Source: Amycolatopsis sp. WQ 127309 (GTDB lineage: Bacteria; Actinomycetota; Actinomycetes; Mycobacteriales; Pseudonocardiaceae). Taken from it: a stretch of DNA of 64,000 nt. Every line of letters starts with the position of its first letter. Position 1 is the stretch's first letter. A model generated the notes under the pieces. The model searched no databases and was not told the origin of the DNA. It was given only the letters and a program-made list of their open reading frames with translations. The stretch lies in contig NZ_CP095481.1 in assembly GCF_023023025.1 (NCBI RefSeq), positions 7,949,001-8,013,000 of the forward strand, read 5' to 3'. The translations under genes and the position numbers were made by a program. Shown in pieces: positions 1-64,000 of the stretch.

Positions 1-1182
1 CTCAGCGACGCGTTCTGGCTGGCCAGCATCTGGGCCGTGTTCCAGGCCGGCGTCGCGTTCCCGGCGGGCCGGCTGCGCGAGAAGAACATCATGTCGGCGA
101 AGACGGCCATGCTGGCCGGCGCGGTGTGCAGCGGCATCGGCTACTTCACCATCTCCCACAGCGGCAACCTGGCCGTGGCCTTCATCGGCTACGCCGTGCT
201 CGGCGGGACCGGGGCCGGGCTGGTGTACGCGACCTGCATCAACATGGTCGGCAAGTGGTACCCCGAGAAACGGGGTGCGAGGACGGGCTTCGTCAACGGC
301 GGGTTCGCCTACGGCGCTGTCCCGTTCATCTACGTGTTCGCCGCGTTCCTGACGCCGACAAACTACACGGTGATCCTCGACGTCATCGGCGTCTACATGC
401 TGCTGGTCGTCGGGGTCTGCGGGTTCCTGTTCAAGGACCCGCCGAAGAGCTGGTGGCCCCAGGAGGTCGACCCGAAGAACTGGGCCGCGAACCGGCGGAC
501 CAAGAGCGGCGGCCTGGCCAAGAACCCGCCCGCGGTGAAGCAGTTCTCCCCGATGGAGGCGATCCGGACCGGCATGCTCCCGCTGATGTGGGTGTGCCTG
601 GTGATCATCGGCGGGGTTTCGCTGTTCGGCATCAACTTCCAGGTGCCCTTCGCCAAGGAGAGCGGGTTCGGGGCGTTCGTCGCGGCGTCGTCGGCCGGGG
701 TGCTCTCGATCGTCAACGGCACCGGCCGCGCCGTGGTCGGCTGGGTGTCGGACCGGATCGGCCGGCGGCAGACGCTCACCGTCGTGCTGGTGATCGCCGG
801 TGGTGCGCAGTTCGGCGTGATGTACGCCGGCAACACGCACAACCTGGTGCTGTTCATGGTGTTCGCGTTCCTGACCGGGTTCGGCGGCGGGGCGTTCTAC
901 CCGCTGTTCGCCGCGCTCGTGCCGGACTACTTCGGCGAGAACAACAACGCGTCGAACTACGGCCTGGTCTACAGCGCGAAACTGATCGGCGGCGTCGGCG
1001 GTGGTGGCCTCGCCGCGGGGGTCATCAGCGCGTGGGGCTACACGGGTGCGTACATCCTCGCCGGGTGCATCGCGCTGCTGTCCGCGGTGCTGACGCTCTT
1101 CCTGCGCCAGCCCAAGCGGACGCACCACCAGCTCGCCGAAACCGAGCTGGTGGCGCGACCTTCCGCCGCTACCGGCGGCTGA
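1..1182 (+). CDS. OFA-type MFS carrier (oxalate/formate antiporter-like), 5' end missing
   Basis: The reading frame is open from the first base, so the N terminus lies outside the window; 393 residues are visible, enough for about ten membrane helices. A central hydrophilic loop (around FKDPPKSWWPQEVD) separates the two halves, as in MFS proteins. The loop GWVSDRIGRRQ in the second half is the MFS signature between helices 8 and 9, and glycine-rich helices such as GYAVLGGTGAGLVYATCINM are typical of the OxlT/OFA branch, which exchanges small carboxylates such as oxalate and formate. The glyoxylate genes downstream fit import of a C2 acid, but the substrate is inferred. It ends at a bidirectional terminator shared with the convergent GntR gene. 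It could carry another monocarboxylate. Confidence 0.85.
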   Translation, partial: LSDAFWLASIWAVFQAGVAFPAGRLREKNIMSAKTAMLAGAVCSGIGYFTISHSGNLAVAFIGYAVLGGTGAGLVYATCINMVGKWYPEKRGARTGFVNGGFAYGAVPFIYVFAAFLTPTNYTVILDVIGVYMLLVVGVCGFLFKDPPKSWWPQEVDPKNWAANRRTKSGGLAKNPPAVKQFSPMEAIRTGMLPLMWVCLVIIGGVSLFGINFQVPFAKESGFGAFVAASSAGVLSIVNGTGRAVVGWVSDRIGRRQTLTVVLVIAGGAQFGVMYAGNTHNLVLFMVFAFLTGFGGGAFYPLFAALVPDYFGENNNASNYGLVYSAKLIGGVGGGGLAAGVISAWGYTGAYILAGCIALLSAVLTLFLRQPKRTHHQLAETELVARPSAATGG

Positions 1183-1193
1183 TCCGGTATCTC

Positions 1194-1228
1194 GCGCCCC
1201 GGTCCTGCGGACATCAGGACCGGGGCGC
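1194..1228. terminator. Bidirectional stem-loop between convergent genes
   Basis: A perfect 14-bp stem (1194-1207 with 1215-1228) closes a 7-base loop. It lies 11 bases after the MFS stop codon and contains the stop codon of the convergent GntR gene, whose last residues are encoded inside it. It lacks a clear T tract, as is common in actinomycetes. Confidence 0.7.
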
Positions 1229-1951
1229 GTCCGGACGTTCGTGGTAGGCCTGGCGGGTCCGTTCGGTGTGCTTGGTCATGATCTTCTCGGCCGCTTCCTC
1301 GTCCTCCATCGCGATCGCGGTGATCAGCTCTTCGTGCTCGTGCCAGGCGTCCTGCCCACGGGGCCGGGCGATCGGCGTGTAGTACCAGCGAACCCGCCGG
1401 TCGACGAGGCCGATCAGTTCCGCCAGGACGGCGTTGCCGGACAGCTCGGTGATGAACGCGTGGAGAGCGGCGTTGGCCGCCACCAGGCCTTCGGTGTCTT
1501 CGGCCTTGAGCGCCTTGACGCCGACGTTCTGCAGTTCCCACAGGCGTTTGACGTCGTCCGCGGTGGCCCGGCCGGCGGCGAGCTTCGCGGAGTGCGTCTC
1601 CAGCACGCTGCGGACGCTCAGCAGCTGGTCGGCCTCTTCGTCGGTGGGCAGGTGCACGAACGCGCCCTGCGCGGGGCGGAGGTCGACCCAGCCTTCACTC
1701 TGCAGCCGCTGCAGGGCCTCGCGGACGGGCTGGCGGCTGACGCCCAGGTACTCGGCCAGGTCGGCTTCGACCAGGTGCTGCCCGGGTTCGAGGGTGCGGT
1801 TGATGATCAGCTCGGCGAGGGCCTCGTAGACGACCTGACGCAGCGGAGCCGGTCGCTCGACGCGCTTGGCGCGGGTCGAGCCGAGCGCGCCCTTGGCCGT
1901 GCGGCGGCCGGTCGGGCCGCGATCGGGGAGCGGGGAAGCGGGCTGGCTCAC
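1214..1951 (-). CDS. GntR family regulator, FadR/FCD subfamily
   Basis: A 245-residue transcription factor. A basic, disordered N-terminal tail of about 35 residues precedes the winged-helix domain (LRQVVYEALAELIINRTLEPGQ, then LAEYLGVSRQPVREALQRLQ as recognition helix region), followed by an all-helical FCD ligand domain with histidines suited to metal or acid binding (LHAFI, WHEHEELI). The GTG at 1951 is chosen because GAGGTG lies 5 bases upstream; a longer GTG start at 1978 has no ribosome site. It is divergent from the ketopantoate-reductase-like gene, with two ATAC/GTAT inverted repeats between them, so it probably controls that operon, itself and perhaps the MFS carrier. FCD regulators usually sense small organic acids; the ligand here is unknown. 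Confidence 0.9.
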   Translation of the reverse strand: MSQPASPLPDRGPTGRRTAKGALGSTRAKRVERPAPLRQVVYEALAELIINRTLEPGQHLVEADLAEYLGVSRQPVREALQRLQSEGWVDLRPAQGAFVHLPTDEEADQLLSVRSVLETHSAKLAAGRATADDVKRLWELQNVGVKALKAEDTEGLVAANAALHAFITELSGNAVLAELIGLVDRRVRWYYTPIARPRGQDAWHEHEELITAIAMEDEEAAEKIMTKHTERTRQAYHERPDAPRS

Positions 1952-1990
1952 GGGACACCTCGAGACGGAGTGGAACACGGCTGTCTGCTT

Positions 1991-2170
1991 TCAGGATACA
2001 GGTTTTGGTATGCAAAATCCCGGAATCTCACCCGGAGCGGGCGTTTTCGGTCGATGTGGATCAGCGGCCACCAGCGGAAATGACCGGTTGTGCCGGATTG
2101 TCACGCTTCGCTGCACCGCCTGGGTGGCAAACCTGGTTCCAATTGTGGATTCAGGATACTGTATGCAATC
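1991..2170. promoter_or_regulatory. Divergent control region with two ATAC/GTAT operator-like sites
   Basis: TCAGGATAC occurs at 1991-1999 and again at 2151-2159, each followed by GTATGCAA. At 2156-2164 the halves form the tight palindrome ATACTGTAT; at 1996-2011 the same halves are 8 bases apart. The repeated asymmetric flanks make chance unlikely. Binding by the adjacent GntR protein is an inference from position. Confidence 0.55.
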
Positions 2171-2199
2171 ACGTGCTCGACCGGAGTGGGAGGCGCATC

Positions 2200-3189
2200 A
2201 TGAAGGTGGCTGTTCTCGGAGCCGGGGCGATCGGCGCCTACGTCGGGGCCGCGCTGCACCGCGGCGGGACCGAGGTGCACCTGATCGCCCGGCGGGCCCA
2301 CCTCGCGGCGATGCGCGAGCACGGCGTCCGCGTGCTCAGTCCGCGCGGCGACTTCATCGCGCACCCGCACGTCACGGACGACGCGGGCGAAGTCGGCGAG
2401 GTCGACTTCGTCTTCCTGGGCCTGAAAGCGAATTCCTACGCCGGCAGCGGCCCGCTCCTCGCGCCGCTGCTGGGCCCGGAGACGGCCGTCGTCGCCGCGC
2501 AGAACGGCATCCCGTGGTGGTACTTCCACGGCCTGAAGGGACATCCGCTCGAAGGCCGCCGCGTCGAAACCGTCGACCCGGGCGGCGCGGTGACGGCCGT
2601 GCTGGAGCTGCGTCGCGCGATCGGCTGCGTCGTCTACTGCTCGACGGTGATCGAGGAACCCGGCGTGATCCGGCACCTGGAAGGCACCCGGTTCTCCCTC
2701 GGCGAACCGGACGGCGAGATCTCCGCGCGCTGCACGGACTTGAGCGCGGCGATGGTCGCCGGCGGCCTCAAGGCGCCGGTGGAACCCGCGCTGCGCAACG
2801 ACATCTGGGTCAAGCTGATGGGCAACGTCGCGTTCAACCCGCTCTCGGCGCTGACCCGGGCGACCATGGCGCAGATGTGCGAGCACGACGACACCCGCGC
2901 GCTGGTCGCCACGATGATGACCGAAGCGCTGGAGATCGCCCGCGCGGCGGGCAGTGATCCGCAGGTGTCGGTGGAGAGGCGCATCGACGGCGCCTGGCGC
3001 GTCGGCCACCACAAGACGTCGATGCTGCAGGACCTCGAAGCCGGCAAGCCCCTGGAGATCGACGCGATCATCGGCGCCGTCGTCGAGCTGGCCGAGCTGA
3101 CCGGCGTCGCGGCACCCGCGCTACGGCACGTCCACGCCGCCGTCGGCCTGCTCGACCGCACGGTCAACGCCCCGGTCCCGGTCGGATGA
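2200..3189 (+). CDS. 2-dehydropantoate 2-reductase (ketopantoate reductase) family protein
   Basis: A 329-residue NADPH-dependent reductase. The N-terminal Rossmann motif is GAGAIGAYVG; AQNGIPWW carries the conserved Asn; the C-terminal helical domain begins at NDIWVKLMGNVAFNPLSAL with the catalytic Lys. The family reduces ketopantoate to pantoate, but many paralogues in catabolic operons act on other 2-keto acids. Its place between a GntR regulator and glyoxylate genes, coupled to an iron-sulfur subunit gene by an ATGA overlap, argues against a housekeeping PanE role. The ATG at 2200 gives a protein beginning directly with the Rossmann strand; the frame upstream runs through the operator region and is not coding. 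Confidence 0.8.
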   Translation: MKVAVLGAGAIGAYVGAALHRGGTEVHLIARRAHLAAMREHGVRVLSPRGDFIAHPHVTDDAGEVGEVDFVFLGLKANSYAGSGPLLAPLLGPETAVVAAQNGIPWWYFHGLKGHPLEGRRVETVDPGGAVTAVLELRRAIGCVVYCSTVIEEPGVIRHLEGTRFSLGEPDGEISARCTDLSAAMVAGGLKAPVEPALRNDIWVKLMGNVAFNPLSALTRATMAQMCEHDDTRALVATMMTEALEIARAAGSDPQVSVERRIDGAWRVGHHKTSMLQDLEAGKPLEIDAIIGAVVELAELTGVAAPALRHVHAAVGLLDRTVNAPVPVG

Positions 3190-3698
3190 CCGTCGAATTC
3201 CCCGACGTCCGGCAGGCCCGCGAGGAACGCGAGGTGATCGGCGGGTTCGCCGGTTGCGACCAGCTGCTGCCCGTCCTGCACGCGGTCACCGACCGGATCG
3301 GCTGGATCAGCCCGCACGCCCTGAGTCTCATCGCGTCGGCGTTGGGGGTACGGCCGGCCGAGGTGGCGGAGGTCGCTCACGCTCACCCGCGGTTCTCGCT
3401 GGCGGAGCGCCCGGGACGGCAGCTGCGCGTGTGCACGGACGTCGCCTGCCGGGACGCCGGAGCGGACACCGTGTGCGACGTCCTCGCCGAGCACGTCGGC
3501 GCCGCGGGGAAGGCGGTCGCCGGGGTCATGTGGCTGCGCAGCCCGTGCCTCGGCGCCTGCGAAGAAGCCCCCGCGGCGCTGGCGTTCCAAGCCGGCGACC
3601 CGCCGGTGACCGAACGGCTCGCCCCGGCGACGGGCGCGTCGGCGGTACTGAGCACCCGGCGCCCGTTGGCGCCCGGGTCCGATGTGGACGGCTCCTAG
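3186..3698 (+). CDS. NuoE-like 2Fe-2S thioredoxin-fold subunit, without partners
   Basis: A 170-residue protein of the 24-kDa NADH dehydrogenase / formate dehydrogenase gamma family. An N-terminal helical region (LLPVLHAVTDRIGWISPHALSLIASALG) precedes a thioredoxin fold with the four cluster ligands in the usual pattern, C-x4-C in VCTDVAC and C-x3-C in SPCLGAC. Such subunits pass electrons between NADH and a molybdenum- or tungsten-dependent formate dehydrogenase or hydrogenase. No NuoF-like or catalytic subunit gene follows; partners may lie upstream of the window or elsewhere. It overlaps the reductase gene by 4 bp and is probably translated by coupling. The family call is firm, the role is not. 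Confidence 0.8.
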   Translation: MTVEFPDVRQAREEREVIGGFAGCDQLLPVLHAVTDRIGWISPHALSLIASALGVRPAEVAEVAHAHPRFSLAERPGRQLRVCTDVACRDAGADTVCDVLAEHVGAAGKAVAGVMWLRSPCLGACEEAPAALAFQAGDPPVTERLAPATGASAVLSTRRPLAPGSDVDGS

Positions 3699-3787
3699 GC
3701 GTACGCGCGCCGCGTCCGGCTGGAATACGGCCGCGAGAAGCGCTGAGGATCCCTGCCGCGCCGCGATCGAGGGCGGGCCGGCACCCG

Positions 3788-3850
3788 TTGACCTCAGTGC
3801 AGGTCGCGAGCTATTCTCGATATGCGAAAGAAAAATTCCGGATAGCGAAA
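3788..3850 (+). promoter_or_regulatory. Promoter and repeated operator-like site upstream of hyi-glxR-gcl
   Basis: TTGACC (3788-3793) and TATTCT (3812-3817) are spaced by 18 bases and would start transcription near 3824, about 40 bases before the hyi ATG. Just downstream, GATATGCGAAA (3819-3829) and GATAGCGAAA (3841-3850) form a direct repeat about two helical turns apart in unusually AT-rich DNA, a plausible repressor site. The 164-base gap from 3699 holds nothing else obvious. Confidence 0.5.
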
Positions 3851-3862
3851 TTTGAGGACACG

Positions 3863-4681
3863 ATGCCAGAAGAGGGGCACACCCTGCCGTACGTCGCCAA
3901 CCTGTCGATCCTGTTCAAGGAGGTACCGCTGCTCGACCGGGCGGGAGCGGCGCGCGCGGCGGGCTTCACCGACGTCGAGTACTGGTGGCCGTTCGACGTG
4001 GCGGTCCCGGCAGGGGACGAGGTCGACGCCTTCGTCGCGTCGCTCGAAAACGCGGGTGTCCGGCTGCGCGGGCTGAACTTCTACGCCGGCGACATGGCGG
4101 CGGGGGAGCGGGGCCTGGTGTCGTGGCTCGGCCGGGAAGCCGAGTTCGCCGACAGTCTCGTCGTCGCGCTCGGCATCGCCGAACGCACCGGGTGCCGCAG
4201 CTTCAACGCACTCTACGGCAACCGGCTCGACGGCGAAGACCCCGCCAAGCAGGACGACCTGGCGCTGGTCAACCTCGCGAACGCGGCCGAAGGCGCGGCG
4301 AAGATCGGCGCGCAGCTGGTCCTCGAACCGCTCTCCGGCGCGGACCGCTACCCGCTCAAGACCGCCGCGGACGCCGTGGCCGTGCTCGACGACCTCGGGC
4401 GCGGCAACGTGCGGCTGCTGGCCGACCTGTACCACCTGGCAGTCAACGGCGACGACCTGGACGCCTTGTCGACGACCCACATCGCCCGGATCGGGCACGT
4501 GCAGATCGCCGACGCGCCCGGGCGCCACCAGCCCGGCACCGGGACCGTCGACCTCGGCGGCCACCTGCTGAGGCTGCAAAAAGCGGGCTACGCCGGGTTC
4601 GTCGGGATCGAGTACGTCCCGGAACCCGGCACCCTCGCCTCGCTGGACTGGCTGCCGATCACCCGAAGGGGACGAGCATGA
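3863..4681 (+). CDS. hyi: Hydroxypyruvate isomerase
   Basis: A 272-residue TIM-barrel enzyme that interconverts hydroxypyruvate and tartronate semialdehyde in glyoxylate use. Barrel motifs are LPYVANLSILFKEVPLLDRA at the N terminus, RGLNFYAGDMAAGERG, the metal-site Glu in LVLEPLSG, DLYHLAVNGDDL, GHVQIADAPGRHQPGTG and GFVGIEYVPE near the end, matching the Hyi branch of the xylose-isomerase-like superfamily. The ATG at 3863 has GAGGA six bases upstream and follows a good promoter. Its stop overlaps the glxR start (ATGA), so hyi, glxR and gcl form one transcript. Confidence 0.92.
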   Translation: MPEEGHTLPYVANLSILFKEVPLLDRAGAARAAGFTDVEYWWPFDVAVPAGDEVDAFVASLENAGVRLRGLNFYAGDMAAGERGLVSWLGREAEFADSLVVALGIAERTGCRSFNALYGNRLDGEDPAKQDDLALVNLANAAEGAAKIGAQLVLEPLSGADRYPLKTAADAVAVLDDLGRGNVRLLADLYHLAVNGDDLDALSTTHIARIGHVQIADAPGRHQPGTGTVDLGGHLLRLQKAGYAGFVGIEYVPEPGTLASLDWLPITRRGRA

Positions 4682-5565
4682 AACTGGGATTCATCGGACT
4701 GGGCGTGATGGGCGCGCCGATGGCCGCGCACCTGGTCGCGGCCGGGCACGACGTCAGCGGCTTCGACGTCACCGCCGCGGCCGGCGAGAAGCTGCAGGCC
4801 GCCGGCGGGCGCGCCGCCGGCGACGTGGCCGACGCGGTGGCCGGGGCGGAGGTCGTGATCACGATGCTGCCGAACCACCCGCAGGTCGAAGCGGTCGCGC
4901 TCGGCGACGGCGGGGTCCTCGCCACCGCCGCGCCCGGCACGCTGCTGATCGACATGAGCACCATCCGGCCCGAGACGTCGATCGAGGTCGCGAACGTCGC
5001 GCGGGACAAGAGGATCCGCGTGCTCGACGCGCCTGTGTCCGGTGGCCAGGCCGGCGCCGAGCAGGCCGCGCTGTCCATCATGGTCGGCGGCTCCGAAGAA
5101 GACTTCGCCGCCGCGAAGCCGCTGTTCGAGGCGCTCGGCAAGACCATCGTGCACGTCGGTCCGCACGGCGCCGGCCAGGTCGTGAAGGCCGCCAACCAGC
5201 TCGTGGTGGGCGGGATCTACGGCCTGGTCGCCGAGGCGATCGTGCTGCTGGAAGCGTCCGGAGTGGACGCCGCCACCGGGCTCGACGTGCTCGCCGGCGG
5301 CCTGGCCGGCAGCCGGATCCTCGAGCTCAAGCGCAAGTCCATGGTGGACCGCCAGTTCGCGCCCGGCTTCCGGATCGACCTGCACCACAAGGACATGGGG
5401 ATCGCGCTGGCCGCCGCCCGGCAGGCCGACGTCGCGCTCCCGCTGACGGGCCTGGTCGCCCAGCTCGTCGCCGCCGGCCGTGCCATGGGGTACGGCTCCC
5501 TGGACCACTCGGCCCTGCTCAAGGTCGTCGAACAGTTGTCGGGCCGCGTCCCGGCGGAGGTGTGA
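4678..5565 (+). CDS. glxR: Tartronate semialdehyde reductase (2-hydroxy-3-oxopropionate reductase)
   Basis: A 295-residue beta-hydroxyacid dehydrogenase that reduces tartronate semialdehyde to D-glycerate with NAD(P)H. The N terminus has the Rossmann motif GFIGLGVMGAPMAAHL; DAPVSGGQAGAEQAALSIM is the substrate-binding signature; the catalytic Lys lies in GAGQVVKAANQL; DLHHKDMGIAL belongs to the C-terminal helical domain. It overlaps hyi by 4 bp and ends two bases before gcl. Placement between hyi and gcl makes the glyoxylate role much more likely than 3-hydroxyisobutyrate dehydrogenase. Confidence 0.93.
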   Translation: MKLGFIGLGVMGAPMAAHLVAAGHDVSGFDVTAAAGEKLQAAGGRAAGDVADAVAGAEVVITMLPNHPQVEAVALGDGGVLATAAPGTLLIDMSTIRPETSIEVANVARDKRIRVLDAPVSGGQAGAEQAALSIMVGGSEEDFAAAKPLFEALGKTIVHVGPHGAGQVVKAANQLVVGGIYGLVAEAIVLLEASGVDAATGLDVLAGGLAGSRILELKRKSMVDRQFAPGFRIDLHHKDMGIALAAARQADVALPLTGLVAQLVAAGRAMGYGSLDHSALLKVVEQLSGRVPAEV

Positions 5566-5566
5566 C

Positions 5567-7258
5567 ATGCCCCGGATCCCCGTCATGCAGGCGGTCGTCG
5601 ACGTCCTGGAGAGCGAAGGCGTCGACACCGTCTTCGGCTGCCCCGGCGCCGCGATCCTGCCGCTGTATAACGCCCTACAAGGCCGCGCGATCGAGCACCT
5701 GATCGTCCGGCACGAAGAAGGGGCCACGCACATGGCCGACGGCTGGTCGCGCACGACCGGCAACGTCGGCGTCGCGATCGGCACGTCCGGCCCGGCCGGC
5801 ACGAACATGATCACCGGCCTCTACACCGCGCACGCGGACTCGATCCCGATCATCTGCATCACCGGGCAGGCGGCTTCGAACAAGCTGCACACCGAGGCGT
5901 TCCAGGCGGTCGACATCGTCGAGATCGCCAAGCCGGTCACCAAGTGGGCGGTGCAGGTCAAGGAGGCGGCGCAGCTGCCGTGGATCTTCCGGGAGGCGTT
6001 CCGGATCGCCCGCTCGGGGCGCCCCGGCCCGGTGCTCATCGACCTGCCGATCGACGTCCAGAAGCAGGACATCGAGTGGGACTCCTCGATCGACTCGGCG
6101 CTGCCGGTCCCGACGATCAGCCCGGCGCCCGCCCGCGTCGAGCGCGCCCTCGACCTGCTGCTGGCGGCCGAGCGGCCGCTGATCCTGGCGGGCGGCGGGG
6201 TCGTGCTCGGCGAGGCGAGCGAGCGGCTGCGGGCCGCGGCCGAGCGGCTCGACGTCCCGGTGCAGGTCACGCTGATGGGCAAGGGGAGCTTCCCCGAGGA
6301 CCACGAGCTGTTCGCCGGGATGGCCGGCATCCAGACGTCGCAGCGCTACGCGAACGCCGCCTTCCTGGAAGCCGACCTGGTGCTGGCGCTCGGTGCCCGC
6401 TTCGGCGACCGGCACACCGGCGAGCTGTCGGTGTACCGCGGCGACCGGAAGTTCATCCACGTCGACATCGAGCCGACCCAGCTGGGCAAGGTGTTCGGCC
6501 CGGACCTCGGGATCGTCTCGGACACCGGTGAGTTCCTCGACGCGCTGCTGGCGGCGCTGGAGAAGCGCGAGCTGAAGGCCCGGCGCGAGTGGGTCGGCCG
6601 GATCGCGGAGCTGAAGGAAGCGCTTCCCCGCCGGGAGGACTTCGACAGCCTGCCGATCAAGGCGCCCCGGGTGTTCAAGGAGATCAACGAAACCTTCGGC
6701 GAGGACACCTACTTCGTCACGGCGATCGGGCTCTACCAGATCTGGTCGGGCCAGTTCCAGAAGGCGCACAAGCCGCGTCACTACCAGGTGTGCGGCCAGG
6801 CCGGCCCGCTCGGCTGGGAGATCCCGGCCGCGATCGGCGTCAAGAAGGCGCGGCCCGAGGCCGAGGTCGTGGGTGTCGTCGGCGACTACGGGTTCCAGTT
6901 CCTGGTCGAGGAGCTCGCCGTCGCCGCTCAGTACGACGTCGGGTTCGTCCTGATCATGCTCAACAACGAGTACCTCGGCCTGATCCGCCAGGCCGAGACC
7001 GGGTACGACATGAACTTCGAGGTCGACATCCACTACGACGCGATCGGCACGGACAACGTGAAGATCATGGAGGCCTACGGCTGCTCGGGCACCCGCGTGC
7101 ACGAGCCGGGGGAGATCCGGACGTCCCTGGAGTGGGCCCGCAAGGAGGCCGAGCGCACCAGCCGTCCGGTCCTGGTGGAGATCATGATCGAACGCGAGGG
7201 CAACGCCGCGATGGGCGCCGCGCTCGACTCGGTCCGCGAGTTCGAACCGGCGAGCTGA
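5567..7258 (+). CDS. gcl: Glyoxylate carboligase
   Basis: A 563-residue thiamine-diphosphate enzyme that joins two glyoxylates to tartronate semialdehyde and CO2. The three ThDP-fold domains are intact: N-terminal pyrimidine-binding domain (GCPGAAILPLYNAL, GTSGPAGTNMITGLYTAHADSIPIICITG), central domain, and C-terminal pyrophosphate-binding domain with GDYGFQFLVEELAVAAQY and NNEYLGLIRQAE. LHTEAFQAVDIVEIAKPVTK is characteristic of Gcl rather than acetolactate synthase. Odd point: the motif after strand 2 reads RHEEGA, placing Glu50 where well-studied Gcl has Val. The ATG at 5567 lies one base after the glxR stop. A strong terminator closes the operon. Confidence 0.9.
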   Translation: MPRIPVMQAVVDVLESEGVDTVFGCPGAAILPLYNALQGRAIEHLIVRHEEGATHMADGWSRTTGNVGVAIGTSGPAGTNMITGLYTAHADSIPIICITGQAASNKLHTEAFQAVDIVEIAKPVTKWAVQVKEAAQLPWIFREAFRIARSGRPGPVLIDLPIDVQKQDIEWDSSIDSALPVPTISPAPARVERALDLLLAAERPLILAGGGVVLGEASERLRAAAERLDVPVQVTLMGKGSFPEDHELFAGMAGIQTSQRYANAAFLEADLVLALGARFGDRHTGELSVYRGDRKFIHVDIEPTQLGKVFGPDLGIVSDTGEFLDALLAALEKRELKARREWVGRIAELKEALPRREDFDSLPIKAPRVFKEINETFGEDTYFVTAIGLYQIWSGQFQKAHKPRHYQVCGQAGPLGWEIPAAIGVKKARPEAEVVGVVGDYGFQFLVEELAVAAQYDVGFVLIMLNNEYLGLIRQAETGYDMNFEVDIHYDAIGTDNVKIMEAYGCSGTRVHEPGEIRTSLEWARKEAERTSRPVLVEIMIEREGNAAMGAALDSVREFEPAS

Positions 7259-7283
7259 CCAGGCAGGACACCGCGTGACCACG

Positions 7284-7322
7284 GCCGCCGTGCGAGGACC
7301 CCGACCTCGCACGGCGGCTTTT
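7284..7322 (+). terminator. Rho-independent terminator after gcl
   Basis: A perfect 14-bp GC-rich stem (7284-7297 with 7305-7318), a 7-base loop and a TTTT tail at 7319-7322. It lies 26 bases after the gcl stop and separates the glyoxylate operon from the xanthine dehydrogenase operon. Confidence 0.9.
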
Positions 7323-7375
7323 CCGCGTCCGCGCGAAGGCGCTTGTCGGAAAGTACAAACGCGGGCCCGAAATTC

Positions 7376-7395
7376 ACCCCTCTTTCAGGGGTTTT
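7376..7395 (+). promoter_or_regulatory. Small leader hairpin with T tract before the xanthine dehydrogenase operon
   Basis: ACCCCT (7376-7381) pairs with AGGGGT (7387-7392) and is followed by TTTT. It lies about 70 bases before the first gene, in the leader rather than directly behind an open reading frame. It could be a second terminator or a weak attenuator; no leader peptide is evident. Confidence 0.35.
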
Positions 7396-7462
7396 GCCGT
7401 GGTCCCGGCCACAGCCGAGCGTGTGTACTTCTTCACGAAGCACCCCCGAAAGGACGTCCACA

Positions 7463-8332
7463 GTGGAATTCCTCCGACCCGCCTCGCTGGCCGACGCGCT
7501 CGCCGCGAAGGCCGCGAACCCCGGCGCGGTCCCCCTCGCCGGCGGCACGGACGTGATGGTCGAGATCAACTTCGACCACCGCCGTCCCGAAGCGCTGCTC
7601 GACCTCGGCCGCGTCGCCGAGCTGCACGAGCACGGCACCGACGGCGGCCGCATCCGGATCGGGGCCGCCGTGCCCTACACCCGGATCATCACCGAACTGG
7701 GTGCGCAGCTGCCCGGCCTCGCGATGGCGTCGCGGACCGTCGGCTCGCCGCAGATCCGCAACCGCGGTTCCGTGGGCGGCAACCTCGGCGCAGCTTCGCC
7801 TGCGGGCGACTCGCACCCGGCGTTGCTCGCGGCCGACGCGGAGGTCGAGATCGCCTCGGTACGCGGCACCCGGATCGTCGCGGCGAAGGACTTCTACGTA
7901 GGGGTCAAGAAGAACGTCCTGGAGCCGGACGAGCTCATCACGGGCGTGCTGCTGGAACCGGCCACCGGGCCCCAGCAGTTCAGCAAGATCGGCACCCGCA
8001 ACGCGATGGTCATCGCCGTCGCCGCCTTCGGGCTGGCGCTGCACCCCGCCGAAAAGCGGGTCGGCACCGGTATCGGCTCGGCCGCGCCGACACCCCGGCG
8101 GGCCCTGGACGCCGAAGTGTTCCTGGCCGGTGAGCTGGACTGGGACTCACCCCGAGCGCTGACAGACTCCGTCAAACGCCGCTTCGGCGACCTGGTCGCG
8201 TCGGCGGCTTCGCCGATCGACGACGTCCGGGGGAGCGCCGCCTACCGGCGTCACGCCCTGAGCGTGATGGCGCGGCGCACCCTGACCTGGGCCTGGGGCG
8301 AATACTGCGAAGGGAGCGCGAAGTGCGCGTGA
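7463..8332 (+). CDS. pucC: Xanthine dehydrogenase FAD-binding subunit
   Basis: A 289-residue subunit of the molybdenum hydroxylase that oxidises hypoxanthine and xanthine to urate. The FAD-binding signature PLAGGTDVMVEI is near residue 28, and RTVGSPQIRNRGSVGGNLGA is the second flavin-contact motif, followed by the CO-dehydrogenase-flavoprotein C-terminal domain. The GTG start at 7463 has AAAGGA nine bases upstream and lies inside a TCCACAGTGGA palindrome. The gene overlaps the next by 10 bp. PucC is the B. subtilis name for this subunit type. Confidence 0.9.
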   Translation: MEFLRPASLADALAAKAANPGAVPLAGGTDVMVEINFDHRRPEALLDLGRVAELHEHGTDGGRIRIGAAVPYTRIITELGAQLPGLAMASRTVGSPQIRNRGSVGGNLGAASPAGDSHPALLAADAEVEIASVRGTRIVAAKDFYVGVKKNVLEPDELITGVLLEPATGPQQFSKIGTRNAMVIAVAAFGLALHPAEKRVGTGIGSAAPTPRRALDAEVFLAGELDWDSPRALTDSVKRRFGDLVASAASPIDDVRGSAAYRRHALSVMARRTLTWAWGEYCEGSAKCA

Positions 8333-8793
8333 ACGTCACCGTCAACGGCGAACCCCGCCGGGCGGACAACGTCTGGGAAGGCGAAAGCCTGCTCTACGTG
8401 CTGCGCGAGCGGCTCGGCCTGCCGGGCTCGAAGAACGCCTGTGAGCAGGGCGAATGCGGCTCGTGCACGGTCTACGTCGACGGCGTCCCCGCCTGCGCCT
8501 GCCTGGTCGCGGCCGGGCAGGCCGAGGGCCGCGACGTCGTCACGGTCGAAGGCCTCGCCGAGGGCGACACGCTCGACCCGGTCCAGGAGTCCTTTGTGGA
8601 GCAGGGTGCCGTCCAGTGCGGTTTCTGCACGCCGGGTCTGCTGGTCGCCGCGCACGACCTGATCGAGCGCGTCCCCGACCCCAGCGACGTCGAGATCCGC
8701 GAGGCGCTGGCCGGGAACCTCTGCCGCTGCACCGGGTACGAGAAGATCCTGGACGCGGTCCGCGACGCCGCCGCGAAGAAGGCGCTCCGATGA
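8323..8793 (+). CDS. pucE: Xanthine dehydrogenase 2Fe-2S subunit
   Basis: A 156-residue electron-transfer subunit with two [2Fe-2S] clusters. The plant-ferredoxin-like domain has CEQGECGSC plus a further Cys in VPACACL; the C-terminal four-helix domain has QCGFCTPG and LCRCTGY. This is the complete ligand set of the xanthine oxidase family small subunit. It starts with GTG inside the end of the FAD subunit gene and its stop overlaps the start of the molybdenum subunit gene (ATGA), so the three subunits are translated together. Confidence 0.93.
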   Translation: MRVNVTVNGEPRRADNVWEGESLLYVLRERLGLPGSKNACEQGECGSCTVYVDGVPACACLVAAGQAEGRDVVTVEGLAEGDTLDPVQESFVEQGAVQCGFCTPGLLVAAHDLIERVPDPSDVEIREALAGNLCRCTGYEKILDAVRDAAAKKALR

Positions 8794-11081
8794 GCGCCCC
8801 GGCCCGCTCCCCGCAGGGGCTGCAGGACACGATCGCCGGCGGCATCGGCGAGAGCCCGCTGCGCCCGGACGGCACGCTCAAGGTGCGCGGCGAGTTCGCC
8901 TACTCCTCCGACCTGTGGCACGAGGACATGCTGTGGGGCGCCACCCTGCGCAGCCCGCACCCGCACGCCCGGATCGTCCGCCTCGACGTCTCCCGCGCAC
9001 TGGCCCAGCCGGGCGTGCACGCGGTGCTCACCCATGAGGACGTACCCGGCGAGAACGTCTACGGCCTCAAGTACCAGGACACCCCGGCGCTGGCCGGCGA
9101 CCTGGTCCGCTACCAGGGCGAACCGGTCGCGATCCTGGCCGCGGACCACCCGGAGATCGCGCGGCAGGCGCTCAAGGAGATCGTCGTCGAGTACGACGTC
9201 CTCGAGCCCATCACCGATCCCGAGCGGGCCGCGCACGACGACACCCTGCCGAAGCTGCACCCCGGCGGGAACCTGGTCCGCCACCAGCGGATCGTCAAGG
9301 GCGACCCGGCCGCGACGGCCGACGTCGTGGTCTCCGGAGTCTACGAGATCGGCATGCAGGACCAGGCGTTCCTCGGCCCGGAGTCGGGCCTCGCGGTGCC
9401 GGCCGAGGACGGCGGCGTCGACCTCTACTTGGCCACTCAGTGGCTGCACGTCGATCAGCGGCAGACAGCCAAGGCGCTCGGCCTGCCGCTGGAGAAGGTG
9501 CGGCTGACGCTGTCGGGCGTCGGCGGCGCGTTCGGCGGCCGCGAGGACCTGTCGATGCAGATCCACTCGTGCATGCTCGCGCTGCGCACCGGCCGTCCGG
9601 TGAAGATGAGCTACAACCGGCTGGAGTCGTTCTTCGGGCACGTCCACCGCCACCCGGCGAAGATGTACTACGAGCACGGCGCCACCCGCGACGGCAAGCT
9701 CGTCTACGTCCGCGCGAAGATGTACTTCGACGGCGGTGCGTACGCGTCGAAGACCCCGGTCGTGGTCGGCAACGGCACCACACTGAGCGTCGGTCCGTAC
9801 GACGTGCCCAACGCGCACATCGAGGGCTGGGGCGTCTACACCAACAACCCGACCTGCGGCGCGATGCGCGGGCTCGGCGCGGTGCAGCCGACGTACGCCT
9901 ACGAGTCCCAAATGGACAAACTGGCCGCCGCGCTCGGTTTGGACCCGGCCGAACTGCGGATCCGCAACGCGCTGAGCGAAGGGTCCACTGTGGTCACCGG
10001 CCAGGTGGTCGACTTCCCGGCACCGGTGGCCGAGCTGGTCCAGCGGGTCCGCGACCTGCCGCTGCCGCCGGAGCCCACGGGCGAACGCGACATCCGCGAC
10101 CTGCCCGGCGGCGCGTCCAACACCACCCACGGCGAAGGCGTCGTGCGCGGCATCGGCTACGGCGTCACGATCAAGAACATCTCCTACGCCGAGGGCCTCG
10201 ACGACTACTCGACCGCCCGCGTGCGGCTGGAGGTGATCGGCGGCGAGCCGGTCGCGCTGGTGCACACCGCGGCCGCCGAGGTCGGCCAGGGCCTGGTGAC
10301 GCTGCAGCAGCAGATCGCCCGCACCGAACTGGGGCTGACGCGGGTGAGCGTGCACCCGGCCGACACGAGCGTCGGCGACGCGGGCTCCAGCTCGGCGTCC
10401 CGCCAGACCTACGTCACCGGCGGCGCGGTCCGCAACGCCTGCCGCGCGGTCGCCGACGCGGTGTACGCCCGGCTCGGCCTGTCGTCCGAAGGCATGTCCC
10501 TGACGGGCGGAAAGGTTGTCGCGGCCGACGGTGAGGTGGTCGCCGACCTCGCCGAGCTGCTGGGGGAGACCGCGATCGAGGAGACCCGCGAGTTCCACCA
10601 CCGCAAGACCTACCCGCTCGACCCGGAGACCGGCCAGGGCGACGCCCACGTGCAGTACGGTTTCTCGGCCCACCGCGCGGTCGTCGACGTCGACCTGGAC
10701 CTCGGCCTGGTCAAGGTGGTGCAGCTGGACTGCGCCCAGGACGTCGGCAAGGCGATGAACCCGGACGCCGTCGTCGCCCAGATCCAGGGCGGCTCGGCCC
10801 AGGGCCTCGGGCTCGCGGTGATGGAGGAGATCCTGGTCAAGGACGGGAAGGTGCGGAACCCGTCGTTCACCGACTACCTGATCCCGACCATCCTCGACAT
10901 GCCGCCGATGCGCGTCGACGTCCTCGAACGGCCCGACCCGCACGCGCCCTACGGCGTCCGCGGCGTCGGCGAACCACCCACGATCTCCGCCACGCCGGCG
11001 ATCGCCAACGCCATCCGCGCGGCCACCGGCCTCGAGCTGCCGCGCGTCCCCATCCGCCCCGAACACATCACTGGAGTCTGA
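8790..11081 (+). CDS. pucD: Xanthine dehydrogenase molybdopterin-binding subunit
   Basis: A 763-residue catalytic subunit carrying the molybdopterin cytosine dinucleotide cofactor. Visible motifs are GGAFGGREDLSMQIHSCMLA (cofactor loop), AMRGLGAVQPTYAYESQMD, EVGQGLVTLQQQIA, and near the C terminus GVRGVGEPPTISATPAIANA, whose Glu matches the catalytic base. Its length is normal for a separate large subunit. The N terminus (IAGGIGESPLRPDGTLKVRGE) resembles the PucD-type xanthine dehydrogenase branch, and a guanine deaminase one base downstream supports a purine substrate. Confidence 0.92.
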   Translation: MSAPARSPQGLQDTIAGGIGESPLRPDGTLKVRGEFAYSSDLWHEDMLWGATLRSPHPHARIVRLDVSRALAQPGVHAVLTHEDVPGENVYGLKYQDTPALAGDLVRYQGEPVAILAADHPEIARQALKEIVVEYDVLEPITDPERAAHDDTLPKLHPGGNLVRHQRIVKGDPAATADVVVSGVYEIGMQDQAFLGPESGLAVPAEDGGVDLYLATQWLHVDQRQTAKALGLPLEKVRLTLSGVGGAFGGREDLSMQIHSCMLALRTGRPVKMSYNRLESFFGHVHRHPAKMYYEHGATRDGKLVYVRAKMYFDGGAYASKTPVVVGNGTTLSVGPYDVPNAHIEGWGVYTNNPTCGAMRGLGAVQPTYAYESQMDKLAAALGLDPAELRIRNALSEGSTVVTGQVVDFPAPVAELVQRVRDLPLPPEPTGERDIRDLPGGASNTTHGEGVVRGIGYGVTIKNISYAEGLDDYSTARVRLEVIGGEPVALVHTAAAEVGQGLVTLQQQIARTELGLTRVSVHPADTSVGDAGSSSASRQTYVTGGAVRNACRAVADAVYARLGLSSEGMSLTGGKVVAADGEVVADLAELLGETAIEETREFHHRKTYPLDPETGQGDAHVQYGFSAHRAVVDVDLDLGLVKVVQLDCAQDVGKAMNPDAVVAQIQGGSAQGLGLAVMEEILVKDGKVRNPSFTDYLIPTILDMPPMRVDVLERPDPHAPYGVRGVGEPPTISATPAIANAIRAATGLELPRVPIRPEHITGV

Positions 11082-11082
11082 G

Positions 11083-11565
11083 ATGACCACGTCGATTTCC
11101 GCCGAGCAGGAGTGGCTGGCGGAAGCCATCCGCATCGCGGAGACCAACGTCGCGAACGGCGGCGGCCCGTTCGGCGCGCTGATCGTGCGGGACGGCGAGA
11201 TCGTCTCGACCGGCGTCAACCGCGTCACCGCGAACCTCGACCCGACCGCGCACGCCGAGGTCGTCGCCATCCGCGCGGCCTGCCAGGCGCTGGGCGTGTT
11301 CAAGCTGGACGGCTGCGTGCTCGTCTCCAGCTGCGAGCCGTGCCCGATGTGCCTGTCGTCGGCGCTGTGGGCGCGCGTCGACAAGGTCCTCTACGCCGCC
11401 GACCGCGACGACGCGGCCCGGGCCGGCTTCGACGACCGCGTGTTCTACGAACTCTTCGACCGTCCTCGGGAGACCTGGACGGTCCCCGTGACCCGGCTGT
11501 CCACAACGGACGGTTTCGCGCCTTTCGCGGCCTGGCTCGACAAGAGCGACCGCACCGACTACTGA
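11083..11565 (+). CDS. guaD: Nucleoside/guanine deaminase (CMP-dCMP deaminase fold)
   Basis: A 160-residue zinc hydrolase. The active-site signatures are TAHAEVVAI (His ligand and catalytic Glu) and SSCEPCPMC (two Cys ligands). Size and the N-terminal GGPFGALIVRDGEIVSTGVN match guanine deaminases of the B. subtilis GuaD type, which turn guanine into xanthine, the substrate of the dehydrogenase encoded just upstream. Only one base separates it from that gene. A related tRNA-adenosine or cytosine deaminase role is less likely in this setting. Confidence 0.88.
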   Translation: MTTSISAEQEWLAEAIRIAETNVANGGGPFGALIVRDGEIVSTGVNRVTANLDPTAHAEVVAIRAACQALGVFKLDGCVLVSSCEPCPMCLSSALWARVDKVLYAADRDDAARAGFDDRVFYELFDRPRETWTVPVTRLSTTDGFAPFAAWLDKSDRTDY

Positions 11566-11690
11566 CCTCACCGCTTACTGACCCACAAGGCCAGCTGACC
11601 GGAGCATTCCCGAAGAGATCGTCCCGCTCGCCCAGGCACGGTGTTGTGCCTTGGCCTGGCCGAGCACACCCACCGGCAAGGGCAGGACGC

Positions 11691-13145
11691 ATGACCCAGG
11701 CAGAAATCCAGGACCCCGTACGCGACGAAGTACCCGAACCGCCACCCGGCCGCAGGACACTGCTGGACCGGCTGTTCGAGATCCGCGCCCGGCAGAGCAC
11801 GATCGGCCGCGAAGTCCGCGGCGGCCTCACGACGTTCGTCGCGATGGCGTACATCGTGCTGCTTAACCCGCTCATCCTCGGCGCCGCCACCGACATCACC
11901 GGCGCCCGGCTGTCCGCCGCGCAGGTCACGACGGCGACCGCGCTGGCCGCCGCCGTGATGACGATCCTGATGGGCGTCGTCGGCAACGCGCCCCTCGCGC
12001 TGGCCGCCGGCCTCGGCATCAACGGCATCGTCGCGTTCCAGATGGCGCCGACGATGACCTGGCCCCAGGCGTTCGGGCTGGTCGTGCTCGAAGGCGTCTG
12101 CATCGTGCTGATGGCCGTCAGCGGCGTCCGCGAACGGATCATGAACGCCATCCCGCGGCCGCTCAAGACCGCGATCACCGTCGGCATCGGGCTCTACATC
12201 GCGCTGGTCGGCCTGGTCAGCGCCGGGTTCGTGACCCGGGTGCCGGACGCGGCGGAGACGACCGTCCCGGTGCGCCTCGGGGCGAGCGGGCACCTGCACG
12301 GCTGGCCGATCGTGGTGTTCTGCTTCGGTCTGCTGCTGATGATCGTGCTGATGGCGCGCAAGGTCCCGGGCGCGGTGCTGATCAGCATCGGCGTGGCGAC
12401 GGTGTTCGCCGTCGTGCTGCACGAGGGGTTCGGCGTCGGCGGCTGGGGCCTCACCTCCCCGGCACTGCCCGACCACGTCGTCGCGGCGCCGGACTTCGGG
12501 TTGTTCGGCCACATCGACCTGTTCGGCGGGTTCGCCTCGGCGGGTGCGCTCGCGGCCACGGTCTTCCTGTTCACGCTGGTGCTGTCCGGGTTCTTCGACG
12601 CGATGGGCACGATCACCAGCGTCTCCGACGAGGCCGGCCTGTCGAAGAACGGCAAGGTGCCCCGGATGGGCCGGATCCTGCTGGTCGACGGCGCGGGCGC
12701 GATCGCCGGCGGCGTCACCGGCTCGTCGCCGAACACGGTGTTCCTGGAGTCCGCGGCCGGCGTCGGGGAGGGCGCCCGGACGGGCCTCGCCAGCGTCGTC
12801 ACCGGCCTGCTGTTCGCTGGGACGCTGCTGTTCACCCCGCTCGCCGGGGTCGTCCCGGCCCAGGCCGCGGCGCCCGCGCTGGTCGTCATCGGCGGCATGA
12901 TGGTCGCGCAGTGCCGCAACATCCCGTGGCACGACCCGGACTACACGATCCCGGTGTTCCTGACCGCGGCCCTGATCCCGTTCACCTACTCGATCACCAA
13001 CGGCGTCGGCGCCGGCCTGATCGCGTTCGTGCTGATCAAGATCGGCCGCGGCAAGTGGCGCGAAGCCGGCTGGCTGCTTTCGCTGCTGGCCCTGGTGTTC
13101 GCGGTGTACTTCGCCGTCGATGGCGTCGAAGCCCTCTTCCGTTAG
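11691..13145 (+). CDS. NCS2 family purine permease, AzgA type
   Basis: A 484-residue membrane protein with about 13-14 helices. AzgA-branch signatures include EVRGGLTTFVAMAYIVLLNP, GLGINGIVAF, GFFDAMGTITSVSDEAGL and SSPNTVFLESAAGVGEGARTG (substrate-site helices 3 and 10). AzgA-like proteins import adenine, hypoxanthine or guanine with protons, consistent with the upstream genes. The ATG at 11691 is preceded by AAGGGCAGG. The 125-base gap from guaD contains an imperfect stem around AGGCAC/GTGCCT (11634-11651), perhaps a processing or partial termination site. Confidence 0.9.
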   Translation: MTQAEIQDPVRDEVPEPPPGRRTLLDRLFEIRARQSTIGREVRGGLTTFVAMAYIVLLNPLILGAATDITGARLSAAQVTTATALAAAVMTILMGVVGNAPLALAAGLGINGIVAFQMAPTMTWPQAFGLVVLEGVCIVLMAVSGVRERIMNAIPRPLKTAITVGIGLYIALVGLVSAGFVTRVPDAAETTVPVRLGASGHLHGWPIVVFCFGLLLMIVLMARKVPGAVLISIGVATVFAVVLHEGFGVGGWGLTSPALPDHVVAAPDFGLFGHIDLFGGFASAGALAATVFLFTLVLSGFFDAMGTITSVSDEAGLSKNGKVPRMGRILLVDGAGAIAGGVTGSSPNTVFLESAAGVGEGARTGLASVVTGLLFAGTLLFTPLAGVVPAQAAAPALVVIGGMMVAQCRNIPWHDPDYTIPVFLTAALIPFTYSITNGVGAGLIAFVLIKIGRGKWREAGWLLSLLALVFAVYFAVDGVEALFR

Positions 13146-13154
13146 GAGTTCCCG

Positions 13155-13532
13155 GTGGCCTTGATGTTCTTCAACGGCGGCGCCATGCGTGGCGAGCCGC
13201 TGCACCACCTGCTCGACGGCTCGCCGTTCGTGACGAGCGCCAAGACCGCGCCGAAGTACCGGTTCTACGCCGTCGGCGAGCAGTGCCCGGCGCTGTACCC
13301 GGTGTCGCACGGCGGCGCGGCGGTGACCGGCGAGGTGTACGACGTCTCGCTGGACACGTTGCGGGACAAGGTACTCCCGTCCGAACCGCACGAGCTGGAG
13401 CTGGGTGTGGTGGAGCTGGCCGACGGCAGCTCGGCGTTCGCGATGCTGCTGCGGCGGCCCTACACCTCGCACGTCGCCCTGCGGGACATCACCGAGGTCG
13501 GCGACTGGCGGGCGTACAAGGCGAGCGCGTGA
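13155..13532 (+). CDS. Stand-alone AtzF-C / gamma-glutamylcyclotransferase-fold protein
   Basis: A 125-residue protein beginning FFNGGAMRGEPLHHLL and continuing TAPKYRFYAVGEQCPALYP and GGAAVTGEVYDVSLDTL. This is the pattern of the C-terminal domain of allophanate hydrolase (AtzF), related in fold to gamma-glutamylcyclotransferase-like proteins. Here it stands alone without the amidase part. In allophanate hydrolase the domain decarboxylates N-carboxycarbamate in urea breakdown, so a role in late purine nitrogen recovery is plausible but unproven. GTG start with AGGAG seven bases upstream; the stop overlaps the glycerate kinase start (GTGA). Confidence 0.75.
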   Translation: MALMFFNGGAMRGEPLHHLLDGSPFVTSAKTAPKYRFYAVGEQCPALYPVSHGGAAVTGEVYDVSLDTLRDKVLPSEPHELELGVVELADGSSAFAMLLRRPYTSHVALRDITEVGDWRAYKASA

Positions 13533-14629
13533 GGGTCCTGGTCGCGCCCGACAAGTTCAAGGGGTCGCTGACCGCGGCCGAGGTGGCGTCGGCGGTGGCC
13601 CAGGGCCTCGCCGACGTCCACCCAGCGCTCGCGGTGCGGTGCCTCCCGGTGGCGGACGGCGGTGACGGCACGGTCGACGCGGTCGTCGCCGCCGGCTTCC
13701 GCCGGGTGCGGGTGCCGGCGCGCGGGCCGACCGGCTGGCCGCTGACGGCGTGTTACGCGGTGCGCGGTGACACCGCCGTCGTGGAACTGGCTGAGGCGTC
13801 CGGGCTGCACCGCCTGCCCGGCGCGCCGGCGCCGCTCGACGCCACCAGCGCGGGCACCGGCGACGTCATCGCGGCCGCCCTGCGCGCGGGGTGCCGCCGG
13901 ATCGTCCTCGGCGTCGGCGGCAGCGCCTGCACCGACGGCGGCGCCGGGATGCTGGCGGTCCTGGGCGCCCGGCTCCTGGACGGTGCGGGCCGTGAGCTGC
14001 CGCCCGGCGGGGCGGCCCTGAGCCGGCTCGCCGCGCTCGACCTGTCCGGTCTGGACCCGCGGTTGTCCGAAGTGGACATCGAGCTGGCGAGCGACGTCGA
14101 CAACCCGTTGTTCGGCCGCAACGGTGCCGCTGTGGTCTACGGGCCCCAGAAAGGTGCCACGGCCGACGACGTCGAGGTGCTCGAGGAGGCGCTGCGGCAC
14201 TGGGCGTCCCACGCCGGCCCGGAGTTCGCCGGCCGCCCGGGCGCGGGCGCGGCCGGGGGAGTGGGGTTCGCCGCGATGGCGGTGCTCGGCGCCCGGATGC
14301 GCCCGGGCATCGGGTTGCTGCTGGACCTTCTCGGCTTCGACGATGCCCTGGCCGGAGCGTCGCTGGTCGTCACCGGCGAGGGGTCGCTGGACCGGCAGAC
14401 GCTGTCGGGCAAGGCCCCGGCGGGCGTCGCGCGGGCCGCGGCGGACAAGGGCATCCCGTGCGTCGCGGTCGCCGGGCGTTGCCAACTGTCCACTGAGGAG
14501 CTTTCGGGCGCGGGCATTTCGGCCGCGTACGCGCTGACGGACCTCGAACCCGACCCGGCCCGCTGCATGGCCGACGCCTTCGCGCTGCTGCGGCGGTTGG
14601 CCCACCGGGTCGCGGTCGACCGGCTCTGA
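13529..14629 (+). CDS. glxK: Glycerate kinase
   Basis: A 366-residue kinase of the GarK/GlxK family that phosphorylates D-glycerate, the product of hyi/glxR/gcl. Signatures are VAPDKFKGSLTAAEVASAV at the N terminus, PVADGGDGTVDAV, GVGGSACTDGGAGML, VYGPQKGAT and VTGEGSLDRQTLSGKAP. The GTG start overlaps the preceding stop. Placing glycerate kinase at the end of the purine operon rather than with gcl links the two halves of purine-carbon assimilation, since purine ring breakdown ends in glyoxylate. Confidence 0.92.
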   Translation: MRVLVAPDKFKGSLTAAEVASAVAQGLADVHPALAVRCLPVADGGDGTVDAVVAAGFRRVRVPARGPTGWPLTACYAVRGDTAVVELAEASGLHRLPGAPAPLDATSAGTGDVIAAALRAGCRRIVLGVGGSACTDGGAGMLAVLGARLLDGAGRELPPGGAALSRLAALDLSGLDPRLSEVDIELASDVDNPLFGRNGAAVVYGPQKGATADDVEVLEEALRHWASHAGPEFAGRPGAGAAGGVGFAAMAVLGARMRPGIGLLLDLLGFDDALAGASLVVTGEGSLDRQTLSGKAPAGVARAAADKGIPCVAVAGRCQLSTEELSGAGISAAYALTDLEPDPARCMADAFALLRRLAHRVAVDRL

Positions 14630-14664
14630 ACAGCCGTTACGCCGATTTTGTTATCATCGGAACC

Positions 14665-15363
14665 ATGGCGACGAAGACGGCGGCGGACACCCGCGAGCGG
14701 ATCCTCGAGGCGGCGGCGGCCCTGCTGGTCGCCGAGGGCCGCGACGGTTTGTCGACCCGAGCGGTGAGTGCCGCGGCGGGCGTCCAGCCGCCGGCGCTGT
14801 ACCGGCTGTTCGGCGACAAGGACGGCCTCCTGGACGCGGTCGCGGCGTACGGCTTCGACGAGTACCTGACGAGCAAGCGCGAACTGGGCTCGACCGGCGA
14901 CGCGGTCGAGGACCTCCGGCGTGGCTGGGACCTCCACATCGAGTTCGGCTTGTCCCGCCCGGAGTTCTACGTCCTGATGTACGGCGACGCCCGCCCGGGC
15001 CGCACCTCCCCGGCGGCCCGCGAGGCGGAGGCGATGCTGCACACCATCGTCACGCGAGTCGCCGAAGCGGGCCGGCTGCGGGTGAGCGTCGAGCGCGCGG
15101 CACGGCTGGTCCACGCGACCGGCATGGGCGTGGTGCTGAACCAGATCGCGACGCCTGTGGAAGAACGCGACGCCGACCTGTCGGCGACGGCCCGCGAGAC
15201 GGTCCTGGCCCGGATCCTGACGGAGGAGTCGACGCCGTCGGGCGCGGACGACCTCCCGGGCCGGGCGATCGCGCTGCGGGCGGGGCTGGCCGGGACGACG
15301 GCGTTGACCGACGCCGAGCGGGTCCTGCTGTCCGAGTGGCTGGCCCGCATCGCCGACGCCTGA
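14665..15363 (+). CDS. TetR family transcriptional regulator
   Basis: A 232-residue repressor-type protein. The N-terminal HTH reads TRERILEAAAALLVAEGRDG, then VSAAAGVQPPALYRLFGDKDGLLDAVA. The ligand domain gives no clear subgroup. TATCAT (14652-14657) lies only seven bases before the ATG and there is no ribosome site, so the mRNA is probably leaderless. CCGAT/ATCGG halves flank this -10 (14642-14660), compatible with self-repression. The target is unknown; the genes on either side (glycerate kinase, GH15) have their own signals. Confidence 0.88.
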   Translation: MATKTAADTRERILEAAAALLVAEGRDGLSTRAVSAAAGVQPPALYRLFGDKDGLLDAVAAYGFDEYLTSKRELGSTGDAVEDLRRGWDLHIEFGLSRPEFYVLMYGDARPGRTSPAAREAEAMLHTIVTRVAEAGRLRVSVERAARLVHATGMGVVLNQIATPVEERDADLSATARETVLARILTEESTPSGADDLPGRAIALRAGLAGTTALTDAERVLLSEWLARIADA

Positions 15364-15392
15364 GGGCTGGATCGGTTCAGAACTAACGGACA

Positions 15393-15441
15393 TTGCCTGT
15401 CATCGCTCCGTGGCCCAATATGTTGCGGCCCGCAACATATT
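15393..15441 (+). promoter_or_regulatory. Promoter with 25-bp perfect palindrome before GH15 gene
   Basis: Two 12-base arms (15417-15428 and 15430-15441; core GTTGCGGCCCGCAAC) flank a single central C. A TTGCCT at 15393 and CAATAT at 15416 give a possible promoter with the palindrome covering the -10, the arrangement expected for a sugar-responsive repressor such as a LacI or ROK protein. No such regulator gene is adjacent. Confidence 0.65.
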
Positions 15442-15466
15442 GCGACAACGACGTCGGAGGGTCCCG

Positions 15467-17689
15467 ATGATCAGCTGGAAAGCGGTCCTGGCCTGCGCCG
15501 GAGCGAGCGTTCTGCTCGCCGGCGCACTGCCCGGCACAGCGCTGGCGAGCGGCACGGCGACGGACTGCTGCGGCGGTGGTGCGTCCTGGGCCACGGGCAA
15601 CAAATCCGCCCTCGGCACCTCGACGACCAGCGCGAGCCCGGTGTGGTTCACCGTGGCGAACGGCGTCACGTCGGAGGTGTTCTACCCGCGTGCCGACGTC
15701 CCGAACATGCAGGATCGCCAATTCGTGATCACCGACGGGTCGAGCTTCGTCGACCTGGAACGCGACAACACGAACCACGTCGTCACCATGCCGGACGAGA
15801 AGGCGTTGCAGTACACCGTCACCAACACCGCCAAGAGCGGGAAGTACCGGATCACCACCGACTACGTCACCGACCCGGCCCGCGCCACGCTCGTCACCAA
15901 CACCCGGTTCCAGTCCCTCGACGGCGGCAGCTACCGGCTCTACCTGCTGGCCAACCCGTCGATGGCCGGCGGCGGCGCCCACGACAACGCCTGGTGGGAC
16001 GGCAGCGGCCTCCTCGCCAGTGGCACCGAGACGCTCTTCGGCGGCGCGGCCACCACCGTCGTCTCCGCACTTCGCGTCTCGACCGGCTTCACCGCGCACG
16101 ACAACGGCTACACCGGCGCCGGCAGCGACTGCCTGACCGACCTGCGCGCCGACAAGACCCTCAACAACCAGTTCGACACCATCTCGGGCACCGGCAACGT
16201 CGTCCAATGTGGACAGATCCCGGTCGGCGCGGACACCACGTTCACCGTCGCGCTCGGCTACGGTGGCACCGCGGCCGCCGCGACGTCGGCCGCGAGCGGG
16301 TCGCTGAGCAGCGGGTTCAACACCATCGCAGCGAGCTACCGCTCCGGGTGGAACACCTACGTCGGCAGCTTGAAACCCGCTCCCGCCAGCGTTTCCGGGG
16401 ACACCCAGCGCCGTCGCGCCTACTACGTCGCGGCGATGGCGCTCAAGACCGCCGAGGACAAGCAGCACCCGGGCGCGAGCGTCGCGGGCCTGGCGACGCC
16501 GTGGGGCGACTACACCAACGGCGACCAGCTCAACGACGGCTACCACCGCGTCTGGGGCCGTGACCTCTACCAGCAGGCGACCGGCCTGCTCGCCGCCGGC
16601 GACGCCGCGCAGGCCAAGCGGATGGCGCAGTTCCTCTGGAACTCCCAGTGGATCGGCAGCCCGACCGCGGGTGACGGCGTGACGTACCCGGCCGGTTCGT
16701 TCCCGCGCTACAGCCCGGTTTCCGGTGTCGCCGGCGCCAGTGCGCAGCAGCTCGGCTGCTGCGAGCAGCTCGACCAGGACGCCGACGCGATCCTGCTGGC
16801 GTGGCTGACCGGCGTCACCGACGCCTCGACCTACGCCAAGGTCAAGACGACGGCGAACCACATCGTCGCGACCGGCCCGGACACCACCGAGCGGTGGGAG
16901 GAGCAGTACGGCAAGTCGCCGTCGTCGATCGCGGCCGAGATCGCCGGGCTTGTCGCCGCGGGCGCGATCGCCCGGGCCAACGGCGACACCGCGAGCGCGA
17001 CGTCGTGGGAGTCCACCGCGGACTCCTGGCGCAACTCCCTGGCGGGCTGGACGGTCACGACGTCCGGTTACTGGGGCGGCCACACCTACTACGAACGCCT
17101 CGACCGCAGCGGCAACCCGAACGACACGGGCACGATATGCTTCGACGAAGGCTGCTTCTACGAACACGACGTCACGGACTTCGGGTTCCTCGACCTGGTC
17201 CGCCTCGGCATCCGCTCGGCGACCGACACCACGATCGCGAACTCGGTCGCCCCGACCGCCGCGGCGTCCGACGGCAACTCGACGGTGCAGGTGACGCTGC
17301 CCAACGGTGACATCTACTTCCACCGGTACGCGCACGACAACTACGGCGAGAGCACGGCGAACTGCAGTGGCTGGCCCGCGGGCGGCGCGCAGCGGTTCGG
17401 GCGGCTGTGGCCGGTGCTGTCGGGGGAGCGCGGCCAGTACGAGCTGGCCAACGGCCGCTCGGCGGCGGTGTACCTCAAGTCGATGGCGGACTCGGCCAAC
17501 GACGGCTACTTCGTCCCCGAGCAGGTCTGGGACCGCGCCGACGTCGGCTGCTTCGGCCTCGGCCGCCCGACCGGCAGCGCGGGCCCGCTGATGTGGGCCG
17601 AGGGCCAGTACCTCCGGCTCGCGCAGAACATCGACGCGGGCCACAACCTCGACACGCCGTCGGTCGTCAAGGCCCGTTACGGCACCTGA
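15467..17689 (+). CDS. Secreted GH15 family glucan hydrolase (glucodextranase/glucoamylase-like)
   Basis: A 740-residue exported enzyme. A Sec signal (ISWKAVLACAGASVLLAG, cleaved near LASG) is followed by an N-terminal beta-sandwich of the glucodextranase type and the alpha/alpha-barrel catalytic domain from about residue 300: YHRVWGRDLYQQATGLLAAG, the candidate acid Glu in TERWEEQYGKSPSSIAAEI, and the candidate base in RLWPVLSGERGQYEL. GH15 enzymes release glucose from alpha-1,4 or alpha-1,6 glucans. The ATG at 15467 is supported by GGAGG six bases upstream and by the signal peptide; a longer frame would read through the operator. Its last 13 bases overlap the convergent membrane-protein gene. 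Confidence 0.88.
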   Translation: MISWKAVLACAGASVLLAGALPGTALASGTATDCCGGGASWATGNKSALGTSTTSASPVWFTVANGVTSEVFYPRADVPNMQDRQFVITDGSSFVDLERDNTNHVVTMPDEKALQYTVTNTAKSGKYRITTDYVTDPARATLVTNTRFQSLDGGSYRLYLLANPSMAGGGAHDNAWWDGSGLLASGTETLFGGAATTVVSALRVSTGFTAHDNGYTGAGSDCLTDLRADKTLNNQFDTISGTGNVVQCGQIPVGADTTFTVALGYGGTAAAATSAASGSLSSGFNTIAASYRSGWNTYVGSLKPAPASVSGDTQRRRAYYVAAMALKTAEDKQHPGASVAGLATPWGDYTNGDQLNDGYHRVWGRDLYQQATGLLAAGDAAQAKRMAQFLWNSQWIGSPTAGDGVTYPAGSFPRYSPVSGVAGASAQQLGCCEQLDQDADAILLAWLTGVTDASTYAKVKTTANHIVATGPDTTERWEEQYGKSPSSIAAEIAGLVAAGAIARANGDTASATSWESTADSWRNSLAGWTVTTSGYWGGHTYYERLDRSGNPNDTGTICFDEGCFYEHDVTDFGFLDLVRLGIRSATDTTIANSVAPTAAASDGNSTVQVTLPNGDIYFHRYAHDNYGESTANCSGWPAGGAQRFGRLWPVLSGERGQYELANGRSAAVYLKSMADSANDGYFVPEQVWDRADVGCFGLGRPTGSAGPLMWAEGQYLRLAQNIDAGHNLDTPSVVKARYGT

Positions 17690-18546
17690 GCGGCCAGCTT
17701 CCGGGCCCGGGTCAGCAGCTTCTCGACCCGGGCCCGCAGCTCGGGCGTCTCCTGACCGAGGTCCGGTAGCAGGTTCGCGTAGTCCGACACGAGACTCCGG
17801 TAGCCGCGGACGAACTTGCTCTTGGCCTTCTCCCGCCCGTACCGCTTGTCCAGGTCGATGATCTCCTGGGCCAGGACCGCGGCGGCCGCCGACAGTTCGG
17901 TTCGCGCGTCCGCTTCGGCGTCACGGCGTTCCTGACGGGCCAGCGCCGTGCGGGCGGTCCGGCGGGCGGCCAGGTAGAGCGCGGCCGCACCCAGGAGCAC
18001 GGCCGCGATCGCGGCCACCGCGACGAGGTAGCGCGGCAGGGACGGGCTGACCGTGCGGCCGCCGTCGGGGATCGCGCCGGAGCGGACCAGCAGGTCGTAG
18101 TTGACGACCGCCACCTTCAGCGCGTCGATGGGGTTGTTCGTGAAGGCGTCGATGCCGTTGCCGATCATCGACTCCGCGACGAACGCCTTGCCGAAGTTCT
18201 CGTCGTCCTTGCCGGGCAGCTGGGAGCAGCCGTACTTCTCGAAGTCGTCGCCGTCGCGGCTGAGCATCAGGGCGAGGGTGCCGTCGGCCGCGCCGGACAC
18301 GCTGTCGCACGCGTCGCTCAGGTCGGTGCCCGGCTCGAGGAACGCGACGGTCAGCCGCCGGTTGCCGACCACGCGTTCCGCGGCCGCCTGGTCGATCGCG
18401 ACGCCGGGCGCGGCGTACACCGACGACGTCCGCAGCTGCCGGGCGACGGGCGAGTCGAACACGCCCGCCGACCACACCGCCCAGCTCGCCAGGACCAGGC
18501 AGCCGAGGACCGCGACGCCGAACGCGCTGCGGAAGAACCGTTTCAC
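17677..18546 (-). CDS. Membrane protein of unknown function, two helices and cytoplasmic helical tail
   Basis: A 289-residue protein not matched to a known family. An N-terminal helix (VAVLGCLVLASWAVW) leads to an extracytoplasmic domain of about 130 residues with two Cys (DACDSV and KYGCSQ) that could form a disulfide. A second helix (YLVAVAAIAAVLLGAAALYLAA) is followed by a charged helical cytoplasmic tail of about 80 residues. GTG start with GGGGAGG upstream; it overlaps the preceding gene by 4 bp (GTGA), so it is the last gene of a leftward set. The topology (N-out/C-in pair enclosing a soluble domain) recalls TPM-type proteins, but no motif proves this. Confidence 0.7.
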   Translation of the reverse strand: MKRFFRSAFGVAVLGCLVLASWAVWSAGVFDSPVARQLRTSSVYAAPGVAIDQAAAERVVGNRRLTVAFLEPGTDLSDACDSVSGAADGTLALMLSRDGDDFEKYGCSQLPGKDDENFGKAFVAESMIGNGIDAFTNNPIDALKVAVVNYDLLVRSGAIPDGGRTVSPSLPRYLVAVAAIAAVLLGAAALYLAARRTARTALARQERRDAEADARTELSAAAAVLAQEIIDLDKRYGREKAKSKFVRGYRSLVSDYANLLPDLGQETPELRARVEKLLTRARKLAAQVP

Positions 18547-19913
18547 GCGAGCCTCCCCTGCAGGAACGCGGCCGGCCGGTAGTCCGCGCGGCCCAGCAGC
18601 TCGGCGGTCGTGTCCAAATCGGACTCGGCCGCGTCGAGCAGACCGTGCACGTGCTTGTCCGGCAGCTTCTGGTCGAACGCTTCGCGGGCCGCCGTCAGCT
18701 GGGTGATCCCGCGGGTGAGCGATGCGTCCGACGCGCCGCCGGTGAGGCCCGAGATCTCCACGGCCAGTGCGGTCAGCCCGGCGAGCCGGGCGGGTACGCC
18801 GACCCCGGTGCCGGGCCGGCCGGGCCGCAGCACCTTGCGCGCCGACAGGGCGAGGAACCCGACCGCGCAGGCGGCGAAGAGCCACGGCAGCGCGGGCAGC
18901 GCGACGCGGACGGGGTCGAACGGCACGTAGGGCAGCGGGCGGTCGAACAGCCCGGCGTAGCGGATGGCCGTGACCCGGTCGAGCCAGGCGCCCAGGACGT
19001 TGCGCTGGGGGTAGGCGTACGCGCTGAGCCGGTCGCCGAACTGGCCGTAGAAACTGGCGGTGGCGACGTCGGCGAACGCGGCGGCCGACGGCCCGTCGTA
19101 CTCCACCCACGAGCCGTACACCGCGACGATCGGGCGGCCGGGGAACTCCTTCGCGAGCGCCGGGCCGTAGTGGATCAGCGGCTGACCGGCCGGCTGCTGC
19201 GGCAACGCGACGTACAGCGGCTGGGCGCCGGGGAACGCCGCCGTCGACGCGGGGACGTCCTTCATCGTCGCTCCCGGCGCGACGAACCGGCCGGTGTCCT
19301 CGAGCGCCGCGGTGGCCGCGGTCAGTTCGCCGGCGGTCGGGTCGCGCCGGGCGAGCGCGGGCTGGTCGGGCGCGTCCGGCTGGTGGTTGAGGTGGGCGAC
19401 CAGGGTGGTCAGCGACTCGGTGACGTCGCCGGTGGCGAACTGCCGGATCCACTCGCCCGCGCGGTCGGCCGAGGCCTGGAGGACACCGCCGCTGACCTCG
19501 GTGCCGATGACGCGGACGGTCGCGTCGTCGACGTCCCGCAGCCGGGCGCTGTCGTCCTTCTTGAGCCCGGGCGGCGCGACGAGGATCCGGGCCCCGGCGC
19601 TGCCGGTCGCGGCCTTCACGGCCTGGTCGTCCCAGGTCGCGATCGAGCCGGGCAGCCGCACGACGGGAGCGGCCTTGACCATCGCCGTCAGCTGCTCGGT
19701 GGACGGGATGGTCGCGCCGCTCAGCTCGCCGGCGGAGCCCTCCGGGATCGGGTCGGCGCCGGCGGGCGCCTGGCCGTAGCTGACCTGGGTGCTCTGCTTC
19801 TGCACCAGGAGGAACGCCACCAGCACGACGACGGCCACGGCGAGCAGGATCCACCGCAGCCGGTCCGGCCACCGCTGGGCCACGGGCTGCTTCGGCACAG
19901 TCGGCTCAGTCAC
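18543..19913 (-). CDS. Membrane-anchored protein of unknown function
   Basis: A 456-residue protein with one helix at the N terminus (WILLAVAVVVLVAFLLV) and one near residue 340 (LPALPWLFAACAVGFLALSA), enclosing a large extracytoplasmic domain, then a cytoplasmic helical domain of about 100 residues. No catalytic motif is recognisable. It shares topology with the next gene, suggesting the two form a complex with paired outer and inner domains. GTG start; it overlaps the upstream small gene by 8 bp and the downstream gene by 4 bp, so the three are translated together. Confidence 0.7.
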   Translation of the reverse strand: MTEPTVPKQPVAQRWPDRLRWILLAVAVVVLVAFLLVQKQSTQVSYGQAPAGADPIPEGSAGELSGATIPSTEQLTAMVKAAPVVRLPGSIATWDDQAVKAATGSAGARILVAPPGLKKDDSARLRDVDDATVRVIGTEVSGGVLQASADRAGEWIRQFATGDVTESLTTLVAHLNHQPDAPDQPALARRDPTAGELTAATAALEDTGRFVAPGATMKDVPASTAAFPGAQPLYVALPQQPAGQPLIHYGPALAKEFPGRPIVAVYGSWVEYDGPSAAAFADVATASFYGQFGDRLSAYAYPQRNVLGAWLDRVTAIRYAGLFDRPLPYVPFDPVRVALPALPWLFAACAVGFLALSARKVLRPGRPGTGVGVPARLAGLTALAVEISGLTGGASDASLTRGITQLTAAREAFDQKLPDKHVHGLLDAAESDLDTTAELLGRADYRPAAFLQGRLA

Positions 19914-20208
19914 GGGCGGCCCGCCAGAGTTCGTCGGCCCGGACGGCGTGGTCGTGGGCCGACTCGGCCGCCCGCGGCCCGCCGTGCGCGGCGGCGAGGG
20001 TCTCGGCGCGGGCGAGGAGCTGCTCGGCTTCCGGCTGGGACGTCGTCGCGGCGTCGCGGCTCACGGCGGCGCTGTCGATCGCGGCCCGCGCGGCCGACCA
20101 GGCGGTCCGCCGGCGCAGGTCCCGGTCCCGCAGCCGCGGCACGGCGACCACCCCGGCCCCGGCGGCGACGACCACCGCCGCGGCGACCACCCACACCACC
20201 CACGTCAT
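19906..20208 (-). CDS. Small membrane-anchored helical protein
   Basis: A 100-residue protein with a single N-terminal helix (WVVWVVAAAVVVAAGAGVVAV) followed by a basic segment and a helical cytoplasmic region rich in Ala, Arg and Glu. Function unknown. The ATG is preceded by GGAGGT. It opens the three-gene membrane set; the 90-base gap to the NAD-kinase-like gene upstream contains TTGTCA and an AT-richer segment, so it may have its own promoter or be read through from the SPFH operon. Confidence 0.7.
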   Translation of the reverse strand: MTWVVWVVAAAVVVAAGAGVVAVPRLRDRDLRRRTAWSAARAAIDSAAVSRDAATTSQPEAEQLLARAETLAAAHGGPRAAESAHDHAVRADELWRAARD

Positions 20209-20298
20209 CCCGGTCCACCTCCGCTAGTCGGGGAGGAGATCATTCTGGCTGGCGTGGCTGGGGAATGTGACAACGTTGCCGCATCGTGTCCCAGAAGA

Positions 20299-21168
20299 TC
20301 ACCGGACCAAGTGGACGGTCTTCGCGGCCGGGACGAACCTCGCGCTCTGGCCGCGGGTGAGGGTGACGCTGTCCGTCTCGAGGCCGTCGCCGAACGCGAC
20401 CAGGCGGTCCGACTCGACCTCGACCGTCAGTGGCGCCGACGTCAGCTCGCCTTCGGTGTACGACGTCCCGGTCGTCGGCGACGGCCACGCCTCCCGCACG
20501 AACCAGACCAGCCGCGCCTCGCCGGGCGCGGGCAGGCGCAGCGGGCTGCGGCGTTCCTGCCACACCGAGCCGCACCAGCCCGTCGCGCCCGTGCCCGTGC
20601 CGACCAGGATGCCCGACGACGCCTGGCGTTCCGCCGCCCCGCCACCGACCCCCAGCCGGTAGCGGGCCGTCTGGTGCCCGGCGTGGCCGAGGTAGATCTC
20701 GTTGAGCGCCAGCAGCCGCTGGCCGTCGTCCGCGGTGAACTCGGCCATCGTCCGCTGCTCGACGTCCCCGGTGGCGCGCACCAGGTCCGCGACCGCGGCG
20801 GCCGGGTGCCGCACCAGCACCCCGGGCGCGCCCGGCGCGATCCCGACGACCGGCTGGCCGTCGAGGTACTTGGCGACGTTGGCGACCAGCCCGTCCTGGC
20901 CGACCACCACGACGACGTCCTCGGGGGTGAACAGGAACCGCGAGAGGTCGCCGCGTTCGACCTCGCCGCGGCGCCAGTCGAGCGGGATCGCCGCCGACGC
21001 CGCGGCGAGCGCCGTGCGTACTGCGGCGTCCGCCTCCGTCACCTCGGCGAGGTCACGGCCGCGCGTGCGCAGGAAGAACTCGGCCTGGCCGCGGGTGCCG
21101 TGCCGGGCGAGCAGCTCGTCGAGCTCGGTGCGCCGGTGCACCAGCACCACGCGCGGGGCGAGGCTCAC
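20299..21168 (-). CDS. NAD kinase-like protein with altered GGDGT motif
   Basis: A 289-residue protein with the layout of ATP-NAD kinases: an N-terminal alpha/beta part ending VVVVVGQDGLVANV (residues 85-98), then LALNEIYLGH, then SSGILVGTGTGATGW near residue 195. The catalytic motif GGDGT is changed to GQDGL, but Asp92 and the later Asn-Glu pair are kept, and the TGSTA-like loop reads TGATGW. It may therefore be a kinase with different specificity or a nucleotide sensor. The GTG start overlaps the stop of the SPFH gene (GTGA), so both are made from one transcript facing an NrtR-type regulator. The fold assignment is good, the activity open. Confidence 0.75.
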   Translation of the reverse strand: MSLAPRVVLVHRRTELDELLARHGTRGQAEFFLRTRGRDLAEVTEADAAVRTALAAASAAIPLDWRRGEVERGDLSRFLFTPEDVVVVVGQDGLVANVAKYLDGQPVVGIAPGAPGVLVRHPAAAVADLVRATGDVEQRTMAEFTADDGQRLLALNEIYLGHAGHQTARYRLGVGGGAAERQASSGILVGTGTGATGWCGSVWQERRSPLRLPAPGEARLVWFVREAWPSPTTGTSYTEGELTSAPLTVEVESDRLVAFGDGLETDSVTLTRGQSARFVPAAKTVHLVR

Positions 21169-22166
21169 GACCGCACGCCGAGCTTGGTCAGCAGCGGCGT
21201 CAACAGGTCCGGCGTGAGCACCAGGCTGTCGATCCTCGGCAGGTTCCCGGCCAGCTCCTTGAGCGCCAGCCCGGTGAGCACGCCTTCGGGCAGGTCGCGG
21301 TACGCCGCGAGCCGGGCCGCCTCGCCGGCCGCCGCGGCCTCGCCGAGCGCGCGCTGGCCGTCGGCCTTCACCTGCGTCAGCCGCTCTTCCCGCGACGCCT
21401 GCGCCTCGGTGTCGATCCGGTTCGCCTGCGCGGCCTCTTCGGCCTGACGCCGGGCGTTCGCGCCGCGCTGGGCGAGCAGCTGCTCCTCGCGGCGGGCCAG
21501 CTCGATCTGGCTCTGCAGCTCGTTCTCGCTGATCGCCCGCTCGCGCTCGACGGCCAGCGCGCGCCGCTCGAACGTCGCCCGGTCGGCCTCCTGCTGCACC
21601 TTCTCACGCGCCGTCGTCTGCAGGGCCTTCTCGACCTCCGGCTCGGCGCGGATGGAGACGACGCGGACGTCGAGCACCGCCGAGCCGGTCTGCGACAGGC
21701 GGGTGTCCTCGTCGGCGAGCGCGGCGCGGATCCGGTCGCGGACCGCGCCGACGCCGTCGACGAGCGCGGTGGCCAGGGGAGTGCGGGTGAGCACCTCGAC
21801 CGCGTACTGCTGGACGTTCTCGGTGAGCAGCCCGCTGATCTGGGCCAGCGGGTCGCTTCTCCAGCGCCCGGTGTCGGGGTCGATCGAGAAGTCGATCCGC
21901 TGCGCGGCCAGCGCCGGGTCCACGATCCGGAAGGTCAGCGCGAGCTGCACGGTGACGTCCTGGAAGTCGGCCGTGCGGGCGTGGAACAGCAGCGGCAGCT
22001 CGCGGTCGTCGACCGGGACCTCCGAGACGACCGCCGTGAGCGGCCGGTACCAGAACGACAGCCCGAGCCCGTCGTGCGCGAGCTTGCCGCGGCGGTAGTG
22101 GCGGATGTGCACGGTCGGGGCGCCGCGCAGGTGCCGGAACCCGAACCGGCGGTTGATGTCGGCCAT
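21165..22166 (-). CDS. SPFH (band 7/prohibitin) domain protein without membrane helix
   Basis: A 333-residue protein: an SPFH domain at about 30-180 (PVDDRELPLLFHARTADFQD, VTVQLALTFRIVDP, VRVVSIRAEPEVEKALQ) followed by a long charged coiled coil (about 180-290) and a short C-terminal segment. Usual SPFH proteins are tethered by an N-terminal membrane helix or hairpin; none is visible here, so it would be peripheral or bound through partners. Such proteins form ring-like scaffolds. Strong ribosome site (GAGGAGGT) before the ATG. Its promoter elements lie inside the two palindromes shared with the NrtR gene. Confidence 0.88.
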   Translation of the reverse strand: MADINRRFGFRHLRGAPTVHIRHYRRGKLAHDGLGLSFWYRPLTAVVSEVPVDDRELPLLFHARTADFQDVTVQLALTFRIVDPALAAQRIDFSIDPDTGRWRSDPLAQISGLLTENVQQYAVEVLTRTPLATALVDGVGAVRDRIRAALADEDTRLSQTGSAVLDVRVVSIRAEPEVEKALQTTAREKVQQEADRATFERRALAVERERAISENELQSQIELARREEQLLAQRGANARRQAEEAAQANRIDTEAQASREERLTQVKADGQRALGEAAAAGEAARLAAYRDLPEGVLTGLALKELAGNLPRIDSLVLTPDLLTPLLTKLGVRS

Positions 22167-22179
22167 GAGGACCTCCTCT

Positions 22180-22244
22180 TATCGTCGGCCTGACGATATG
22201 GGGCGGACGGCCTAATCGTCAAGCTGACGATTACCGGCTAGGGT
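22180..22244. promoter_or_regulatory. Divergent promoters overlapped by two GTC/GAC palindromes
   Basis: Site 1 (22180-22198) is TATCGTC-N5-GACGATA; site 2 (22213-22233) is TAATCGTCA-N3-TGACGATTA. Leftward, TTGACG (22222-22217) and TATCGT (22198-22193), 18 bases apart, form the SPFH promoter, one element in each site. Rightward, TAGGGT (22239-22244) is the -10 for the regulator gene, giving a leaderless mRNA, and its -35 falls in site 2. Bound protein would block both promoters. Confidence 0.75.
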
Positions 22245-22250
22245 GGTGGC

Positions 22251-22928
22251 ATGGGTCACCCACCGTTCGCCGTCACCGCAGACCTCGTCGTGCTCACCCT
22301 GACCGGGGACGAGCTGTGCGCCCTCCTGGTCCGCAGGGGAGTGGCGCCGTTCCTCGGCGGCTGGGCGCTGCCCGGCGGCTTCGTCCGCGCGGACGAGGAC
22401 TTGGAGGAGGCGGCCCGCCGCGAACTGGCGGAGGAGACGGGCCTGGCGCCGGGCACCGTCCACATCGAACAGCTCGCCGGCTACGGCGCCCCGGACCGCG
22501 ACCCGCGGATGCGCGTCGTCACGGTGGCCTACCTGGCGCTGGCCCCGGACCTCCCGACCCCGCGCGCGGGCACCGACGCGGCGGACGCGCGCTGGGCCCC
22601 GGTCCGCTCCCTGGCGGGCGAAAGCCTGGCGTTCGACCACGACCGGATCCTCGCCGACGGCCTGGAGCGCGCCCGCGCGAAGCTGGAGTACTCACCGCTG
22701 GCGACGGCGTTCTGCCCGCCGGAGTTCACGGTCGCGGAGCTGCGCCGGGTGTACGAGCTGGTCTGGGACACCCGCCTCGACCCCCGCAACTTCCACCGCA
22801 AGGTGACGGGCGCGGACGGGCTCCTGGAACCGACGGGCCGGACGACCACCCGCGACGGCGGCCGCCCGGCCCAGCTGTACCGGCGGGGCAAGGCGGAGCT
22901 GCTCTACCCACCGATGCTGCGCGGCTGA
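22251..22928 (+). CDS. nrtR: NrtR-type Nudix transcriptional regulator
   Basis: A 225-residue protein with an N-terminal Nudix domain (GGWALPGGFVRADEDLEEAA, then RELAEETGLAPG) and a C-terminal winged helix (FTVAELRRVYELVWDTRLDP, NFHRKV, then GRPAQLYRRGKAELLYPP). This combination defines the NrtR family, which senses ADP-ribose-type NAD derivatives and controls NAD-related genes. The Nudix box is nearly complete, so hydrolysis cannot be excluded. The target is probably the divergent SPFH/NAD-kinase-like operon plus itself, judged from the paired palindromes. The start codon is about seven bases after the -10, so translation is likely leaderless. Confidence 0.88.
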   Translation: MGHPPFAVTADLVVLTLTGDELCALLVRRGVAPFLGGWALPGGFVRADEDLEEAARRELAEETGLAPGTVHIEQLAGYGAPDRDPRMRVVTVAYLALAPDLPTPRAGTDAADARWAPVRSLAGESLAFDHDRILADGLERARAKLEYSPLATAFCPPEFTVAELRRVYELVWDTRLDPRNFHRKVTGADGLLEPTGRTTTRDGGRPAQLYRRGKAELLYPPMLRG

Positions 22929-23030
22929 CGCCTGTCTGGAGCGGCCTGCCGGTTCGGACGGCGCGAACCCGTCGCCGTCGGAGGCTGGGCACTGGCCTCA
23001 TCCGGAGCCGGGCCGGCCTCGGCTGGGCCG

Positions 23031-23345
23031 GGCCGAGCGGAACGGGCGGAACCGAACCGAACCGAACCGAACCGAACCGGGCCGAACCGGGCCGAACCGG
23101 GCCGGACAGGGCGGAACCGAGCGGAACCGAGCGGAACCGAGCCGAACCGAGCCGAACCGAACCGAACCGAACCGAACCGAACCGAACCGAACCGGGCCGA
23201 ACCGGGCGGAACCGAGCGGAACCGAGCCGAACCGAGCCGAACCGAACCGAGCCGAACCGGGCCGGACAGGGCGGAACCGAGCGGAACCGAGCCGAGCGGA
23301 ACCGAGCGGAACCCGAACCGAGCCGGGCCGGGCCGAGCCGGGCCG
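23031..23345. repeat. Imperfect pentanucleotide (CCGAA) microsatellite, about 315 bp
   Basis: A nearly unbroken run of 5-base units, mainly CCGAA with CCGAG, CCGGG and CGGAA variants, between the convergent NrtR and monooxygenase genes. A longer block containing GCCGGACAGG recurs 160 bases apart (23101 and 23261), that is 32 units, so the tract also grew by large duplications. Because 5 is not a multiple of 3, several frames stay open through it; these are not genes. The flanks (22929-23030 and 23346-23394) are GC-rich and hold nothing recognisable. Confidence 0.95.
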
Positions 23346-23394
23346 GGCGGCGTGGCCGGGCTCGGGGCGGGGCGGGGCGCGACCGTCGCGTGCG

Positions 23395-24540
23395 CTACGC
23401 CGCCCGCGCGGGTACGAGCCGGCGGGCCGCGGACACCAGCGGCATCAAGCGCGTGCCGAGGTTGCGGGCCACCAAGCCTCGGCGCGTCGCCGGGATCAGC
23501 ATGGCCGCGGCCGCCGAGACGGTGCGCTGCTTGGGTTCCACCAGCTTGCGGTGCTCGGCTTCGTACCGCCGGAACGCCGCCGCCGGATCCCCGGGCGTCC
23601 GGCCCAGCTCCTGCGACAGCGTGTACGCGCCCGCCATCGCCAGCGTCGAGCCGTCGCCGAAGAGGGAGACGCACGAGGCCGCGTCGCCCGCCAGGACGAT
23701 CCGGCCCGCCGCCCAGCTGTCCATCCGGACGCGGCTCACCGAGTCGAAGTAGAGGTCGTCCGCGTCGCGCACCTGCGCCAGCAGCTCGGGGACGCGCCAG
23801 CCCGCGCCGGCGTACGCCTCGGCGAGCATTTCCTTGTGCAGCGCGGTGTTCCGGTAGTCGAAGCCCGGCACCTCGGCGCCGCGGAACATGAACGCGGCGA
23901 TCGCGTGGCCGCGCGACGGGTGGACGGCGACCGCGCGGCCCGGCGAGTTGTACATGACCAGCTCGGTGCGGTCGGCCGGCGGCTCGGCCAGCGGCAGCGT
24001 CGCGATGTAGACGCCCATGTGCTCGACGAACGCGTGCTCCGGCCCGAACGCCAGCCGCCGCACGCCCGAGTGCAGGCCGTCGGCGCCGATCACCAGGTCG
24101 AACCGCCGCGGCGCGCCCCGCTCGAAGGTGACGTCGATGCCGCCGTCGTCCTGGCGCAGCTCGGTGATCGAGTCGTGGAAGACGAACTCGGCGCGGTCCG
24201 CCGCCGTCTCATAAAGGATCGCCGCGAGGTCCGTGCGCGACAGCTCGACGTCGTCGCCGCTGCCCAGCACGCTCATGGCCACCCGGCCGGTGCGCCGGCC
24301 CGCGTCGTCCACGAACTTCAACGCCGTGACGTCGGTGCTCGCTTCGCGCAGCTTCCCGGTGAGGCCCATTTCGGCCGCGACGTGGGTGGCGGGGCCGCGG
24401 ACGTCGACCGGGCTGCCGCTCGACCGCAGCCCCTTGGCGCGTTCGACGACGGTCGGCCGGTAGCCCGCGCGGGCCAGCCAGTAGGCCAGTGTCGGCCCGG
24501 CGACGCCGGCGCCGGAGATCAGTACCGTCTGCTCGTTCAT
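23395..24540 (-). CDS. FAD-dependent monooxygenase (aromatic hydroxylase family)
   Basis: A 381-residue group A flavin monooxygenase. It has the N-terminal dinucleotide motif ISGAGVAGPTLAYWLARAG, the DG motif in FDLVIGADGLHSGVRRLAFG, and the flavin ribityl motif GRIVLAGDAASCVSLFGDGSTLAMAGAYTL. These enzymes hydroxylate or epoxidise aromatic and polyketide substrates, or inactivate antibiotics such as tetracyclines and rifamycins. Divergent from a TetR regulator with a shared operator, which suggests induction by the substrate or a xenobiotic. The reading frame continues upstream of 24540 only through the promoter, so the ATG there is taken. Confidence 0.88.
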   Translation of the reverse strand: MNEQTVLISGAGVAGPTLAYWLARAGYRPTVVERAKGLRSSGSPVDVRGPATHVAAEMGLTGKLREASTDVTALKFVDDAGRRTGRVAMSVLGSGDDVELSRTDLAAILYETAADRAEFVFHDSITELRQDDGGIDVTFERGAPRRFDLVIGADGLHSGVRRLAFGPEHAFVEHMGVYIATLPLAEPPADRTELVMYNSPGRAVAVHPSRGHAIAAFMFRGAEVPGFDYRNTALHKEMLAEAYAGAGWRVPELLAQVRDADDLYFDSVSRVRMDSWAAGRIVLAGDAASCVSLFGDGSTLAMAGAYTLSQELGRTPGDPAAAFRRYEAEHRKLVEPKQRTVSAAAAMLIPATRRGLVARNLGTRLMPLVSAARRLVPARAA

Positions 24541-24563
24541 GGTGGACCCCCTGGATGATGTTC

Positions 24564-24624
24564 CTGACCATCGGTCAGTCCCGAAGGTACGCCACTGTCC
24601 GACGGTCAGGCAAGCGGCTAGGCT
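24564..24624. promoter_or_regulatory. Two-copy TetR operator between monooxygenase and regulator
   Basis: CTGACCATCGGTCAG (24564-24578) is a 6-base-arm palindrome and CTGTCCGACGGTCAG (24595-24609) is an imperfect second copy, 31 bp apart, on the same helix face. TAGGCT (24619-24624) lies six bases before the regulator ATG, indicating a leaderless transcript whose -35 region is inside the second site. Confidence 0.7.
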
Positions 24625-24630
24625 CGGGCG

Positions 24631-25320
24631 ATGACGGAGGCCGAGACCCGCGCCCGGATCCTGCGCGCCGCGCTGGCGGAGTTCTCGGAGCACGGCTACC
24701 ACGCGACGTCGGTGCGTGAGCTGGCCGAACGCGTCGGCGTGACCAAGACCGCGGTGCTCTACCACTTCCCCGGCAAGGCCGACATCGTGACGGCGCTGGC
24801 CGAGCCGCTGCTCGACGACCTCGAGGCGACGATGGACAAGGCCGAGGCCGCCACCGACCCGCGCGCCGCGGCGATCGAAGGGGTCCTCGATGTGTGGCTG
24901 AGCCACCGCTACCTGCTGCGGATGAACCTGCGGGACCTCGGTCTGACGGCGTCGAAGGCGGTGTTCGAGCGCTTCCGCGACGGCATGCTGAAGGCGAACG
25001 TGCTGGTCGCGGGCCCGGCCGCGGACCTGGCGGCGCGGGTCCGCGCGGCACAGGCGATCGCGATGCTCAGCGACCCGGTGGTCCTGTTCGCCGACGCCCC
25101 GATCGACGAGCTGCGAGCCGCGATCCTGGACGGCGTCGCCCGGCTGTTCGACACGCCGCCGGCGTCACGCGGCCGCCGGGGGAGGCCGAGCGTGATGAGC
25201 CCCGAGACGGTGGAGGCGGCCCACCGCCTCTACGACGCCGGTCACCCGGCGGCCGACATCGCGACGGCGCTGGGCGTCTCCCGCGCGACGATCTACCGGC
25301 ACCTGCCGGACGCGGACTAG
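24631..25320 (+). CDS. TetR family regulator with extra C-terminal resolvase-type HTH
   Basis: A 229-residue regulator. The N-terminal TetR HTH is TRARILRAALAEFSEHGYHA, then VGVTKTAVLYHFPGKADIV; a normal ligand domain follows. From about residue 182 a linker RGRRGRPS leads to a second helix-turn-helix (MSPETVEAAHRLYDAGHPAA, then IATALGVSRATIYRHL) of the kind found at the C terminus of Tn3/Hin recombinases. The tail is in frame with no sign of an assembly error. The second HTH could increase operator contacts or join two sites; two operator copies lie upstream. It is expected to repress the divergent monooxygenase. Confidence 0.88.
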   Translation: MTEAETRARILRAALAEFSEHGYHATSVRELAERVGVTKTAVLYHFPGKADIVTALAEPLLDDLEATMDKAEAATDPRAAAIEGVLDVWLSHRYLLRMNLRDLGLTASKAVFERFRDGMLKANVLVAGPAADLAARVRAAQAIAMLSDPVVLFADAPIDELRAAILDGVARLFDTPPASRGRRGRPSVMSPETVEAAHRLYDAGHPAADIATALGVSRATIYRHLPDAD

Positions 25321-25338
25321 TGAGACGACTTATGAGAC

Positions 25339-25959
25339 TTATTGAGACGGCGCCGTGGCCGGATCCACCGCGACTTCGATGGCCGGCAGCGCTGCGAGCT
25401 GCTCCGCCGTCATCCGCTCGGCGGCCGTGAAGACCTTCTGCTGCTGCTCCTTGATCCGCTCGTCGACCAGCCGGCTCAGCTCGAAGGCCAGCCGGCCGGT
25501 CTGGCGGACCGTGACGTCGTCCACCAGCGGCCGGACGGCCGACGTGATGACGATCCCCGCGGCCTGACCGGACTCGGATTGTGAGACGCCGACCGAGTAG
25601 TCCTCACGCGGGTTGGTCGCGCCGTCGATCGCGAAGTCGCGGATCCGGCCGAGCAGCTCGTGCCATTCGGCGACCTCACCCGGCACTTCGGTGGCCTTGA
25701 CGTCCTCCACGGTCAGGCCCATGCCCCGGTCGCCGGTGCGGAAGCAGCGCGCGTACGAGTTCAGCGCGGACACCCACAGCGACTCGACCAGCACGGCGTC
25801 CAGCCGGCCCGGTGGCCGTTCCAGCTCGGCGACGAGGCGTTCGCAGCACTTGAGCGCGAACTGCAGGTCGTCGAAGATCCCGACGAGGTCGGCCAGGCCC
25901 AGGGCACCGGGCGTCGCCAGCAACCGGGCGGTCGAAGGGGCGGTCGTGGGCTGGGTCAT
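25339..25959 (-). CDS. Hypothetical protein, mostly helical
   Basis: A 206-residue soluble protein not recognised as a named family. The N-terminal half is helical (LADLVGIFDDLQFALKCCERLVAEL) with a conserved-looking SLWVSALNSYARCFRTGDRGMGL segment; the C-terminal half contains a long amphipathic helix (LAFELSRLVDERIKEQQQKV). No signal peptide, membrane helix or catalytic motif is visible. The ATG at 25959 is preferred; the frame further upstream enters the beta-galactosidase 3' region. It is convergent with the TetR gene, ending 18 bases past that stop. The 61-base gap to the beta-galactosidase suggests it may be read through from there. Confidence 0.65.
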   Translation of the reverse strand: MTQPTTAPSTARLLATPGALGLADLVGIFDDLQFALKCCERLVAELERPPGRLDAVLVESLWVSALNSYARCFRTGDRGMGLTVEDVKATEVPGEVAEWHELLGRIRDFAIDGATNPREDYSVGVSQSESGQAAGIVITSAVRPLVDDVTVRQTGRLAFELSRLVDERIKEQQQKVFTAAERMTAEQLAALPAIEVAVDPATAPSQ

Positions 25960-26020
25960 CCGGGCACGCTCCTGACGGTCTGAGCCTCCACCACACCGCA
26001 TCCGGCGCGCCCCGGCGGTC

Positions 26021-28843
<2,823 letters not shown>

Positions 28844-28908
28844 TCAGCCCTTGAGGGCGCCGGCCACCTCCTGGTCGCCGACGCCCGAGTATGCCCGCCG
28901 GAATGCGG

Positions 28909-28952
28909 GAAGGCCTCCTCGACGGCTCGGGGTTGCCGTCGGGGAGGCCTTC
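28909..28952. terminator. Strong stem-loop between amino acid permease and beta-galactosidase
   Basis: An 18-bp stem with a single G-T wobble (28909-28926 with 28935-28952) and an 8-base loop lies 14 bases beyond the permease stop codon on the minus strand. It would end the permease transcript before the beta-galactosidase gene. Confidence 0.75.
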
Positions 28953-28965
28953 GCTCACCCGGCCG

Positions 28966-30357
28966 TTACTCGGCCGGGGCGCGTTCGCGGCGTTTCGAGA
29001 TGACCCGCCAGCCGACCGCGAGCACGATGGCCAGCACCGGGATCGAGTAGAACGCGATCTTCTCGGCGCCGTCGGAGAAGCCCATCAGCACCACCACCAG
29101 CGCGAGGAACGCCAGCGTCGCCCAGCCGGAGTACGGTGCCCACGGCATCCGGTACGACGGCCGTTCCAGCTCGCCGCGCAGCGCCGCCTGGCGCAGCCGC
29201 ATCTGGCAGAAGATCAGCGTCGCCCACGTCGTGATCACGCCCAGGGACGCGATCGCGATGGCGATGTCGAACGCCTCCTTCGGCACCAGGTAGTTCAGCA
29301 CCACGCCGAGCAGGTAGGCGATCGAGGTGAACATGATGCCGCCGTAGGGGACCTGGCGGCGGTTCATCCGGCCGACGAACGCCGGTGCCTCGCCCTTGTC
29401 GGCCAGCGAGCGCAGGATCCGGCCGGTGGAGTAGAGCCCGGAGTTGACGCTGGAGAGCGCCGCGGTCAGCACGACGGCGTTCATCACGTCGCCGATGCCC
29501 GGGATGCCGAGGCGGCTGAACACCGTGACGAACGGGCTCTCGTCGCCGTTGTAGAACGGCCAGGGCAGCAGCATCGCCAGCATCAGCACCGAACCGACGT
29601 AGAACACGCCGATCCGCCAGACCACGCCGTTGATCGCCTTGGGCAGGACTTTGTGCGCGTCCTTGGTCTCACCGGCCGCGATGCCGACGACCTCGATGGC
29701 CGAATAGGCGAAGATGACCGCCTGCAGCGTCATCAGGGCGACGCCGATGCCGGCCGGGAAGAATCCACTGTGGTCGGTCAGGTTGTGCACGCCGGCCGGG
29801 GTACCGCCGATGTCGGCGCTGGTGAACACCAGCCCGAGCGCGGTGATCAGGAAGACGACGATGGCCAGCACCTTGACCACCGAGAACCAGAACTCCAGCT
29901 CACCGAACAGCTTCACCGAGACCAGGTTCACGGCCAGCAGGACGCCGAGGGCGACCAGGGCGGTGATCCACTGGGGCACGTCCGGCAGCCACTTGTGGAC
30001 GTAGATCGCGACCGCGGTGATCTCCGCGATCCCGGTCATCGCCCAGTTCACCCAGTACATCCACCCCGACGCGAAGCCGGCCCACGGCCCGATGAACTTC
30101 CGGGCGTAGGTGACGAAACTGCCGGAGCTCGGCTCGTGCAGCACGAGCTCGCCGAGCGCGCGCATCACGAAGTAGGCGGCCACCCCGCAGATCGCGTAGG
30201 ACAGGACCAGCGACGGGCCGACCTGGTGGAGCTTGCCGCCGGCGCCGAGGAAGAGCCCGACACCGATCGCGCCGCCGATGGCGATCATCTGCACTTGGCG
30301 GTTGCCGAGCGCTTTCGAGTAGCTTTCACCTTTTTCGGTGAGCAGCGAGGAATCCAT
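28966..30357 (-). CDS. Amino acid permease, APC superfamily
   Basis: A 463-residue transporter with 12 predicted helices. The N-terminal signature RQVQMIAIGGAIGVGLFLGAG and the consensus loop GELVLHEPSSGSFVTYARKFIGPWAGF are diagnostic of the amino acid transporter (AAT) family that includes GabP, AnsP, ProY and CycA. The exact substrate cannot be read from sequence; asparagine, GABA, alanine or proline are candidates. It is divergent from a glutaminase gene over a 170-base region, which weakly suggests an amide amino acid. TAGCGT lies about nine bases upstream of its ATG, implying a very short leader. Confidence 0.9.
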   Translation of the reverse strand: MDSSLLTEKGESYSKALGNRQVQMIAIGGAIGVGLFLGAGGKLHQVGPSLVLSYAICGVAAYFVMRALGELVLHEPSSGSFVTYARKFIGPWAGFASGWMYWVNWAMTGIAEITAVAIYVHKWLPDVPQWITALVALGVLLAVNLVSVKLFGELEFWFSVVKVLAIVVFLITALGLVFTSADIGGTPAGVHNLTDHSGFFPAGIGVALMTLQAVIFAYSAIEVVGIAAGETKDAHKVLPKAINGVVWRIGVFYVGSVLMLAMLLPWPFYNGDESPFVTVFSRLGIPGIGDVMNAVVLTAALSSVNSGLYSTGRILRSLADKGEAPAFVGRMNRRQVPYGGIMFTSIAYLLGVVLNYLVPKEAFDIAIAIASLGVITTWATLIFCQMRLRQAALRGELERPSYRMPWAPYSGWATLAFLALVVVLMGFSDGAEKIAFYSIPVLAIVLAVGWRVISKRRERAPAE

Positions 30358-30466
30358 GGTTGCCAGACGCTAGAGGCGTTAGCCGCAAGTGACCAAGCAC
30401 ACTAAGGAAGACTTAAGGTGTGCGAGAGATCACCTCGATGGTTTCCCGCGTGTTTCCCGTTTCGAT

Positions 30467-30521
30467 TTGACAAGATCACCTTCGACCCCGAATATTCGCG
30501 CGTCCCGCCCGCCTCTACGCT
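30467..30521 (+). promoter_or_regulatory. Glutaminase promoter
   Basis: A consensus TTGACA (30467-30472) is followed 17 bases later by GAATAT (30490-30495), giving a start near 30502. A second -10-like TACGCT (30516-30521) sits six bases before the GTG, so a leaderless transcript is also possible. Confidence 0.6.
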
Positions 30522-30527
30522 ACGGCC

Positions 30528-31430
30528 GTGGATCTCGCGGCGCTGCTGGACCGGATCACGGACGACGTCGCACCCGAGGTCGGCCGCGGCGCCGTCGCGG
30601 ACTACATCCCCGCCCTGGCCCGGGTCCGGCCGGGGTTCGGCATCGCGGTGGCCGATGTGGACGGTGCCGTGCACGGCGCGGGCGACTGGCTGCGGCCGTT
30701 CTCCGTGCAGAGCATGTCGAAGGTCTTCACCCTCGCCCTGGTGCTGGCCCGCGGCGACGACGTCTGGACGCGCGTCGGCCGCGAACCGTCCGGCGACCCG
30801 TTCAACTCCCTGGTGCAGCTGGAACACGAGGACGGCATCCCGCGCAACCCGTTCATCAATGCGGGCGCGCTGGTAGTGACCGACGAGCTCACCTGCCACG
30901 GCGACGCCGTGGGCGCGTTGCTCGGATTCCTGCGCGCGGAAAGCGGCCACGCGGACATCGACGTCGACGCCGAGGTGGCCGCGTCCGAGGCCGGGCACGC
31001 CGACCGCAACCGCGCGCTCGCGTACTTCATGGCCTCCTACGGCAACATGCGCAACCCGGTACCGTCCGTTTTGGACCAGTACGTCCGCCAGTGCTCGATC
31101 GCGATGTCCTGCCGCGACGTCGCCCGCTCGGCGCTGTTCCTGGCCCGCCACGGCGTCCGCAACGACGGCACCCGCCTGCTCGGGCTCAGCTCGGCGAAGC
31201 GCATCAACGCCGTGATGCTGACGTGCGGCACCTACGACGCGGCGGGCGAGTTCGCCTACCGCGTCGGCCTCCCGGGCAAGAGCGGCGTCGGCGGCGGCAT
31301 CGTGGCGATCGTCCCGGGCCGCTGCGCGGTCTGCGTCTGGAGCCCGGGCCTGGACGCCCGCGGCAACTCGGTGGCGGGCGTCGCGGCCCTCGACCGCTTC
31401 ACGACGCTGACCGGCTGGTCGGTGTTCTAG
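30528..31430 (+). CDS. glsA: Glutaminase A
   Basis: A 300-residue serine-dependent glutaminase that hydrolyses glutamine to glutamate and ammonia. Family landmarks are the S-x-x-K active-site motif (FSVQSMSKVFTLA, Ser62/Lys65), EPSGDPFNSLVQLE, NPFINAGALVV, YGNMRNPV, and the C-terminal GLPGKSGVGGGIVAIVPG. The length is normal and no STAS or ankyrin extension is present. GTG start at 30528, giving MDLAALL. Its TAG stop shares the tetranucleotide CTAG with the stop of the convergent regulator gene. Confidence 0.94.
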   Translation: MDLAALLDRITDDVAPEVGRGAVADYIPALARVRPGFGIAVADVDGAVHGAGDWLRPFSVQSMSKVFTLALVLARGDDVWTRVGREPSGDPFNSLVQLEHEDGIPRNPFINAGALVVTDELTCHGDAVGALLGFLRAESGHADIDVDAEVAASEAGHADRNRALAYFMASYGNMRNPVPSVLDQYVRQCSIAMSCRDVARSALFLARHGVRNDGTRLLGLSSAKRINAVMLTCGTYDAAGEFAYRVGLPGKSGVGGGIVAIVPGRCAVCVWSPGLDARGNSVAGVAALDRFTTLTGWSVF

Positions 31431-32044
31431 CGCAGGTAGTTGTAGACGCTCGCCCGTGAGATGCCCAGCAGTTCGGTCAGCGCCGGCACCGCGTTCTTCA
31501 GCTCCAGGAACCCGCGCGCCTTCAACAGCCGGACCAGGTCCTTCTTCCCCGTCGCCGGGAGGGTGCGCGGGGTGTGGCCGCGGTCGGCCGCGTAGTCCTC
31601 GACCAGCGCGCGCAGCTCGTCGGCCGTGCGGGCCCGCAGGGTCTCGGTCAAGGGGGCCGGGTCGTCGGTGCGGGTGAGGCGGGTCAGGGCGTGGGCGGCC
31701 GAGCCGAGCACGGAGACGTCCAGGTTGAGGCACAGCGCCGCGACGTACTCGCCGGCCGCGTTGCGGAGGCCGATCGACGTGCTCTTGGCCGGGCGGCCGT
31801 CGGGGAAGCGGTTCGGGTAGTTCTGCAGCACGTCCGGGAACGCGGGGTCGGCGATCCGGGCCAGGCCCAGCTCGGTCGCCGGGTCGCCGACGGCGCGCCC
31901 GGACAGGCCGCCTTCGATCGCGCGCACCGCGTGGGCCGGGTCGCGCAGGTCGTGCAGCACGACCTCGCACAACCCCGGGAACATCCGGCCGACGGCGTGC
32001 GCGATCTTCTCCGCCTCGCGCAGCAGCAGCTCGTCCTCGGTCAT
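31427..32044 (-). CDS. PAS-domain HTH regulator (YheO type)
   Basis: A 205-residue regulator with an N-terminal PAS-like sensor domain of the YheO kind (MFPGLCEVVLHDLRDPAHAV, YPNRFPDGRPAKSTSIGLRN, AALCLNLDVSVL) and a C-terminal helix-turn-helix (KKDLVRLLKARGFLELKNAV, LTELLGISRASVYNYLR). Its ATG overlaps the stop of the PLP enzyme gene (ATGA), so the two are co-translated; in other genomes regulators of this type sit next to enzymes acting on amino acids or their D/deoxy derivatives. It probably controls its own operon in response to a metabolite. Confidence 0.85.
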   Translation of the reverse strand: MTEDELLLREAEKIAHAVGRMFPGLCEVVLHDLRDPAHAVRAIEGGLSGRAVGDPATELGLARIADPAFPDVLQNYPNRFPDGRPAKSTSIGLRNAAGEYVAALCLNLDVSVLGSAAHALTRLTRTDDPAPLTETLRARTADELRALVEDYAADRGHTPRTLPATGKKDLVRLLKARGFLELKNAVPALTELLGISRASVYNYLR

Positions 32045-33150
32045 CCGAGCAGCTCCCGCAGCTTGTCCGGCGCCTTCAGCCCGGATCCGGTGAGCACGAC
32101 GACGGTGGTCTCGCCCGGCCGGATCGCGCCGCGCTCGCGGAACACGTCGATCGCCGCGGCGGCGCTCGCGCTGGTCGGTTCGGCGTAGAGGCCGAGGGAC
32201 GCGAGGCGCCGGGCGGCCGCGGCGATGGCGTCCTCCTCGATCGCGGCCGTGCCGCCGCCCGAGCGCCGGATCGCCGCGACGACCTCGGGGAGCCGGACCG
32301 GGTGCCGGATCGCGGTGCCTTCGGCGACGGTCGGGGCGAACGGCGGTGGCTGCCGGTCGTGGAACGCGGCGTCGATCGGGGAGCAGTTGCGGGGCTGCGC
32401 GACGAGCAGACGCGGCCGTCGCGCGATCGAACCCGCGGCCAGCAGCTCGCCGAACCCGAGGTCGAGGCCCAGCACGATGCTGCCGGCCCCGGCGACCGTG
32501 ACGACCGCGTCCGGCGCGCGGAAGCCCAGGTCCTCCCACAGTTCGTAGGCGAGGGTCTTGGTGCCCTGCAGGAAGAACGGGTGCCAGTTGTGGCTGGCGT
32601 AGGTCGTCGACGCCGAGCGCCGGACCGCCTCGGCGGCGGTGTCGTCGCGGGTGCCGGGCACGAGCTCGACGGTCGCGCCGTACGCGCGGGTCTGCAGGAC
32701 CTTCGCGGCGGACGTCCCCTCGGGGGCCAGGACGGTCGCGGCGATCCCGGCGGCGGCGCTGTAGGCCGCGACCGACGAGCCGCCGTTGCCCGAGCTGTCC
32801 TCCAGCAGTTCCGTGACGCCGGTGCCGGCCAGCGCCGCGACCATCACGCTGGATCCGCGGTCCTTGAAGCTGCCGGTCGGGCTGAACCACTCGAGCTTGA
32901 ACCGGACGTCGGCCTCGCCCCACGGCTGCCGGACCAGGGGAGTGCAGCCCTCGCCGAGCGAGAGCGGACGCAGGTCGCGGGGCAGGGCGGCGCGGTAGCG
33001 CCAGAGCGACCGGACGCCGGTGTCGACGTCGCCGGGCGTCAGGCCGGGCTGTGGTGCGACGGTGAGCGGGGCGCCGTCGTCACCCCGCCAGCGCCGCGGG
33101 TCGCCCGGGTAGCGCGTCCCGGATCGCTCGTCGGCGTACCAGTACTCCAC
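32041..33150 (-). CDS. PLP-dependent ammonia-lyase / threonine synthase-like enzyme
   Basis: A 369-residue fold-type II PLP enzyme. The Schiff-base Lys lies in SPTGSFKDRGSSVMV, the phosphate-binding loop in LEDSSGNGGSSVAAYSAAAG, and the cofactor-ring contact region near VTVAGAGSIVLG; the C terminus has VVLTGSGLKAPDKL, seen in threonine synthases. It is shorter than classical threonine synthase and fits the threonine-synthase-like / diaminopropionate ammonia-lyase-like group. GTG at 33150 is chosen because GGAGG lies five bases upstream; a TTG start at 33171 falls inside the operator-like palindrome. The substrate is not determined. Confidence 0.8.
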   Translation of the reverse strand: MEYWYADERSGTRYPGDPRRWRGDDGAPLTVAPQPGLTPGDVDTGVRSLWRYRAALPRDLRPLSLGEGCTPLVRQPWGEADVRFKLEWFSPTGSFKDRGSSVMVAALAGTGVTELLEDSSGNGGSSVAAYSAAAGIAATVLAPEGTSAAKVLQTRAYGATVELVPGTRDDTAAEAVRRSASTTYASHNWHPFFLQGTKTLAYELWEDLGFRAPDAVVTVAGAGSIVLGLDLGFGELLAAGSIARRPRLLVAQPRNCSPIDAAFHDRQPPPFAPTVAEGTAIRHPVRLPEVVAAIRRSGGGTAAIEEDAIAAAARRLASLGLYAEPTSASAAAAIDVFRERGAIRPGETTVVVLTGSGLKAPDKLRELLG

Positions 33151-33163
33151 GACCACCTCCACG

Positions 33164-33180
33164 TTGGACAATTGGTCTAA
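33164..33180. promoter_or_regulatory. Operator-like palindrome upstream of the PLP enzyme gene
   Basis: TTGGACAATTGGTCTAA is a 17-base imperfect palindrome (matching TT-GAC-AATT-GTC-AA) located 14 bases before the preferred start codon at 33150. The co-transcribed PAS/HTH regulator is the obvious candidate to bind it. Confidence 0.5.
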
Positions 33181-33838
33181 GGGTAGACGTCGTGTCTACG
33201 GTTACCGACAAGTACGCGAAATGTTTTCAGCTTCTTCTCAGGAAAGATCCGTGACGCGCGTGGCGAAGATTTCGACCTCGGCCGCACGGGGACCGGTATC
33301 CGGGGCACCGATGGTGTCCGGGCGAATACCCGCAGTCGCCTGCGCGGGCGGGTGCGCCCTGGTGTCCGGGCGCGGGGATCCGGCTCTTCCGGGTCGTGTG
33401 AACACGGGGAATCCGGGAGGGTAGCGAATCCACAGTGGACTCGCGGGGGTGTGGCGAGCCCGGTCCGGTCTTTTACGATTATTCTTACGGGTGTCCGCAA
33501 AAATGCCGGGTGAATAGTCCCCACGTGATCTGCGGCACGGTTCCGGGTTAATGCCGTGACGGCTTCGGCGCATGGTCGATTTTACCGCCACGACACTTCG
33601 CGTTGGCTCCTGGGAAACAGTGGACCCGCCGGACGGAGTGGTCCGGTGTGGCCAGTCCCGCTGCGTCCACCGGGTGAGATGGCTTGCCCCGTATGGAGGT
33701 GTGGGACGCGTGTACCACGAGGTATGACTATTGACCGCCGTACAAGGCAATCCCGCGTCCGATCCCGTCCCGTGGTACGTGACGGCCGCGTTAAATTCTT
33801 GCGTCTCCAGCCTGGTCGCTCCCGAATTTTCTGCACAA
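33181..33838. other. Long gene-free region upstream of the lipid synthase operon
   Basis: About 660 bases without a credible gene, with lower GC than the surroundings, especially near 33460-33560 and 33785-33840. It contains one TCCACAGTGGA word (33429-33439) and an 8-base inverted pair, GTACCACG (33712-33719) and CGTGGTAC (33771-33778). Short open frames lack ribosome sites and plausible codon use. It probably holds distal regulatory sites. Confidence 0.6.
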
Positions 33839-33892
33839 CCACCACGAATTCGTGGTGGGTTGTTGACGGAACGGGATGAACGCGCTTAAGTA
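33839..33892 (+). promoter_or_regulatory. 20-bp perfect palindrome adjoining the promoter of the lipid synthase operon
   Basis: CCACCACGAATTCGTGGTGG (33839-33858) is a perfect palindrome. Directly after it TTGACG (33863-33868) and TTAAGT (33886-33891), 17 bases apart, form a promoter that would start near 33898, leaving a 41-base leader to the ATG at 33939. A site just upstream of the -35 is typical for an activator. The CGTGGT word also occurs in the inverted pair at 33712 and 33771. Confidence 0.6.
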
Positions 33893-33938
33893 CTCCCCGT
33901 TACCCCATCACCCCCTTTCGTGCGTAGCGGGAGTTCCC

Positions 33939-36900
33939 ATGCGTGTCTCGAAAGACGTTCGCGAACCGGCCGTGCCGGTCGTCGCCGTCTCGCCGCTCGC
34001 GTGGCCTTCCGCGCGGGGCGTCGCGGCCGCCGCACGCGGTGGCGGGCTCGGCGTGCTCGACCTCACCGGCCCGGGCGACACCGCGGCGGAAGAGCTCGCC
34101 CTCCTGGCGGAATGGGGGATCCCGACGTTCGGGGTCCGGCTCACGCGCCTGGCCGCGGGCACGGAGCTGCCCGAAGCCGCCGGCACCGTCCTGCTGACCG
34201 AGGACTCGCCGTGCACCGCGCGCGACTTCCCGGGACGACGGGTGCTGGCCGAGGTCACGAGCCGCGCGTCGGCCGCGCGGGCGGTCGACGGCGGTGCTCA
34301 CGGCTTGATCGCCCGCGGTCACGAGTGCGGCGGCCGGACGGGTGAGCTGAGCACTTTCGTGTTACTCCAGGCCTTGCTCGCCGACGAGACCGTCCCGGTC
34401 TGGGCTGCGGGCGGGATCGGCCCGCACACCGCGGCCGCCGCCATCGCGGGCGGCGCGGCCGGCGTCGTCGTCGACACCCAGCTCGCGCTCCTGCCGGAGG
34501 CGGAACTGCCGTCGGCCCTCACCACCGCCGTCACCGGCCTCGACGGCTCCGAGACCGTGGTCGTCGACGGCGTCCGCGTGCTGTCCCGCCGCGGGACGGG
34601 CACGACGTCGATCGAGGCCGGCCAGGACGTCTTCCTCGCCACCCGCTTCCGCGACCGCTGGGGCACGGTGACCGCGGCCGTGCGCGGCCTCGGCGACGCG
34701 ATCGGCGACGCCCTGCGCGCGGACGTCACCGTGCTCGGCCCGGGCACCGCCGGCAGCCGCGCGTTCGGCACCACCCAGCCGGTCGCGCAGGGCCCGATGA
34801 CCCGGGTGAGCGACCAGGCCGCCTTCGCCGCCGAGGTCGCCGCGGGCGGGGCGCTGCCGTTCATCGCGCTCGCGCTGTCCGGCCCGGAGCAGACCCGCGA
34901 AGTCCTGGAACGCACGCGCGAAGCCGTCGGCGGCGCGCCGTGGGGTGTCGGCGTGCTCGGCTTCGCCGCCGACGACGTCAAAACCGCGCAGCTCGAGGTG
35001 ATCCGCGAGCTGCGGCCCACCCACGCGATCATCGCCGGCGGCCGCCCGGCCCAGGCTGCGGCCCTGGAAGACGCCGGCATCGCCACCTTCCTGCACGTGC
35101 CCTCGCCCGGCCTGCTGAAGCAGTTCCTCGAGGCCGGCGCCCGCAAGTTCGTCTTCGAAGGCTCGGAGTGCGGCGGCCACGTAGGCCCGCGCACCAGCTT
35201 CCCGCTCTGGGAGGCCCAGCTCGGTGTCCTCGCCGACTTCCTCGCCACCACCCCGGACGCCGCCGCGGACCTGCAGATCCTGTTCGCGGGCGGGATCCAC
35301 GACGAACGCTCGGCCGCGATGGTCGCCGCCCTCGCCGCGCCGGTCGCCGCCCGCGGCGCCGCCATCGGCGTCCTCATGGGCACCGCCTACCTCTTCACCC
35401 ACGAAGCCGTCGACGCCGGCGCGGTGCTCCCGCTCTTCCAGCGGCAGCTCCTAGCGGCCCAGCACACCGACCTGCTCGAAACCGCGCCCGGCCACGCCAC
35501 CCGCTGCGTCCGCAGCCCGTTCACCGAGGAGTACGCCGCGCTCAAGGCGGACCTCGCCGAGCAGGGCGTGCCCAGCCGCGACGCGTGGGAGCAGCTGGAG
35601 ACCCTCAACGTCGGCCGCCTCCGCCTGGCCAGCAAGGGCATCGAGCGCGTCGGCGCCGACCTGCGGCCGGTCGGCGAAGACCGGCAGCTCACCGAAGGCA
35701 TGTTCATGGCGGGCGAGGTCGCCGTGCTGCGCTCGGCCGTCACCACGATCGCCGAGCTGCACACCGCCGTCGGCGAAGGCGCGAACGCCTTCCTGCGCGA
35801 GCGGGCCGCCGCGGCCGGCGTCACGACGCCGGAGCCGCTCGCCCCCGAACCCCTGGACATCGCGATCGTCGGGATGGCCTGCATGTTCCCGCAGGCCCCG
35901 GACCTGGCGTCGTTCTGGGCGAACGTCCTGGCCGGCGCGGACGCCGTCACCGAAGTCCCGCCGCAGCGCTGGGACACCACCCTCTACTTCGACCCCGACG
36001 GCCAAGGCGAGAAGACGCCGTCACGCTGGGGCGGCTTCCTGCCCGAGATCGGGTTCGACCCGCTGCGCTACGGCATCCCGCCGTCGTCGCTGGCCAGCAT
36101 CGAGCCGGTCCAGCTGCTGGCGCTCGAAGCGGCGCACCGCGCACTCGCCGACGCGGGTTACGGCGAGCGCGCCTTCGACCGGACGCGGACGTCCGTCGTG
36201 TTCGGCGCCGAGGCGGGCAGCGACCTGTCCAACGCGATGAGCCTGCGGACCGTCCTGCCGTCCTACGTGGGCGAACTGCCGCCCGGGCTCGACGAGCGGC
36301 TGCCCAAGATCACCGAGGATTCGTTCCCCGGCGTGCTCGCTAACGTCATCGCCGGCCGGATCGCCAACCGGCTCGACCTCGGCGGCGCGAACTACACCGT
36401 CGACGCGGCCTGCGCGTCCTCGCTCACCGCCGTCGACGTCGCCTGCAAGGAACTGACCGCCGGCACCAGCGACCTCGTCCTGTGCGGTGGCGCGGACCTG
36501 CACAACGGCATCAACGACTACCTGCTCTTCGCCTCCGCGCACGCCCTTTCGCCGACCGGGCGCTCGGCGACGTTCGACAGCGCGGCCGACGGCATCGCGC
36601 TCGGCGAAGGCGTCGGCTGCGTCGCGCTGAAGCGGCTCGCCGACGCCGAACGCGACGGCGACCGCGTGTACGCCGTGATCAAGGGCGTCGGCGCGGCGTC
36701 CGACGGGCGCGCGCTCGGGCTGACGGCACCCCGGCCCGAAGGCCAGCACACCGCGCTGACCCGCGCCTACCGCAACGCCGGCGTCTCACCCGCGCAGGTC
36801 GGGCTGGTCGAGGCGCACGGCACCGGCACCGTCGTCGGCGACCGGACCGAGCTGAGCACGCTGACCAAGGTCTTCACCGAGGCCGGAGCCGCGCCGGGTG

Positions 36901-39900
36901 GCTGCACGATCGGCTCGGTGAAGTCCCAGATCGGCCACACCAAGTGCGCCGCGGGCCTCGCCGGGCTGATCAAGACGGCGATGGCGCTGCACACCGGCGT
37001 CAAACCGCCGACCCTGCACGTGACCGCGCCGAACCCGGCGTGGGACGCCGCGACCAGCCCGTTCGTGTTCCAGTCGGCGCCGCAGCCGTGGAGCGCGCCG
37101 GCCGCCGAGCGGATCGCCGGGGTCAGCGCGTTCGGCTTCGGGGGCACCAACTTCCACGTCGTGCTCGGCGCGCACGACGGCGTCCCGCCCGCCCAGGTCG
37201 GCGACGAGTGGCCGGCCGAGCTGTTCACCTTCGCCACGGACGCGGCGGCGCGGGACCTGCTGGCGCTCGCCGAGGACGTCCCGGCAGGCAAGCAGCCGTG
37301 GCGCCTGCGGGACCTCGCGCTGAGCGCGTCACGCCGGTCCGAGGCCGCCGGTCGGGTCCGGCTCGCCGTCGTCGCGTCCACAGTGGACGAACTGACCGGG
37401 TTGCTGCGTCAGGCGTTGGCCGGCGCCGACGCGCCGGGCGTGTACCGCGTCGGGGACTTCGAGCCGGGCGAGGTCGCGGTGCTGTTCCCCGGCCAGGGGA
37501 GCCAGCGGCCGGGGATGTTCGCCGAGCTGTTCGTCACCTTCCCCGAGCTGCAGCGCTACCTGCGGCTCGACCCGGCCACCGCCGCGACGGTGTTCGGCCC
37601 GGCCGTGTTCGGCGAACCGGAGCGGCAGGCCTTCGCCGACCGGGTGACCGACACCCGCGTCGCCCAGCCCGCGCTCGGCCTCGCCGGGCTGGCCGCGTTC
37701 CGGCTGCTGACCCGCGCCGGCGTCCGGCCCGCGATGGCCGGCGGCCACAGCTACGGCGAGCTGATCGCCCTGGCCGCGGCCGGCGCCTTCACGCCGGAAG
37801 CACTGCTGCACGCCAGCCACGCCCGGGCCGAAGCGATCCTCGGCGCGATCCCGGCGTCGGACCCGGGCGCGATGGCCGCGGTCTCGGCGTCCGCCGCCGA
37901 CGTCGGCGAGGTCGTCGCCGACCTGGGCACCGTGGTCCTGGCGAACCACAACTCGCCGACGCAGACGGTGATCTCCGGGCCGGCCGCCGACATCGAGACG
38001 GCGGTCGGGCTGCTGCGGGCCGCCGGGCTCGGCGCGAAACGGCTCACGGTCGCGTGCGCGTTCCACAGCCCGCTGGTCGCGGCCGCGGGGGAGACGTTCG
38101 GCCGGGTCCTCGGCGCGATCGGCGTCGTCCGGCCGGCCATCCCGGTGTACGGCAACCGCACCGCGGCGCCCTACCCGGACGACGTCCGCGGCGAACTGGC
38201 CGCGCAGATCGGCTCACCGGTCCGGTTCGTCGAGCAGATCGAAGCGATGTACGCGGCGGGCGCCCGGGTGTTCGTCGAGGCGGGTCCCGGCGCGGTGCTG
38301 GCGAAGCAGATCACGGCGATCCTCGGTGACCGTCCACACCGGACGGTCGGGTTCGAGCAGCGCGGCAGCCGCGGCGTACCGGGGTTCCTCACCGCACTCG
38401 CGCAACTGGCGGTGGCCGGCGTGCCGATCGAGACGGGCTGGCTGTTCCGCGGCCGCGACGCCGTCGACGCGGCGTCCGTCCCACGCCCGAAGCGTCCGGG
38501 GTGGACGGTGGACGGCCACCTGCTCCGCACCGCGGACGGCACGATCCCGGCGGGCGCCCTCCGGCCCGCGGAACGCCTCCCGCAGATCCTGACCTCGGCC
38601 GCCGCCTCGGTGACGGCGGGTACGTCGGACGCGATGGTGGCGGACTTCCTGCGCACGAGTCGCGAGATGATCGCAGCCCAGCGCGACGTACTGCTGGGCT
38701 ACTTCGGCACCGACATCCCGGCAGCCGTCGCCCCGGTCGTCGTCACGCCGGTGGTCGAGGTGCTGCCCGTCCCGGTCTCGGCGTCGGTGCGGTCCGTTTT
38801 GGACACGGTGATCGAGGTGATCGGGGAGCGGACGGGGTATCCGGTGGACATGATCGAGCCGGATCTCGATCTGGAAGCCGACTTGAGCGTGGATTCGATC
38901 AAGCGGGCGGAGATCGCGGGTGAGCTGGCTACTCGGCTGGGGTTGGACGCGGGTGAGGACATCGAGACGTTCGCCAAGGCGCGGACCGCGGCGTCGATCG
39001 CCGAGCTGATCGGGACTGGGGTGCCGCAGCCTGTCGCGCCGGTCGTTGTCGTGGCCGCGCAGTCCGTTTTGGACACGGTGATCGAGGTGATCGGCGAGCG
39101 GACGGGATATCCGGTGGACATGATCGAGCCGGATCTCGATCTGGAAGCCGACTTGAGCGTGGATTCGATCAAGCGGGCGGAGATCGCCGGGGAGCTGGCG
39201 ACCCGGCTGGGCCTCGACGCGGGTGAGGACATCGAGACGTTCGCCAAGGCGCGGACCGCGGCGTCGATCGCCGAGCTGATCGGGGCTGGGGTGCCGCAGC
39301 CTGTCGCGCCGGTCGTTGTCGTGGCTGAGCGGTCCGTTTTGGACACCGTCATCGACGTGATCGCCGACCGAACCGGCTATCCCGGGGACATGATCGAGCC
39401 CGACCTCGATCTCGAAGCCGACCTGAGCATCGACTCCATCAAACGCGCCGAGATCGCCGGGGAACTGGCCACGCGCCTCGGCCTCGACCCGGACGGTGAC
39501 GTCGAGGAACTCGCCAAGGCCCGCACCGCCGCCGCGATCGCCGCACTCGTGGGTGGGGCGGCCGAGCCGAAGCCGGTCCTGGTCGGTGGCGCAGCCGACC
39601 AGCCGCGAACCCAGCCCGCGGCCGAGCCGAGCACCGGGCCGCAGCTCGCCATCCCGGCCGGGCCGCAGCCGGTCATCGTCGCGCCGAAGCGCCTGGTCAT
39701 GGCCCAGTTCGACCTCGCGCCCGCGGCCACTCCCGACGTCACCGGCCGGACGTTCCTGATCCTCGGCATCGGCCCGCTGGCCGAGGCTGTCCGGACCAGG
39801 CTGACCGATCTGGGCGCCACGGCCGAGATCGCCGACGCCGTCCGCCCGGGCTTCGACGGCGTCATCGACCTGCCCGACGCCGACGCCGGGCCGGTGTTGC

Positions 39901-41072
39901 CCGGCGCCTTCCCCCGCTACCGTGACGCCCTCGCCGGGAACCCTGCCTGGCTGCTCACCGCCGGTCCCGGCGAAGGGCTCCGCGGCTTCTACCGCAGCGT
40001 CTCGCGCGAGTACCCGGACACGATCGCCCGGGTCGTCGAGCAGCCGCCGGGCACGAATGTCGCCGAACGAGCCGAAAAGATCGTCGAAGAGTTGTCCACT
40101 GTGGACCGCGAACCCGTCGTGCTCCGGGACGGTGAGAAGCGCAGCGGGCTCCGGATGACCGAACAGGGCCTCGGCCTGCTCGGCAGCAGCGGTGCGGGGC
40201 CGGCGGGCGACGGCACCGCCGAAGCGGCCGCGGCCGGGCTGGACCGCGAGTCGGTCGTGCTGCTCGTCGGCGGGGCCAAGGGCATCACCGCCCGGTTCGC
40301 CGCGACGCTCGCCGCCGCATCCCGCTGCCGTCTTGAACTGGTCGGCCGGACGCCCGTGCCGTCCACCGAGGACGACTACCCGCAGGCGACGGACGCCAAT
40401 GAACTGCGCGCCGCCCTGATCGCGAGCGGCCTGAAGAACCCGGCCGAGATCGAACGCGAGGTGCGCCGCATCCTCGGCGAACGCGAAGTCCGGGGCACTC
40501 TGGAACGGCTCCAAGCGCTCGGCAGCCCGGTGCGCTACCAGTCCGTCGACATGCTCGACGCCGAGGCCGTGCACCGCGCGGTCAAGGAGATCCACGCCGA
40601 GCACGGCCGCCTCGACGGCATCGTCTACGCGGCCGGCGTCATCGAGGACAAGCTCGTCGCCGAGAAGACACCCGAGTCGTTCACCCGTGTTTACGGGACC
40701 AAAGTGGACGGGGCCAAGACGCTCCTCGAAGCGACGGCGGACCTGCCCGACGAGCCGACGTTCGTCGTCCTCTTCGGCAGCATCGCCGCGGCGCTCGGCA
40801 ACCGCGGCCAGTCGGACTACGCCGCCGCCAACGACGCCCTGGAATCCCTCGGCCGCCGCTGGCCCGCCGGCCGCGCGGTGACCGTCCACTGGGGACCGTG
40901 GGCGCCGACCGGCACCAACGACGGCATGGTCACGCCGGCGCTGATGCGGGAGTACGCCCGCCGCGGCATCGAGCTGATCGACCCGGAGGAAGGCACCCTC
41001 GGCCTGCTGCGCGAACTGGCCTGGGGCCGCCCGGAGACCGCCGCCGTCGTCCACACCGCCTCGGGCTGGTGA
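33939..41072 (+). CDS. Iterative type I PKS / Pfa-like lipid synthase: ER-ER-KS-AT-ACP3-KR
   Basis: A 2,377-residue multidomain synthase. In order: tandem FabK/PfaD-like flavin domains (about 10-215 and 265-600; motifs ARGHECGGRTG at Cys130 and EGSECGGHVG at Cys411), a ketosynthase (about 640-1080; Cys825 in DAACASSL, His in EAHGTGT and IGHTKCA), an acyltransferase (about 1180-1500; Ser1271 in GGHSYGE), three ACPs with phosphopantetheine sites Ser1653, Ser1743 and Ser1833 (VDSIKR), and a ketoreductase (about 2105-2377; GGAKGITARFA, FGSIAAALGNRGQSDYAAAN). GGAKGIT-type KR plus tandem LEADLS-x-DSIKRAEI ACPs are hallmarks of PfaA-type polyunsaturated fatty acid and enediyne synthases. The dehydratase is encoded by the next gene. 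The ATG at 33939 follows GGGAG and lies after the promoter; an ATG at 33876 lies inside it. Product unknown. Confidence 0.9.
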   Translation: MRVSKDVREPAVPVVAVSPLAWPSARGVAAAARGGGLGVLDLTGPGDTAAEELALLAEWGIPTFGVRLTRLAAGTELPEAAGTVLLTEDSPCTARDFPGRRVLAEVTSRASAARAVDGGAHGLIARGHECGGRTGELSTFVLLQALLADETVPVWAAGGIGPHTAAAAIAGGAAGVVVDTQLALLPEAELPSALTTAVTGLDGSETVVVDGVRVLSRRGTGTTSIEAGQDVFLATRFRDRWGTVTAAVRGLGDAIGDALRADVTVLGPGTAGSRAFGTTQPVAQGPMTRVSDQAAFAAEVAAGGALPFIALALSGPEQTREVLERTREAVGGAPWGVGVLGFAADDVKTAQLEVIRELRPTHAIIAGGRPAQAAALEDAGIATFLHVPSPGLLKQFLEAGARKFVFEGSECGGHVGPRTSFPLWEAQLGVLADFLATTPDAAADLQILFAGGIHDERSAAMVAALAAPVAARGAAIGVLMGTAYLFTHEAVDAGAVLPLFQRQLLAAQHTDLLETAPGHATRCVRSPFTEEYAALKADLAEQGVPSRDAWEQLETLNVGRLRLASKGIERVGADLRPVGEDRQLTEGMFMAGEVAVLRSAVTTIAELHTAVGEGANAFLRERAAAAGVTTPEPLAPEPLDIAIVGMACMFPQAPDLASFWANVLAGADAVTEVPPQRWDTTLYFDPDGQGEKTPSRWGGFLPEIGFDPLRYGIPPSSLASIEPVQLLALEAAHRALADAGYGERAFDRTRTSVVFGAEAGSDLSNAMSLRTVLPSYVGELPPGLDERLPKITEDSFPGVLANVIAGRIANRLDLGGANYTVDAACASSLTAVDVACKELTAGTSDLVLCGGADLHNGINDYLLFASAHALSPTGRSATFDSAADGIALGEGVGCVALKRLADAERDGDRVYAVIKGVGAASDGRALGLTAPRPEGQHTALTRAYRNAGVSPAQVGLVEAHGTGTVVGDRTELSTLTKVFTEAGAAPGGCTIGSVKSQIGHTKCAAGLAGLIKTAMALHTGVKPPTLHVTAPNPAWDAATSPFVFQSAPQPWSAPAAERIAGVSAFGFGGTNFHVVLGAHDGVPPAQVGDEWPAELFTFATDAAARDLLALAEDVPAGKQPWRLRDLALSASRRSEAAGRVRLAVVASTVDELTGLLRQALAGADAPGVYRVGDFEPGEVAVLFPGQGSQRPGMFAELFVTFPELQRYLRLDPATAATVFGPAVFGEPERQAFADRVTDTRVAQPALGLAGLAAFRLLTRAGVRPAMAGGHSYGELIALAAAGAFTPEALLHASHARAEAILGAIPASDPGAMAAVSASAADVGEVVADLGTVVLANHNSPTQTVISGPAADIETAVGLLRAAGLGAKRLTVACAFHSPLVAAAGETFGRVLGAIGVVRPAIPVYGNRTAAPYPDDVRGELAAQIGSPVRFVEQIEAMYAAGARVFVEAGPGAVLAKQITAILGDRPHRTVGFEQRGSRGVPGFLTALAQLAVAGVPIETGWLFRGRDAVDAASVPRPKRPGWTVDGHLLRTADGTIPAGALRPAERLPQILTSAAASVTAGTSDAMVADFLRTSREMIAAQRDVLLGYFGTDIPAAVAPVVVTPVVEVLPVPVSASVRSVLDTVIEVIGERTGYPVDMIEPDLDLEADLSVDSIKRAEIAGELATRLGLDAGEDIETFAKARTAASIAELIGTGVPQPVAPVVVVAAQSVLDTVIEVIGERTGYPVDMIEPDLDLEADLSVDSIKRAEIAGELATRLGLDAGEDIETFAKARTAASIAELIGAGVPQPVAPVVVVAERSVLDTVIDVIADRTGYPGDMIEPDLDLEADLSIDSIKRAEIAGELATRLGLDPDGDVEELAKARTAAAIAALVGGAAEPKPVLVGGAADQPRTQPAAEPSTGPQLAIPAGPQPVIVAPKRLVMAQFDLAPAATPDVTGRTFLILGIGPLAEAVRTRLTDLGATAEIADAVRPGFDGVIDLPDADAGPVLPGAFPRYRDALAGNPAWLLTAGPGEGLRGFYRSVSREYPDTIARVVEQPPGTNVAERAEKIVEELSTVDREPVVLRDGEKRSGLRMTEQGLGLLGSSGAGPAGDGTAEAAAAGLDRESVVLLVGGAKGITARFAATLAAASRCRLELVGRTPVPSTEDDYPQATDANELRAALIASGLKNPAEIEREVRRILGEREVRGTLERLQALGSPVRYQSVDMLDAEAVHRAVKEIHAEHGRLDGIVYAAGVIEDKLVAEKTPESFTRVYGTKVDGAKTLLEATADLPDEPTFVVLFGSIAAALGNRGQSDYAAANDALESLGRRWPAGRAVTVHWGPWAPTGTNDGMVTPALMREYARRGIELIDPEEGTLGLLRELAWGRPETAAVVHTASGW
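38793..39560 (+). repeat. Triplicated ACP coding unit, exact 270-bp period
   Basis: Units begin at 38793, 39063 and 39333, each with TCCGTTTTGGAC. Units 1 and 2 differ at only about 15 of 270 positions by eye, including silent sites, while unit 3 has diverged and uses the GC-rich codons of the rest of the gene. This indicates recent duplication or gene conversion between units 1 and 2. Confidence 0.9.
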
Positions 41073-41077
41073 CGCGC

Positions 41078-44000
41078 ATGCCGGATCCCGTCGCGATCGT
41101 CGGCATGTCGGTGCTGCTGCCCGGCGCGCCGGACCTCGACACGTACTGGCGCAACCTCGTCGGCGGTGTCGACGCGATCACCGAGGTGCCGCCGGAGAAG
41201 TGGGATAGCGCGCACTACGCCCCGGACGCCGAGCGGCGCGCCGACCGGATCTACTGCCGGCGCGGCGGGTTCGTCGACGAACTGGCCGAAGTGGACGTCA
41301 CGGGGTTCGGGATCATGCCGAACTCGATCCCCGCGACCGAGCCCGACCAGCTGATCGCGCTGCGGGTCGCGGCCCAGGCCCTGGCCGACGCCGGTGGCCC
41401 GGACCGGCTGCCCGCCGACCGCTCCCGCGTCGGCGTCATCCTCGGCCGCGGCGGCTACCTGACCCCGGGCCTGGTCCGGCTCGACCAGCGCGTCCGCACC
41501 GCGAGCCAGCTCGTGCGCACCCTCGGCGAGCTGCTGCCGGAGCTGGACGCCGATCGCCTCGACGCCGTCCGGCAGGCCTTCACCGACCAGCTCGGCCCGG
41601 AGGCACCGGAGTCGGCGATCGGGCTCGTGCCCAACCTGGCCGCGTCCCGGCTCGCCAACCGCCTCGACCTGCGCGGCCCGGCGTACACCGTGGACGCCGC
41701 GTGCGCGTCCTCGCTGATCGCGGTCGACCACGCTGTGCGCGAACTCGCGTCCGGCCGCTGCGACGTCGTGCTCGCCGGCGGTGTGCACCACTGCCACGAC
41801 ATCACGTTCTGGAGCGTGTTCACCCAGCTCGGCGCGCTGTCGCCGTCCGAACGCATCCGGCCGTTCCACCGCGACGCCGACGGTGTGCTGATCGGCGAAG
41901 GCACCGGCGTCGTCGTGCTCAAGCGGCTCGTCGACGCCCAGCGCGACGGCGACCGCGTCTACGCCGTGGTCACCGGCACCGGCGTCGCCTCCGACGGGCG
42001 GACCGCCAGCCTGGCCAACCCGGACTCCGGCGGCCAGGTCCGTGCCGTCCGCCAGGCCTGGGCCGCGGCCGGGCTCGACCCGCGGGACCCGGACTCGCTG
42101 GGGCTGCTCGAAGCGCACGGCACGGCGACCCCGGCCGGCGACGCGGCCGAGCTCACCACGCTCGCCGAGGTGTTCGGCCAGGCCGGGAGCGCGGTGCTCG
42201 GCTCGGTGAAGTCGATGATCGGCCACACGATGCCCGCCGCCGGGGTGGCCGGGCTGGTCAAGGCCGCCCTCGCTGTCCACCACGGCGTCCTGCTGCCGAC
42301 GCTGCACTGCGACGACCCGAACCCCGCCCTCGACAAGACGCGCTTCTCCACTTTGGACACCGCGCGCCCCTGGAACGCGGCGGTGCGCCGCGCCGGGGTC
42401 AACGCGTTCGGGTTCGGCGGGATCAACGCCCACGTCGTGCTGGAGCAGGCTCCGGACCGGGCCGCCCCGGTCGTCGTGCGCGAGGCCGAGCGCGTGCTGC
42501 GGCTTGCCGCACCGACCGTCGAGGCGCTGCGTGACGTGCTTTCCGGACCGGATCGCTCGGTGCTCACCGCGCCGGAAGGCACCGGGCCCGTGCGGCTCGG
42601 CATCGTCGACCCGACCGAGAAGCGCCTGGCCTTGGCCCGCAAGGCCGTCGGCCGGGGACGGCCGTGGCGCGGGCGCAACGACGTCTGGTTCGCCGACAAG
42701 CCGCTGCTCGGCCCGGGCGGCGGCAAGCTCGCGTTCGTCTTCCCCGGCCTCGAAGCCGAACTGGCCCTGAACTGCGGAGACGTCGCCCGCCACTTCGGCC
42801 TCCCGTGGCAGCACTCCGACGCCGCGGTCGGCGACGTCGGCCGCCAGGGCGCCGCCGTGTTCGAGCTGGGCCGGCTCCTGGAAGCCGCCCTGCGGCGGAT
42901 GGGCGTGACGCCGGACGCCGTCGCCGGGCACAGCCTCGGCGAATGGACCGCGATGGCCGCGGCCGGGATGCACGCGACGGACGAGGTCGACGCCTTCCTC
43001 GCCGGGTTCGACCCGGACAGCCTGGTCGTGCCGGGCCTGGCGTTCGCCGCGATCGGCGCGCCCGCCACGCAGGTGCTGGCCGAGCTGGCCGGCCGCGACG
43101 ACGTCGTGCTGTCCCACGACAACTCGCCGAACCAGGCGATGGTCTGCGGGCCCGCCGCGGCCGTCGACGCCCTGGTCGGCCGCTTCCGGAGCGCGGGGGT
43201 CGTGTCCCAGGTCCTGCCGTTCCGCTCCGGCTTCCACACCCCGATGCTGCGGCCCTACCTCGGCCCGATCCGCGCGGCGGCCGACGGCTTCACGCTGCAC
43301 CCGCCGCGGGTGCCGATCTGGTCGGCGACGACGGTGTCGGAGTACCCGGCCGCCGAGGCCGACGTCCGCGCGCTGTTCGTGCGGCACCTGCTCGAACCGG
43401 TCCGGTTCCGGCCGCTCGCCGAGACGCTGCACGCGGCCGGGTTCCGGGCGTTCGTGCAGGTCGGCGCCGGTCAGCTCGGCTCGCTCATCGGCGACACCCT
43501 GCACGGCGAGGACCACCTCGTCGTCGCGGCGCACTCGCCGCACCGGCCCGGGCTCGCGCAGCTGCTGCGCGTCGCCACGGCGTTGTGGGCCGAAGGCGCG
43601 TCCCTCGACGGCACGGCGCTGCCGGGCCAGACCCGCGCCGCGACCCGCAAGGCCGTCAAGCTGGACCTCGGCGGGCACGTCATCACCCTCGACGACCGGA
43701 CCCGCGCGCAGGTCGGCGCCCGGCTGGCCCAGGGGTCCACTGTGGACGTCCTGGCCGGGAAAGGGCCCATCGCGGCCGAGTTCGCGGCACTGCTTCAGGA
43801 CACGGCGAACCTGGCGTCCACTGTGCTCGGTGGGCGCAAGACCACCACCACGTCGTCACCAATCGAGCTGCGGACCACTTTGGACGTCTCGGTCGACACG
43901 ATGCCGTACCTGCTCGACCACTGCTTCTTCAAGCAGCCACCGCGGGCCGACCCGGGTGACCGCTGGCCGGTCGTGCCCGCCACCACGGTGATCGACCACC

Positions 44001-45379
44001 TGATGGGCTTCGCCGAGCAGGCGGCGCCCGGCCGCCGCGCGGTCGCGGTGCACGACGTCCGGCTGAACCAGTGGATCACCGCGATCCCGGCGGTCACCGT
44101 GCCGGTGCACGTCGTGCCCCGAGGTCATGACCGCGTGTTCGCCGCACTGGGCAGCTACTCCCAGGCCGTCGTCGAGCTGGCCGGGTCCTATCCGGCCGGC
44201 GGCCCCGCGCCGTGGCGCTTCCCGGCGTCGGCCGAGGAAGTCCCCGAGACCCAGGCCCGCGAGCTGTACGACGACCGCTGGATGTTCCACGGCCCGCGCT
44301 TCCAGGGCGTCACCGAGCTGACCGCCGTCGGCGACCGGCACGTCCGCGCCGTGCTCACCACCCCGGCCGCGCCCGGCGCACTGCTGGACAACGTCGGCCA
44401 GGTGCTCGGCTACTGGATCATGTCCCGGCTGCCGGAACGCACCACCGTCTTCCCGGTCGCGATGCGCGAGATCCGGTTCCACGGCCCGCACCCGGCGCCG
44501 GGGGAGCGGCTGGAGTGCCTGGTCAAGATCACGTCACTGACCGGCGAGTTCCTCGACGCCGACATGCAGCTCGTCCACAACGGGCAGGTCTGGGCCGAGT
44601 TCACCGGCTGGCGCGACCGCCGGTTCGACAGCAACCCGGAGATCCGCCAGGCCGACCGGACGCCCGAGCGTTCGACGCTGTCGAAGGAACAACCCGGGGG
44701 CTGGGCGCTGGTGCACGAACAGTGGCCGGACCTGGCGACGCGCGAGCTGATCATGCGCAACTACCTCGCCGGACCGGACCGCGGCGCCTACGACCGGCGC
44801 CCGCCGCGCGGCCGCCGCCAGTGGCTGCTCGGCCGGATCGCGGCGAAGGACGCCGTCCGCCAGTTCCTCTGGGCGCACGGCGAACCCGAGATGTTCCCGG
44901 CCGAGCTGAGCATCGGCAACGACGACGCGGGCCGCCCCCACGCGACCGGCGCGTACGGCCGGGAGCTGCCGGAGGTGACGATCTCGGTGGCCCACCGCGC
45001 CGAGGCCGGCGTGGCGATCGCGCGGTTCGGCCCGTGCGGGATCGACGTCGAAGAGGTCGCGCCGCGCGCGGAGTCTACTGTGGACGCGGCGTTCGGGCCG
45101 GCCGAACGGGCGCTGTTCGCGGGCCAGGAGGGCGATCCGGACGTCTGGTTCGCCCGGTTCTGGACCGCGAAGGAAGCCGTCGCGAAACTACGCGGCACCG
45201 GGCTGCGGGGGGAGCCCCGCGACTTCGAAGTCGTCGCCGCTTCCCCGGAAGCGCTGACCGTCCGGGTGGCCGGGCACGACCACCACGTCCGCTGCACCGA
45301 GACCGCGAACCTGCCGGGCGCACCGCCGCGCCGGTACGTCGTGGCCTGGACCGAGGAGACGAAGGAGACTGCGGAATGA
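41078..45379 (+). CDS. Pfa-like lipid synthase second subunit: KS-AT-DH-phosphopantetheinyl transferase
   Basis: A 1,433-residue partner synthase. It starts with a ketosynthase (about 1-450; Cys209 in DAACASSLIAVD, His in EAHGTATPAG and IGHTMPAAG, so it has all three catalytic residues and is not a decarboxylating chain-length factor). An acyltransferase follows (about 545-880; Ser619 in AGHSLGEW), then a dehydratase-type double hot dog (about 925-1220; His948 in YLLDHCFF and Asp in LLDNVGQVLGYW), then a phosphopantetheinyl transferase (about 1240-1433; GIDVEE with Asp1323, WTAKEAVAKLRGTGL). The fused transferase could load the ACPs of both proteins and of the next gene. ATG at 41078; a GTG at 41069 overlapping the previous stop is an alternative. 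Its stop overlaps the ACP gene (ATGA). Confidence 0.88.
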   Translation: MPDPVAIVGMSVLLPGAPDLDTYWRNLVGGVDAITEVPPEKWDSAHYAPDAERRADRIYCRRGGFVDELAEVDVTGFGIMPNSIPATEPDQLIALRVAAQALADAGGPDRLPADRSRVGVILGRGGYLTPGLVRLDQRVRTASQLVRTLGELLPELDADRLDAVRQAFTDQLGPEAPESAIGLVPNLAASRLANRLDLRGPAYTVDAACASSLIAVDHAVRELASGRCDVVLAGGVHHCHDITFWSVFTQLGALSPSERIRPFHRDADGVLIGEGTGVVVLKRLVDAQRDGDRVYAVVTGTGVASDGRTASLANPDSGGQVRAVRQAWAAAGLDPRDPDSLGLLEAHGTATPAGDAAELTTLAEVFGQAGSAVLGSVKSMIGHTMPAAGVAGLVKAALAVHHGVLLPTLHCDDPNPALDKTRFSTLDTARPWNAAVRRAGVNAFGFGGINAHVVLEQAPDRAAPVVVREAERVLRLAAPTVEALRDVLSGPDRSVLTAPEGTGPVRLGIVDPTEKRLALARKAVGRGRPWRGRNDVWFADKPLLGPGGGKLAFVFPGLEAELALNCGDVARHFGLPWQHSDAAVGDVGRQGAAVFELGRLLEAALRRMGVTPDAVAGHSLGEWTAMAAAGMHATDEVDAFLAGFDPDSLVVPGLAFAAIGAPATQVLAELAGRDDVVLSHDNSPNQAMVCGPAAAVDALVGRFRSAGVVSQVLPFRSGFHTPMLRPYLGPIRAAADGFTLHPPRVPIWSATTVSEYPAAEADVRALFVRHLLEPVRFRPLAETLHAAGFRAFVQVGAGQLGSLIGDTLHGEDHLVVAAHSPHRPGLAQLLRVATALWAEGASLDGTALPGQTRAATRKAVKLDLGGHVITLDDRTRAQVGARLAQGSTVDVLAGKGPIAAEFAALLQDTANLASTVLGGRKTTTTSSPIELRTTLDVSVDTMPYLLDHCFFKQPPRADPGDRWPVVPATTVIDHLMGFAEQAAPGRRAVAVHDVRLNQWITAIPAVTVPVHVVPRGHDRVFAALGSYSQAVVELAGSYPAGGPAPWRFPASAEEVPETQARELYDDRWMFHGPRFQGVTELTAVGDRHVRAVLTTPAAPGALLDNVGQVLGYWIMSRLPERTTVFPVAMREIRFHGPHPAPGERLECLVKITSLTGEFLDADMQLVHNGQVWAEFTGWRDRRFDSNPEIRQADRTPERSTLSKEQPGGWALVHEQWPDLATRELIMRNYLAGPDRGAYDRRPPRGRRQWLLGRIAAKDAVRQFLWAHGEPEMFPAELSIGNDDAGRPHATGAYGRELPEVTISVAHRAEAGVAIARFGPCGIDVEEVAPRAESTVDAAFGPAERALFAGQEGDPDVWFARFWTAKEAVAKLRGTGLRGEPRDFEVVAASPEALTVRVAGHDHHVRCTETANLPGAPPRRYVVAWTEETKETAE

Positions 45380-45681
45380 GCATCGAGACGACGGCCACCG
45401 GCGAGGCGGCGGTGCTCGCTCAGCTCGGCGGAATGCTGCGTGAGCTGCTCGAGGAGTACGGCCTCGACGACGCCGAGATCACCATGGACACCACGTTCCA
45501 CGACGACCTCGAGCTGGAGAGCGTCGACCTCGTGGCGCTGTCCGGGCAGCTGCGCGAGCACTACGGCGAGCGCGTCAACTTCGCGACGTTCATCGCCGAG
45601 CGCGACCTCGACGAGATCATCGCGCTGACCGTCGGCGAGCTGGTCCGGTACATCGTCGCCTCGCTGCGGGACCGGCCGTGA
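45376..45681 (+). CDS. Free-standing acyl carrier protein
   Basis: A 101-residue carrier protein. The phosphopantetheine attachment site is Ser49 in DDLELESVDLVAL, preceded by an acidic helix (LRELLEEYGLDDAEI) and followed by ERVNFATFIAERDLDEIIAL. It differs clearly from the three ACPs in the synthase, so it may accept the finished chain or carry a starter unit for the hydrolase or glycosyltransferase that follow. It overlaps both neighbours by 4 bp, making it part of the coupled operon. Confidence 0.9.
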   Translation: MSIETTATGEAAVLAQLGGMLRELLEEYGLDDAEITMDTTFHDDLELESVDLVALSGQLREHYGERVNFATFIAERDLDEIIALTVGELVRYIVASLRDRP

Positions 45682-46484
45682 GCCGGATCCGGGCGGGCGA
45701 GCTGGACGTCCACGTCCAGCGCTTGACCCCCGACGTCCCGCTCGACGGCGACGCGCCGATCGTGGTGTGCGTCCACGGTCTGCTCACCGACAGCCTCGCC
45801 AGCTACTACTTCACCCTCGGGCCCGCCTTCGCCGAACGCGGCCTCGACGTGCTGATGTACGACCTGCGCGGGCACGGCCGCACGACCCGGCCGGCGAGCG
45901 GCTACCACCTCGAATCGTTCGTCGTCGACCTGGTCGACGTCCTCGACGCGCTCGGGATCACCCGGCCGGTGCACGTGATCGGCAACTCGTTCGGCGGCTC
46001 GGTGGCCTTCGGGCTGGCCGCCGCCCGGCCCGACCGCGTCGCCAGCGTCATCGCCATCGAGGCCGAGCCGCCGACGGCGGCGTGGACGCGGCACATGGCC
46101 GACGGCCTCGCCGACGCGAAGACCCGCCTCGCCATCGACGAGGTGATCGGCTGGATCAAGGACAACCACGGCGCGCACACCGCGCGGCTGTCCAAGGCGG
46201 CCAACCGGATCCTCCAGACGACCACGATGGCCGACGACATCCCGCGCAGCGCGACCATCAACGCGGACCTCTCGGACGTCCACTGTCCGGTGTTCGCCCT
46301 CTTCGGCGGCGATTCGGGGCTGGCGGCGCAGGTGCCGCACTTCGAGGAGCACCTCGACCACTGCCGCACCGTCGTGCTGCCCGACCAGGGGCACTCGGTG
46401 CTGGTCGAGCGGACCGCCGAGACCATCGAGCTGATCTTCGACTGGGTCCGCGACGTCTCCCGGCTCCCGGCCCGGGTGCGGTAG
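45678..46484 (+). CDS. Alpha/beta hydrolase (probable chain-release enzyme)
   Basis: A 268-residue alpha/beta hydrolase with an intact triad: nucleophile Ser104 in GNSFGGS, Asp near residue 212 (FGGDSG) and His239 in PDQGHSV; the oxyanion loop is CVHGLLTDS. There is no signal peptide. In a synthase operon lacking a thioesterase domain it is the natural candidate to release or transfer the acyl chain, but other esterase activities are possible. GTG start overlapping the ACP stop; its own stop overlaps the glycosyltransferase start by one base. Confidence 0.85.
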   Translation: MSRIRAGELDVHVQRLTPDVPLDGDAPIVVCVHGLLTDSLASYYFTLGPAFAERGLDVLMYDLRGHGRTTRPASGYHLESFVVDLVDVLDALGITRPVHVIGNSFGGSVAFGLAAARPDRVASVIAIEAEPPTAAWTRHMADGLADAKTRLAIDEVIGWIKDNHGAHTARLSKAANRILQTTTMADDIPRSATINADLSDVHCPVFALFGGDSGLAAQVPHFEEHLDHCRTVVLPDQGHSVLVERTAETIELIFDWVRDVSRLPARVR

Positions 46485-47647
46485 TGGCCCGGTACCTGTT
46501 CGTCGTCCCGCCGCTGGTCGGGCACGTCAACCCGGCCGCCGGGGTGGCCGCCGAGCTCACCGCGCGCGGCCACGAGGTCGCCTGGGCCGGGCACGACGAG
46601 CTGCTGTGGCACCTGGCCGGCCCGGACGCGCTCGTGTTCTCGTGCGCGCTGCCGCCGGACGCGCCGGAGCGCCCGCCCGAGCTGAAGGGGCCCGCCGCGC
46701 TGCGGTTCCTCTGGCAGGACTTCCTCGTCCCGCTGGCCGACGCGATGGCGCCCGGGGTCGCCGCGGCCATCGACGCTTTCGGACCGCACGTGGTCGTCGC
46801 CGACCAGCAGGCCCTCGCCGGCGGCCTGCTCGCCGACGCGCGCGGCCTGCCGTGGGTCACCTCCGCGACGACGTCGGCCGAGCTGGTCGACCCGCTCGCG
46901 GGCATGCCGAAGGTCGCGGACTGGGTGGCGGAACTGCTCGACGGCCTGCGCGCGCGGATCGGCGGCGGATCGGCGGATCCCCGGTTCTCACCGCACGGCG
47001 TGCTCGCCTTCACCACCCGCGAGCTGCTCGGCGCGGTCGCGCTGCCACCGAACGTCCGGCTGGTCGGGCCGTCCATCTCCGGCCGGCCGTCCACAACGGA
47101 CTTCCCGTGGGAGTGGCTCGACCCGCCGCGGCCTACGGTGCTCGTCTCGCTCGGCACCGCGAACACCGACGCGGGAACGGGATTCCTCACGTCCACAGTG
47201 GACGCCTTCGCCGGGCGGGAAGCCCGGGCCGTCGTCGTCGACCCGGGCGGGGTGCTCGGCGCCGTCCCGCCGAACGTCCTGGTGCGCCCGCGTGTCCCGC
47301 AGCTGCCGCTGCTCGCGCACGTCGACGCCGTCGTGTGCCACGCGGGGCACAACACCGTCTGCGAGACGCTCTGGCACGGCAAGCCGCTGGTCGTGGCGCC
47401 GATCCGCGACGACCAGCCGATCGTGGCCGCCCAGGTGGTCGCGGCCGGCGCGGGCGTCCGCCTGCGGTTCGGCCGCGCGGACGCCGGCCGCGTCGGCGCG
47501 GCGGTCGACGAGGTGCTGACCGAGCCGTCGTACCGGCGGGCCGCGGAGACGCTGTCGGCGTCCTTCCACGCCGCGGGCGGCAGCCCGGCCGCGGCGGGAC
47601 ACCTGGAACAGCTGGCGCTGGAGAGCCTGGCGCACCTGCGGCCCTGA
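46484..47647 (+). CDS. UGT/MGT-type glycosyltransferase (GT1)
   Basis: A 387-residue GT-B enzyme. The N-terminal acceptor domain opens VARYLFVVPPLVGHVNPAAGVAAEL, a GT1 signature. The C-terminal donor domain has VLVSLGTANTDA and the nucleotide-sugar motif VCHAGHNTVCETLWHGKP followed by VVAPIRDDQPIVA. Such enzymes glycosylate polyketides, sterols and carotenoid or lipid alcohols. As the last gene of the coupled operon it implies a glycosylated product. GTG at 46484 overlaps the preceding TAG; no separate ribosome site is visible. Confidence 0.9.
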   Translation: MARYLFVVPPLVGHVNPAAGVAAELTARGHEVAWAGHDELLWHLAGPDALVFSCALPPDAPERPPELKGPAALRFLWQDFLVPLADAMAPGVAAAIDAFGPHVVVADQQALAGGLLADARGLPWVTSATTSAELVDPLAGMPKVADWVAELLDGLRARIGGGSADPRFSPHGVLAFTTRELLGAVALPPNVRLVGPSISGRPSTTDFPWEWLDPPRPTVLVSLGTANTDAGTGFLTSTVDAFAGREARAVVVDPGGVLGAVPPNVLVRPRVPQLPLLAHVDAVVCHAGHNTVCETLWHGKPLVVAPIRDDQPIVAAQVVAAGAGVRLRFGRADAGRVGAAVDEVLTEPSYRRAAETLSASFHAAGGSPAAAGHLEQLALESLAHLRP

Positions 47648-47694
47648 AATTTTGTGGGTTACTTCGAAAAATCATCCGGGTTACCGTGCTCGGC

Positions 47695-48150
47695 ATGACA
47701 GTTTCCGTGTGCACGGCCGAGGAAGTCCCGCAGCTCGTGGCGTCGGCGGCGGGGTTGTTCGCCGAAGACGGCGGCCGCCACGACCCGGCCATGGACGTCG
47801 GCTGGCCCGCCCGTGAGGGTGAGTCCTACTACGCCGCGCTCGTCGAGGATCCGGCCGTCCTCTGCCTGCTGGTCCCCGGTGGCGGTGGCCACCTGGTGGG
47901 GCGGCTGTGCCGGCCGAACCCGCTGCGGCCGGGCGTGGTGACGGCGGAGCTGGAGAGCCTGCGGGTCGACGCCGGGCACCGGCGTGCCGGGATCGGCGCC
48001 GAACTCGTGGCCGCCTTCTTCGCCTGGGCGCGGGAAAACGGGGCGACCGAGACGAGGGTCAAGGCCTTCGCCGCCAACGAGGGCGCGCTGGAGTTCTACC
48101 GGGCGCAGGGCTTCGAGCCGTTCGAGGTGACCCTGCGGCGGACCGTCTGA
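47695..48150 (+). CDS. GNAT family N-acetyltransferase
   Basis: A 151-residue acetyltransferase. The acetyl-CoA site is ELESLRVDAGHRRAGIGAEL (motif A, R-x-x-G-x-G/A), followed by the C-terminal FAANEGALEFYRAQGFEP. The substrate, a small amine or a protein N terminus, is unknown. TACCGT lies seven bases before the ATG and there is no ribosome site, so it seems to be leaderless and independent of the synthase operon that ends 47 bases upstream. Confidence 0.88.
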   Translation: MTVSVCTAEEVPQLVASAAGLFAEDGGRHDPAMDVGWPAREGESYYAALVEDPAVLCLLVPGGGGHLVGRLCRPNPLRPGVVTAELESLRVDAGHRRAGIGAELVAAFFAWARENGATETRVKAFAANEGALEFYRAQGFEPFEVTLRRTV

Positions 48151-48270
48151 GCCACGACCAGGCCGTTCTCGAGCCGCCGCCGGGTCACCGGAACGAGTGA
48201 CGATCCACAGTGGACCCCGCGTCCGGTGCTCGCGCGCACTAGCTTGGGAGGCCGAGCGAGGGAGGGTGCC

Positions 48271-50307
48271 ATGACGGCCACCGCGGAGGTCGCCCACGAG
48301 CCGGCGCCCGCGCAGCTGAGCAAGGGCCGGGTCAACGCCGTCTTCGGCGCGGTGCTGCTCGGCATGCTGCTGGCCGCGCTCGACCAGACCATCGTCGGCA
48401 CCGCGCTGCCCACCATCGTCGGCGACCTCGGGGGCGCCGGGCACCTGTCCTGGGTCGTCACGTCCTACCTGCTGGCCGAGACGATCATGACGGTCGTCGT
48501 CGGCAAGCTCGGCGACCTGTTCGGCCGCAAGCTGATGTTCCAGCTGTCGGTGGTCGTCTTCGGCATCGGCTCGTTCTGCGCCGGGTTCGCCGACAGCATG
48601 GTCTGGCTGATCGTCTGGCGCGCGGTGCAGGGCCTCGGCGGCGGCGGGCTGATGGTCACCTCGACCGCGCTCATCGCCGACGTCGTCCCGCTGCGCGAAC
48701 GCGGCAAGTACCAGGGTGTGCTCGGCTCGGTGTTCGGCGTGGTGACCGTGGCCGGCCCGATGCTCGGCGGGTTCTTCGTCGACCACCTGTCCTGGCGCTG
48801 GGCGTTCTACGTCAACATCCCGCTGGTCATCGTGGTGCTGATCGTCGCGTCCTCGGCGATGCCGAACGCGCGCGCCGCGGTCAAGCCGGTGATCGACTAC
48901 CTCGGCATCCTGCTCATCGGCCTCGCCGCGACCGGGCTGACGCTCGTCACCAGCTGGGGCGGGACCCAGTACGCGTGGGGGTCGCCGACGATCATCGGGA
49001 TGGCGATCGGCTCGGTGGTGCTGCTGGGCGCGTTCGTCTTCGTGGAGCTGAGAGCCGCGGAACCGATGCTGCCGATGCGGCTGTTCCGGAACCCGGTGTT
49101 CACCGTCGGCGGGATCATGAGCTTCGTCGTCGGCTTCGCGATGCTCGGCGCGCTGTCCTACCTGCCGACGTACATGCAGTACGTCCAGGGCACGTCGGCG
49201 ACGACGTCGGGGGTGCGGCTGCTGCCGATGGTGCTGGCGCTGCTGGTGGCGTCGATCGCCGCGGGCAACGCCGTCAGCAAGACCGGGCGGTACAAGATCT
49301 TCCCGCTGGTCGGCGCCGCGGGGATGACGATCGGGCTGTACCTGCTCTCGCGGCTCGACACCGACACCGGCTTCTGGGAGGCGTCGGCCTACATGGCCGT
49401 GCTCGGCTTCGGCATCGGGCTGGGCATGCAGGTGCTGACCATCGCCGTGCAGAACACCGTCGACTACGCCGACCTCGGCGTCGCCACCTCGGGCGTGACG
49501 TTCCTGCGATCGATCGGCAGCTCGTTCGGCGCGGCGATCTTCGGGACGGTGTACGCGAACCAGCTCGCGCCGAACCTGGCCGCCGCGGCGGCCGCCCATC
49601 CGCTGCCACCCGGCGTCGACCCGCGCGTGACGCAGATCCCGAGCGCGCTGCACGCGCTGCCGGACGCGGTGTCGGCGCCGGTGATCCAGGCCTACAGCGA
49701 CTCGCTGCACGTCGTGTTCCTCGCCGCCGCGCCGGTCGGCCTGGTCGCGTTCGCGCTGGCGTTCTTCCTCAAGGAGGTGCCGCTGCGCGACACCGCGCGC
49801 GCCGCGGCGCCCGACCTCGGCGACGGCTTCGCGATGCCGGAGGCCCGCACGGACGACCGCGAGCTGGAACGCGCCGTCGCGACGCTCTTCTTCCGCGAGC
49901 GCCGCAAGGTCGCCCCGGCGATCGTCGAACGCGCCGGCAGCGACCTCGACGAGGGCGGCATCTGGTGCCTGCTGCAGGTCCACCTGCGGGAACGCCGCGG
50001 CGAGCCGGCCACGCTCCGGGCGATCGGCGAGCACTTCGGCGTCCCGGCACCGGTGCTGGAACCGGCGTTCAACCGCCTGGAGCTGACCGGCCACCTGCGC
50101 TACAACGCGGGCTGGGCCCTCACCGACGCAGGCCGCGAGGAGTTCGCCAAGGTGGTCCGGGCGTGGCACGACTGGCTGGCGTCCCGCCTCGGCGACTGGG
50201 GCACGGGCGACCGGGCCGAACTGGACGCGGCGATCGGCCGGGTGGCCACCCGCCTGCTGGACCAGAGCACGGAGGTCCGCGCCTACGGCCGCCACGCCCT
50301 GGCCTGA
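48271..50307 (+). CDS. DHA2-type MFS exporter fused to a C-terminal winged-helix domain
   Basis: A 678-residue fusion. Residues 20-515 form a 14-helix EmrB/QacA-type drug exporter (LDQTIVGTALPTIVGDLGG motif D, GKLGDLFGRKLMF motif A, GVLGSVFGVVTVAGPMLGG motif C). From about 545 a cytoplasmic domain follows with a winged-helix, MarR-like layout (EGGIWCLLQVHLRERRGEP, IGEHFGVPAPVLEPAFNRLE, LTGHLRYNAGWALTDAGRE). The frame is continuous. The domain may act as a regulator or as a gate responsive to ligand. ATG with GGAGGG upstream. Being next to the lipid synthase operon it might export the product, but this is only positional. Confidence 0.9.
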   Translation: MTATAEVAHEPAPAQLSKGRVNAVFGAVLLGMLLAALDQTIVGTALPTIVGDLGGAGHLSWVVTSYLLAETIMTVVVGKLGDLFGRKLMFQLSVVVFGIGSFCAGFADSMVWLIVWRAVQGLGGGGLMVTSTALIADVVPLRERGKYQGVLGSVFGVVTVAGPMLGGFFVDHLSWRWAFYVNIPLVIVVLIVASSAMPNARAAVKPVIDYLGILLIGLAATGLTLVTSWGGTQYAWGSPTIIGMAIGSVVLLGAFVFVELRAAEPMLPMRLFRNPVFTVGGIMSFVVGFAMLGALSYLPTYMQYVQGTSATTSGVRLLPMVLALLVASIAAGNAVSKTGRYKIFPLVGAAGMTIGLYLLSRLDTDTGFWEASAYMAVLGFGIGLGMQVLTIAVQNTVDYADLGVATSGVTFLRSIGSSFGAAIFGTVYANQLAPNLAAAAAAHPLPPGVDPRVTQIPSALHALPDAVSAPVIQAYSDSLHVVFLAAAPVGLVAFALAFFLKEVPLRDTARAAAPDLGDGFAMPEARTDDRELERAVATLFFRERRKVAPAIVERAGSDLDEGGIWCLLQVHLRERRGEPATLRAIGEHFGVPAPVLEPAFNRLELTGHLRYNAGWALTDAGREEFAKVVRAWHDWLASRLGDWGTGDRAELDAAIGRVATRLLDQSTEVRAYGRHALA

Positions 50308-50347
50308 CCCGTCACTTTCGAGTGAGGCTTTGCTCCGCAAAGCGGAG

Positions 50348-50404
50348 CTTTCGCTAGGAAAGATGCGTCCAGGCGGCCCTCAGACGCATCTTTCCTAGCG
50401 AAAG
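50348..50404. terminator. 22-bp perfect inverted repeat after the exporter gene
   Basis: Two 22-base arms (50348-50369 and 50383-50404) pair perfectly around a 13-base loop, 40 bases after the exporter stop and upstream of the convergent PHP gene stop. There is no T tract. It can serve both strands. Confidence 0.65.
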
Positions 50405-50449
50405 TGGCGTCCGGACAGTTACCGGAGCGGGGCACTTTCGGGTGACCCG

Positions 50450-50504
50450 GGTGGTCGCTTTCACGTGAAAGTGACCACCTGGGGGCGGCGCTTTCACGTG
50501 AAAG
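50450..50504. repeat. Palindromic repeat pair containing CTTTCACGTGAAAG
   Basis: The 14-base palindrome CTTTCACGTGAAAG occurs at 50458-50471 and 50491-50504, 33 bp apart. The first is extended by flanking GGTGGTC/GACCACC arms (50450-50479) and the second by GGC/GCC. Related half-words ACTTTCGAGTGA and ACTTTCGGGTGA lie at about 50314 and 50434. The second copy ends five bases before the PHP gene stop codon. Confidence 0.8.
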
Positions 50505-50509
50505 TGCCG

Positions 50510-51349
50510 TCAGCGGCGCCAGAAGTCGTGTGGGGTGCGGCCCGGGCGGAAGCCGCAGGACTCCACCAAGGCCGCGGCCGTCGCGAAGCCGTGGCCGACC
50601 AGGCCCGGCTCGTGGGCGTCGCTGCCGAAGGCGACCGCGTCGCCGCCGTCCTCGAACCACCAGCGGACCACTTCGCCCGGCAGCGGCACCTTCGTGTTGA
50701 CCTCCAGTGCGCGTCCGCTGCCGGCCAGGGCGCGCAGCACCGTGCGGAACTCCTCCTCGAAGTCCGCCGCCACGAACGGCGGGCCCTCGCCGGGCCACGA
50801 GCGCAGGGCGTAGTCGATGTGCGCCAGCACGGCGAAGTCCGCCGTGGACTCGACCAGGCCCAGCACCTCCGACAGGTACGCGCGCAGGATCTCGCCGGGC
50901 GGGCGGTCCGACACGATCGTCAGCTCCTGGTGGTGTCCGTTGTCGCCCGGCAGCGAGTGCACCGACCCCAGCACGCGGTCGAACGAGTGGGACGCCAGCA
51001 GCGCGTCGGCGCGGGAGCGGTGCCAGTGCGGCTCGCTCAGCTCCACTCCGGACAGGATCCGCAGGTCCGGGAACCGGTCGCGGCACTCCTCGACCGACGC
51101 CAGGTAGCCCTCGACGTCGAGGTCCGGCGGCTCCAGGACGCCGTCCGGGCGCAGCCGGACCCGGAAGTGGTCCGGCAGCAGCGGGCGGATCGGTTCCGGG
51201 ATCAGCCACGGCGTCAGGTCCGCGTGCTCGGTGAACGCGACCGACGGCAACCCCAGCTCCAGCGCGCGTGCGCACGAGCCGATCATCGACCCGGTGACCG
51301 TGTCCCAGGACCATTCGGTGTGGACGTGGCCGTCCGTCGGCAGACTCAC
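50510..51349 (-). CDS. PHP-domain phosphoesterase (histidinol-phosphatase-like)
   Basis: A 279-residue metal-dependent phosphoesterase. PHP motifs are DGHVHTEWSWD (motif I), VAFTEHADL (II), GVELSEPHW (III), LGSVHSLPGD, AVLAHIDYAL and AFGSDAHEPGLVG (IV), providing the usual trinuclear metal ligands. It resembles HisK-type histidinol phosphatases, but no his gene is near, so other sugar or nucleotide phosphates are possible. The GTG at 51349 places the motif-I histidines at residues 8 and 10. TACGGT lies seven bases upstream, suggesting a leaderless message divergent from the LigD-type gene. Confidence 0.85.
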   Translation of the reverse strand: MSLPTDGHVHTEWSWDTVTGSMIGSCARALELGLPSVAFTEHADLTPWLIPEPIRPLLPDHFRVRLRPDGVLEPPDLDVEGYLASVEECRDRFPDLRILSGVELSEPHWHRSRADALLASHSFDRVLGSVHSLPGDNGHHQELTIVSDRPPGEILRAYLSEVLGLVESTADFAVLAHIDYALRSWPGEGPPFVAADFEEEFRTVLRALAGSGRALEVNTKVPLPGEVVRWWFEDGGDAVAFGSDAHEPGLVGHGFATAAALVESCGFRPGRTPHDFWRR

Positions 51350-51388
51350 CGGACCACCGTAACGCCGGATTTGAGCTAGCGTCTCGGT

Positions 51389-52342
51389 ATGGCGCAGAAG
51401 GCGGTGGAGCTGGAGGTCGGGCCGCACACGGTGCGGATCTCGAACCCGGACCGGGTGTACTTCCCGGCCCGCGGCGAGACCAAGCTCGACCTGGTCAACT
51501 ACTACCTTTCGGTGGGCGACGGCATCGTCAACGCGCTGCGCGAGCGGCCCTGCATGCTGCACCGCTTCCCGTCCGGTGTCGCGGGGGAGAAGGTGCACCA
51601 GAAGCGCGTCCCGAACGGCGCGCCGCCGTGGCTGGAGACCGTCCGGGTCGAGTTCCCGCGCTACAAGCGGCACGCCGACGAGCTGTGCGTCACCGAGCTG
51701 GCGCACGTCGCCTGGGCCGTGCAGATGTCCACTGTGGAGTTCCACCCGTGGAACTCACGGCGCGCGGACACCGAAAAGCCCGACGAGTGGCGCATCGACC
51801 TCGACCCGATGCCCGACTGCGGTTACGACCGCGTCCGCCGCGTCGCGCACGTCGCCCACGAGATCCTCGACGAGCTGGGCGCGGTCGGCTGGCCCAAGAC
51901 GTCCGGCGGCCGCGGGCTGCACGTCTACGTCCGGATCGAGCCGCGCTGGGGTTTCCAGGACGTCCGCCGCGCCGCGCTGGCCTTCGCGCACGAGGTCGAA
52001 CGCCGAGCCCCGGACGAGGTGACGACGACCTGGTGGCGCAAGGACCGCGACCCGCGCACGCTCTTCGTCGACTACAACCAGAACGCGCGCGACCACACGA
52101 TCGCCAGCGCCTACTCGGTGCGCGGCAACCCGGAGGGCACGGTCTCGACGCCGATCCGCTGGGACGAGATCGACGACGCCGAGCCCGGCGACTTCACCAT
52201 CGCGACCGTCCCGGCCCGCTTCGCCGAGCTGGGCGACCTCCACGCCGGCATCGACGACGCGGTGTTCTCCCTCGACCCGCTGCTGGAGTGGGCCGACCGC
52301 GACGGCATCGAAAAGGCTGCCGAAGAACCACCCGGAGACTGA
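51389..52342 (+). CDS. Non-homologous end-joining polymerase (LigD polymerase-domain protein)
   Basis: A 317-residue archaeo-eukaryotic primase-type polymerase equal to the polymerase domain of LigD as a separate protein. Family signs are the N-terminal SNPDRVYFPARGETKLDLV, HRFPSGVAGEKVHQKRVP, the metal-binding pair Asp127/Asp129 in WRIDLDP, TSGGRGLHVYV and FVDYNQNARDHTIASAYSVR. It would add nucleotides at double-strand break ends together with Ku and a ligase, neither of which is in the window. TAGCGT six bases before the ATG indicates a leaderless transcript. Confidence 0.92.
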   Translation: MAQKAVELEVGPHTVRISNPDRVYFPARGETKLDLVNYYLSVGDGIVNALRERPCMLHRFPSGVAGEKVHQKRVPNGAPPWLETVRVEFPRYKRHADELCVTELAHVAWAVQMSTVEFHPWNSRRADTEKPDEWRIDLDPMPDCGYDRVRRVAHVAHEILDELGAVGWPKTSGGRGLHVYVRIEPRWGFQDVRRAALAFAHEVERRAPDEVTTTWWRKDRDPRTLFVDYNQNARDHTIASAYSVRGNPEGTVSTPIRWDEIDDAEPGDFTIATVPARFAELGDLHAGIDDAVFSLDPLLEWADRDGIEKAAEEPPGD

Positions 52343-52376
52343 CGTATTTCCGGGCGGCTTCACGGCTCCGTTCGGT

Positions 52377-52493
52377 ATGAAAGTCGTGCTGTCCGGTGTG
52401 GACGCCGGGGCGTGGAGCCTGGTCGCGCTGCAGGCGCGCCGAGAGCGCCCGGACTGCCTGGTGCTGTCCGCGACGGACGGCGGCGCGAACTGA
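52377..52493 (+). CDS. Possible small ORF, 38 residues
   Basis: An ATG frame encoding MKVVLSGVDAGAWSLVALQA and ending ATDGGAN. It lies in the 180-base gap between the polymerase gene and the convergent thiolase. Codon third positions are GC-rich as in real genes, but no ribosome site is visible and it resembles no family I know. It may be a remnant or spurious. Confidence 0.25.
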   Translation: MKVVLSGVDAGAWSLVALQARRERPDCLVLSATDGGAN

Positions 52494-52522
52494 ACACTCA
52501 CGACGAGCCGCGGCAGATCCGG

Positions 52523-53719
52523 CTAGTCGAGGCGCTCGATGATCGTCGCGTTGGCGAGGCCGCCCGCCTCGCACATCGTCTGCAGGCCGTAGCGGCCGCC
52601 GGTTTCCTCCAGCACCGACAGCAGCGTCGTCATCAGGCGGGCGCCGCTGCCGCCGAGCGGGTGGCCGAGCGCGATCGCGCCGCCGTGGACGTTGACCTTC
52701 GCCAGGTCCGCGCCGATCTCGGCCTGCCAGGCCAGCACGACGCTGGCGAACGCCTCGTTGACCTCGAAGGCGTCGATGTCGGACACGCTCAGCCCGGCCC
52801 GGTCCAGGACCTTGCGGGTCGCCGGGATGACGCCGGTGAGCATGTACAGCGGGTCGTCGCCGACCACGGCGAAGTTGCGGATCCGGGCCCGCGGACGCAA
52901 TCCGAGCGCCGCGGCCGTCTCGCTGCTGGTGATCATGAGCGCGGCGGCGCCGTCGTTGATCGGTGACGAGTTGCCCGCCGTGACGCGCCAGTCCAGGTCC
53001 GGGAAGCGCTGCTCCCAGACGTCGGCCCGGAACGCGGGCTTCAGCCCGGCCAGGATCTCCGGCGTGGTGCCCGGCCGGACCGTCTCGTCGGTCGTGACGT
53101 CGACGAGGACGCCGTCGGGGCCCGGAGCCTTGAGCGGCGCGACCTCGCGGGCGAACTTCCCGTCGGCCCACGCCTTCGCGGCGCGCTGGTGGCTTTCGGC
53201 GGAGAACGCGTCGAGCTGATCCCGCGTCAGGCCCCACTTGGCCGCGATGAGTTCGGCGCTGATGCCCTGCGGCACCAGGCCGTCCGGGTAACGGGCGGCG
53301 ACCTGCGGGCCGAACGGGTCGCGCCCGGCGACCTGGCTGCCCATCGGCACCCGGCTCATCGACTCGACGCCGGACGCGATCACGGCGTCGTACGCGCCGG
53401 CGATCACGCCCTGCGCGGCGAAGTGGACGGCCTGCTGGCTGCTGCCGCACTGCCGGTCGACGGTCACGGCGGGCACCGACTCCGGCAGGCCGGCGGCGAG
53501 CGCGGCCCAGCGGGCGGTGTTCATGCTCTGCTCGCCGATCTGGCCGACGGCGCCGCTGATGACGTCGTCGATCCGGGCCGGGTCGACGCCGGTGCGCTCG
53601 ACGAGCGAGCGGAGCGCGTGGGCGTGCAGGTCGACCGGGTGCACCCCGGCCAGTGTCCCGTTCGGCTTGCCCTTGCCGATGGGGGTCCGTACCGCGTCGA
53701 CGATCACCGCGTCCGTCAT
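52523..53719 (-). CDS. Acetyl-CoA C-acyltransferase (thiolase)
   Basis: A 398-residue thiolase. Catalytic residues are Cys91 in VDRQCGSSQQAVHFA, His in GGAIALGHPLGGSGARLM and the second Cys in QTMCEAGGLANATI; EVNEAFASVVLAWQ is the conserved Asn-Glu-Ala-Phe motif. It cleaves or forms 3-ketoacyl-CoA in fatty acid breakdown or acetoacetyl-CoA synthesis; chain length cannot be told. A strong GAGGAGG precedes the ATG. It is divergent from an HxlR regulator with an inverted repeat between them and is monocistronic. Confidence 0.92.
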   Translation of the reverse strand: MTDAVIVDAVRTPIGKGKPNGTLAGVHPVDLHAHALRSLVERTGVDPARIDDVISGAVGQIGEQSMNTARWAALAAGLPESVPAVTVDRQCGSSQQAVHFAAQGVIAGAYDAVIASGVESMSRVPMGSQVAGRDPFGPQVAARYPDGLVPQGISAELIAAKWGLTRDQLDAFSAESHQRAAKAWADGKFAREVAPLKAPGPDGVLVDVTTDETVRPGTTPEILAGLKPAFRADVWEQRFPDLDWRVTAGNSSPINDGAAALMITSSETAAALGLRPRARIRNFAVVGDDPLYMLTGVIPATRKVLDRAGLSVSDIDAFEVNEAFASVVLAWQAEIGADLAKVNVHGGAIALGHPLGGSGARLMTTLLSVLEETGGRYGLQTMCEAGGLANATIIERLD

Positions 53720-53745
53720 GGCGTCTGCCTCCTCGCAGATCGGGG

Positions 53746-53803
53746 ATACCCTCGGTATACGCCGGGTGAGTTGGATTGCACAACTGACCTGTTCGCCAGG
53801 TCA
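53746..53803. promoter_or_regulatory. Divergent thiolase/HxlR control region
   Basis: TGACCTG-N5-CAGGTCA (53785-53803) is a perfect 7-base-arm inverted repeat, and ATACC-N3-GGTAT (53746-53758) overlaps the likely leftward -10 of the thiolase gene. TAGGTT at 53820-53825 is a probable -10 for the HxlR gene. The first repeat lies between the two promoters and is the best candidate HxlR site. Confidence 0.55.
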
Positions 53804-53852
53804 CACGCACCTGACGTGCTAGGTTGGATTTTCAGCCCGTGGAGGTGACGTC

Positions 53853-54287
53853 GTGCGGCGTGGTCGCGAGTGCTCGGTGGCGGAAGCCCTCGAAGTCGTC
53901 GGCGAGCGGTGGAGCCTGCTCGCCCTGCGCGAGATCATGCTGGGGGAGCGGCGGTTCAACCAGATCGCCGAGAACACCGGCGCGAGCCGCGACATCCTCG
54001 CCGCGCGGCTGCGCAAGCTCGTCGACGCCGGCGTGCTCGAGAAGGTCCAGTACGAGGCGCACCCGCCGCGGCACGAGTACTACCCGACCGAAGCCGGCCG
54101 CGCGCTGCAGCCGATCCTGCTGGGCCTGATGGCCTGGGGTGACAAGTACGTCCACCAGGGCGAACCGCCCACGGTGTGGCGGCACGCCTGCGGTGCCGAA
54201 CTGCGCGCGGTGACGGTCTGCGAGCACTGCGGCGAGCCGGTCAACGCACCCGGCACCCACGCGATCCGGCTGGGCGCCGTGCACTGA
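53853..54287 (+). CDS. HxlR family transcriptional regulator with C-terminal CxxC segment
   Basis: A 144-residue winged-helix regulator: CSVAEALEVVGERWSLLALR at the N terminus, the HTH FNQIAENTGASRDILAARLRKLVDAG, and the wing VQYEAHPPRHEYYPTEAGR. The last 35 residues (WRHACGAEL, VCEHCGEPV) hold three Cys and a His and may form a small zinc site, an extension seen in some actinomycete HxlR proteins. GTG with GGAGGTG upstream. Divergent from the thiolase gene and likely to control it. Confidence 0.9.
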   Translation: MRRGRECSVAEALEVVGERWSLLALREIMLGERRFNQIAENTGASRDILAARLRKLVDAGVLEKVQYEAHPPRHEYYPTEAGRALQPILLGLMAWGDKYVHQGEPPTVWRHACGAELRAVTVCEHCGEPVNAPGTHAIRLGAVH

Positions 54288-54316
54288 CGTCCGCACCTCC
54301 GTCTCCCGAGCGTCTC

Positions 54317-54352
54317 CCGGAAGGCCCTTCGCACTCGCGAGGGGCCTTCCGG
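54317..54352 (+). terminator. Stem-loop after the HxlR gene
   Basis: A 16-bp stem with one G-T wobble (54317-54332 with 54337-54352) and a 4-base loop, 29 bases after the HxlR stop. It is followed by CCGTTTGG, a weak T run. Confidence 0.75.
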
Positions 54353-54363
54353 CCGTTTGGGCG

Positions 54364-54629
54364 TTGACTTGAGACCCCCGTCACTGTAACTCTTGAACGA
54401 ATCAGTGCAAGAACCTGACAGCAGCGCGAGAAATCGCGGCAGCAGTCAGGAAGATCCCGCCCAGCTCCTCAACGCCGAGGTGTCCATGACGGCTGCTTCG
54501 CCCTGCCCACGCGCGCCTCCGGCCCGGCCGGTCGCGCCCGTCCGTTCCCCGGTCTCCGCCGTGCCCGCGCTCCGCGGGCCGGTCCTCGCTCCTGTCGTCT
54601 CCCCGTCCTCCCCGGATCAGAGGAACCCC
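54364..54629 (+). promoter_or_regulatory. Promoter and long leader of the glucanase gene
   Basis: TTGACT (54364-54369) and TAACTC (54387-54392) with a TG extension are 17 bases apart, placing the start near 54398 and leaving a leader of about 230 bases before GAGGA and the ATG at 54630. The leader has no obvious riboswitch-like stem and its open frame lacks a ribosome site. Confidence 0.45.
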
Positions 54630-57600
54630 ATGAGAACGAAGCGACTCCTGTCGCGCGCGGCGACCTACGCCGCCCTGTCCCTGCTCCTGGCGGCACCCGC
54701 CGTCGCGGCGAGCGGCGCCCCGGCCGCGACCGCCGTCCCCGCAGCGGTCCAGCCTGCCGCCCAGGCCGCCTCCGCGACCTACACGGCCAGCAGCCAGATC
54801 GCCGAGTACCCCGCCTCGAACGTCGGCGACGGCAACCAGGCCACCTACTGGGAAAGCGCGAACAACCAGTTCCCGCAGTGGATCCAGGCCGACCTCGGCG
54901 CCACCACGAACCTCGCGCAGCTCGTGCTGAAGCTGCCGACCGGCTGGGAAGCGCGCACCGAGACCCTCACCGTGCAGGGCAGCACGAACGGCACGAGCTT
55001 CAGTGCCCTCGTCGCGTCGGCCGGCTACCGGTTCGACCCGGCCACGGCCAACACGGTGACGATCAACGTCACCGGCAGCACCCGCTACGTGCGGCTGAAC
55101 GTCACCGCCAACACCGGCTGGCCCGCCGCGCAGCTGTCGGAGTTCGAGGTGCACGGCAGCACCTCCGGCGGGGACACGCAGGCCCCGTCCGCGCCCGGCA
55201 ACCTCGCCTACACCGCGCCCGCGAGCGGCCAGCTCCGGCTGACGTGGTCGGCCTCGACCGACAACACCGGCGTCACCGGCTACGACGTCTACGCGAACAA
55301 CGCGCTGCGCGGCAGCGTCGCGGGCAACGTCCTGACCTACACGGACAGCCAGCCCGACGGCACGACCGTGTCGTACTACGTCCGGGCCAAGGACGCCGCG
55401 GGCAATGTGTCCGGCAACAGCAACACGGTGACGCGCAACGGCACCCAGGTCGGCACGAACCTCGCGGTCGGCAAGCCGATCACGGCGTCGTCGACGGAGT
55501 TCACCTTCGTCGCCACGAACGCGAACGACAACTCGACCAGCACGTACTGGGAGGGCGGCGGCGGGACCTACCCGAACCTGCTGACCGTCGGGCTCGGCTC
55601 CAACGCCGACCTCAGCCAGGTCGTCGTCAAGCTGAACCCGGACGCCTCGTGGGGCCCGCGCACGCAGACCATCGCCGTCGAAGGCCGTGAGCAGGCGTCC
55701 TCGACGTTCACGACGCTGGCCGCCGCGCAGACGTACAACTTCAACCCCAGCAGCGGGAACACCGTCACCATCCCGCTGAGCGGCCGCGTCGCCGACGTCC
55801 GGCTGCGTGTCACCGCCAACTCCGGCGCGGGCGGCGGGCAGGCCGCGGAGTTCCAGGTGATCGGCGTCCCCGCGCCCAACCCGGACCTCACGGTCTCGGG
55901 CGTGTCCTGGTCGCCGCAGAACCCGGTGGAGACCGACGCGATCACCGCGTCGGCGACCGTCCGCAACGCCGGCACGGCGGCCGCGGGTGCGACGAACGTC
56001 AACCTCTACCTCGGCACCACGAAGGTCGGCACCGCCGCGGTCGGCGCGCTGGCCGCCGGCGCGTCGACGACGGTGTCGGCGAACATCGGCGCCCAGAACG
56101 CGGGCAGCTACCAGCTGACCGCGAAGGTCGACGAGGCCAACGCCGTGCTCGAGCAGAACGAGAACAACAACTCGTTCACCGGGTCGACGGCGCTCGTCGT
56201 CAGCCCGGTGCAGAGCTCCGACCTCGTGGCGGCGACAGGTTGGTCGCCGAACTCCCCGTCGGCGGGCAACACGGTGACCTTCAGCGTGACGCTGCGCAAC
56301 CAGGGCACGATCGCGTCGGCGTCCGGTGCGCACGGCGTGACCGTGACGCTCACCGACTCGACCGGCGCCGTCGTGAAGACGCTGACCGGCTCGTACTCCG
56401 GCGCCATCGCGGCCGGGGCCACGGCGTCGCCGGTCAACGTCGGCACGTGGACGGCGGCCAACGGCAAGTACACCGTGAAGACGGTCGTCGCGAACGACGC
56501 CAACGAGCTGCCGGTGAAGCAGGCCAACAACACCAGCACGCAGACGCTGTTCGTCGGCCAGGGCGCGAACATGCCCTACGACATGTACGAGGCCGAGGAC
56601 GGCGTCCTCGCGGGCGGCGCGGCCGTGGTCGGCCCGAACCGCACCATCGGCGACCTCGCCGGTGAGGCGTCCGGCCGCAAGGCCGTGACGCTGAACTCGA
56701 CCGGATCCTCGGTGGAGTTCACCACGCGGGCGGCGACGAACACGCTGGTCACGCGCTTCTCCATCCCGGACTCCGCGGGTGGTGGCGGGATCAACTCGAC
56801 GATCGACGTCTACGTCAACGGCACGTTCCTCAAGGCGATCGACCTGACCTCGCACTACGCGTGGCTCTACGGCGCCGAAACCGGCCCGGGCAACTCGCCG
56901 GGCACCGGGCCGCGCCACATCTACGACGAGGCCAGCGCGCTGCTCGGCACCACGGTGCCGGCGGGCAGCAAGATCAAGCTACAGAAGGACGCGGCGAACA
57001 GCACGAACTACGCGATCGACTTCGTGAACTTCGAGCAGGCCACCGCGCAGGCGAACCCGGACCCGGCGCACTTCGCCGTCCCGGCCGGGTTCACGCAGCA
57101 GGACGTCCAGGCCGCCCTGGACAAGGTCCGGCAGGACAGCACCCTCACCGGCGTCTACCTGCCGGCCGGGAACTACTCGCTCTCGAGCAAGGTGAACGTC
57201 TACGGCAAGGCGATCACGCTGATCGGCGCCGGGCCGTGGTTCACGAAGTTCTCCGCGCCCGCCGGGCAGGAGAACACCGACATCGGCTTCGACGTCCAGT
57301 CGACCGCCAACGGGTCGACGGTCAGCGGGTTCGCCGTGTTCGGGAACTACACCTCCCGCATCGACGGCCCCGGCAAGGTGTTCAACCTGGCCAACGTCGC
57401 CAACCTGACGATCGACAACATCTGGGTGGAGCACCAGGTGGTCATGGTGTGGGGCACCAACGTGGACAACACCACGATCAAGAACTCCCGGATCCGCGAC
57501 ACGTTCGCCGACGGGATCAACCTCACGAACGGGAGCACCGGCAACCACGTCGTCAACGACGAAGCCCGGTCCACCGGTGACGACAGCTTCGCGCTGTTCG

Positions 57601-58226
57601 CCGCCACGGACATCAACCAGGGCAACCAGTACGACAACGTGTTCGAGAACTTGACCGCGCTCACCCCGTGGCGCGCGGCCGGGCTGGCGGTCTACGGCGG
57701 GTACAACAACACCTTCCGCAACCTCTACATCGCGGACACGCTGACGTACTCGGCGATCACGATCAGCTCGCTCGACTTCGGCTACCCGTTCCTCGGGTTC
57801 GGGCCGCAGCCGACGACGGTCCAGAACGCCTCGCTCGTCCGGGCGGGTGGCCACTTCTGGGGCCAGCAGACCTTCCCGGCGATCTGGATGTTCTCCGCTT
57901 CCAAGGAGTTCCGCGGGATCCGGGTGTCCGATGTGGACATCCAGAGTCCGACCTACAGCGGGATCATGTTCCAGACGAACTACGTCGGCGGGCAGCCGCA
58001 GAACTCCGTGCAGGACACCGTGTTCACCAACGTGAACATCAGCGGGGCCCAGCGCAGCGGGGACGCCTTCGACGCGAAGTCCGGGATCGGCATCTGGGCC
58101 AACGAGCTGCCGGAACCGGGTCAGGGCCCGGCCGTCGGCTCGGCGACGTTCACCGGGCTCACCCTGAGCAACAACGCCCAGGACATCCGGAACACGACGA
58201 GCACCTTCACCATCGTCCGCAACTAG
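54630..58226 (+). CDS. Secreted multidomain GH87-like alpha-1,3-glucanase
   Basis: A 1,198-residue exported protein. The signal peptide (TKRLLSRAATYAALSLLLAA) is followed by a discoidin-type carbohydrate-binding domain (about 50-170), a fibronectin III domain (about 180-270), a second discoidin-type domain (about 280-400), two CARDB-like adhesion domains (about 405-500 and 505-610), a CBM6/35-type domain (YEAEDGVLAGGAAVVG, about 635-770) and a right-handed beta-helix (about 785-1198). In the helix, Asp961 (FADGINL) and Asp984-Asp985 (STGDDSFAL) form the spaced D...DD set described for GH87 mutanases and mycodextranases. It probably attacks fungal-wall or bacterial alpha-1,3-glucan. ATG supported by GAGGA and the signal peptide; longer frames are leader. 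A pectate-lyase-like fold is the alternative reading. Confidence 0.82.
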   Translation: MRTKRLLSRAATYAALSLLLAAPAVAASGAPAATAVPAAVQPAAQAASATYTASSQIAEYPASNVGDGNQATYWESANNQFPQWIQADLGATTNLAQLVLKLPTGWEARTETLTVQGSTNGTSFSALVASAGYRFDPATANTVTINVTGSTRYVRLNVTANTGWPAAQLSEFEVHGSTSGGDTQAPSAPGNLAYTAPASGQLRLTWSASTDNTGVTGYDVYANNALRGSVAGNVLTYTDSQPDGTTVSYYVRAKDAAGNVSGNSNTVTRNGTQVGTNLAVGKPITASSTEFTFVATNANDNSTSTYWEGGGGTYPNLLTVGLGSNADLSQVVVKLNPDASWGPRTQTIAVEGREQASSTFTTLAAAQTYNFNPSSGNTVTIPLSGRVADVRLRVTANSGAGGGQAAEFQVIGVPAPNPDLTVSGVSWSPQNPVETDAITASATVRNAGTAAAGATNVNLYLGTTKVGTAAVGALAAGASTTVSANIGAQNAGSYQLTAKVDEANAVLEQNENNNSFTGSTALVVSPVQSSDLVAATGWSPNSPSAGNTVTFSVTLRNQGTIASASGAHGVTVTLTDSTGAVVKTLTGSYSGAIAAGATASPVNVGTWTAANGKYTVKTVVANDANELPVKQANNTSTQTLFVGQGANMPYDMYEAEDGVLAGGAAVVGPNRTIGDLAGEASGRKAVTLNSTGSSVEFTTRAATNTLVTRFSIPDSAGGGGINSTIDVYVNGTFLKAIDLTSHYAWLYGAETGPGNSPGTGPRHIYDEASALLGTTVPAGSKIKLQKDAANSTNYAIDFVNFEQATAQANPDPAHFAVPAGFTQQDVQAALDKVRQDSTLTGVYLPAGNYSLSSKVNVYGKAITLIGAGPWFTKFSAPAGQENTDIGFDVQSTANGSTVSGFAVFGNYTSRIDGPGKVFNLANVANLTIDNIWVEHQVVMVWGTNVDNTTIKNSRIRDTFADGINLTNGSTGNHVVNDEARSTGDDSFALFAATDINQGNQYDNVFENLTALTPWRAAGLAVYGGYNNTFRNLYIADTLTYSAITISSLDFGYPFLGFGPQPTTVQNASLVRAGGHFWGQQTFPAIWMFSASKEFRGIRVSDVDIQSPTYSGIMFQTNYVGGQPQNSVQDTVFTNVNISGAQRSGDAFDAKSGIGIWANELPEPGQGPAVGSATFTGLTLSNNAQDIRNTTSTFTIVRN

Positions 58227-58236
58227 CGCACTGAGT

Positions 58237-58289
58237 GCCGTCAAGGCCACCTTACGGGCGACAGACGCCCGTAAGGTGGCCTTGACGGC
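58237..58289 (+). terminator. 23-bp perfect hairpin after the glucanase gene
   Basis: Arms 58237-58259 and 58267-58289 are perfectly complementary around a 7-base loop, 10 bases after the stop codon, followed by a short TTT. It is the longest perfect hairpin in the window and ends 24 bases before the next gene. Confidence 0.85.
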
Positions 58290-58313
58290 GTTTGACGGGT
58301 GGAGGTGGGCCTC

Positions 58314-59075
58314 GTGCGGATCCTGGTCACCGGCGGCACCGGGCAGCTCGGCCGGGTGGTCGCCGCGCGGCTGCGCGCGGCGGGCGAGGAGGTCCGCGTC
58401 CTCAGCAGACGGCCCGGGCCGGACGTCGTGCCCGGCGACCTGCGCACCGGCCGCGGCGTCGACAGCGCGCTGGCCGGCGTCGACACCGTCGTCCACTGCG
58501 CCACCGACTTCCGGCACGAGACGGCGCTCGCGCGGACGCTGCTGGAGGCCGCGCGCTGGACCGGCGGGCCGCACCTGGTCTACGTCTCGATCGTCGGCGT
58601 CGACCGCGTCCCGCTGGGCTACTACAAGAGCAAGCTCGCGACCGAACAGCTGATCGCCGCGTCGGGCCTGCCGTACACGATCCAGCGGGCGACGCAGTTC
58701 CACGCGCTGGTCCGGACGCTGTTCGCGGGCGCGTCCCGGCTGCCGGTGCTGCCCGTGCCGCGGGTGCGGTTCCAGCCGGTGGACGTCCGCGACCTCGCGC
58801 CGCGCCTGGCCGACCTGGCCACCGGTGACCCGGCGGGCCGCGTCGACGACTTCGGCGGCCCGGAGATCCTGGCGGCGGCCGAGCTGGCCCAGGCGGTCGC
58901 GGAGGCGAGCGGGCGGCGGCGCCGGATCGTCTCGGTGAAGGTGCCGGGGGAGACGTTCCGGGCGTACGCCGGCGGCGGGCACCTCGCGCCGGACCACCTC
59001 GACGGCGAGATCACGTTCGCGCGGTACCTGTCCGAGCAGGCCGACGCCGGGGTGCTGGGGTACCGGAAGCGCTAG
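58314..59075 (+). CDS. NAD(P)-binding NmrA/SDR-type protein
   Basis: A 253-residue atypical short-chain dehydrogenase. The N-terminal motif RILVTGGTGQLGRVVAARLR is a GxxGxxG nucleotide site; YVSIVGVDRVPLGYYKSKLATEQL carries the Y-x-x-x-K-like pair, and QPVDVRDLAPRL and the C terminus match NmrA-like or NDP-sugar-epimerase-like proteins of actinomycetes. The activity is unknown; similar proteins act as quinone reductases or redox sensors. GTG at 58314 with GGAGGTG six bases upstream is preferred. Its stop shares CTAG with the convergent carotenoid oxygenase stop. Confidence 0.85.
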   Translation: MRILVTGGTGQLGRVVAARLRAAGEEVRVLSRRPGPDVVPGDLRTGRGVDSALAGVDTVVHCATDFRHETALARTLLEAARWTGGPHLVYVSIVGVDRVPLGYYKSKLATEQLIAASGLPYTIQRATQFHALVRTLFAGASRLPVLPVPRVRFQPVDVRDLAPRLADLATGDPAGRVDDFGGPEILAAAELAQAVAEASGRRRRIVSVKVPGETFRAYAGGGHLAPDHLDGEITFARYLSEQADAGVLGYRKR

Positions 59076-60502
59076 CTGGGCAGCCAGTTGCCGTGGAAGC
59101 CGATCGGCACCCGGTCCGGCAGGTGGATCGCGGCGACCGTTTCGAGCGTGCCGGCGTCGAGCAGCGTGAGTTCGCTGCGCTCGGTCGCCGCGTCGTGCAC
59201 GAAACCGGCCAGGACGCCGTCGTCCTCGGCGGCGTCCGCGGCGCGCGGCACGAACACGAACTCCGCGGGCGAGCGCCCGGGCCCGAACGACCGTACCTGC
59301 GTCGAGCCGTTCGAGAAGTCGTGCTTGTACAACGAGTCCGCCGGGCTGGCGCCGGTGGTCACCGACGGTGCGTAGCCGTAGCGGTGCGGGCGGCCGACCA
59401 CGCGTTCGTCGACGCGCGGGAACTCCTGGCCACGGTCGTCGAGGCGCTCCTCGATGACCTTGCCGGAGGAGAAATCGACGGTCCACCGGTCCAGCGTCGG
59501 CACGCCCTCGTCGGGGCCGTGCAGCTCGCGGTCGAAGATCCGGGGGTGCCGGACGACGTCGAGCACCACGCTGTCGCCGTCGTCGTAGGCGTTGAGCGGG
59601 TGGAAGACGTAGCAGGGCTCGACGTCGAACCAGCGGACGTCGGCGTTGCCGCCTTCGCGCGGCATGACGCCGATCCGCGCGGGGTACTTCGGGTTCCAGT
59701 GGTAGGGCAGGCCGCCGTTGGCCGCGATCTTCGTGGCCAGCCGCGCGGTGATCGGGTCGGGGATCCGCACCCGGCCGATGACCGCCGACAGCACGAGCCG
59801 GGCGGTGGTGCGCAGCAGCCGGGAGGGGATCGCCGCGGTCGCCATGCCGGCGTCGAAGGTCACGGGCAGGTCGTAGAACACGACGTGCCGTTCGGTGAGG
59901 GAGAAGTCGTGCATCATCGGCGCGCCGGTGACCTCGACGTCCACCTCGCGCCGGACCCGGCCGGCCGCGTCGATCACGGAGTAGGTGACCTTGTTGCCCT
60001 TGGCCATCGAGTACGAGACGGCGTGCAGCTCGCCGGTCAGCGGGTCGCGCTTGGGGTGGGCGGTGTACCCGCCGGAGAGGGTGCCGTCGAAGTCGCACCG
60101 GCCCTCGGTGTCGAGCTCGTCGGACAGCTCCCAGATCGTGGCGCCCGCCTCCATCAGCGCGAGCGTCTTGCCGGCGTGGCCGATGACGTTGGTGTTGGCG
60201 CTGAGGCCGTGCGGGGTGCGGCGCGGCCGGTCGCCGTCGAGGATCGCGTCGATCGAGGGGTTGCGCACCCAGCGGTTGCGGTACCACTCGGCCTTGCCGT
60301 CGCGCAGGCGGACGCCGTGGACCATGCCGTCGCCCATGAACCAGTGGTAGGCCGCCGGGTCCACTTCGGACAGCGGGTTCGGGCCGTTGCGCAGGTAGCG
60401 GCCGTCGAGGAAGTCCGGGATCGTGCCGGTGACCTCGAGCTCGGTGAGCGTGTGCTCCTGGCTGATCGGGGCGAAGTTGCCTTCGAGGAAGGGATTGGTC
60501 AT
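59072..60502 (-). CDS. Carotenoid cleavage oxygenase family protein
   Basis: A 476-residue non-heme iron oxygenase. It opens with NPFLEGNFAPISQEHTLTEL and DGRYLRNGPNPLSEVDP, the family start. The four iron-binding His can be placed in WFMGDGMVHGVRL, TAHPKRDPLTGEL, MMHDFSLTERHVVF and near the C terminus in GFHGNWLPS. Members cleave carotenoids, apocarotenoids or stilbenes. Co-transcribed behind a TetR gene 36 bases upstream, and divergent from the broken gene at 61262, which suggests control by a hydrophobic ligand. ATG at 60502 preferred over GTG at 60505. Confidence 0.9.
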   Translation of the reverse strand: MTNPFLEGNFAPISQEHTLTELEVTGTIPDFLDGRYLRNGPNPLSEVDPAAYHWFMGDGMVHGVRLRDGKAEWYRNRWVRNPSIDAILDGDRPRRTPHGLSANTNVIGHAGKTLALMEAGATIWELSDELDTEGRCDFDGTLSGGYTAHPKRDPLTGELHAVSYSMAKGNKVTYSVIDAAGRVRREVDVEVTGAPMMHDFSLTERHVVFYDLPVTFDAGMATAAIPSRLLRTTARLVLSAVIGRVRIPDPITARLATKIAANGGLPYHWNPKYPARIGVMPREGGNADVRWFDVEPCYVFHPLNAYDDGDSVVLDVVRHPRIFDRELHGPDEGVPTLDRWTVDFSSGKVIEERLDDRGQEFPRVDERVVGRPHRYGYAPSVTTGASPADSLYKHDFSNGSTQVRSFGPGRSPAEFVFVPRAADAAEDDGVLAGFVHDAATERSELTLLDAGTLETVAAIHLPDRVPIGFHGNWLPS

Positions 60503-60538
60503 CACCGGTAGTAGACCTTTCGTCGCACCTGGAAACCC

Positions 60539-61150
60539 CTAGACGTCGGCCGGCCGGGGCGTCACGAGCAGTTTGAGCACGTCGCCGAACAGCGACGACG
60601 GGACCGCGTCCGGGTCGACGCCGCGTTCCACCGCGAGGCCGTTGGACAGCGCGAGCACCACCACCGCGAGGTGCTCGGGCGCCAGGGGCAGCGTGATGCC
60701 GTGCCGGTCGGCGACGTTGCCGATCGCCGCGGTGACGGCCTCGCGCAGCCGGGCCCGGCGCTCGGCGAGTCCCTTGTGGACGGCCGGGTTCCGCATGGCC
60801 AGGCCCCAGTACTCCAGCAGCAGCCGGTGCCAGGTGGCGTCCGAGTCGATCCCGGCCAGCAGCCGCGCGCCGGCCTCGGTGGTGGCCTCGTCGAGGTCGG
60901 CCAGGTCGGCGAACGCCGTCGTCGCACCCGCCATCCGCTCGACGATGTGCTCCTCCATGATCGTCAGCACCAGGTCGTCGCGGCCGGTGAAGCTGGAGTA
61001 GACGGCGCCCTTGGTCAGGCCGGCCTCGGCCGCGACGTCGTTGAGCGACGTCGCGGCGATGCCCTGGCGGGCGAACACCGCGGTAGCGGCGTCGATGATC
61101 CGCCGCCGGGTCTCGGCGCGGCTCGGGCGGCGGCGTGCGGGGCCGGTCAT
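60539..61150 (-). CDS. TetR family regulator of the carotenoid oxygenase gene
   Basis: A 203-residue TetR protein: SRAETRRRIIDAATAVFARQ, then HTH VAAEAGLTKGAVYSSFTGRDDL; the ligand domain contains YWGLAMRNPAVHKGLAERR, seen in AcrR-like C-terminal domains. TAGCGT is eight bases before the ATG at 61150 with no ribosome site, so the message is probably leaderless; a longer GTG start at 61177 would begin upstream of that -10. A perfect TetR-type palindrome lies at 61230-61245 on the divergent side. Confidence 0.88.
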   Translation of the reverse strand: MTGPARRRPSRAETRRRIIDAATAVFARQGIAATSLNDVAAEAGLTKGAVYSSFTGRDDLVLTIMEEHIVERMAGATTAFADLADLDEATTEAGARLLAGIDSDATWHRLLLEYWGLAMRNPAVHKGLAERRARLREAVTAAIGNVADRHGITLPLAPEHLAVVVLALSNGLAVERGVDPDAVPSSLFGDVLKLLVTPRPADV

Positions 61151-61229
61151 GGAGCGCAACGCTACCGCCCCCCTCACCTGGGCGTCCTTCGTTGACTGTG
61201 GCGCAGGTCATCTGGTGAATCGGACACAC

Positions 61230-61245
61230 GATACCGGTCGGTATC
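61230..61245. promoter_or_regulatory. TetR-type operator
   Basis: GATACCGGTCGGTATC has 7-base arms around two central bases. It lies between the TetR gene and a GTG with a strong ribosome site (GGGAGGTCC) at 61262, as expected for an operator controlling both directions. Confidence 0.65.
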
Positions 61246-61261
61246 GACACCGGGAGGTCCT

Positions 61262-61435
61262 GTGCCCACTGTCGGCGCCGACATCCGCCGAACCCTCACC
61301 GTCGTGGTCCTCGGGGCGCCCGGGGCGCTCGCCTACGTCCACGACCGGCTGGCCGGGAAGCCCGCGCTGTCGAGCTGTCGAGCTGTTCGTATTATCGGAT
61401 TAATTACGAAGAATCTTGACCTCGGATCCGGATAG
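61262..61435 (+). pseudogene. Probable truncated 5' end of a TetR-controlled gene
   Basis: A GTG frame of 57 codons with a very good ribosome site (GGAGGT five bases upstream) right behind a TetR operator. The first 35 residues (VPTVGADIRRTLTVVVLGAP, then GALAYVHDRLAGKP) have normal high-GC codon use; then the DNA becomes AT-rich and the frame ends at TAG. The signals of a real gene start followed by abrupt loss of coding character suggest a deletion remnant rather than a functional short gene. I cannot name the parent family. Confidence 0.4.
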
Positions 61436-61445
61436 GTCATATGTT
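61416..61445 (+). promoter_or_regulatory. Promoter of the GH95 gene
   Basis: TTGACC (61416-61421) and TATGTT (61440-61445) are 18 bases apart, giving a start near 61452 and a leader of about 40 bases. An imperfect inverted repeat TTCGTATTA/TAATTACGAA (61386-61410) lies just upstream and could bind a regulator. Confidence 0.5.
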
Positions 61446-61493
61446 TGGCGGGCTTCACGCCGGTCCCCGCCTTCAACGCCGAACGGATCCGAC

Positions 61494-63848
61494 ATGTCGA
61501 ATCCTTCCCTCCCGCCCTCGCGCCGCGCGTTCCTCAAGCTCGGTGGCGCGGTCGGTGCCGGGATCGCCCTGAGTGGCGTTCGTCCCTTCGTCGCCAGCGC
61601 AGACGTCGTGCGTCCGGCTGTCGCGGATCTCGTCCCCGGCAGCCGGGCGACGACGCTGTGGTACCCGTCGCCCGCGGCGGAGGACAAGATCATCGAGCAA
61701 GGGCTGCCGATCGGTAATGGTCGGATCGGTGCCCTTGTCGGCGGCGACCCGGCCGCCGACTTCCTGTACCTCGCCGACGCGTCCCTCTGGACCGGCGGCG
61801 CCAACGACGTCCTCGAAGACGACGGCCAGTTCCCGTACGAGCGCGAGAAGTTCGGCACGCTCGGGCTGCTGGCGAAGGCGCGGATCTCGGTGCCCGCGCA
61901 CACCGGCGTCACGGACTACCGCCGCACGCTCGATCTGAGCAACGGCCTGGTGACCGTCACCTACGCGTGCCAGGGCACCCGGTACCGGCGGGAGGTATAC
62001 GCGAGCCACCCCGACGACGTCGTGGTCGTCCGGCTGACCGGCGAAGGCCGCGGAACGCTGACCGGCACGGTGGTCCTCGAGCCGACGCGGGACGAGGCGC
62101 TGAGCGGCCCCGCGTTCGCGGCGACCTTCGCCAACGGGCTGAAGTACGCCTGCGCGGCGTCGGCGTCGGGTCAGGGCGGCAAGGTGTCGCAGCAAGGGAA
62201 CACGGTCGCCTTCGCCGGCTGCCGCGAAGTCGTCATCGTGCTTTCGGGTGGCACGAACTACGTGCCCGACGCGGCGCGGAAGTTCGTCGACGCGTCGGTG
62301 GATCCGCTGGCGCTGTCGAAGCAGAAGGCGGCTCGCGCGCTGCGGGCCGGCGGTGGCGCGTTGCTCGCGACGCACGTCGCCGACTACCGGCGGCTCTACG
62401 ACCGGATGACCCTCGACCTGGGTTCGTCCCCGGCGTCGAAGCGCTCGCTGGACACGTGGGCGCGGCTGGTGGCGCGGCACGACGACCCGGCCACGCCGGA
62501 CCCGGAGCTGGAGGCGTCCTACCTCCAGTACGGCCGGTACCTGACGATCACCGGCTCGCGCGACGGGCTGCCGATGGGCCTGCAAGGCCTGTGGCAGAAC
62601 AACAACACGCCCGACTGGATGAGCGACTACCACACCGACATCAACGTCCAGATGAACTACTGGCTGCCCGACCGCGCGGCCCTGCCGGGCAGTTTCACCG
62701 CGCTGGCCGACTACTGCCTCTCGCAGCTTCCCGTGTGGACGGACACCACGAAGAAGCTGTTCAACGACCCGAGAAACCGCTTCCGCAACACGAGCGGCAA
62801 GATCGGCGGCTGGGCCATCGCGTTCTCTACCAACATCTACGGCGGCTCCGGCTGGTGGTGGCACCCGGCCGGCAACGCGTGGCTGTGCAACTCCCTGTGG
62901 GACCACTACGCGTTCACCCAGGACAAGGCCTACCTCGCGCGGATCTACCCGCTGCTCAAGGGGGCCGCCGAGTTCTGGGAGGCGCGGCTCGTCACCACGA
63001 CCGTCGACGGCCGCGAGGTGCTGGTCGACGACCACGACTGGTCACCCGAGCACGGCCCGCAGGACACGCTCGGGAACACGTACTCCCAGGAGATCGTCTG
63101 GGACTTGTTCGAGCACTACCGAGCGGCGGCCACGACCCTGGGGCGTGATCGCGCGTACGGCGACCGGATCGCCGGGCTGCAGCGGAAGCTGTACCTGCCG
63201 AAGGTGAGCCCGGCGACCGGCTGGCTGGAGGAGTGGATGTCGCCGGACAACCTGGGCGAGACCACACACCGGCACCTGTCGCCGCTGATCGGGTTCTTCC
63301 CGGGCGACCGCATCGCGACGGACACGTCGTCCGCCGAGCTGCTCGGCGGCGTCCGTGCCCTGCTGACCGCGCGGGGGATGGACAGCTTCGGCTGGGCGAC
63401 CGCGTGGCGGTCGGCGTGCTGGGCGCGGCTGAAGGACGCCGACAAGGCGTACCAGCTGCTGCTCACGGTGATGCGGCCGTCGGTGGCCAACGGCAACGGC
63501 ACCGCGCCGAACTTCTTCTTCGACATGTACAGCCAGGGCAGCTACACGATCTTCCAGATCGACGCGAACCTCGGCGCGCCCACCGCGGCGCTGGAGATGC
63601 TGCTGTACTCGCGGCCGGGCGTGCTGGAGCTGCTGCCCGCGCTGCCGTCGGCGTGGGCTCGTTCGGGGCGGGTGACCGGGATCGGCGCGCGCGGCGGGTT
63701 CGAGGTCGACGTCGCGTGGCGCGACGGCGAGGTGACCCGGGCGGTGATCCGGAGCGTCGGCGGGACCCGGACCGAGGTGCGGGCCGGCACCTGGAAACGC
63801 CCGATCTCCCTGCGGCCCGGCGCGTCGGTCACGATCACGCCAAGTTGA
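61494..63848 (+). CDS. GH95 family alpha-L-fucosidase, Tat-exported
   Basis: A 784-residue secreted glycosidase. The N terminus has a twin-arginine signal (SRRAFLKLGGAVGAGIALSG). The enzyme starts with the GH95 beta-sandwich (LPIGNGRIGALVGGDPAADF, LYLADASLWTGG) and continues with the alpha/alpha barrel: QGLWQNNNTPDWMSDYHTDI (binding Asn), DDHDWSPEHGPQDTLGNTYS (catalytic Glu), and QIDANLGAPTAALEMLL (Asp). GH95 members remove alpha-1,2-linked L-fucose, some L-galactose. Tat export implies folding before secretion. ATG at 61494 preferred because the Tat signal starts there; the ribosome site is weak. It has its own promoter. Confidence 0.92.
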   Translation: MSNPSLPPSRRAFLKLGGAVGAGIALSGVRPFVASADVVRPAVADLVPGSRATTLWYPSPAAEDKIIEQGLPIGNGRIGALVGGDPAADFLYLADASLWTGGANDVLEDDGQFPYEREKFGTLGLLAKARISVPAHTGVTDYRRTLDLSNGLVTVTYACQGTRYRREVYASHPDDVVVVRLTGEGRGTLTGTVVLEPTRDEALSGPAFAATFANGLKYACAASASGQGGKVSQQGNTVAFAGCREVVIVLSGGTNYVPDAARKFVDASVDPLALSKQKAARALRAGGGALLATHVADYRRLYDRMTLDLGSSPASKRSLDTWARLVARHDDPATPDPELEASYLQYGRYLTITGSRDGLPMGLQGLWQNNNTPDWMSDYHTDINVQMNYWLPDRAALPGSFTALADYCLSQLPVWTDTTKKLFNDPRNRFRNTSGKIGGWAIAFSTNIYGGSGWWWHPAGNAWLCNSLWDHYAFTQDKAYLARIYPLLKGAAEFWEARLVTTTVDGREVLVDDHDWSPEHGPQDTLGNTYSQEIVWDLFEHYRAAATTLGRDRAYGDRIAGLQRKLYLPKVSPATGWLEEWMSPDNLGETTHRHLSPLIGFFPGDRIATDTSSAELLGGVRALLTARGMDSFGWATAWRSACWARLKDADKAYQLLLTVMRPSVANGNGTAPNFFFDMYSQGSYTIFQIDANLGAPTAALEMLLYSRPGVLELLPALPSAWARSGRVTGIGARGGFEVDVAWRDGEVTRAVIRSVGGTRTEVRAGTWKRPISLRPGASVTITPS

Positions 63849-63858
63849 GGTCTATCCT

Positions 63859-63894
63859 CCGGAAAGTGATGTAGAGTTCAACCACTTGTTCCGG
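63859..63894 (+). promoter_or_regulatory. Inverted repeat and -10 upstream of the DoxX-family gene
   Basis: CCGGAA-AGTG (63859-63868) pairs with CACT-TG-TTCCGG (63883-63894) apart from a 2-base bulge, and TAGAGT (63872-63877) lies between the arms as a possible -10. This is the layout of a repressor site over a promoter; the 60-base gap holds nothing else. Confidence 0.4.
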
Positions 63895-63908
63895 ACCAGG
63901 GAGTGCTC

Positions 63909-64000
63909 GTGAACGTCGTCCTGTGGATCGCCGCCGGCCTGCTGGCCGTCCTGTACCTCGGCGCCGGGGGTATGAAGCTCGTGACCCCGCGGGAGAAGCT
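63909..64000 (+). CDS. DoxX-family membrane protein, 3' end outside window
   Basis: Only 30 codons are visible. A GTG start with AGGGAG six bases upstream opens NVVLWIAAGLLAVLYLGAGG and then MKLVTPREKL. This is the first helix and the G-x-x-KL-x-x-P motif of DoxX-like small membrane proteins (the DoxX_2 type, usually about 120 residues with four helices). The function is unclear in the family as a whole. Identification rests on the first helix only. Confidence 0.6.
   Translation, partial: MNVVLWIAAGLLAVLYLGAGGMKLVTPREK

Follow-up and report, generated by a model that had tools for sequence, protein, structure and literature searches.

What kind of chain does a short run of five genes build when it encodes a lipid synthase together with its own activation, carrier, hydrolase and sugar-transfer functions? 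The question is raised by positions 33939–47647 of the window (the whole 64-kb stretch of DNA analysed here), where a Pfam search identifies NMO-NMO-KS-AT-ACP3-KR, KS-AT-DH-PPTase, a free ACP, an α/β-hydrolase and a GT1 glycosyltransferase. Judged by sequence, the cassette fits the Type M secondary-lipid synthases, a described but uncharacterised kind. It probably builds one long, mostly reduced 3-hydroxyacyl chain, which would be released and joined to a sugar to give a glycolipid.

The genes are tightly joined. Genes 1 and 2 share a GTGA (41069–41072), genes 2 and 3 an ATGA (45376–45379), genes 3 and 4 a GTGA (45678–45681) and genes 4 and 5 a TAGTG (46482–46486), so that all five genes overlap their next neighbour. 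The initial annotation had described five joined genes and both synthase domain orders; all are present in the Pfam search and in the reading of the junctions. For gene 1, the start at 33939 given in the initial annotation is preferred over that of the longest frame (33876). MRVSKDV, the N-terminus read from 33939, is also that of two near-identical public proteins, GGGAG lies directly upstream, and a Met stands in the same alignment column in several relatives. No desaturase or enediyne accessory gene was found among the 10 neighbours scanned, as had been claimed, and the cassette itself contains no acyl-CoA ligase or sugar gene. Upstream of the operon lies CACCACGAATTCGTGGTG, the sole perfect 18-bp palindrome of the window, which may be an operator. 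As a conserved operator it was rejected, being poorly kept among relatives: sites with up to four mismatches occur in five of at most 100 loci, at scattered positions, and the sites nearest a gene start (L054, L086, L120) carry three mismatches in two cases and five in the other.

Features of the five-gene cassette and its upstream region (window coordinates)
Feature	Position	Strand	Evidence
Perfect 18-bp palindrome CACCACGAATTCGTGGTG, upstream of operon, may be an operator	33840..33857	.	sequence
Gene 1, pseudoER-ER-KS-AT-ACP3-KR (ArsA/PfaA-like synthase)	33939..41072	+	Pfam; TIGR02813
First NMO/FabK-like domain, catalytic His to Arg (ECGGR), predicted inactive	33978..34745	+	Pfam, alignment, motifs
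Second NMO/FabK-like domain, ECGGH, predicted active FMN enoyl reductase	34743..35825	+	profile, model, motifs
KS1, Cys-His-His motifs intact	35856..37166	+	Pfam, motifs, KS tree
AT1 (GHSYG; AFH motif)	37482..38423	+	Pfam, motifs
Three tandem ACPs (DSIKR), 270-bp DNA repeat	38792..39543	+	Pfam, repeat
KR (GGAKGIT, YAAAN)	40254..40904	+	Pfam, motifs
Gene 2, KS-AT-DH-PPTase	41069..45379	+	Pfam
KS2, active-site Cys kept	41084..42448	+	Pfam, motifs, KS tree
AT2 (GHSLGE)	42881..43468	+	Pfam, motif
DH (PS-DH); LLDH and DNVGQ motifs within and before stretch	44228..44632	+	Pfam, motifs
PPTase domain match; AGRP (P1a-like) and ISVAH (P1b'-like) just upstream, no P0	45032..45340	+	Pfam (ACPS), motifs
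Gene 3, free ACP (LES serine)	45376..45681	+	Pfam
Gene 4, α/β-hydrolase (GNSFGG Ser104, Glu128, His239)	45678..46484	+	Pfam, motifs
Gene 5, GT1 glycosyltransferase (HAGHNTVCE...RDDQ)	46484..47647	+	Pfam, motifs

The two reductase stretches at the start of gene 1 appear to differ in function. Of 32 aligned sequences, the window among them, 31 have lost the catalytic histidine of the first stretch, as has an ArsA-like protein of Beijerinckia. The 32 sequences were picked for the ECGGH of the second domain, so that its presence in all of them is by construction; a fairer count comes from the gene-1 frames that could be followed, where it is found in 92/92. Motif counts for gene 1 refer to the 97 of 101 frames (window included) uncut by the end of the locus, from which the count of 92 leaves out two frames that match only gene 2's own KS (L070, L075) and three followed for 10–30 residues only (L049, L086, L131). 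The ER-ER pair initially described is a pair of NMO stretches of which the first is degenerate, and two working reductases are not supported. By profile and model, the gene-1 reductase is FabK-like. The PfaD-type ER assumed earlier was discarded, there being no PfaD-family match for the gene-1 reductase even at an E value of 10, where a PfaD control reached 608 bits. Further along the protein, AT1 is predicted to be malonyl-type from its AFH motif, a mark of such transferases. The three ACPs originally reported are confirmed; they are a recent 270-bp tandem duplication, and copy number varies between near-identical strains. Counted as DS[IL]KR motifs in the 97 frames, three copies are seen in the window alone, two in 28 frames, one in 61 and none in seven.

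In the KS phylogeny that the initial annotation had proposed as a check, the affinities of KS1 are with PfaA and, more strongly, with long-chain synthases of the ArsA kind. In a tree of 77 rows, the KS1 clade joins the ArsA-like KS domains (99/92) and then PfaA (98/88), with modular KS domains and PKSE-like rows, the latter labelled by architecture (L145) or by length and similarity (L152) and not by product, lying outside. The second (CLF) KS of L144, L155 and L156 was left out of the tree, as were L003 and L007 (300-residue filter) and L157 (no KS frame). Gene 1 scores 967.1 bits against TIGR02813, for which the cut-off is 1010.1 and two reference PfaA proteins reach 2170 and 2081; in a scan of the window's own genome, KS1 gives 649 bits, KS2 386 and the best other place 349. 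On the tree and these own-genome scores, an enediyne or modular PKS origin was rejected. KS1 stands apart from the PKSE-like and modular KS domains, so the grouping with those clades that the initial annotation had named as speaking against its reading is not what is seen.

In gene 2, the active-site Cys motif of KS2 is present in 100/100 untruncated frames, window included. KS2 is thus not a chain-length factor, and the earlier statement that the locus lacks one holds. It forms a long-branched clade, with no characterised relatives in the KS tree. The absence of a second DH is also upheld: the single DH match is PKS-type, and no FabA-like DH/isomerase was matched in the Pfam search of the cassette proteins. 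At the PPTase, P1a is found in 99, P1b' in 93 and P0 in three of the 101 frames, the P1a pattern being short and permissive. Among the remaining proteins, GT1 resembles the YjiC/OleI-type sugar transferases. The hydrolase has generic matches in the structure lists. An RhlA-like hydroxyacyl transferase was considered for it; RhlA has no row among the 50 matches listed in either of them, which excludes nothing. The closest esterase matches, like those to FabK, do not settle a function.

Type M fits the protein matches and the PPTase motifs. In the available part of the account of Shulse and Allen (2011; PMC3098273), the type is listed for Streptomyces avermitilis and Actinosynnema, and also for Frankia and Renibacterium. 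Proteins named for S. avermitilis, with the strain not shown, match both synthase genes (69% identity for P0061, 72–73% for P0208 and P0230). The Actinosynnema species listed is A. mirum, whereas here all five genes are seen in Actinosynnema pretiosum (L071). The Type M PPTase has P1a and P1b' without P0 (in the part of PMC3098273 available), as in the window. The ACP, hydrolase and GT1, all three of which the cassette carries, are not discussed in that part of the account (PMC3098273).

The nearest characterised kind is Ars (Type P), for which the Beijerinckia plasmid NC_010578 was used as a stand-in for Azotobacter. In this Beijerinckia comparison, the pseudoER-ER-KS-AT-ACP-KR order, the KS clade and a DH-PPTase are common to both systems, with 27% identity between the DH-PPTase parts. 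The Beijerinckia DH-PPTase is separate, whereas in the cassette it is fused to an extra KS-AT, and the Beijerinckia glycosyltransferase belongs to another family (Glycos_transf_1) than GT1. The ACP, hydrolase and GT1 of the cassette replace two Beijerinckia proteins with a KAS-III C-terminal-domain annotation, ArsB/ArsC homologues which we take to be type III PKSs; no type III PKS was found among the five cassette proteins and the 10 flanking proteins scanned. Azotobacter ArsA supplies alkylresorcinols with their long fatty acids, for which the portion of PMC4824345 available gives C23–C25 and that of PMC3098273 a C22 example.

The PfaA-E omega-3 PUFA synthases share the KS-AT-ACPn-KR core, and their KS lies in the clade next to KS1. 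They have a KS-CLF with an inactive second KS, two DH/isomerase domains and a PfaD ER, whereas the cassette has no CLF, one DH, a FabK-like ER fused in tandem, a fused PPTase and a TIGR02813 score below the PfaA cut-off. Enediyne PKSEs are single proteins of the layout KS-AT-ACP-KR-DH-PPT and share the C-terminal DH and PPTase; the cassette differs from them in a KS apart from the PKSE-like rows, in its division into two proteins and in having an ER. The pfa2/pfa3 cluster of Sorangium, of the hglE-KS class and linked to maracen, has another layout (PMC12800573, in the part available). No product assigned to the five-gene cassette was found among the papers listed from the literature outside subscription journals.

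The cassette was initially called unusual; this does not hold, since many actinobacteria have the same set of five genes and its kind fits Type M as far as the 2011 account (PMC3098273) is available. The same five genes in the same order occur in 76 of 80 loci, which were the best matches to gene 2 among at least 518 confirmed relatives and thus favour close relatives. The order is common to Amycolatopsis, Streptomyces and other actinobacteria; Amycolatopsis rifamycinica (L041) has all five genes, and close relatives of gene 1 are found in A. mediterranei S699, A. balhimycina and S. avermitilis. A set of 100 loci comprised these 80 and 20 more, with the same contig entered twice in two cases (L041/L123, L043/L126). 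The edges are sharp, with the ACP in 75/75, the hydrolase in 74/75 and GT1 in 75/75, against 7–9 of 73–75 for the nearest flanking genes. Pairwise distances of the five parts, with KS1 representing gene 1, correlate at 0.75–0.91 over 70 loci, species divergence being uncontrolled. Of the 80 loci, nine were removed by hand (contig ends, missing genes, short matches) and one by the KS1 filter. KS1 alone gives 0.77–0.90 (70 loci), whereas whole gene-1 matches give 0.31–0.41 (69 loci), in our view a probable artefact of partial matches that differ in extent.

A plausible route to the predicted glycolipid can be drawn from these parts. The built-in PPTase would activate the ACPs; KS1 and KS2, together with malonyl-AT, KR, DH and the one ER predicted to work, would then go through repeated cycles of full reduction, as ArsA does for long chains; the pseudoER may serve this ER as a structural partner. 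A final KR-only step would, on chemical grounds, leave a 3-OH. The free ACP would deliver the finished chain to GT1, which may use UDP-glucose as donor, and to the hydrolase, which may cut or re-esterify the thioester. We infer chain release and glycosylation by the cassette; one relative (L110) has no hydrolase gene, so that release may not require it. The locus, which brings a PPTase, carrier, hydrolase and GT1 of its own, bears out the earlier notion of a self-contained lipid factory. As to the "reduced or partly unsaturated" chain then proposed, the mostly saturated form is favoured, the partly unsaturated one being less likely with one PKS-type DH and no match to a FabA-like DH/isomerase. 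The product is predicted to be a long-chain sugar-lipid, likely not yet identified. In this cassette, many actinobacteria would carry a conserved and self-contained pathway of the glycolipid type that has no known product, and the five-gene limits, the pseudoER and ArsA as nearest characterised kind make a knock-out or heterologous test straightforward.

Other products have to be weighed. If the synthase pair made a polyunsaturated or polyene chain like the true Pfa synthases, to be glycosylated afterwards, the position of KS1 beside the PfaA and ArsA-like groups, the score slightly below the PfaA cut-off and the tandem ACPs would all be in keeping. We regard this as quite improbable: there is a single PKS-type DH, no FabA-like match and no CLF, the closest relatives are ArsA-like, of the saturated-chain kind, and the working-ER motif is found in every followed gene-1 frame. 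Somewhat more credible, although still unlikely, is a cell-envelope or spore glycolipid in place of a secreted bioactive compound. The heterocyst (Type F) and Azotobacter cyst (Type P) relatives make envelope lipids (PMC3098273, PMC4824345, in the parts available), and 28 of 35 same-genus genomes have a gene-2 relative reaching at least residue 1316 of 1436. Against this, the distribution across the phylum is patchy, at 9 of 396 genomes with the window's own genome counted, two Streptomyces carry the synthase on megaplasmids, and an ABC exporter follows GT1 in 10 of the 80 loci (best 80 of at least 518). A methyltransferase follows GT1 in 18 of the same 80 best loci; both counts come from a crude GC-based gene finder and may be low, and on the favoured glycolipid reading both neighbours are expected for a tailored, exported product.

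A bolder reading, which we hold to be doubtful, has GT1 attaching glucose to the 3-OH of a hydroxy acid with a very long chain, and the hydrolase joining two such units through glucose O-6 into rings of the cycloviracin/fattiviracin type. The cassette family could then, with similarly low probability, supply the core biosynthesis that is missing for cycloviracin, fattiviracin and macroviracin, the antiviral macrodiolide glycolipids of actinomycetes. Long 3-hydroxy chains would be programmed, through spaced KR-only steps, by a synthase of ArsA type that has a second KS-AT; GT1 would glucosylate them, the hydrolase would serve as dimerising cyclase, and the methyltransferase found after GT1 in some relatives would provide O-methyl sugars. 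The hydroxyls of cycloviracin stand at odd carbons. As described in the available part of PMC4365757, the cycloviracins and fattiviracins consist of glucose-linked hydroxy acids of about C22–C33 with the ring closed through glucose C6, the sugars of cycloviracin are methoxylated, and the producers are Streptomyces, Kibdelosporangium and Nocardia; these traits of the actinobacterial compounds favour the reading, and the methoxylated sugars fit the methyltransferase seen beside GT1 in relatives. No gene cluster for these compounds was found in the accessible portion of the literature outside subscription journals. The extra sugars and the branched C18 chain of glucolipsin are left unexplained, however, the window has no methyltransferase after GT1, and the hydrolase matches are generic. 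Were this reading true, the cassette would offer a specific candidate for the genes behind a class of antiviral glycolipids.

The five genes of the cassette all lie on the forward strand, each overlapping the next end to start, within a single-contig host genome of 11.13 Mb (window at G000:C1:7949001-8013000). The nearest named proteins are those of Amycolatopsis sp. NBC_01286, with 97% identity for gene 2 and 98% for the KS-AT part of gene 1. The three ACPs of gene 1 are encoded by a 270-bp unit repeated in tandem (2.8 copies, 88% matches), with two copies in Amycolatopsis sp. NBC_01286 and three in another 98% identical protein; since the count differs between near-identical proteins, ACP number appears to change fast. 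About 82 bp upstream of the gene-1 start is a perfect 18-bp palindrome, unique in the window at this length and directly followed by a TTGACG hexamer; the palindrome is a possible operator.

Features of the cassette and its upstream region (NMO, FabK-like reductase domain)
Feature	Position in window	Strand	Content
Palindrome	33840-33857		CACCACGAATTCGTGGTG
Gene 1	33939-41072	+	NMO-NMO-KS-AT-ACP3-KR
Three ACPs of gene 1	38792-39543	+	tandem repeat
Gene 2	41069-45379	+	KS-AT-DH-PPTase
Genes 3-5	after gene 2	+	free ACP, then alpha/beta-hydrolase, then GT1 glycosyltransferase
Alpha/beta-hydrolase	45678-46484	+

The cassette is a unit. Relatives were scanned with one genome per species, and the 80 named loci are the best 80 of 518 confirmed relatives; these occur in Amycolatopsis, Streptomyces, Kribbella, Kitasatospora, Umezawaea, Actinosynnema, Actinophytocola, Crossiella, Allokutzneria, Hoyosella, Sciscionella and others. 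The full ordered five-gene set was found at 76 of these best 80 loci when gene 1 was required at 50% identity, and at 77 without that condition. Three of the four incomplete loci are too short for full scoring (L070 and L075 include just 1.5-2.1 kb upstream of gene 2, and L117 stops right after the hydrolase); only L110, from Streptomyces eurocidicus, lacks a hydrolase match in the interval from ACP to GT1, making it a natural variant useful for asking whether release requires the hydrolase. Among those of the best 80 of 518 loci with enough flank, the ACP is present in 75/75, the hydrolase in 74/75 and GT1 in 75/75, whereas the window's next genes turn up in 8/73 (upstream PLP enzyme), 7/75 (GNAT) and 9/75 (MFS). 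Across 70 loci the distances of the five parts are correlated with one another (0.75-0.91), values that shared species history alone could yield.

The initial annotation had proposed a Pfa-like secondary-lipid synthase and named KS phylogeny as a check. In the KS tree (77 rows, midpoint-rooted for drawing only) the proximal KS, that of gene 1, groups with ArsA-like and PfaA sequences, with modular KS and PKSE-like rows, the latter not of known product, outside the branch. The proximal clade (100/98) first joins one Rhodobacteraceae synthase (98/86), a long branch of uncertain placement; the Beijerinckia and Methylosinus ArsA-like synthases come next (99/92), followed by the PfaA-type KS (98/88). 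Two of the PfaA references are secure, scoring 2170 and 2081 bits where the cut-off is 1010. The second KS, in gene 2, stands apart on a long branch as a separate clade (100/100), and neither PfaC KS nor modular KS is placed as its sister with support. The Cys motif is kept in 100/100 gene-2 frames, so this KS is not a chain-length factor.

Among characterised kinds, the ArsA type comes nearest to the cassette. A Beijerinckia indica plasmid locus encodes a 2674-aa protein with NMO (two stretches), KS, AT, two PP-binding stretches and KR, together with a 629-aa DH-PPTase and two KAS-III-annotated proteins. We take this KAS-III-annotated pair to be type III PKSs. The DH-PPTase tail of the window matches the Beijerinckia DH-PPTase with 27% identity over 78%. 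According to PMC4824345, Azotobacter ArsA makes the fatty acids of alkylresorcinols, C23-C25 in length. The actinobacterial cassette therefore looks like an ArsA/ArsD engine whose DH-PPTase has gained a KS-AT and whose type III PKSs have given way to ACP, hydrolase and GT1. Beijerinckia indica is placed with Azotobacter in Type P, although phenolic lipids were not found in it, according to sections of PMC3098273. In its PPTase motifs and its matches to proteins named S. avermitilis, the cassette also fits Type M, whose product is given as unknown in 2011 in the same sections (PMC3098273). In passages of a later paper (PMC11004387), hglE-KS appears as a class of Amycolatopsis clusters but no product is named, and a search of the accessible literature found no product assignment for the cassette.

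In the hydrolase, position 104 is Ser in 39 and Cys in two of 41 sequences, and His239 is invariant. Glu128, directly after the strand following the nucleophile helix, is also invariant while the canonical acid site (212) varies, suggesting that Glu128 may be a displaced catalytic acid. Structure matches of the model (pLDDT 96) are esterases, lactonases and C-C hydrolases, with no clear favourite. GT1 carries the motif HAGHNTVCE...RDDQ and is similar to transferases of the YjiC and OleI type; we infer UDP-glucose as its donor. Among the best 80 of 518 loci, 18 have a gene for a Methyltransf_23 protein after GT1 and 10 have one for an ABC exporter, and 17 of 19 such methyltransferase genes begin -300 to +50 bases from the GT1 stop. 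Neither follows GT1 in the window, where an MFS gene lies further downstream; at 20 additional loci the counts are zero and one, respectively.

Cycloviracins and fattiviracins, from Kibdelosporangium and Streptomyces, are described in portions of PMC4365757 as long hydroxy acids (about C22-C33) linked to glucose and closed via glucose C6, with methoxylated sugars in cycloviracin. The boldest reading would have the cassette make such macrodiolide glycolipids; the match of long-chain synthase, GT1, hydrolase and methyltransferase to these compound descriptions is suggestive only. Biosynthetic genes were not found in the passages covered, from a subset of the papers naming cycloviracin, fattiviracin, glucolipsin or macroviracin.

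The gene-2 tail occurs in 9/396 genomes across the phylum at E 1e-20, own genome counted; in the genus, 28/35 genomes have a gene-2 relative that extends to residue 1316 of 1436 or beyond. Of six more loci examined in the genus, five, L146-L150 (genomes G030, G008, G025, G005 and G022), hold a related five-gene set; the sixth, L154, ends within gene 2. In this set gene 2 is about 51% identical and only some 72-74 of 196 PPTase residues match; its PPTase is probably dead, and activation would have to be supplied from another source. In four of the five genomes (G030, G008, G025, G005) a closer copy is present alongside it. A whole cassette with methyltransferase (L141) also lies close to IS3 and IS6 transposases on a 0.87-Mb Streptomyces plasmid typed as mobilizable (NZ_CP108492.1), and synthase genes are present on a second megaplasmid, NZ_CP108735.1.

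Plasmid pSC52_2 of Rhodobacteraceae SC52 carries another variant, a related alphaproteobacterial synthase whose neighbours are a methyltransferase, a TauD-like dioxygenase and a protein that combines a PPTase with matches to AT and DH. The host genome itself also encodes, at about 11.053-11.060 Mb of G000:C1, an orphan 1957-aa KS-AT-KR-DH protein of PKSE-like layout, and frames of similar length are found in several same-genus genomes.
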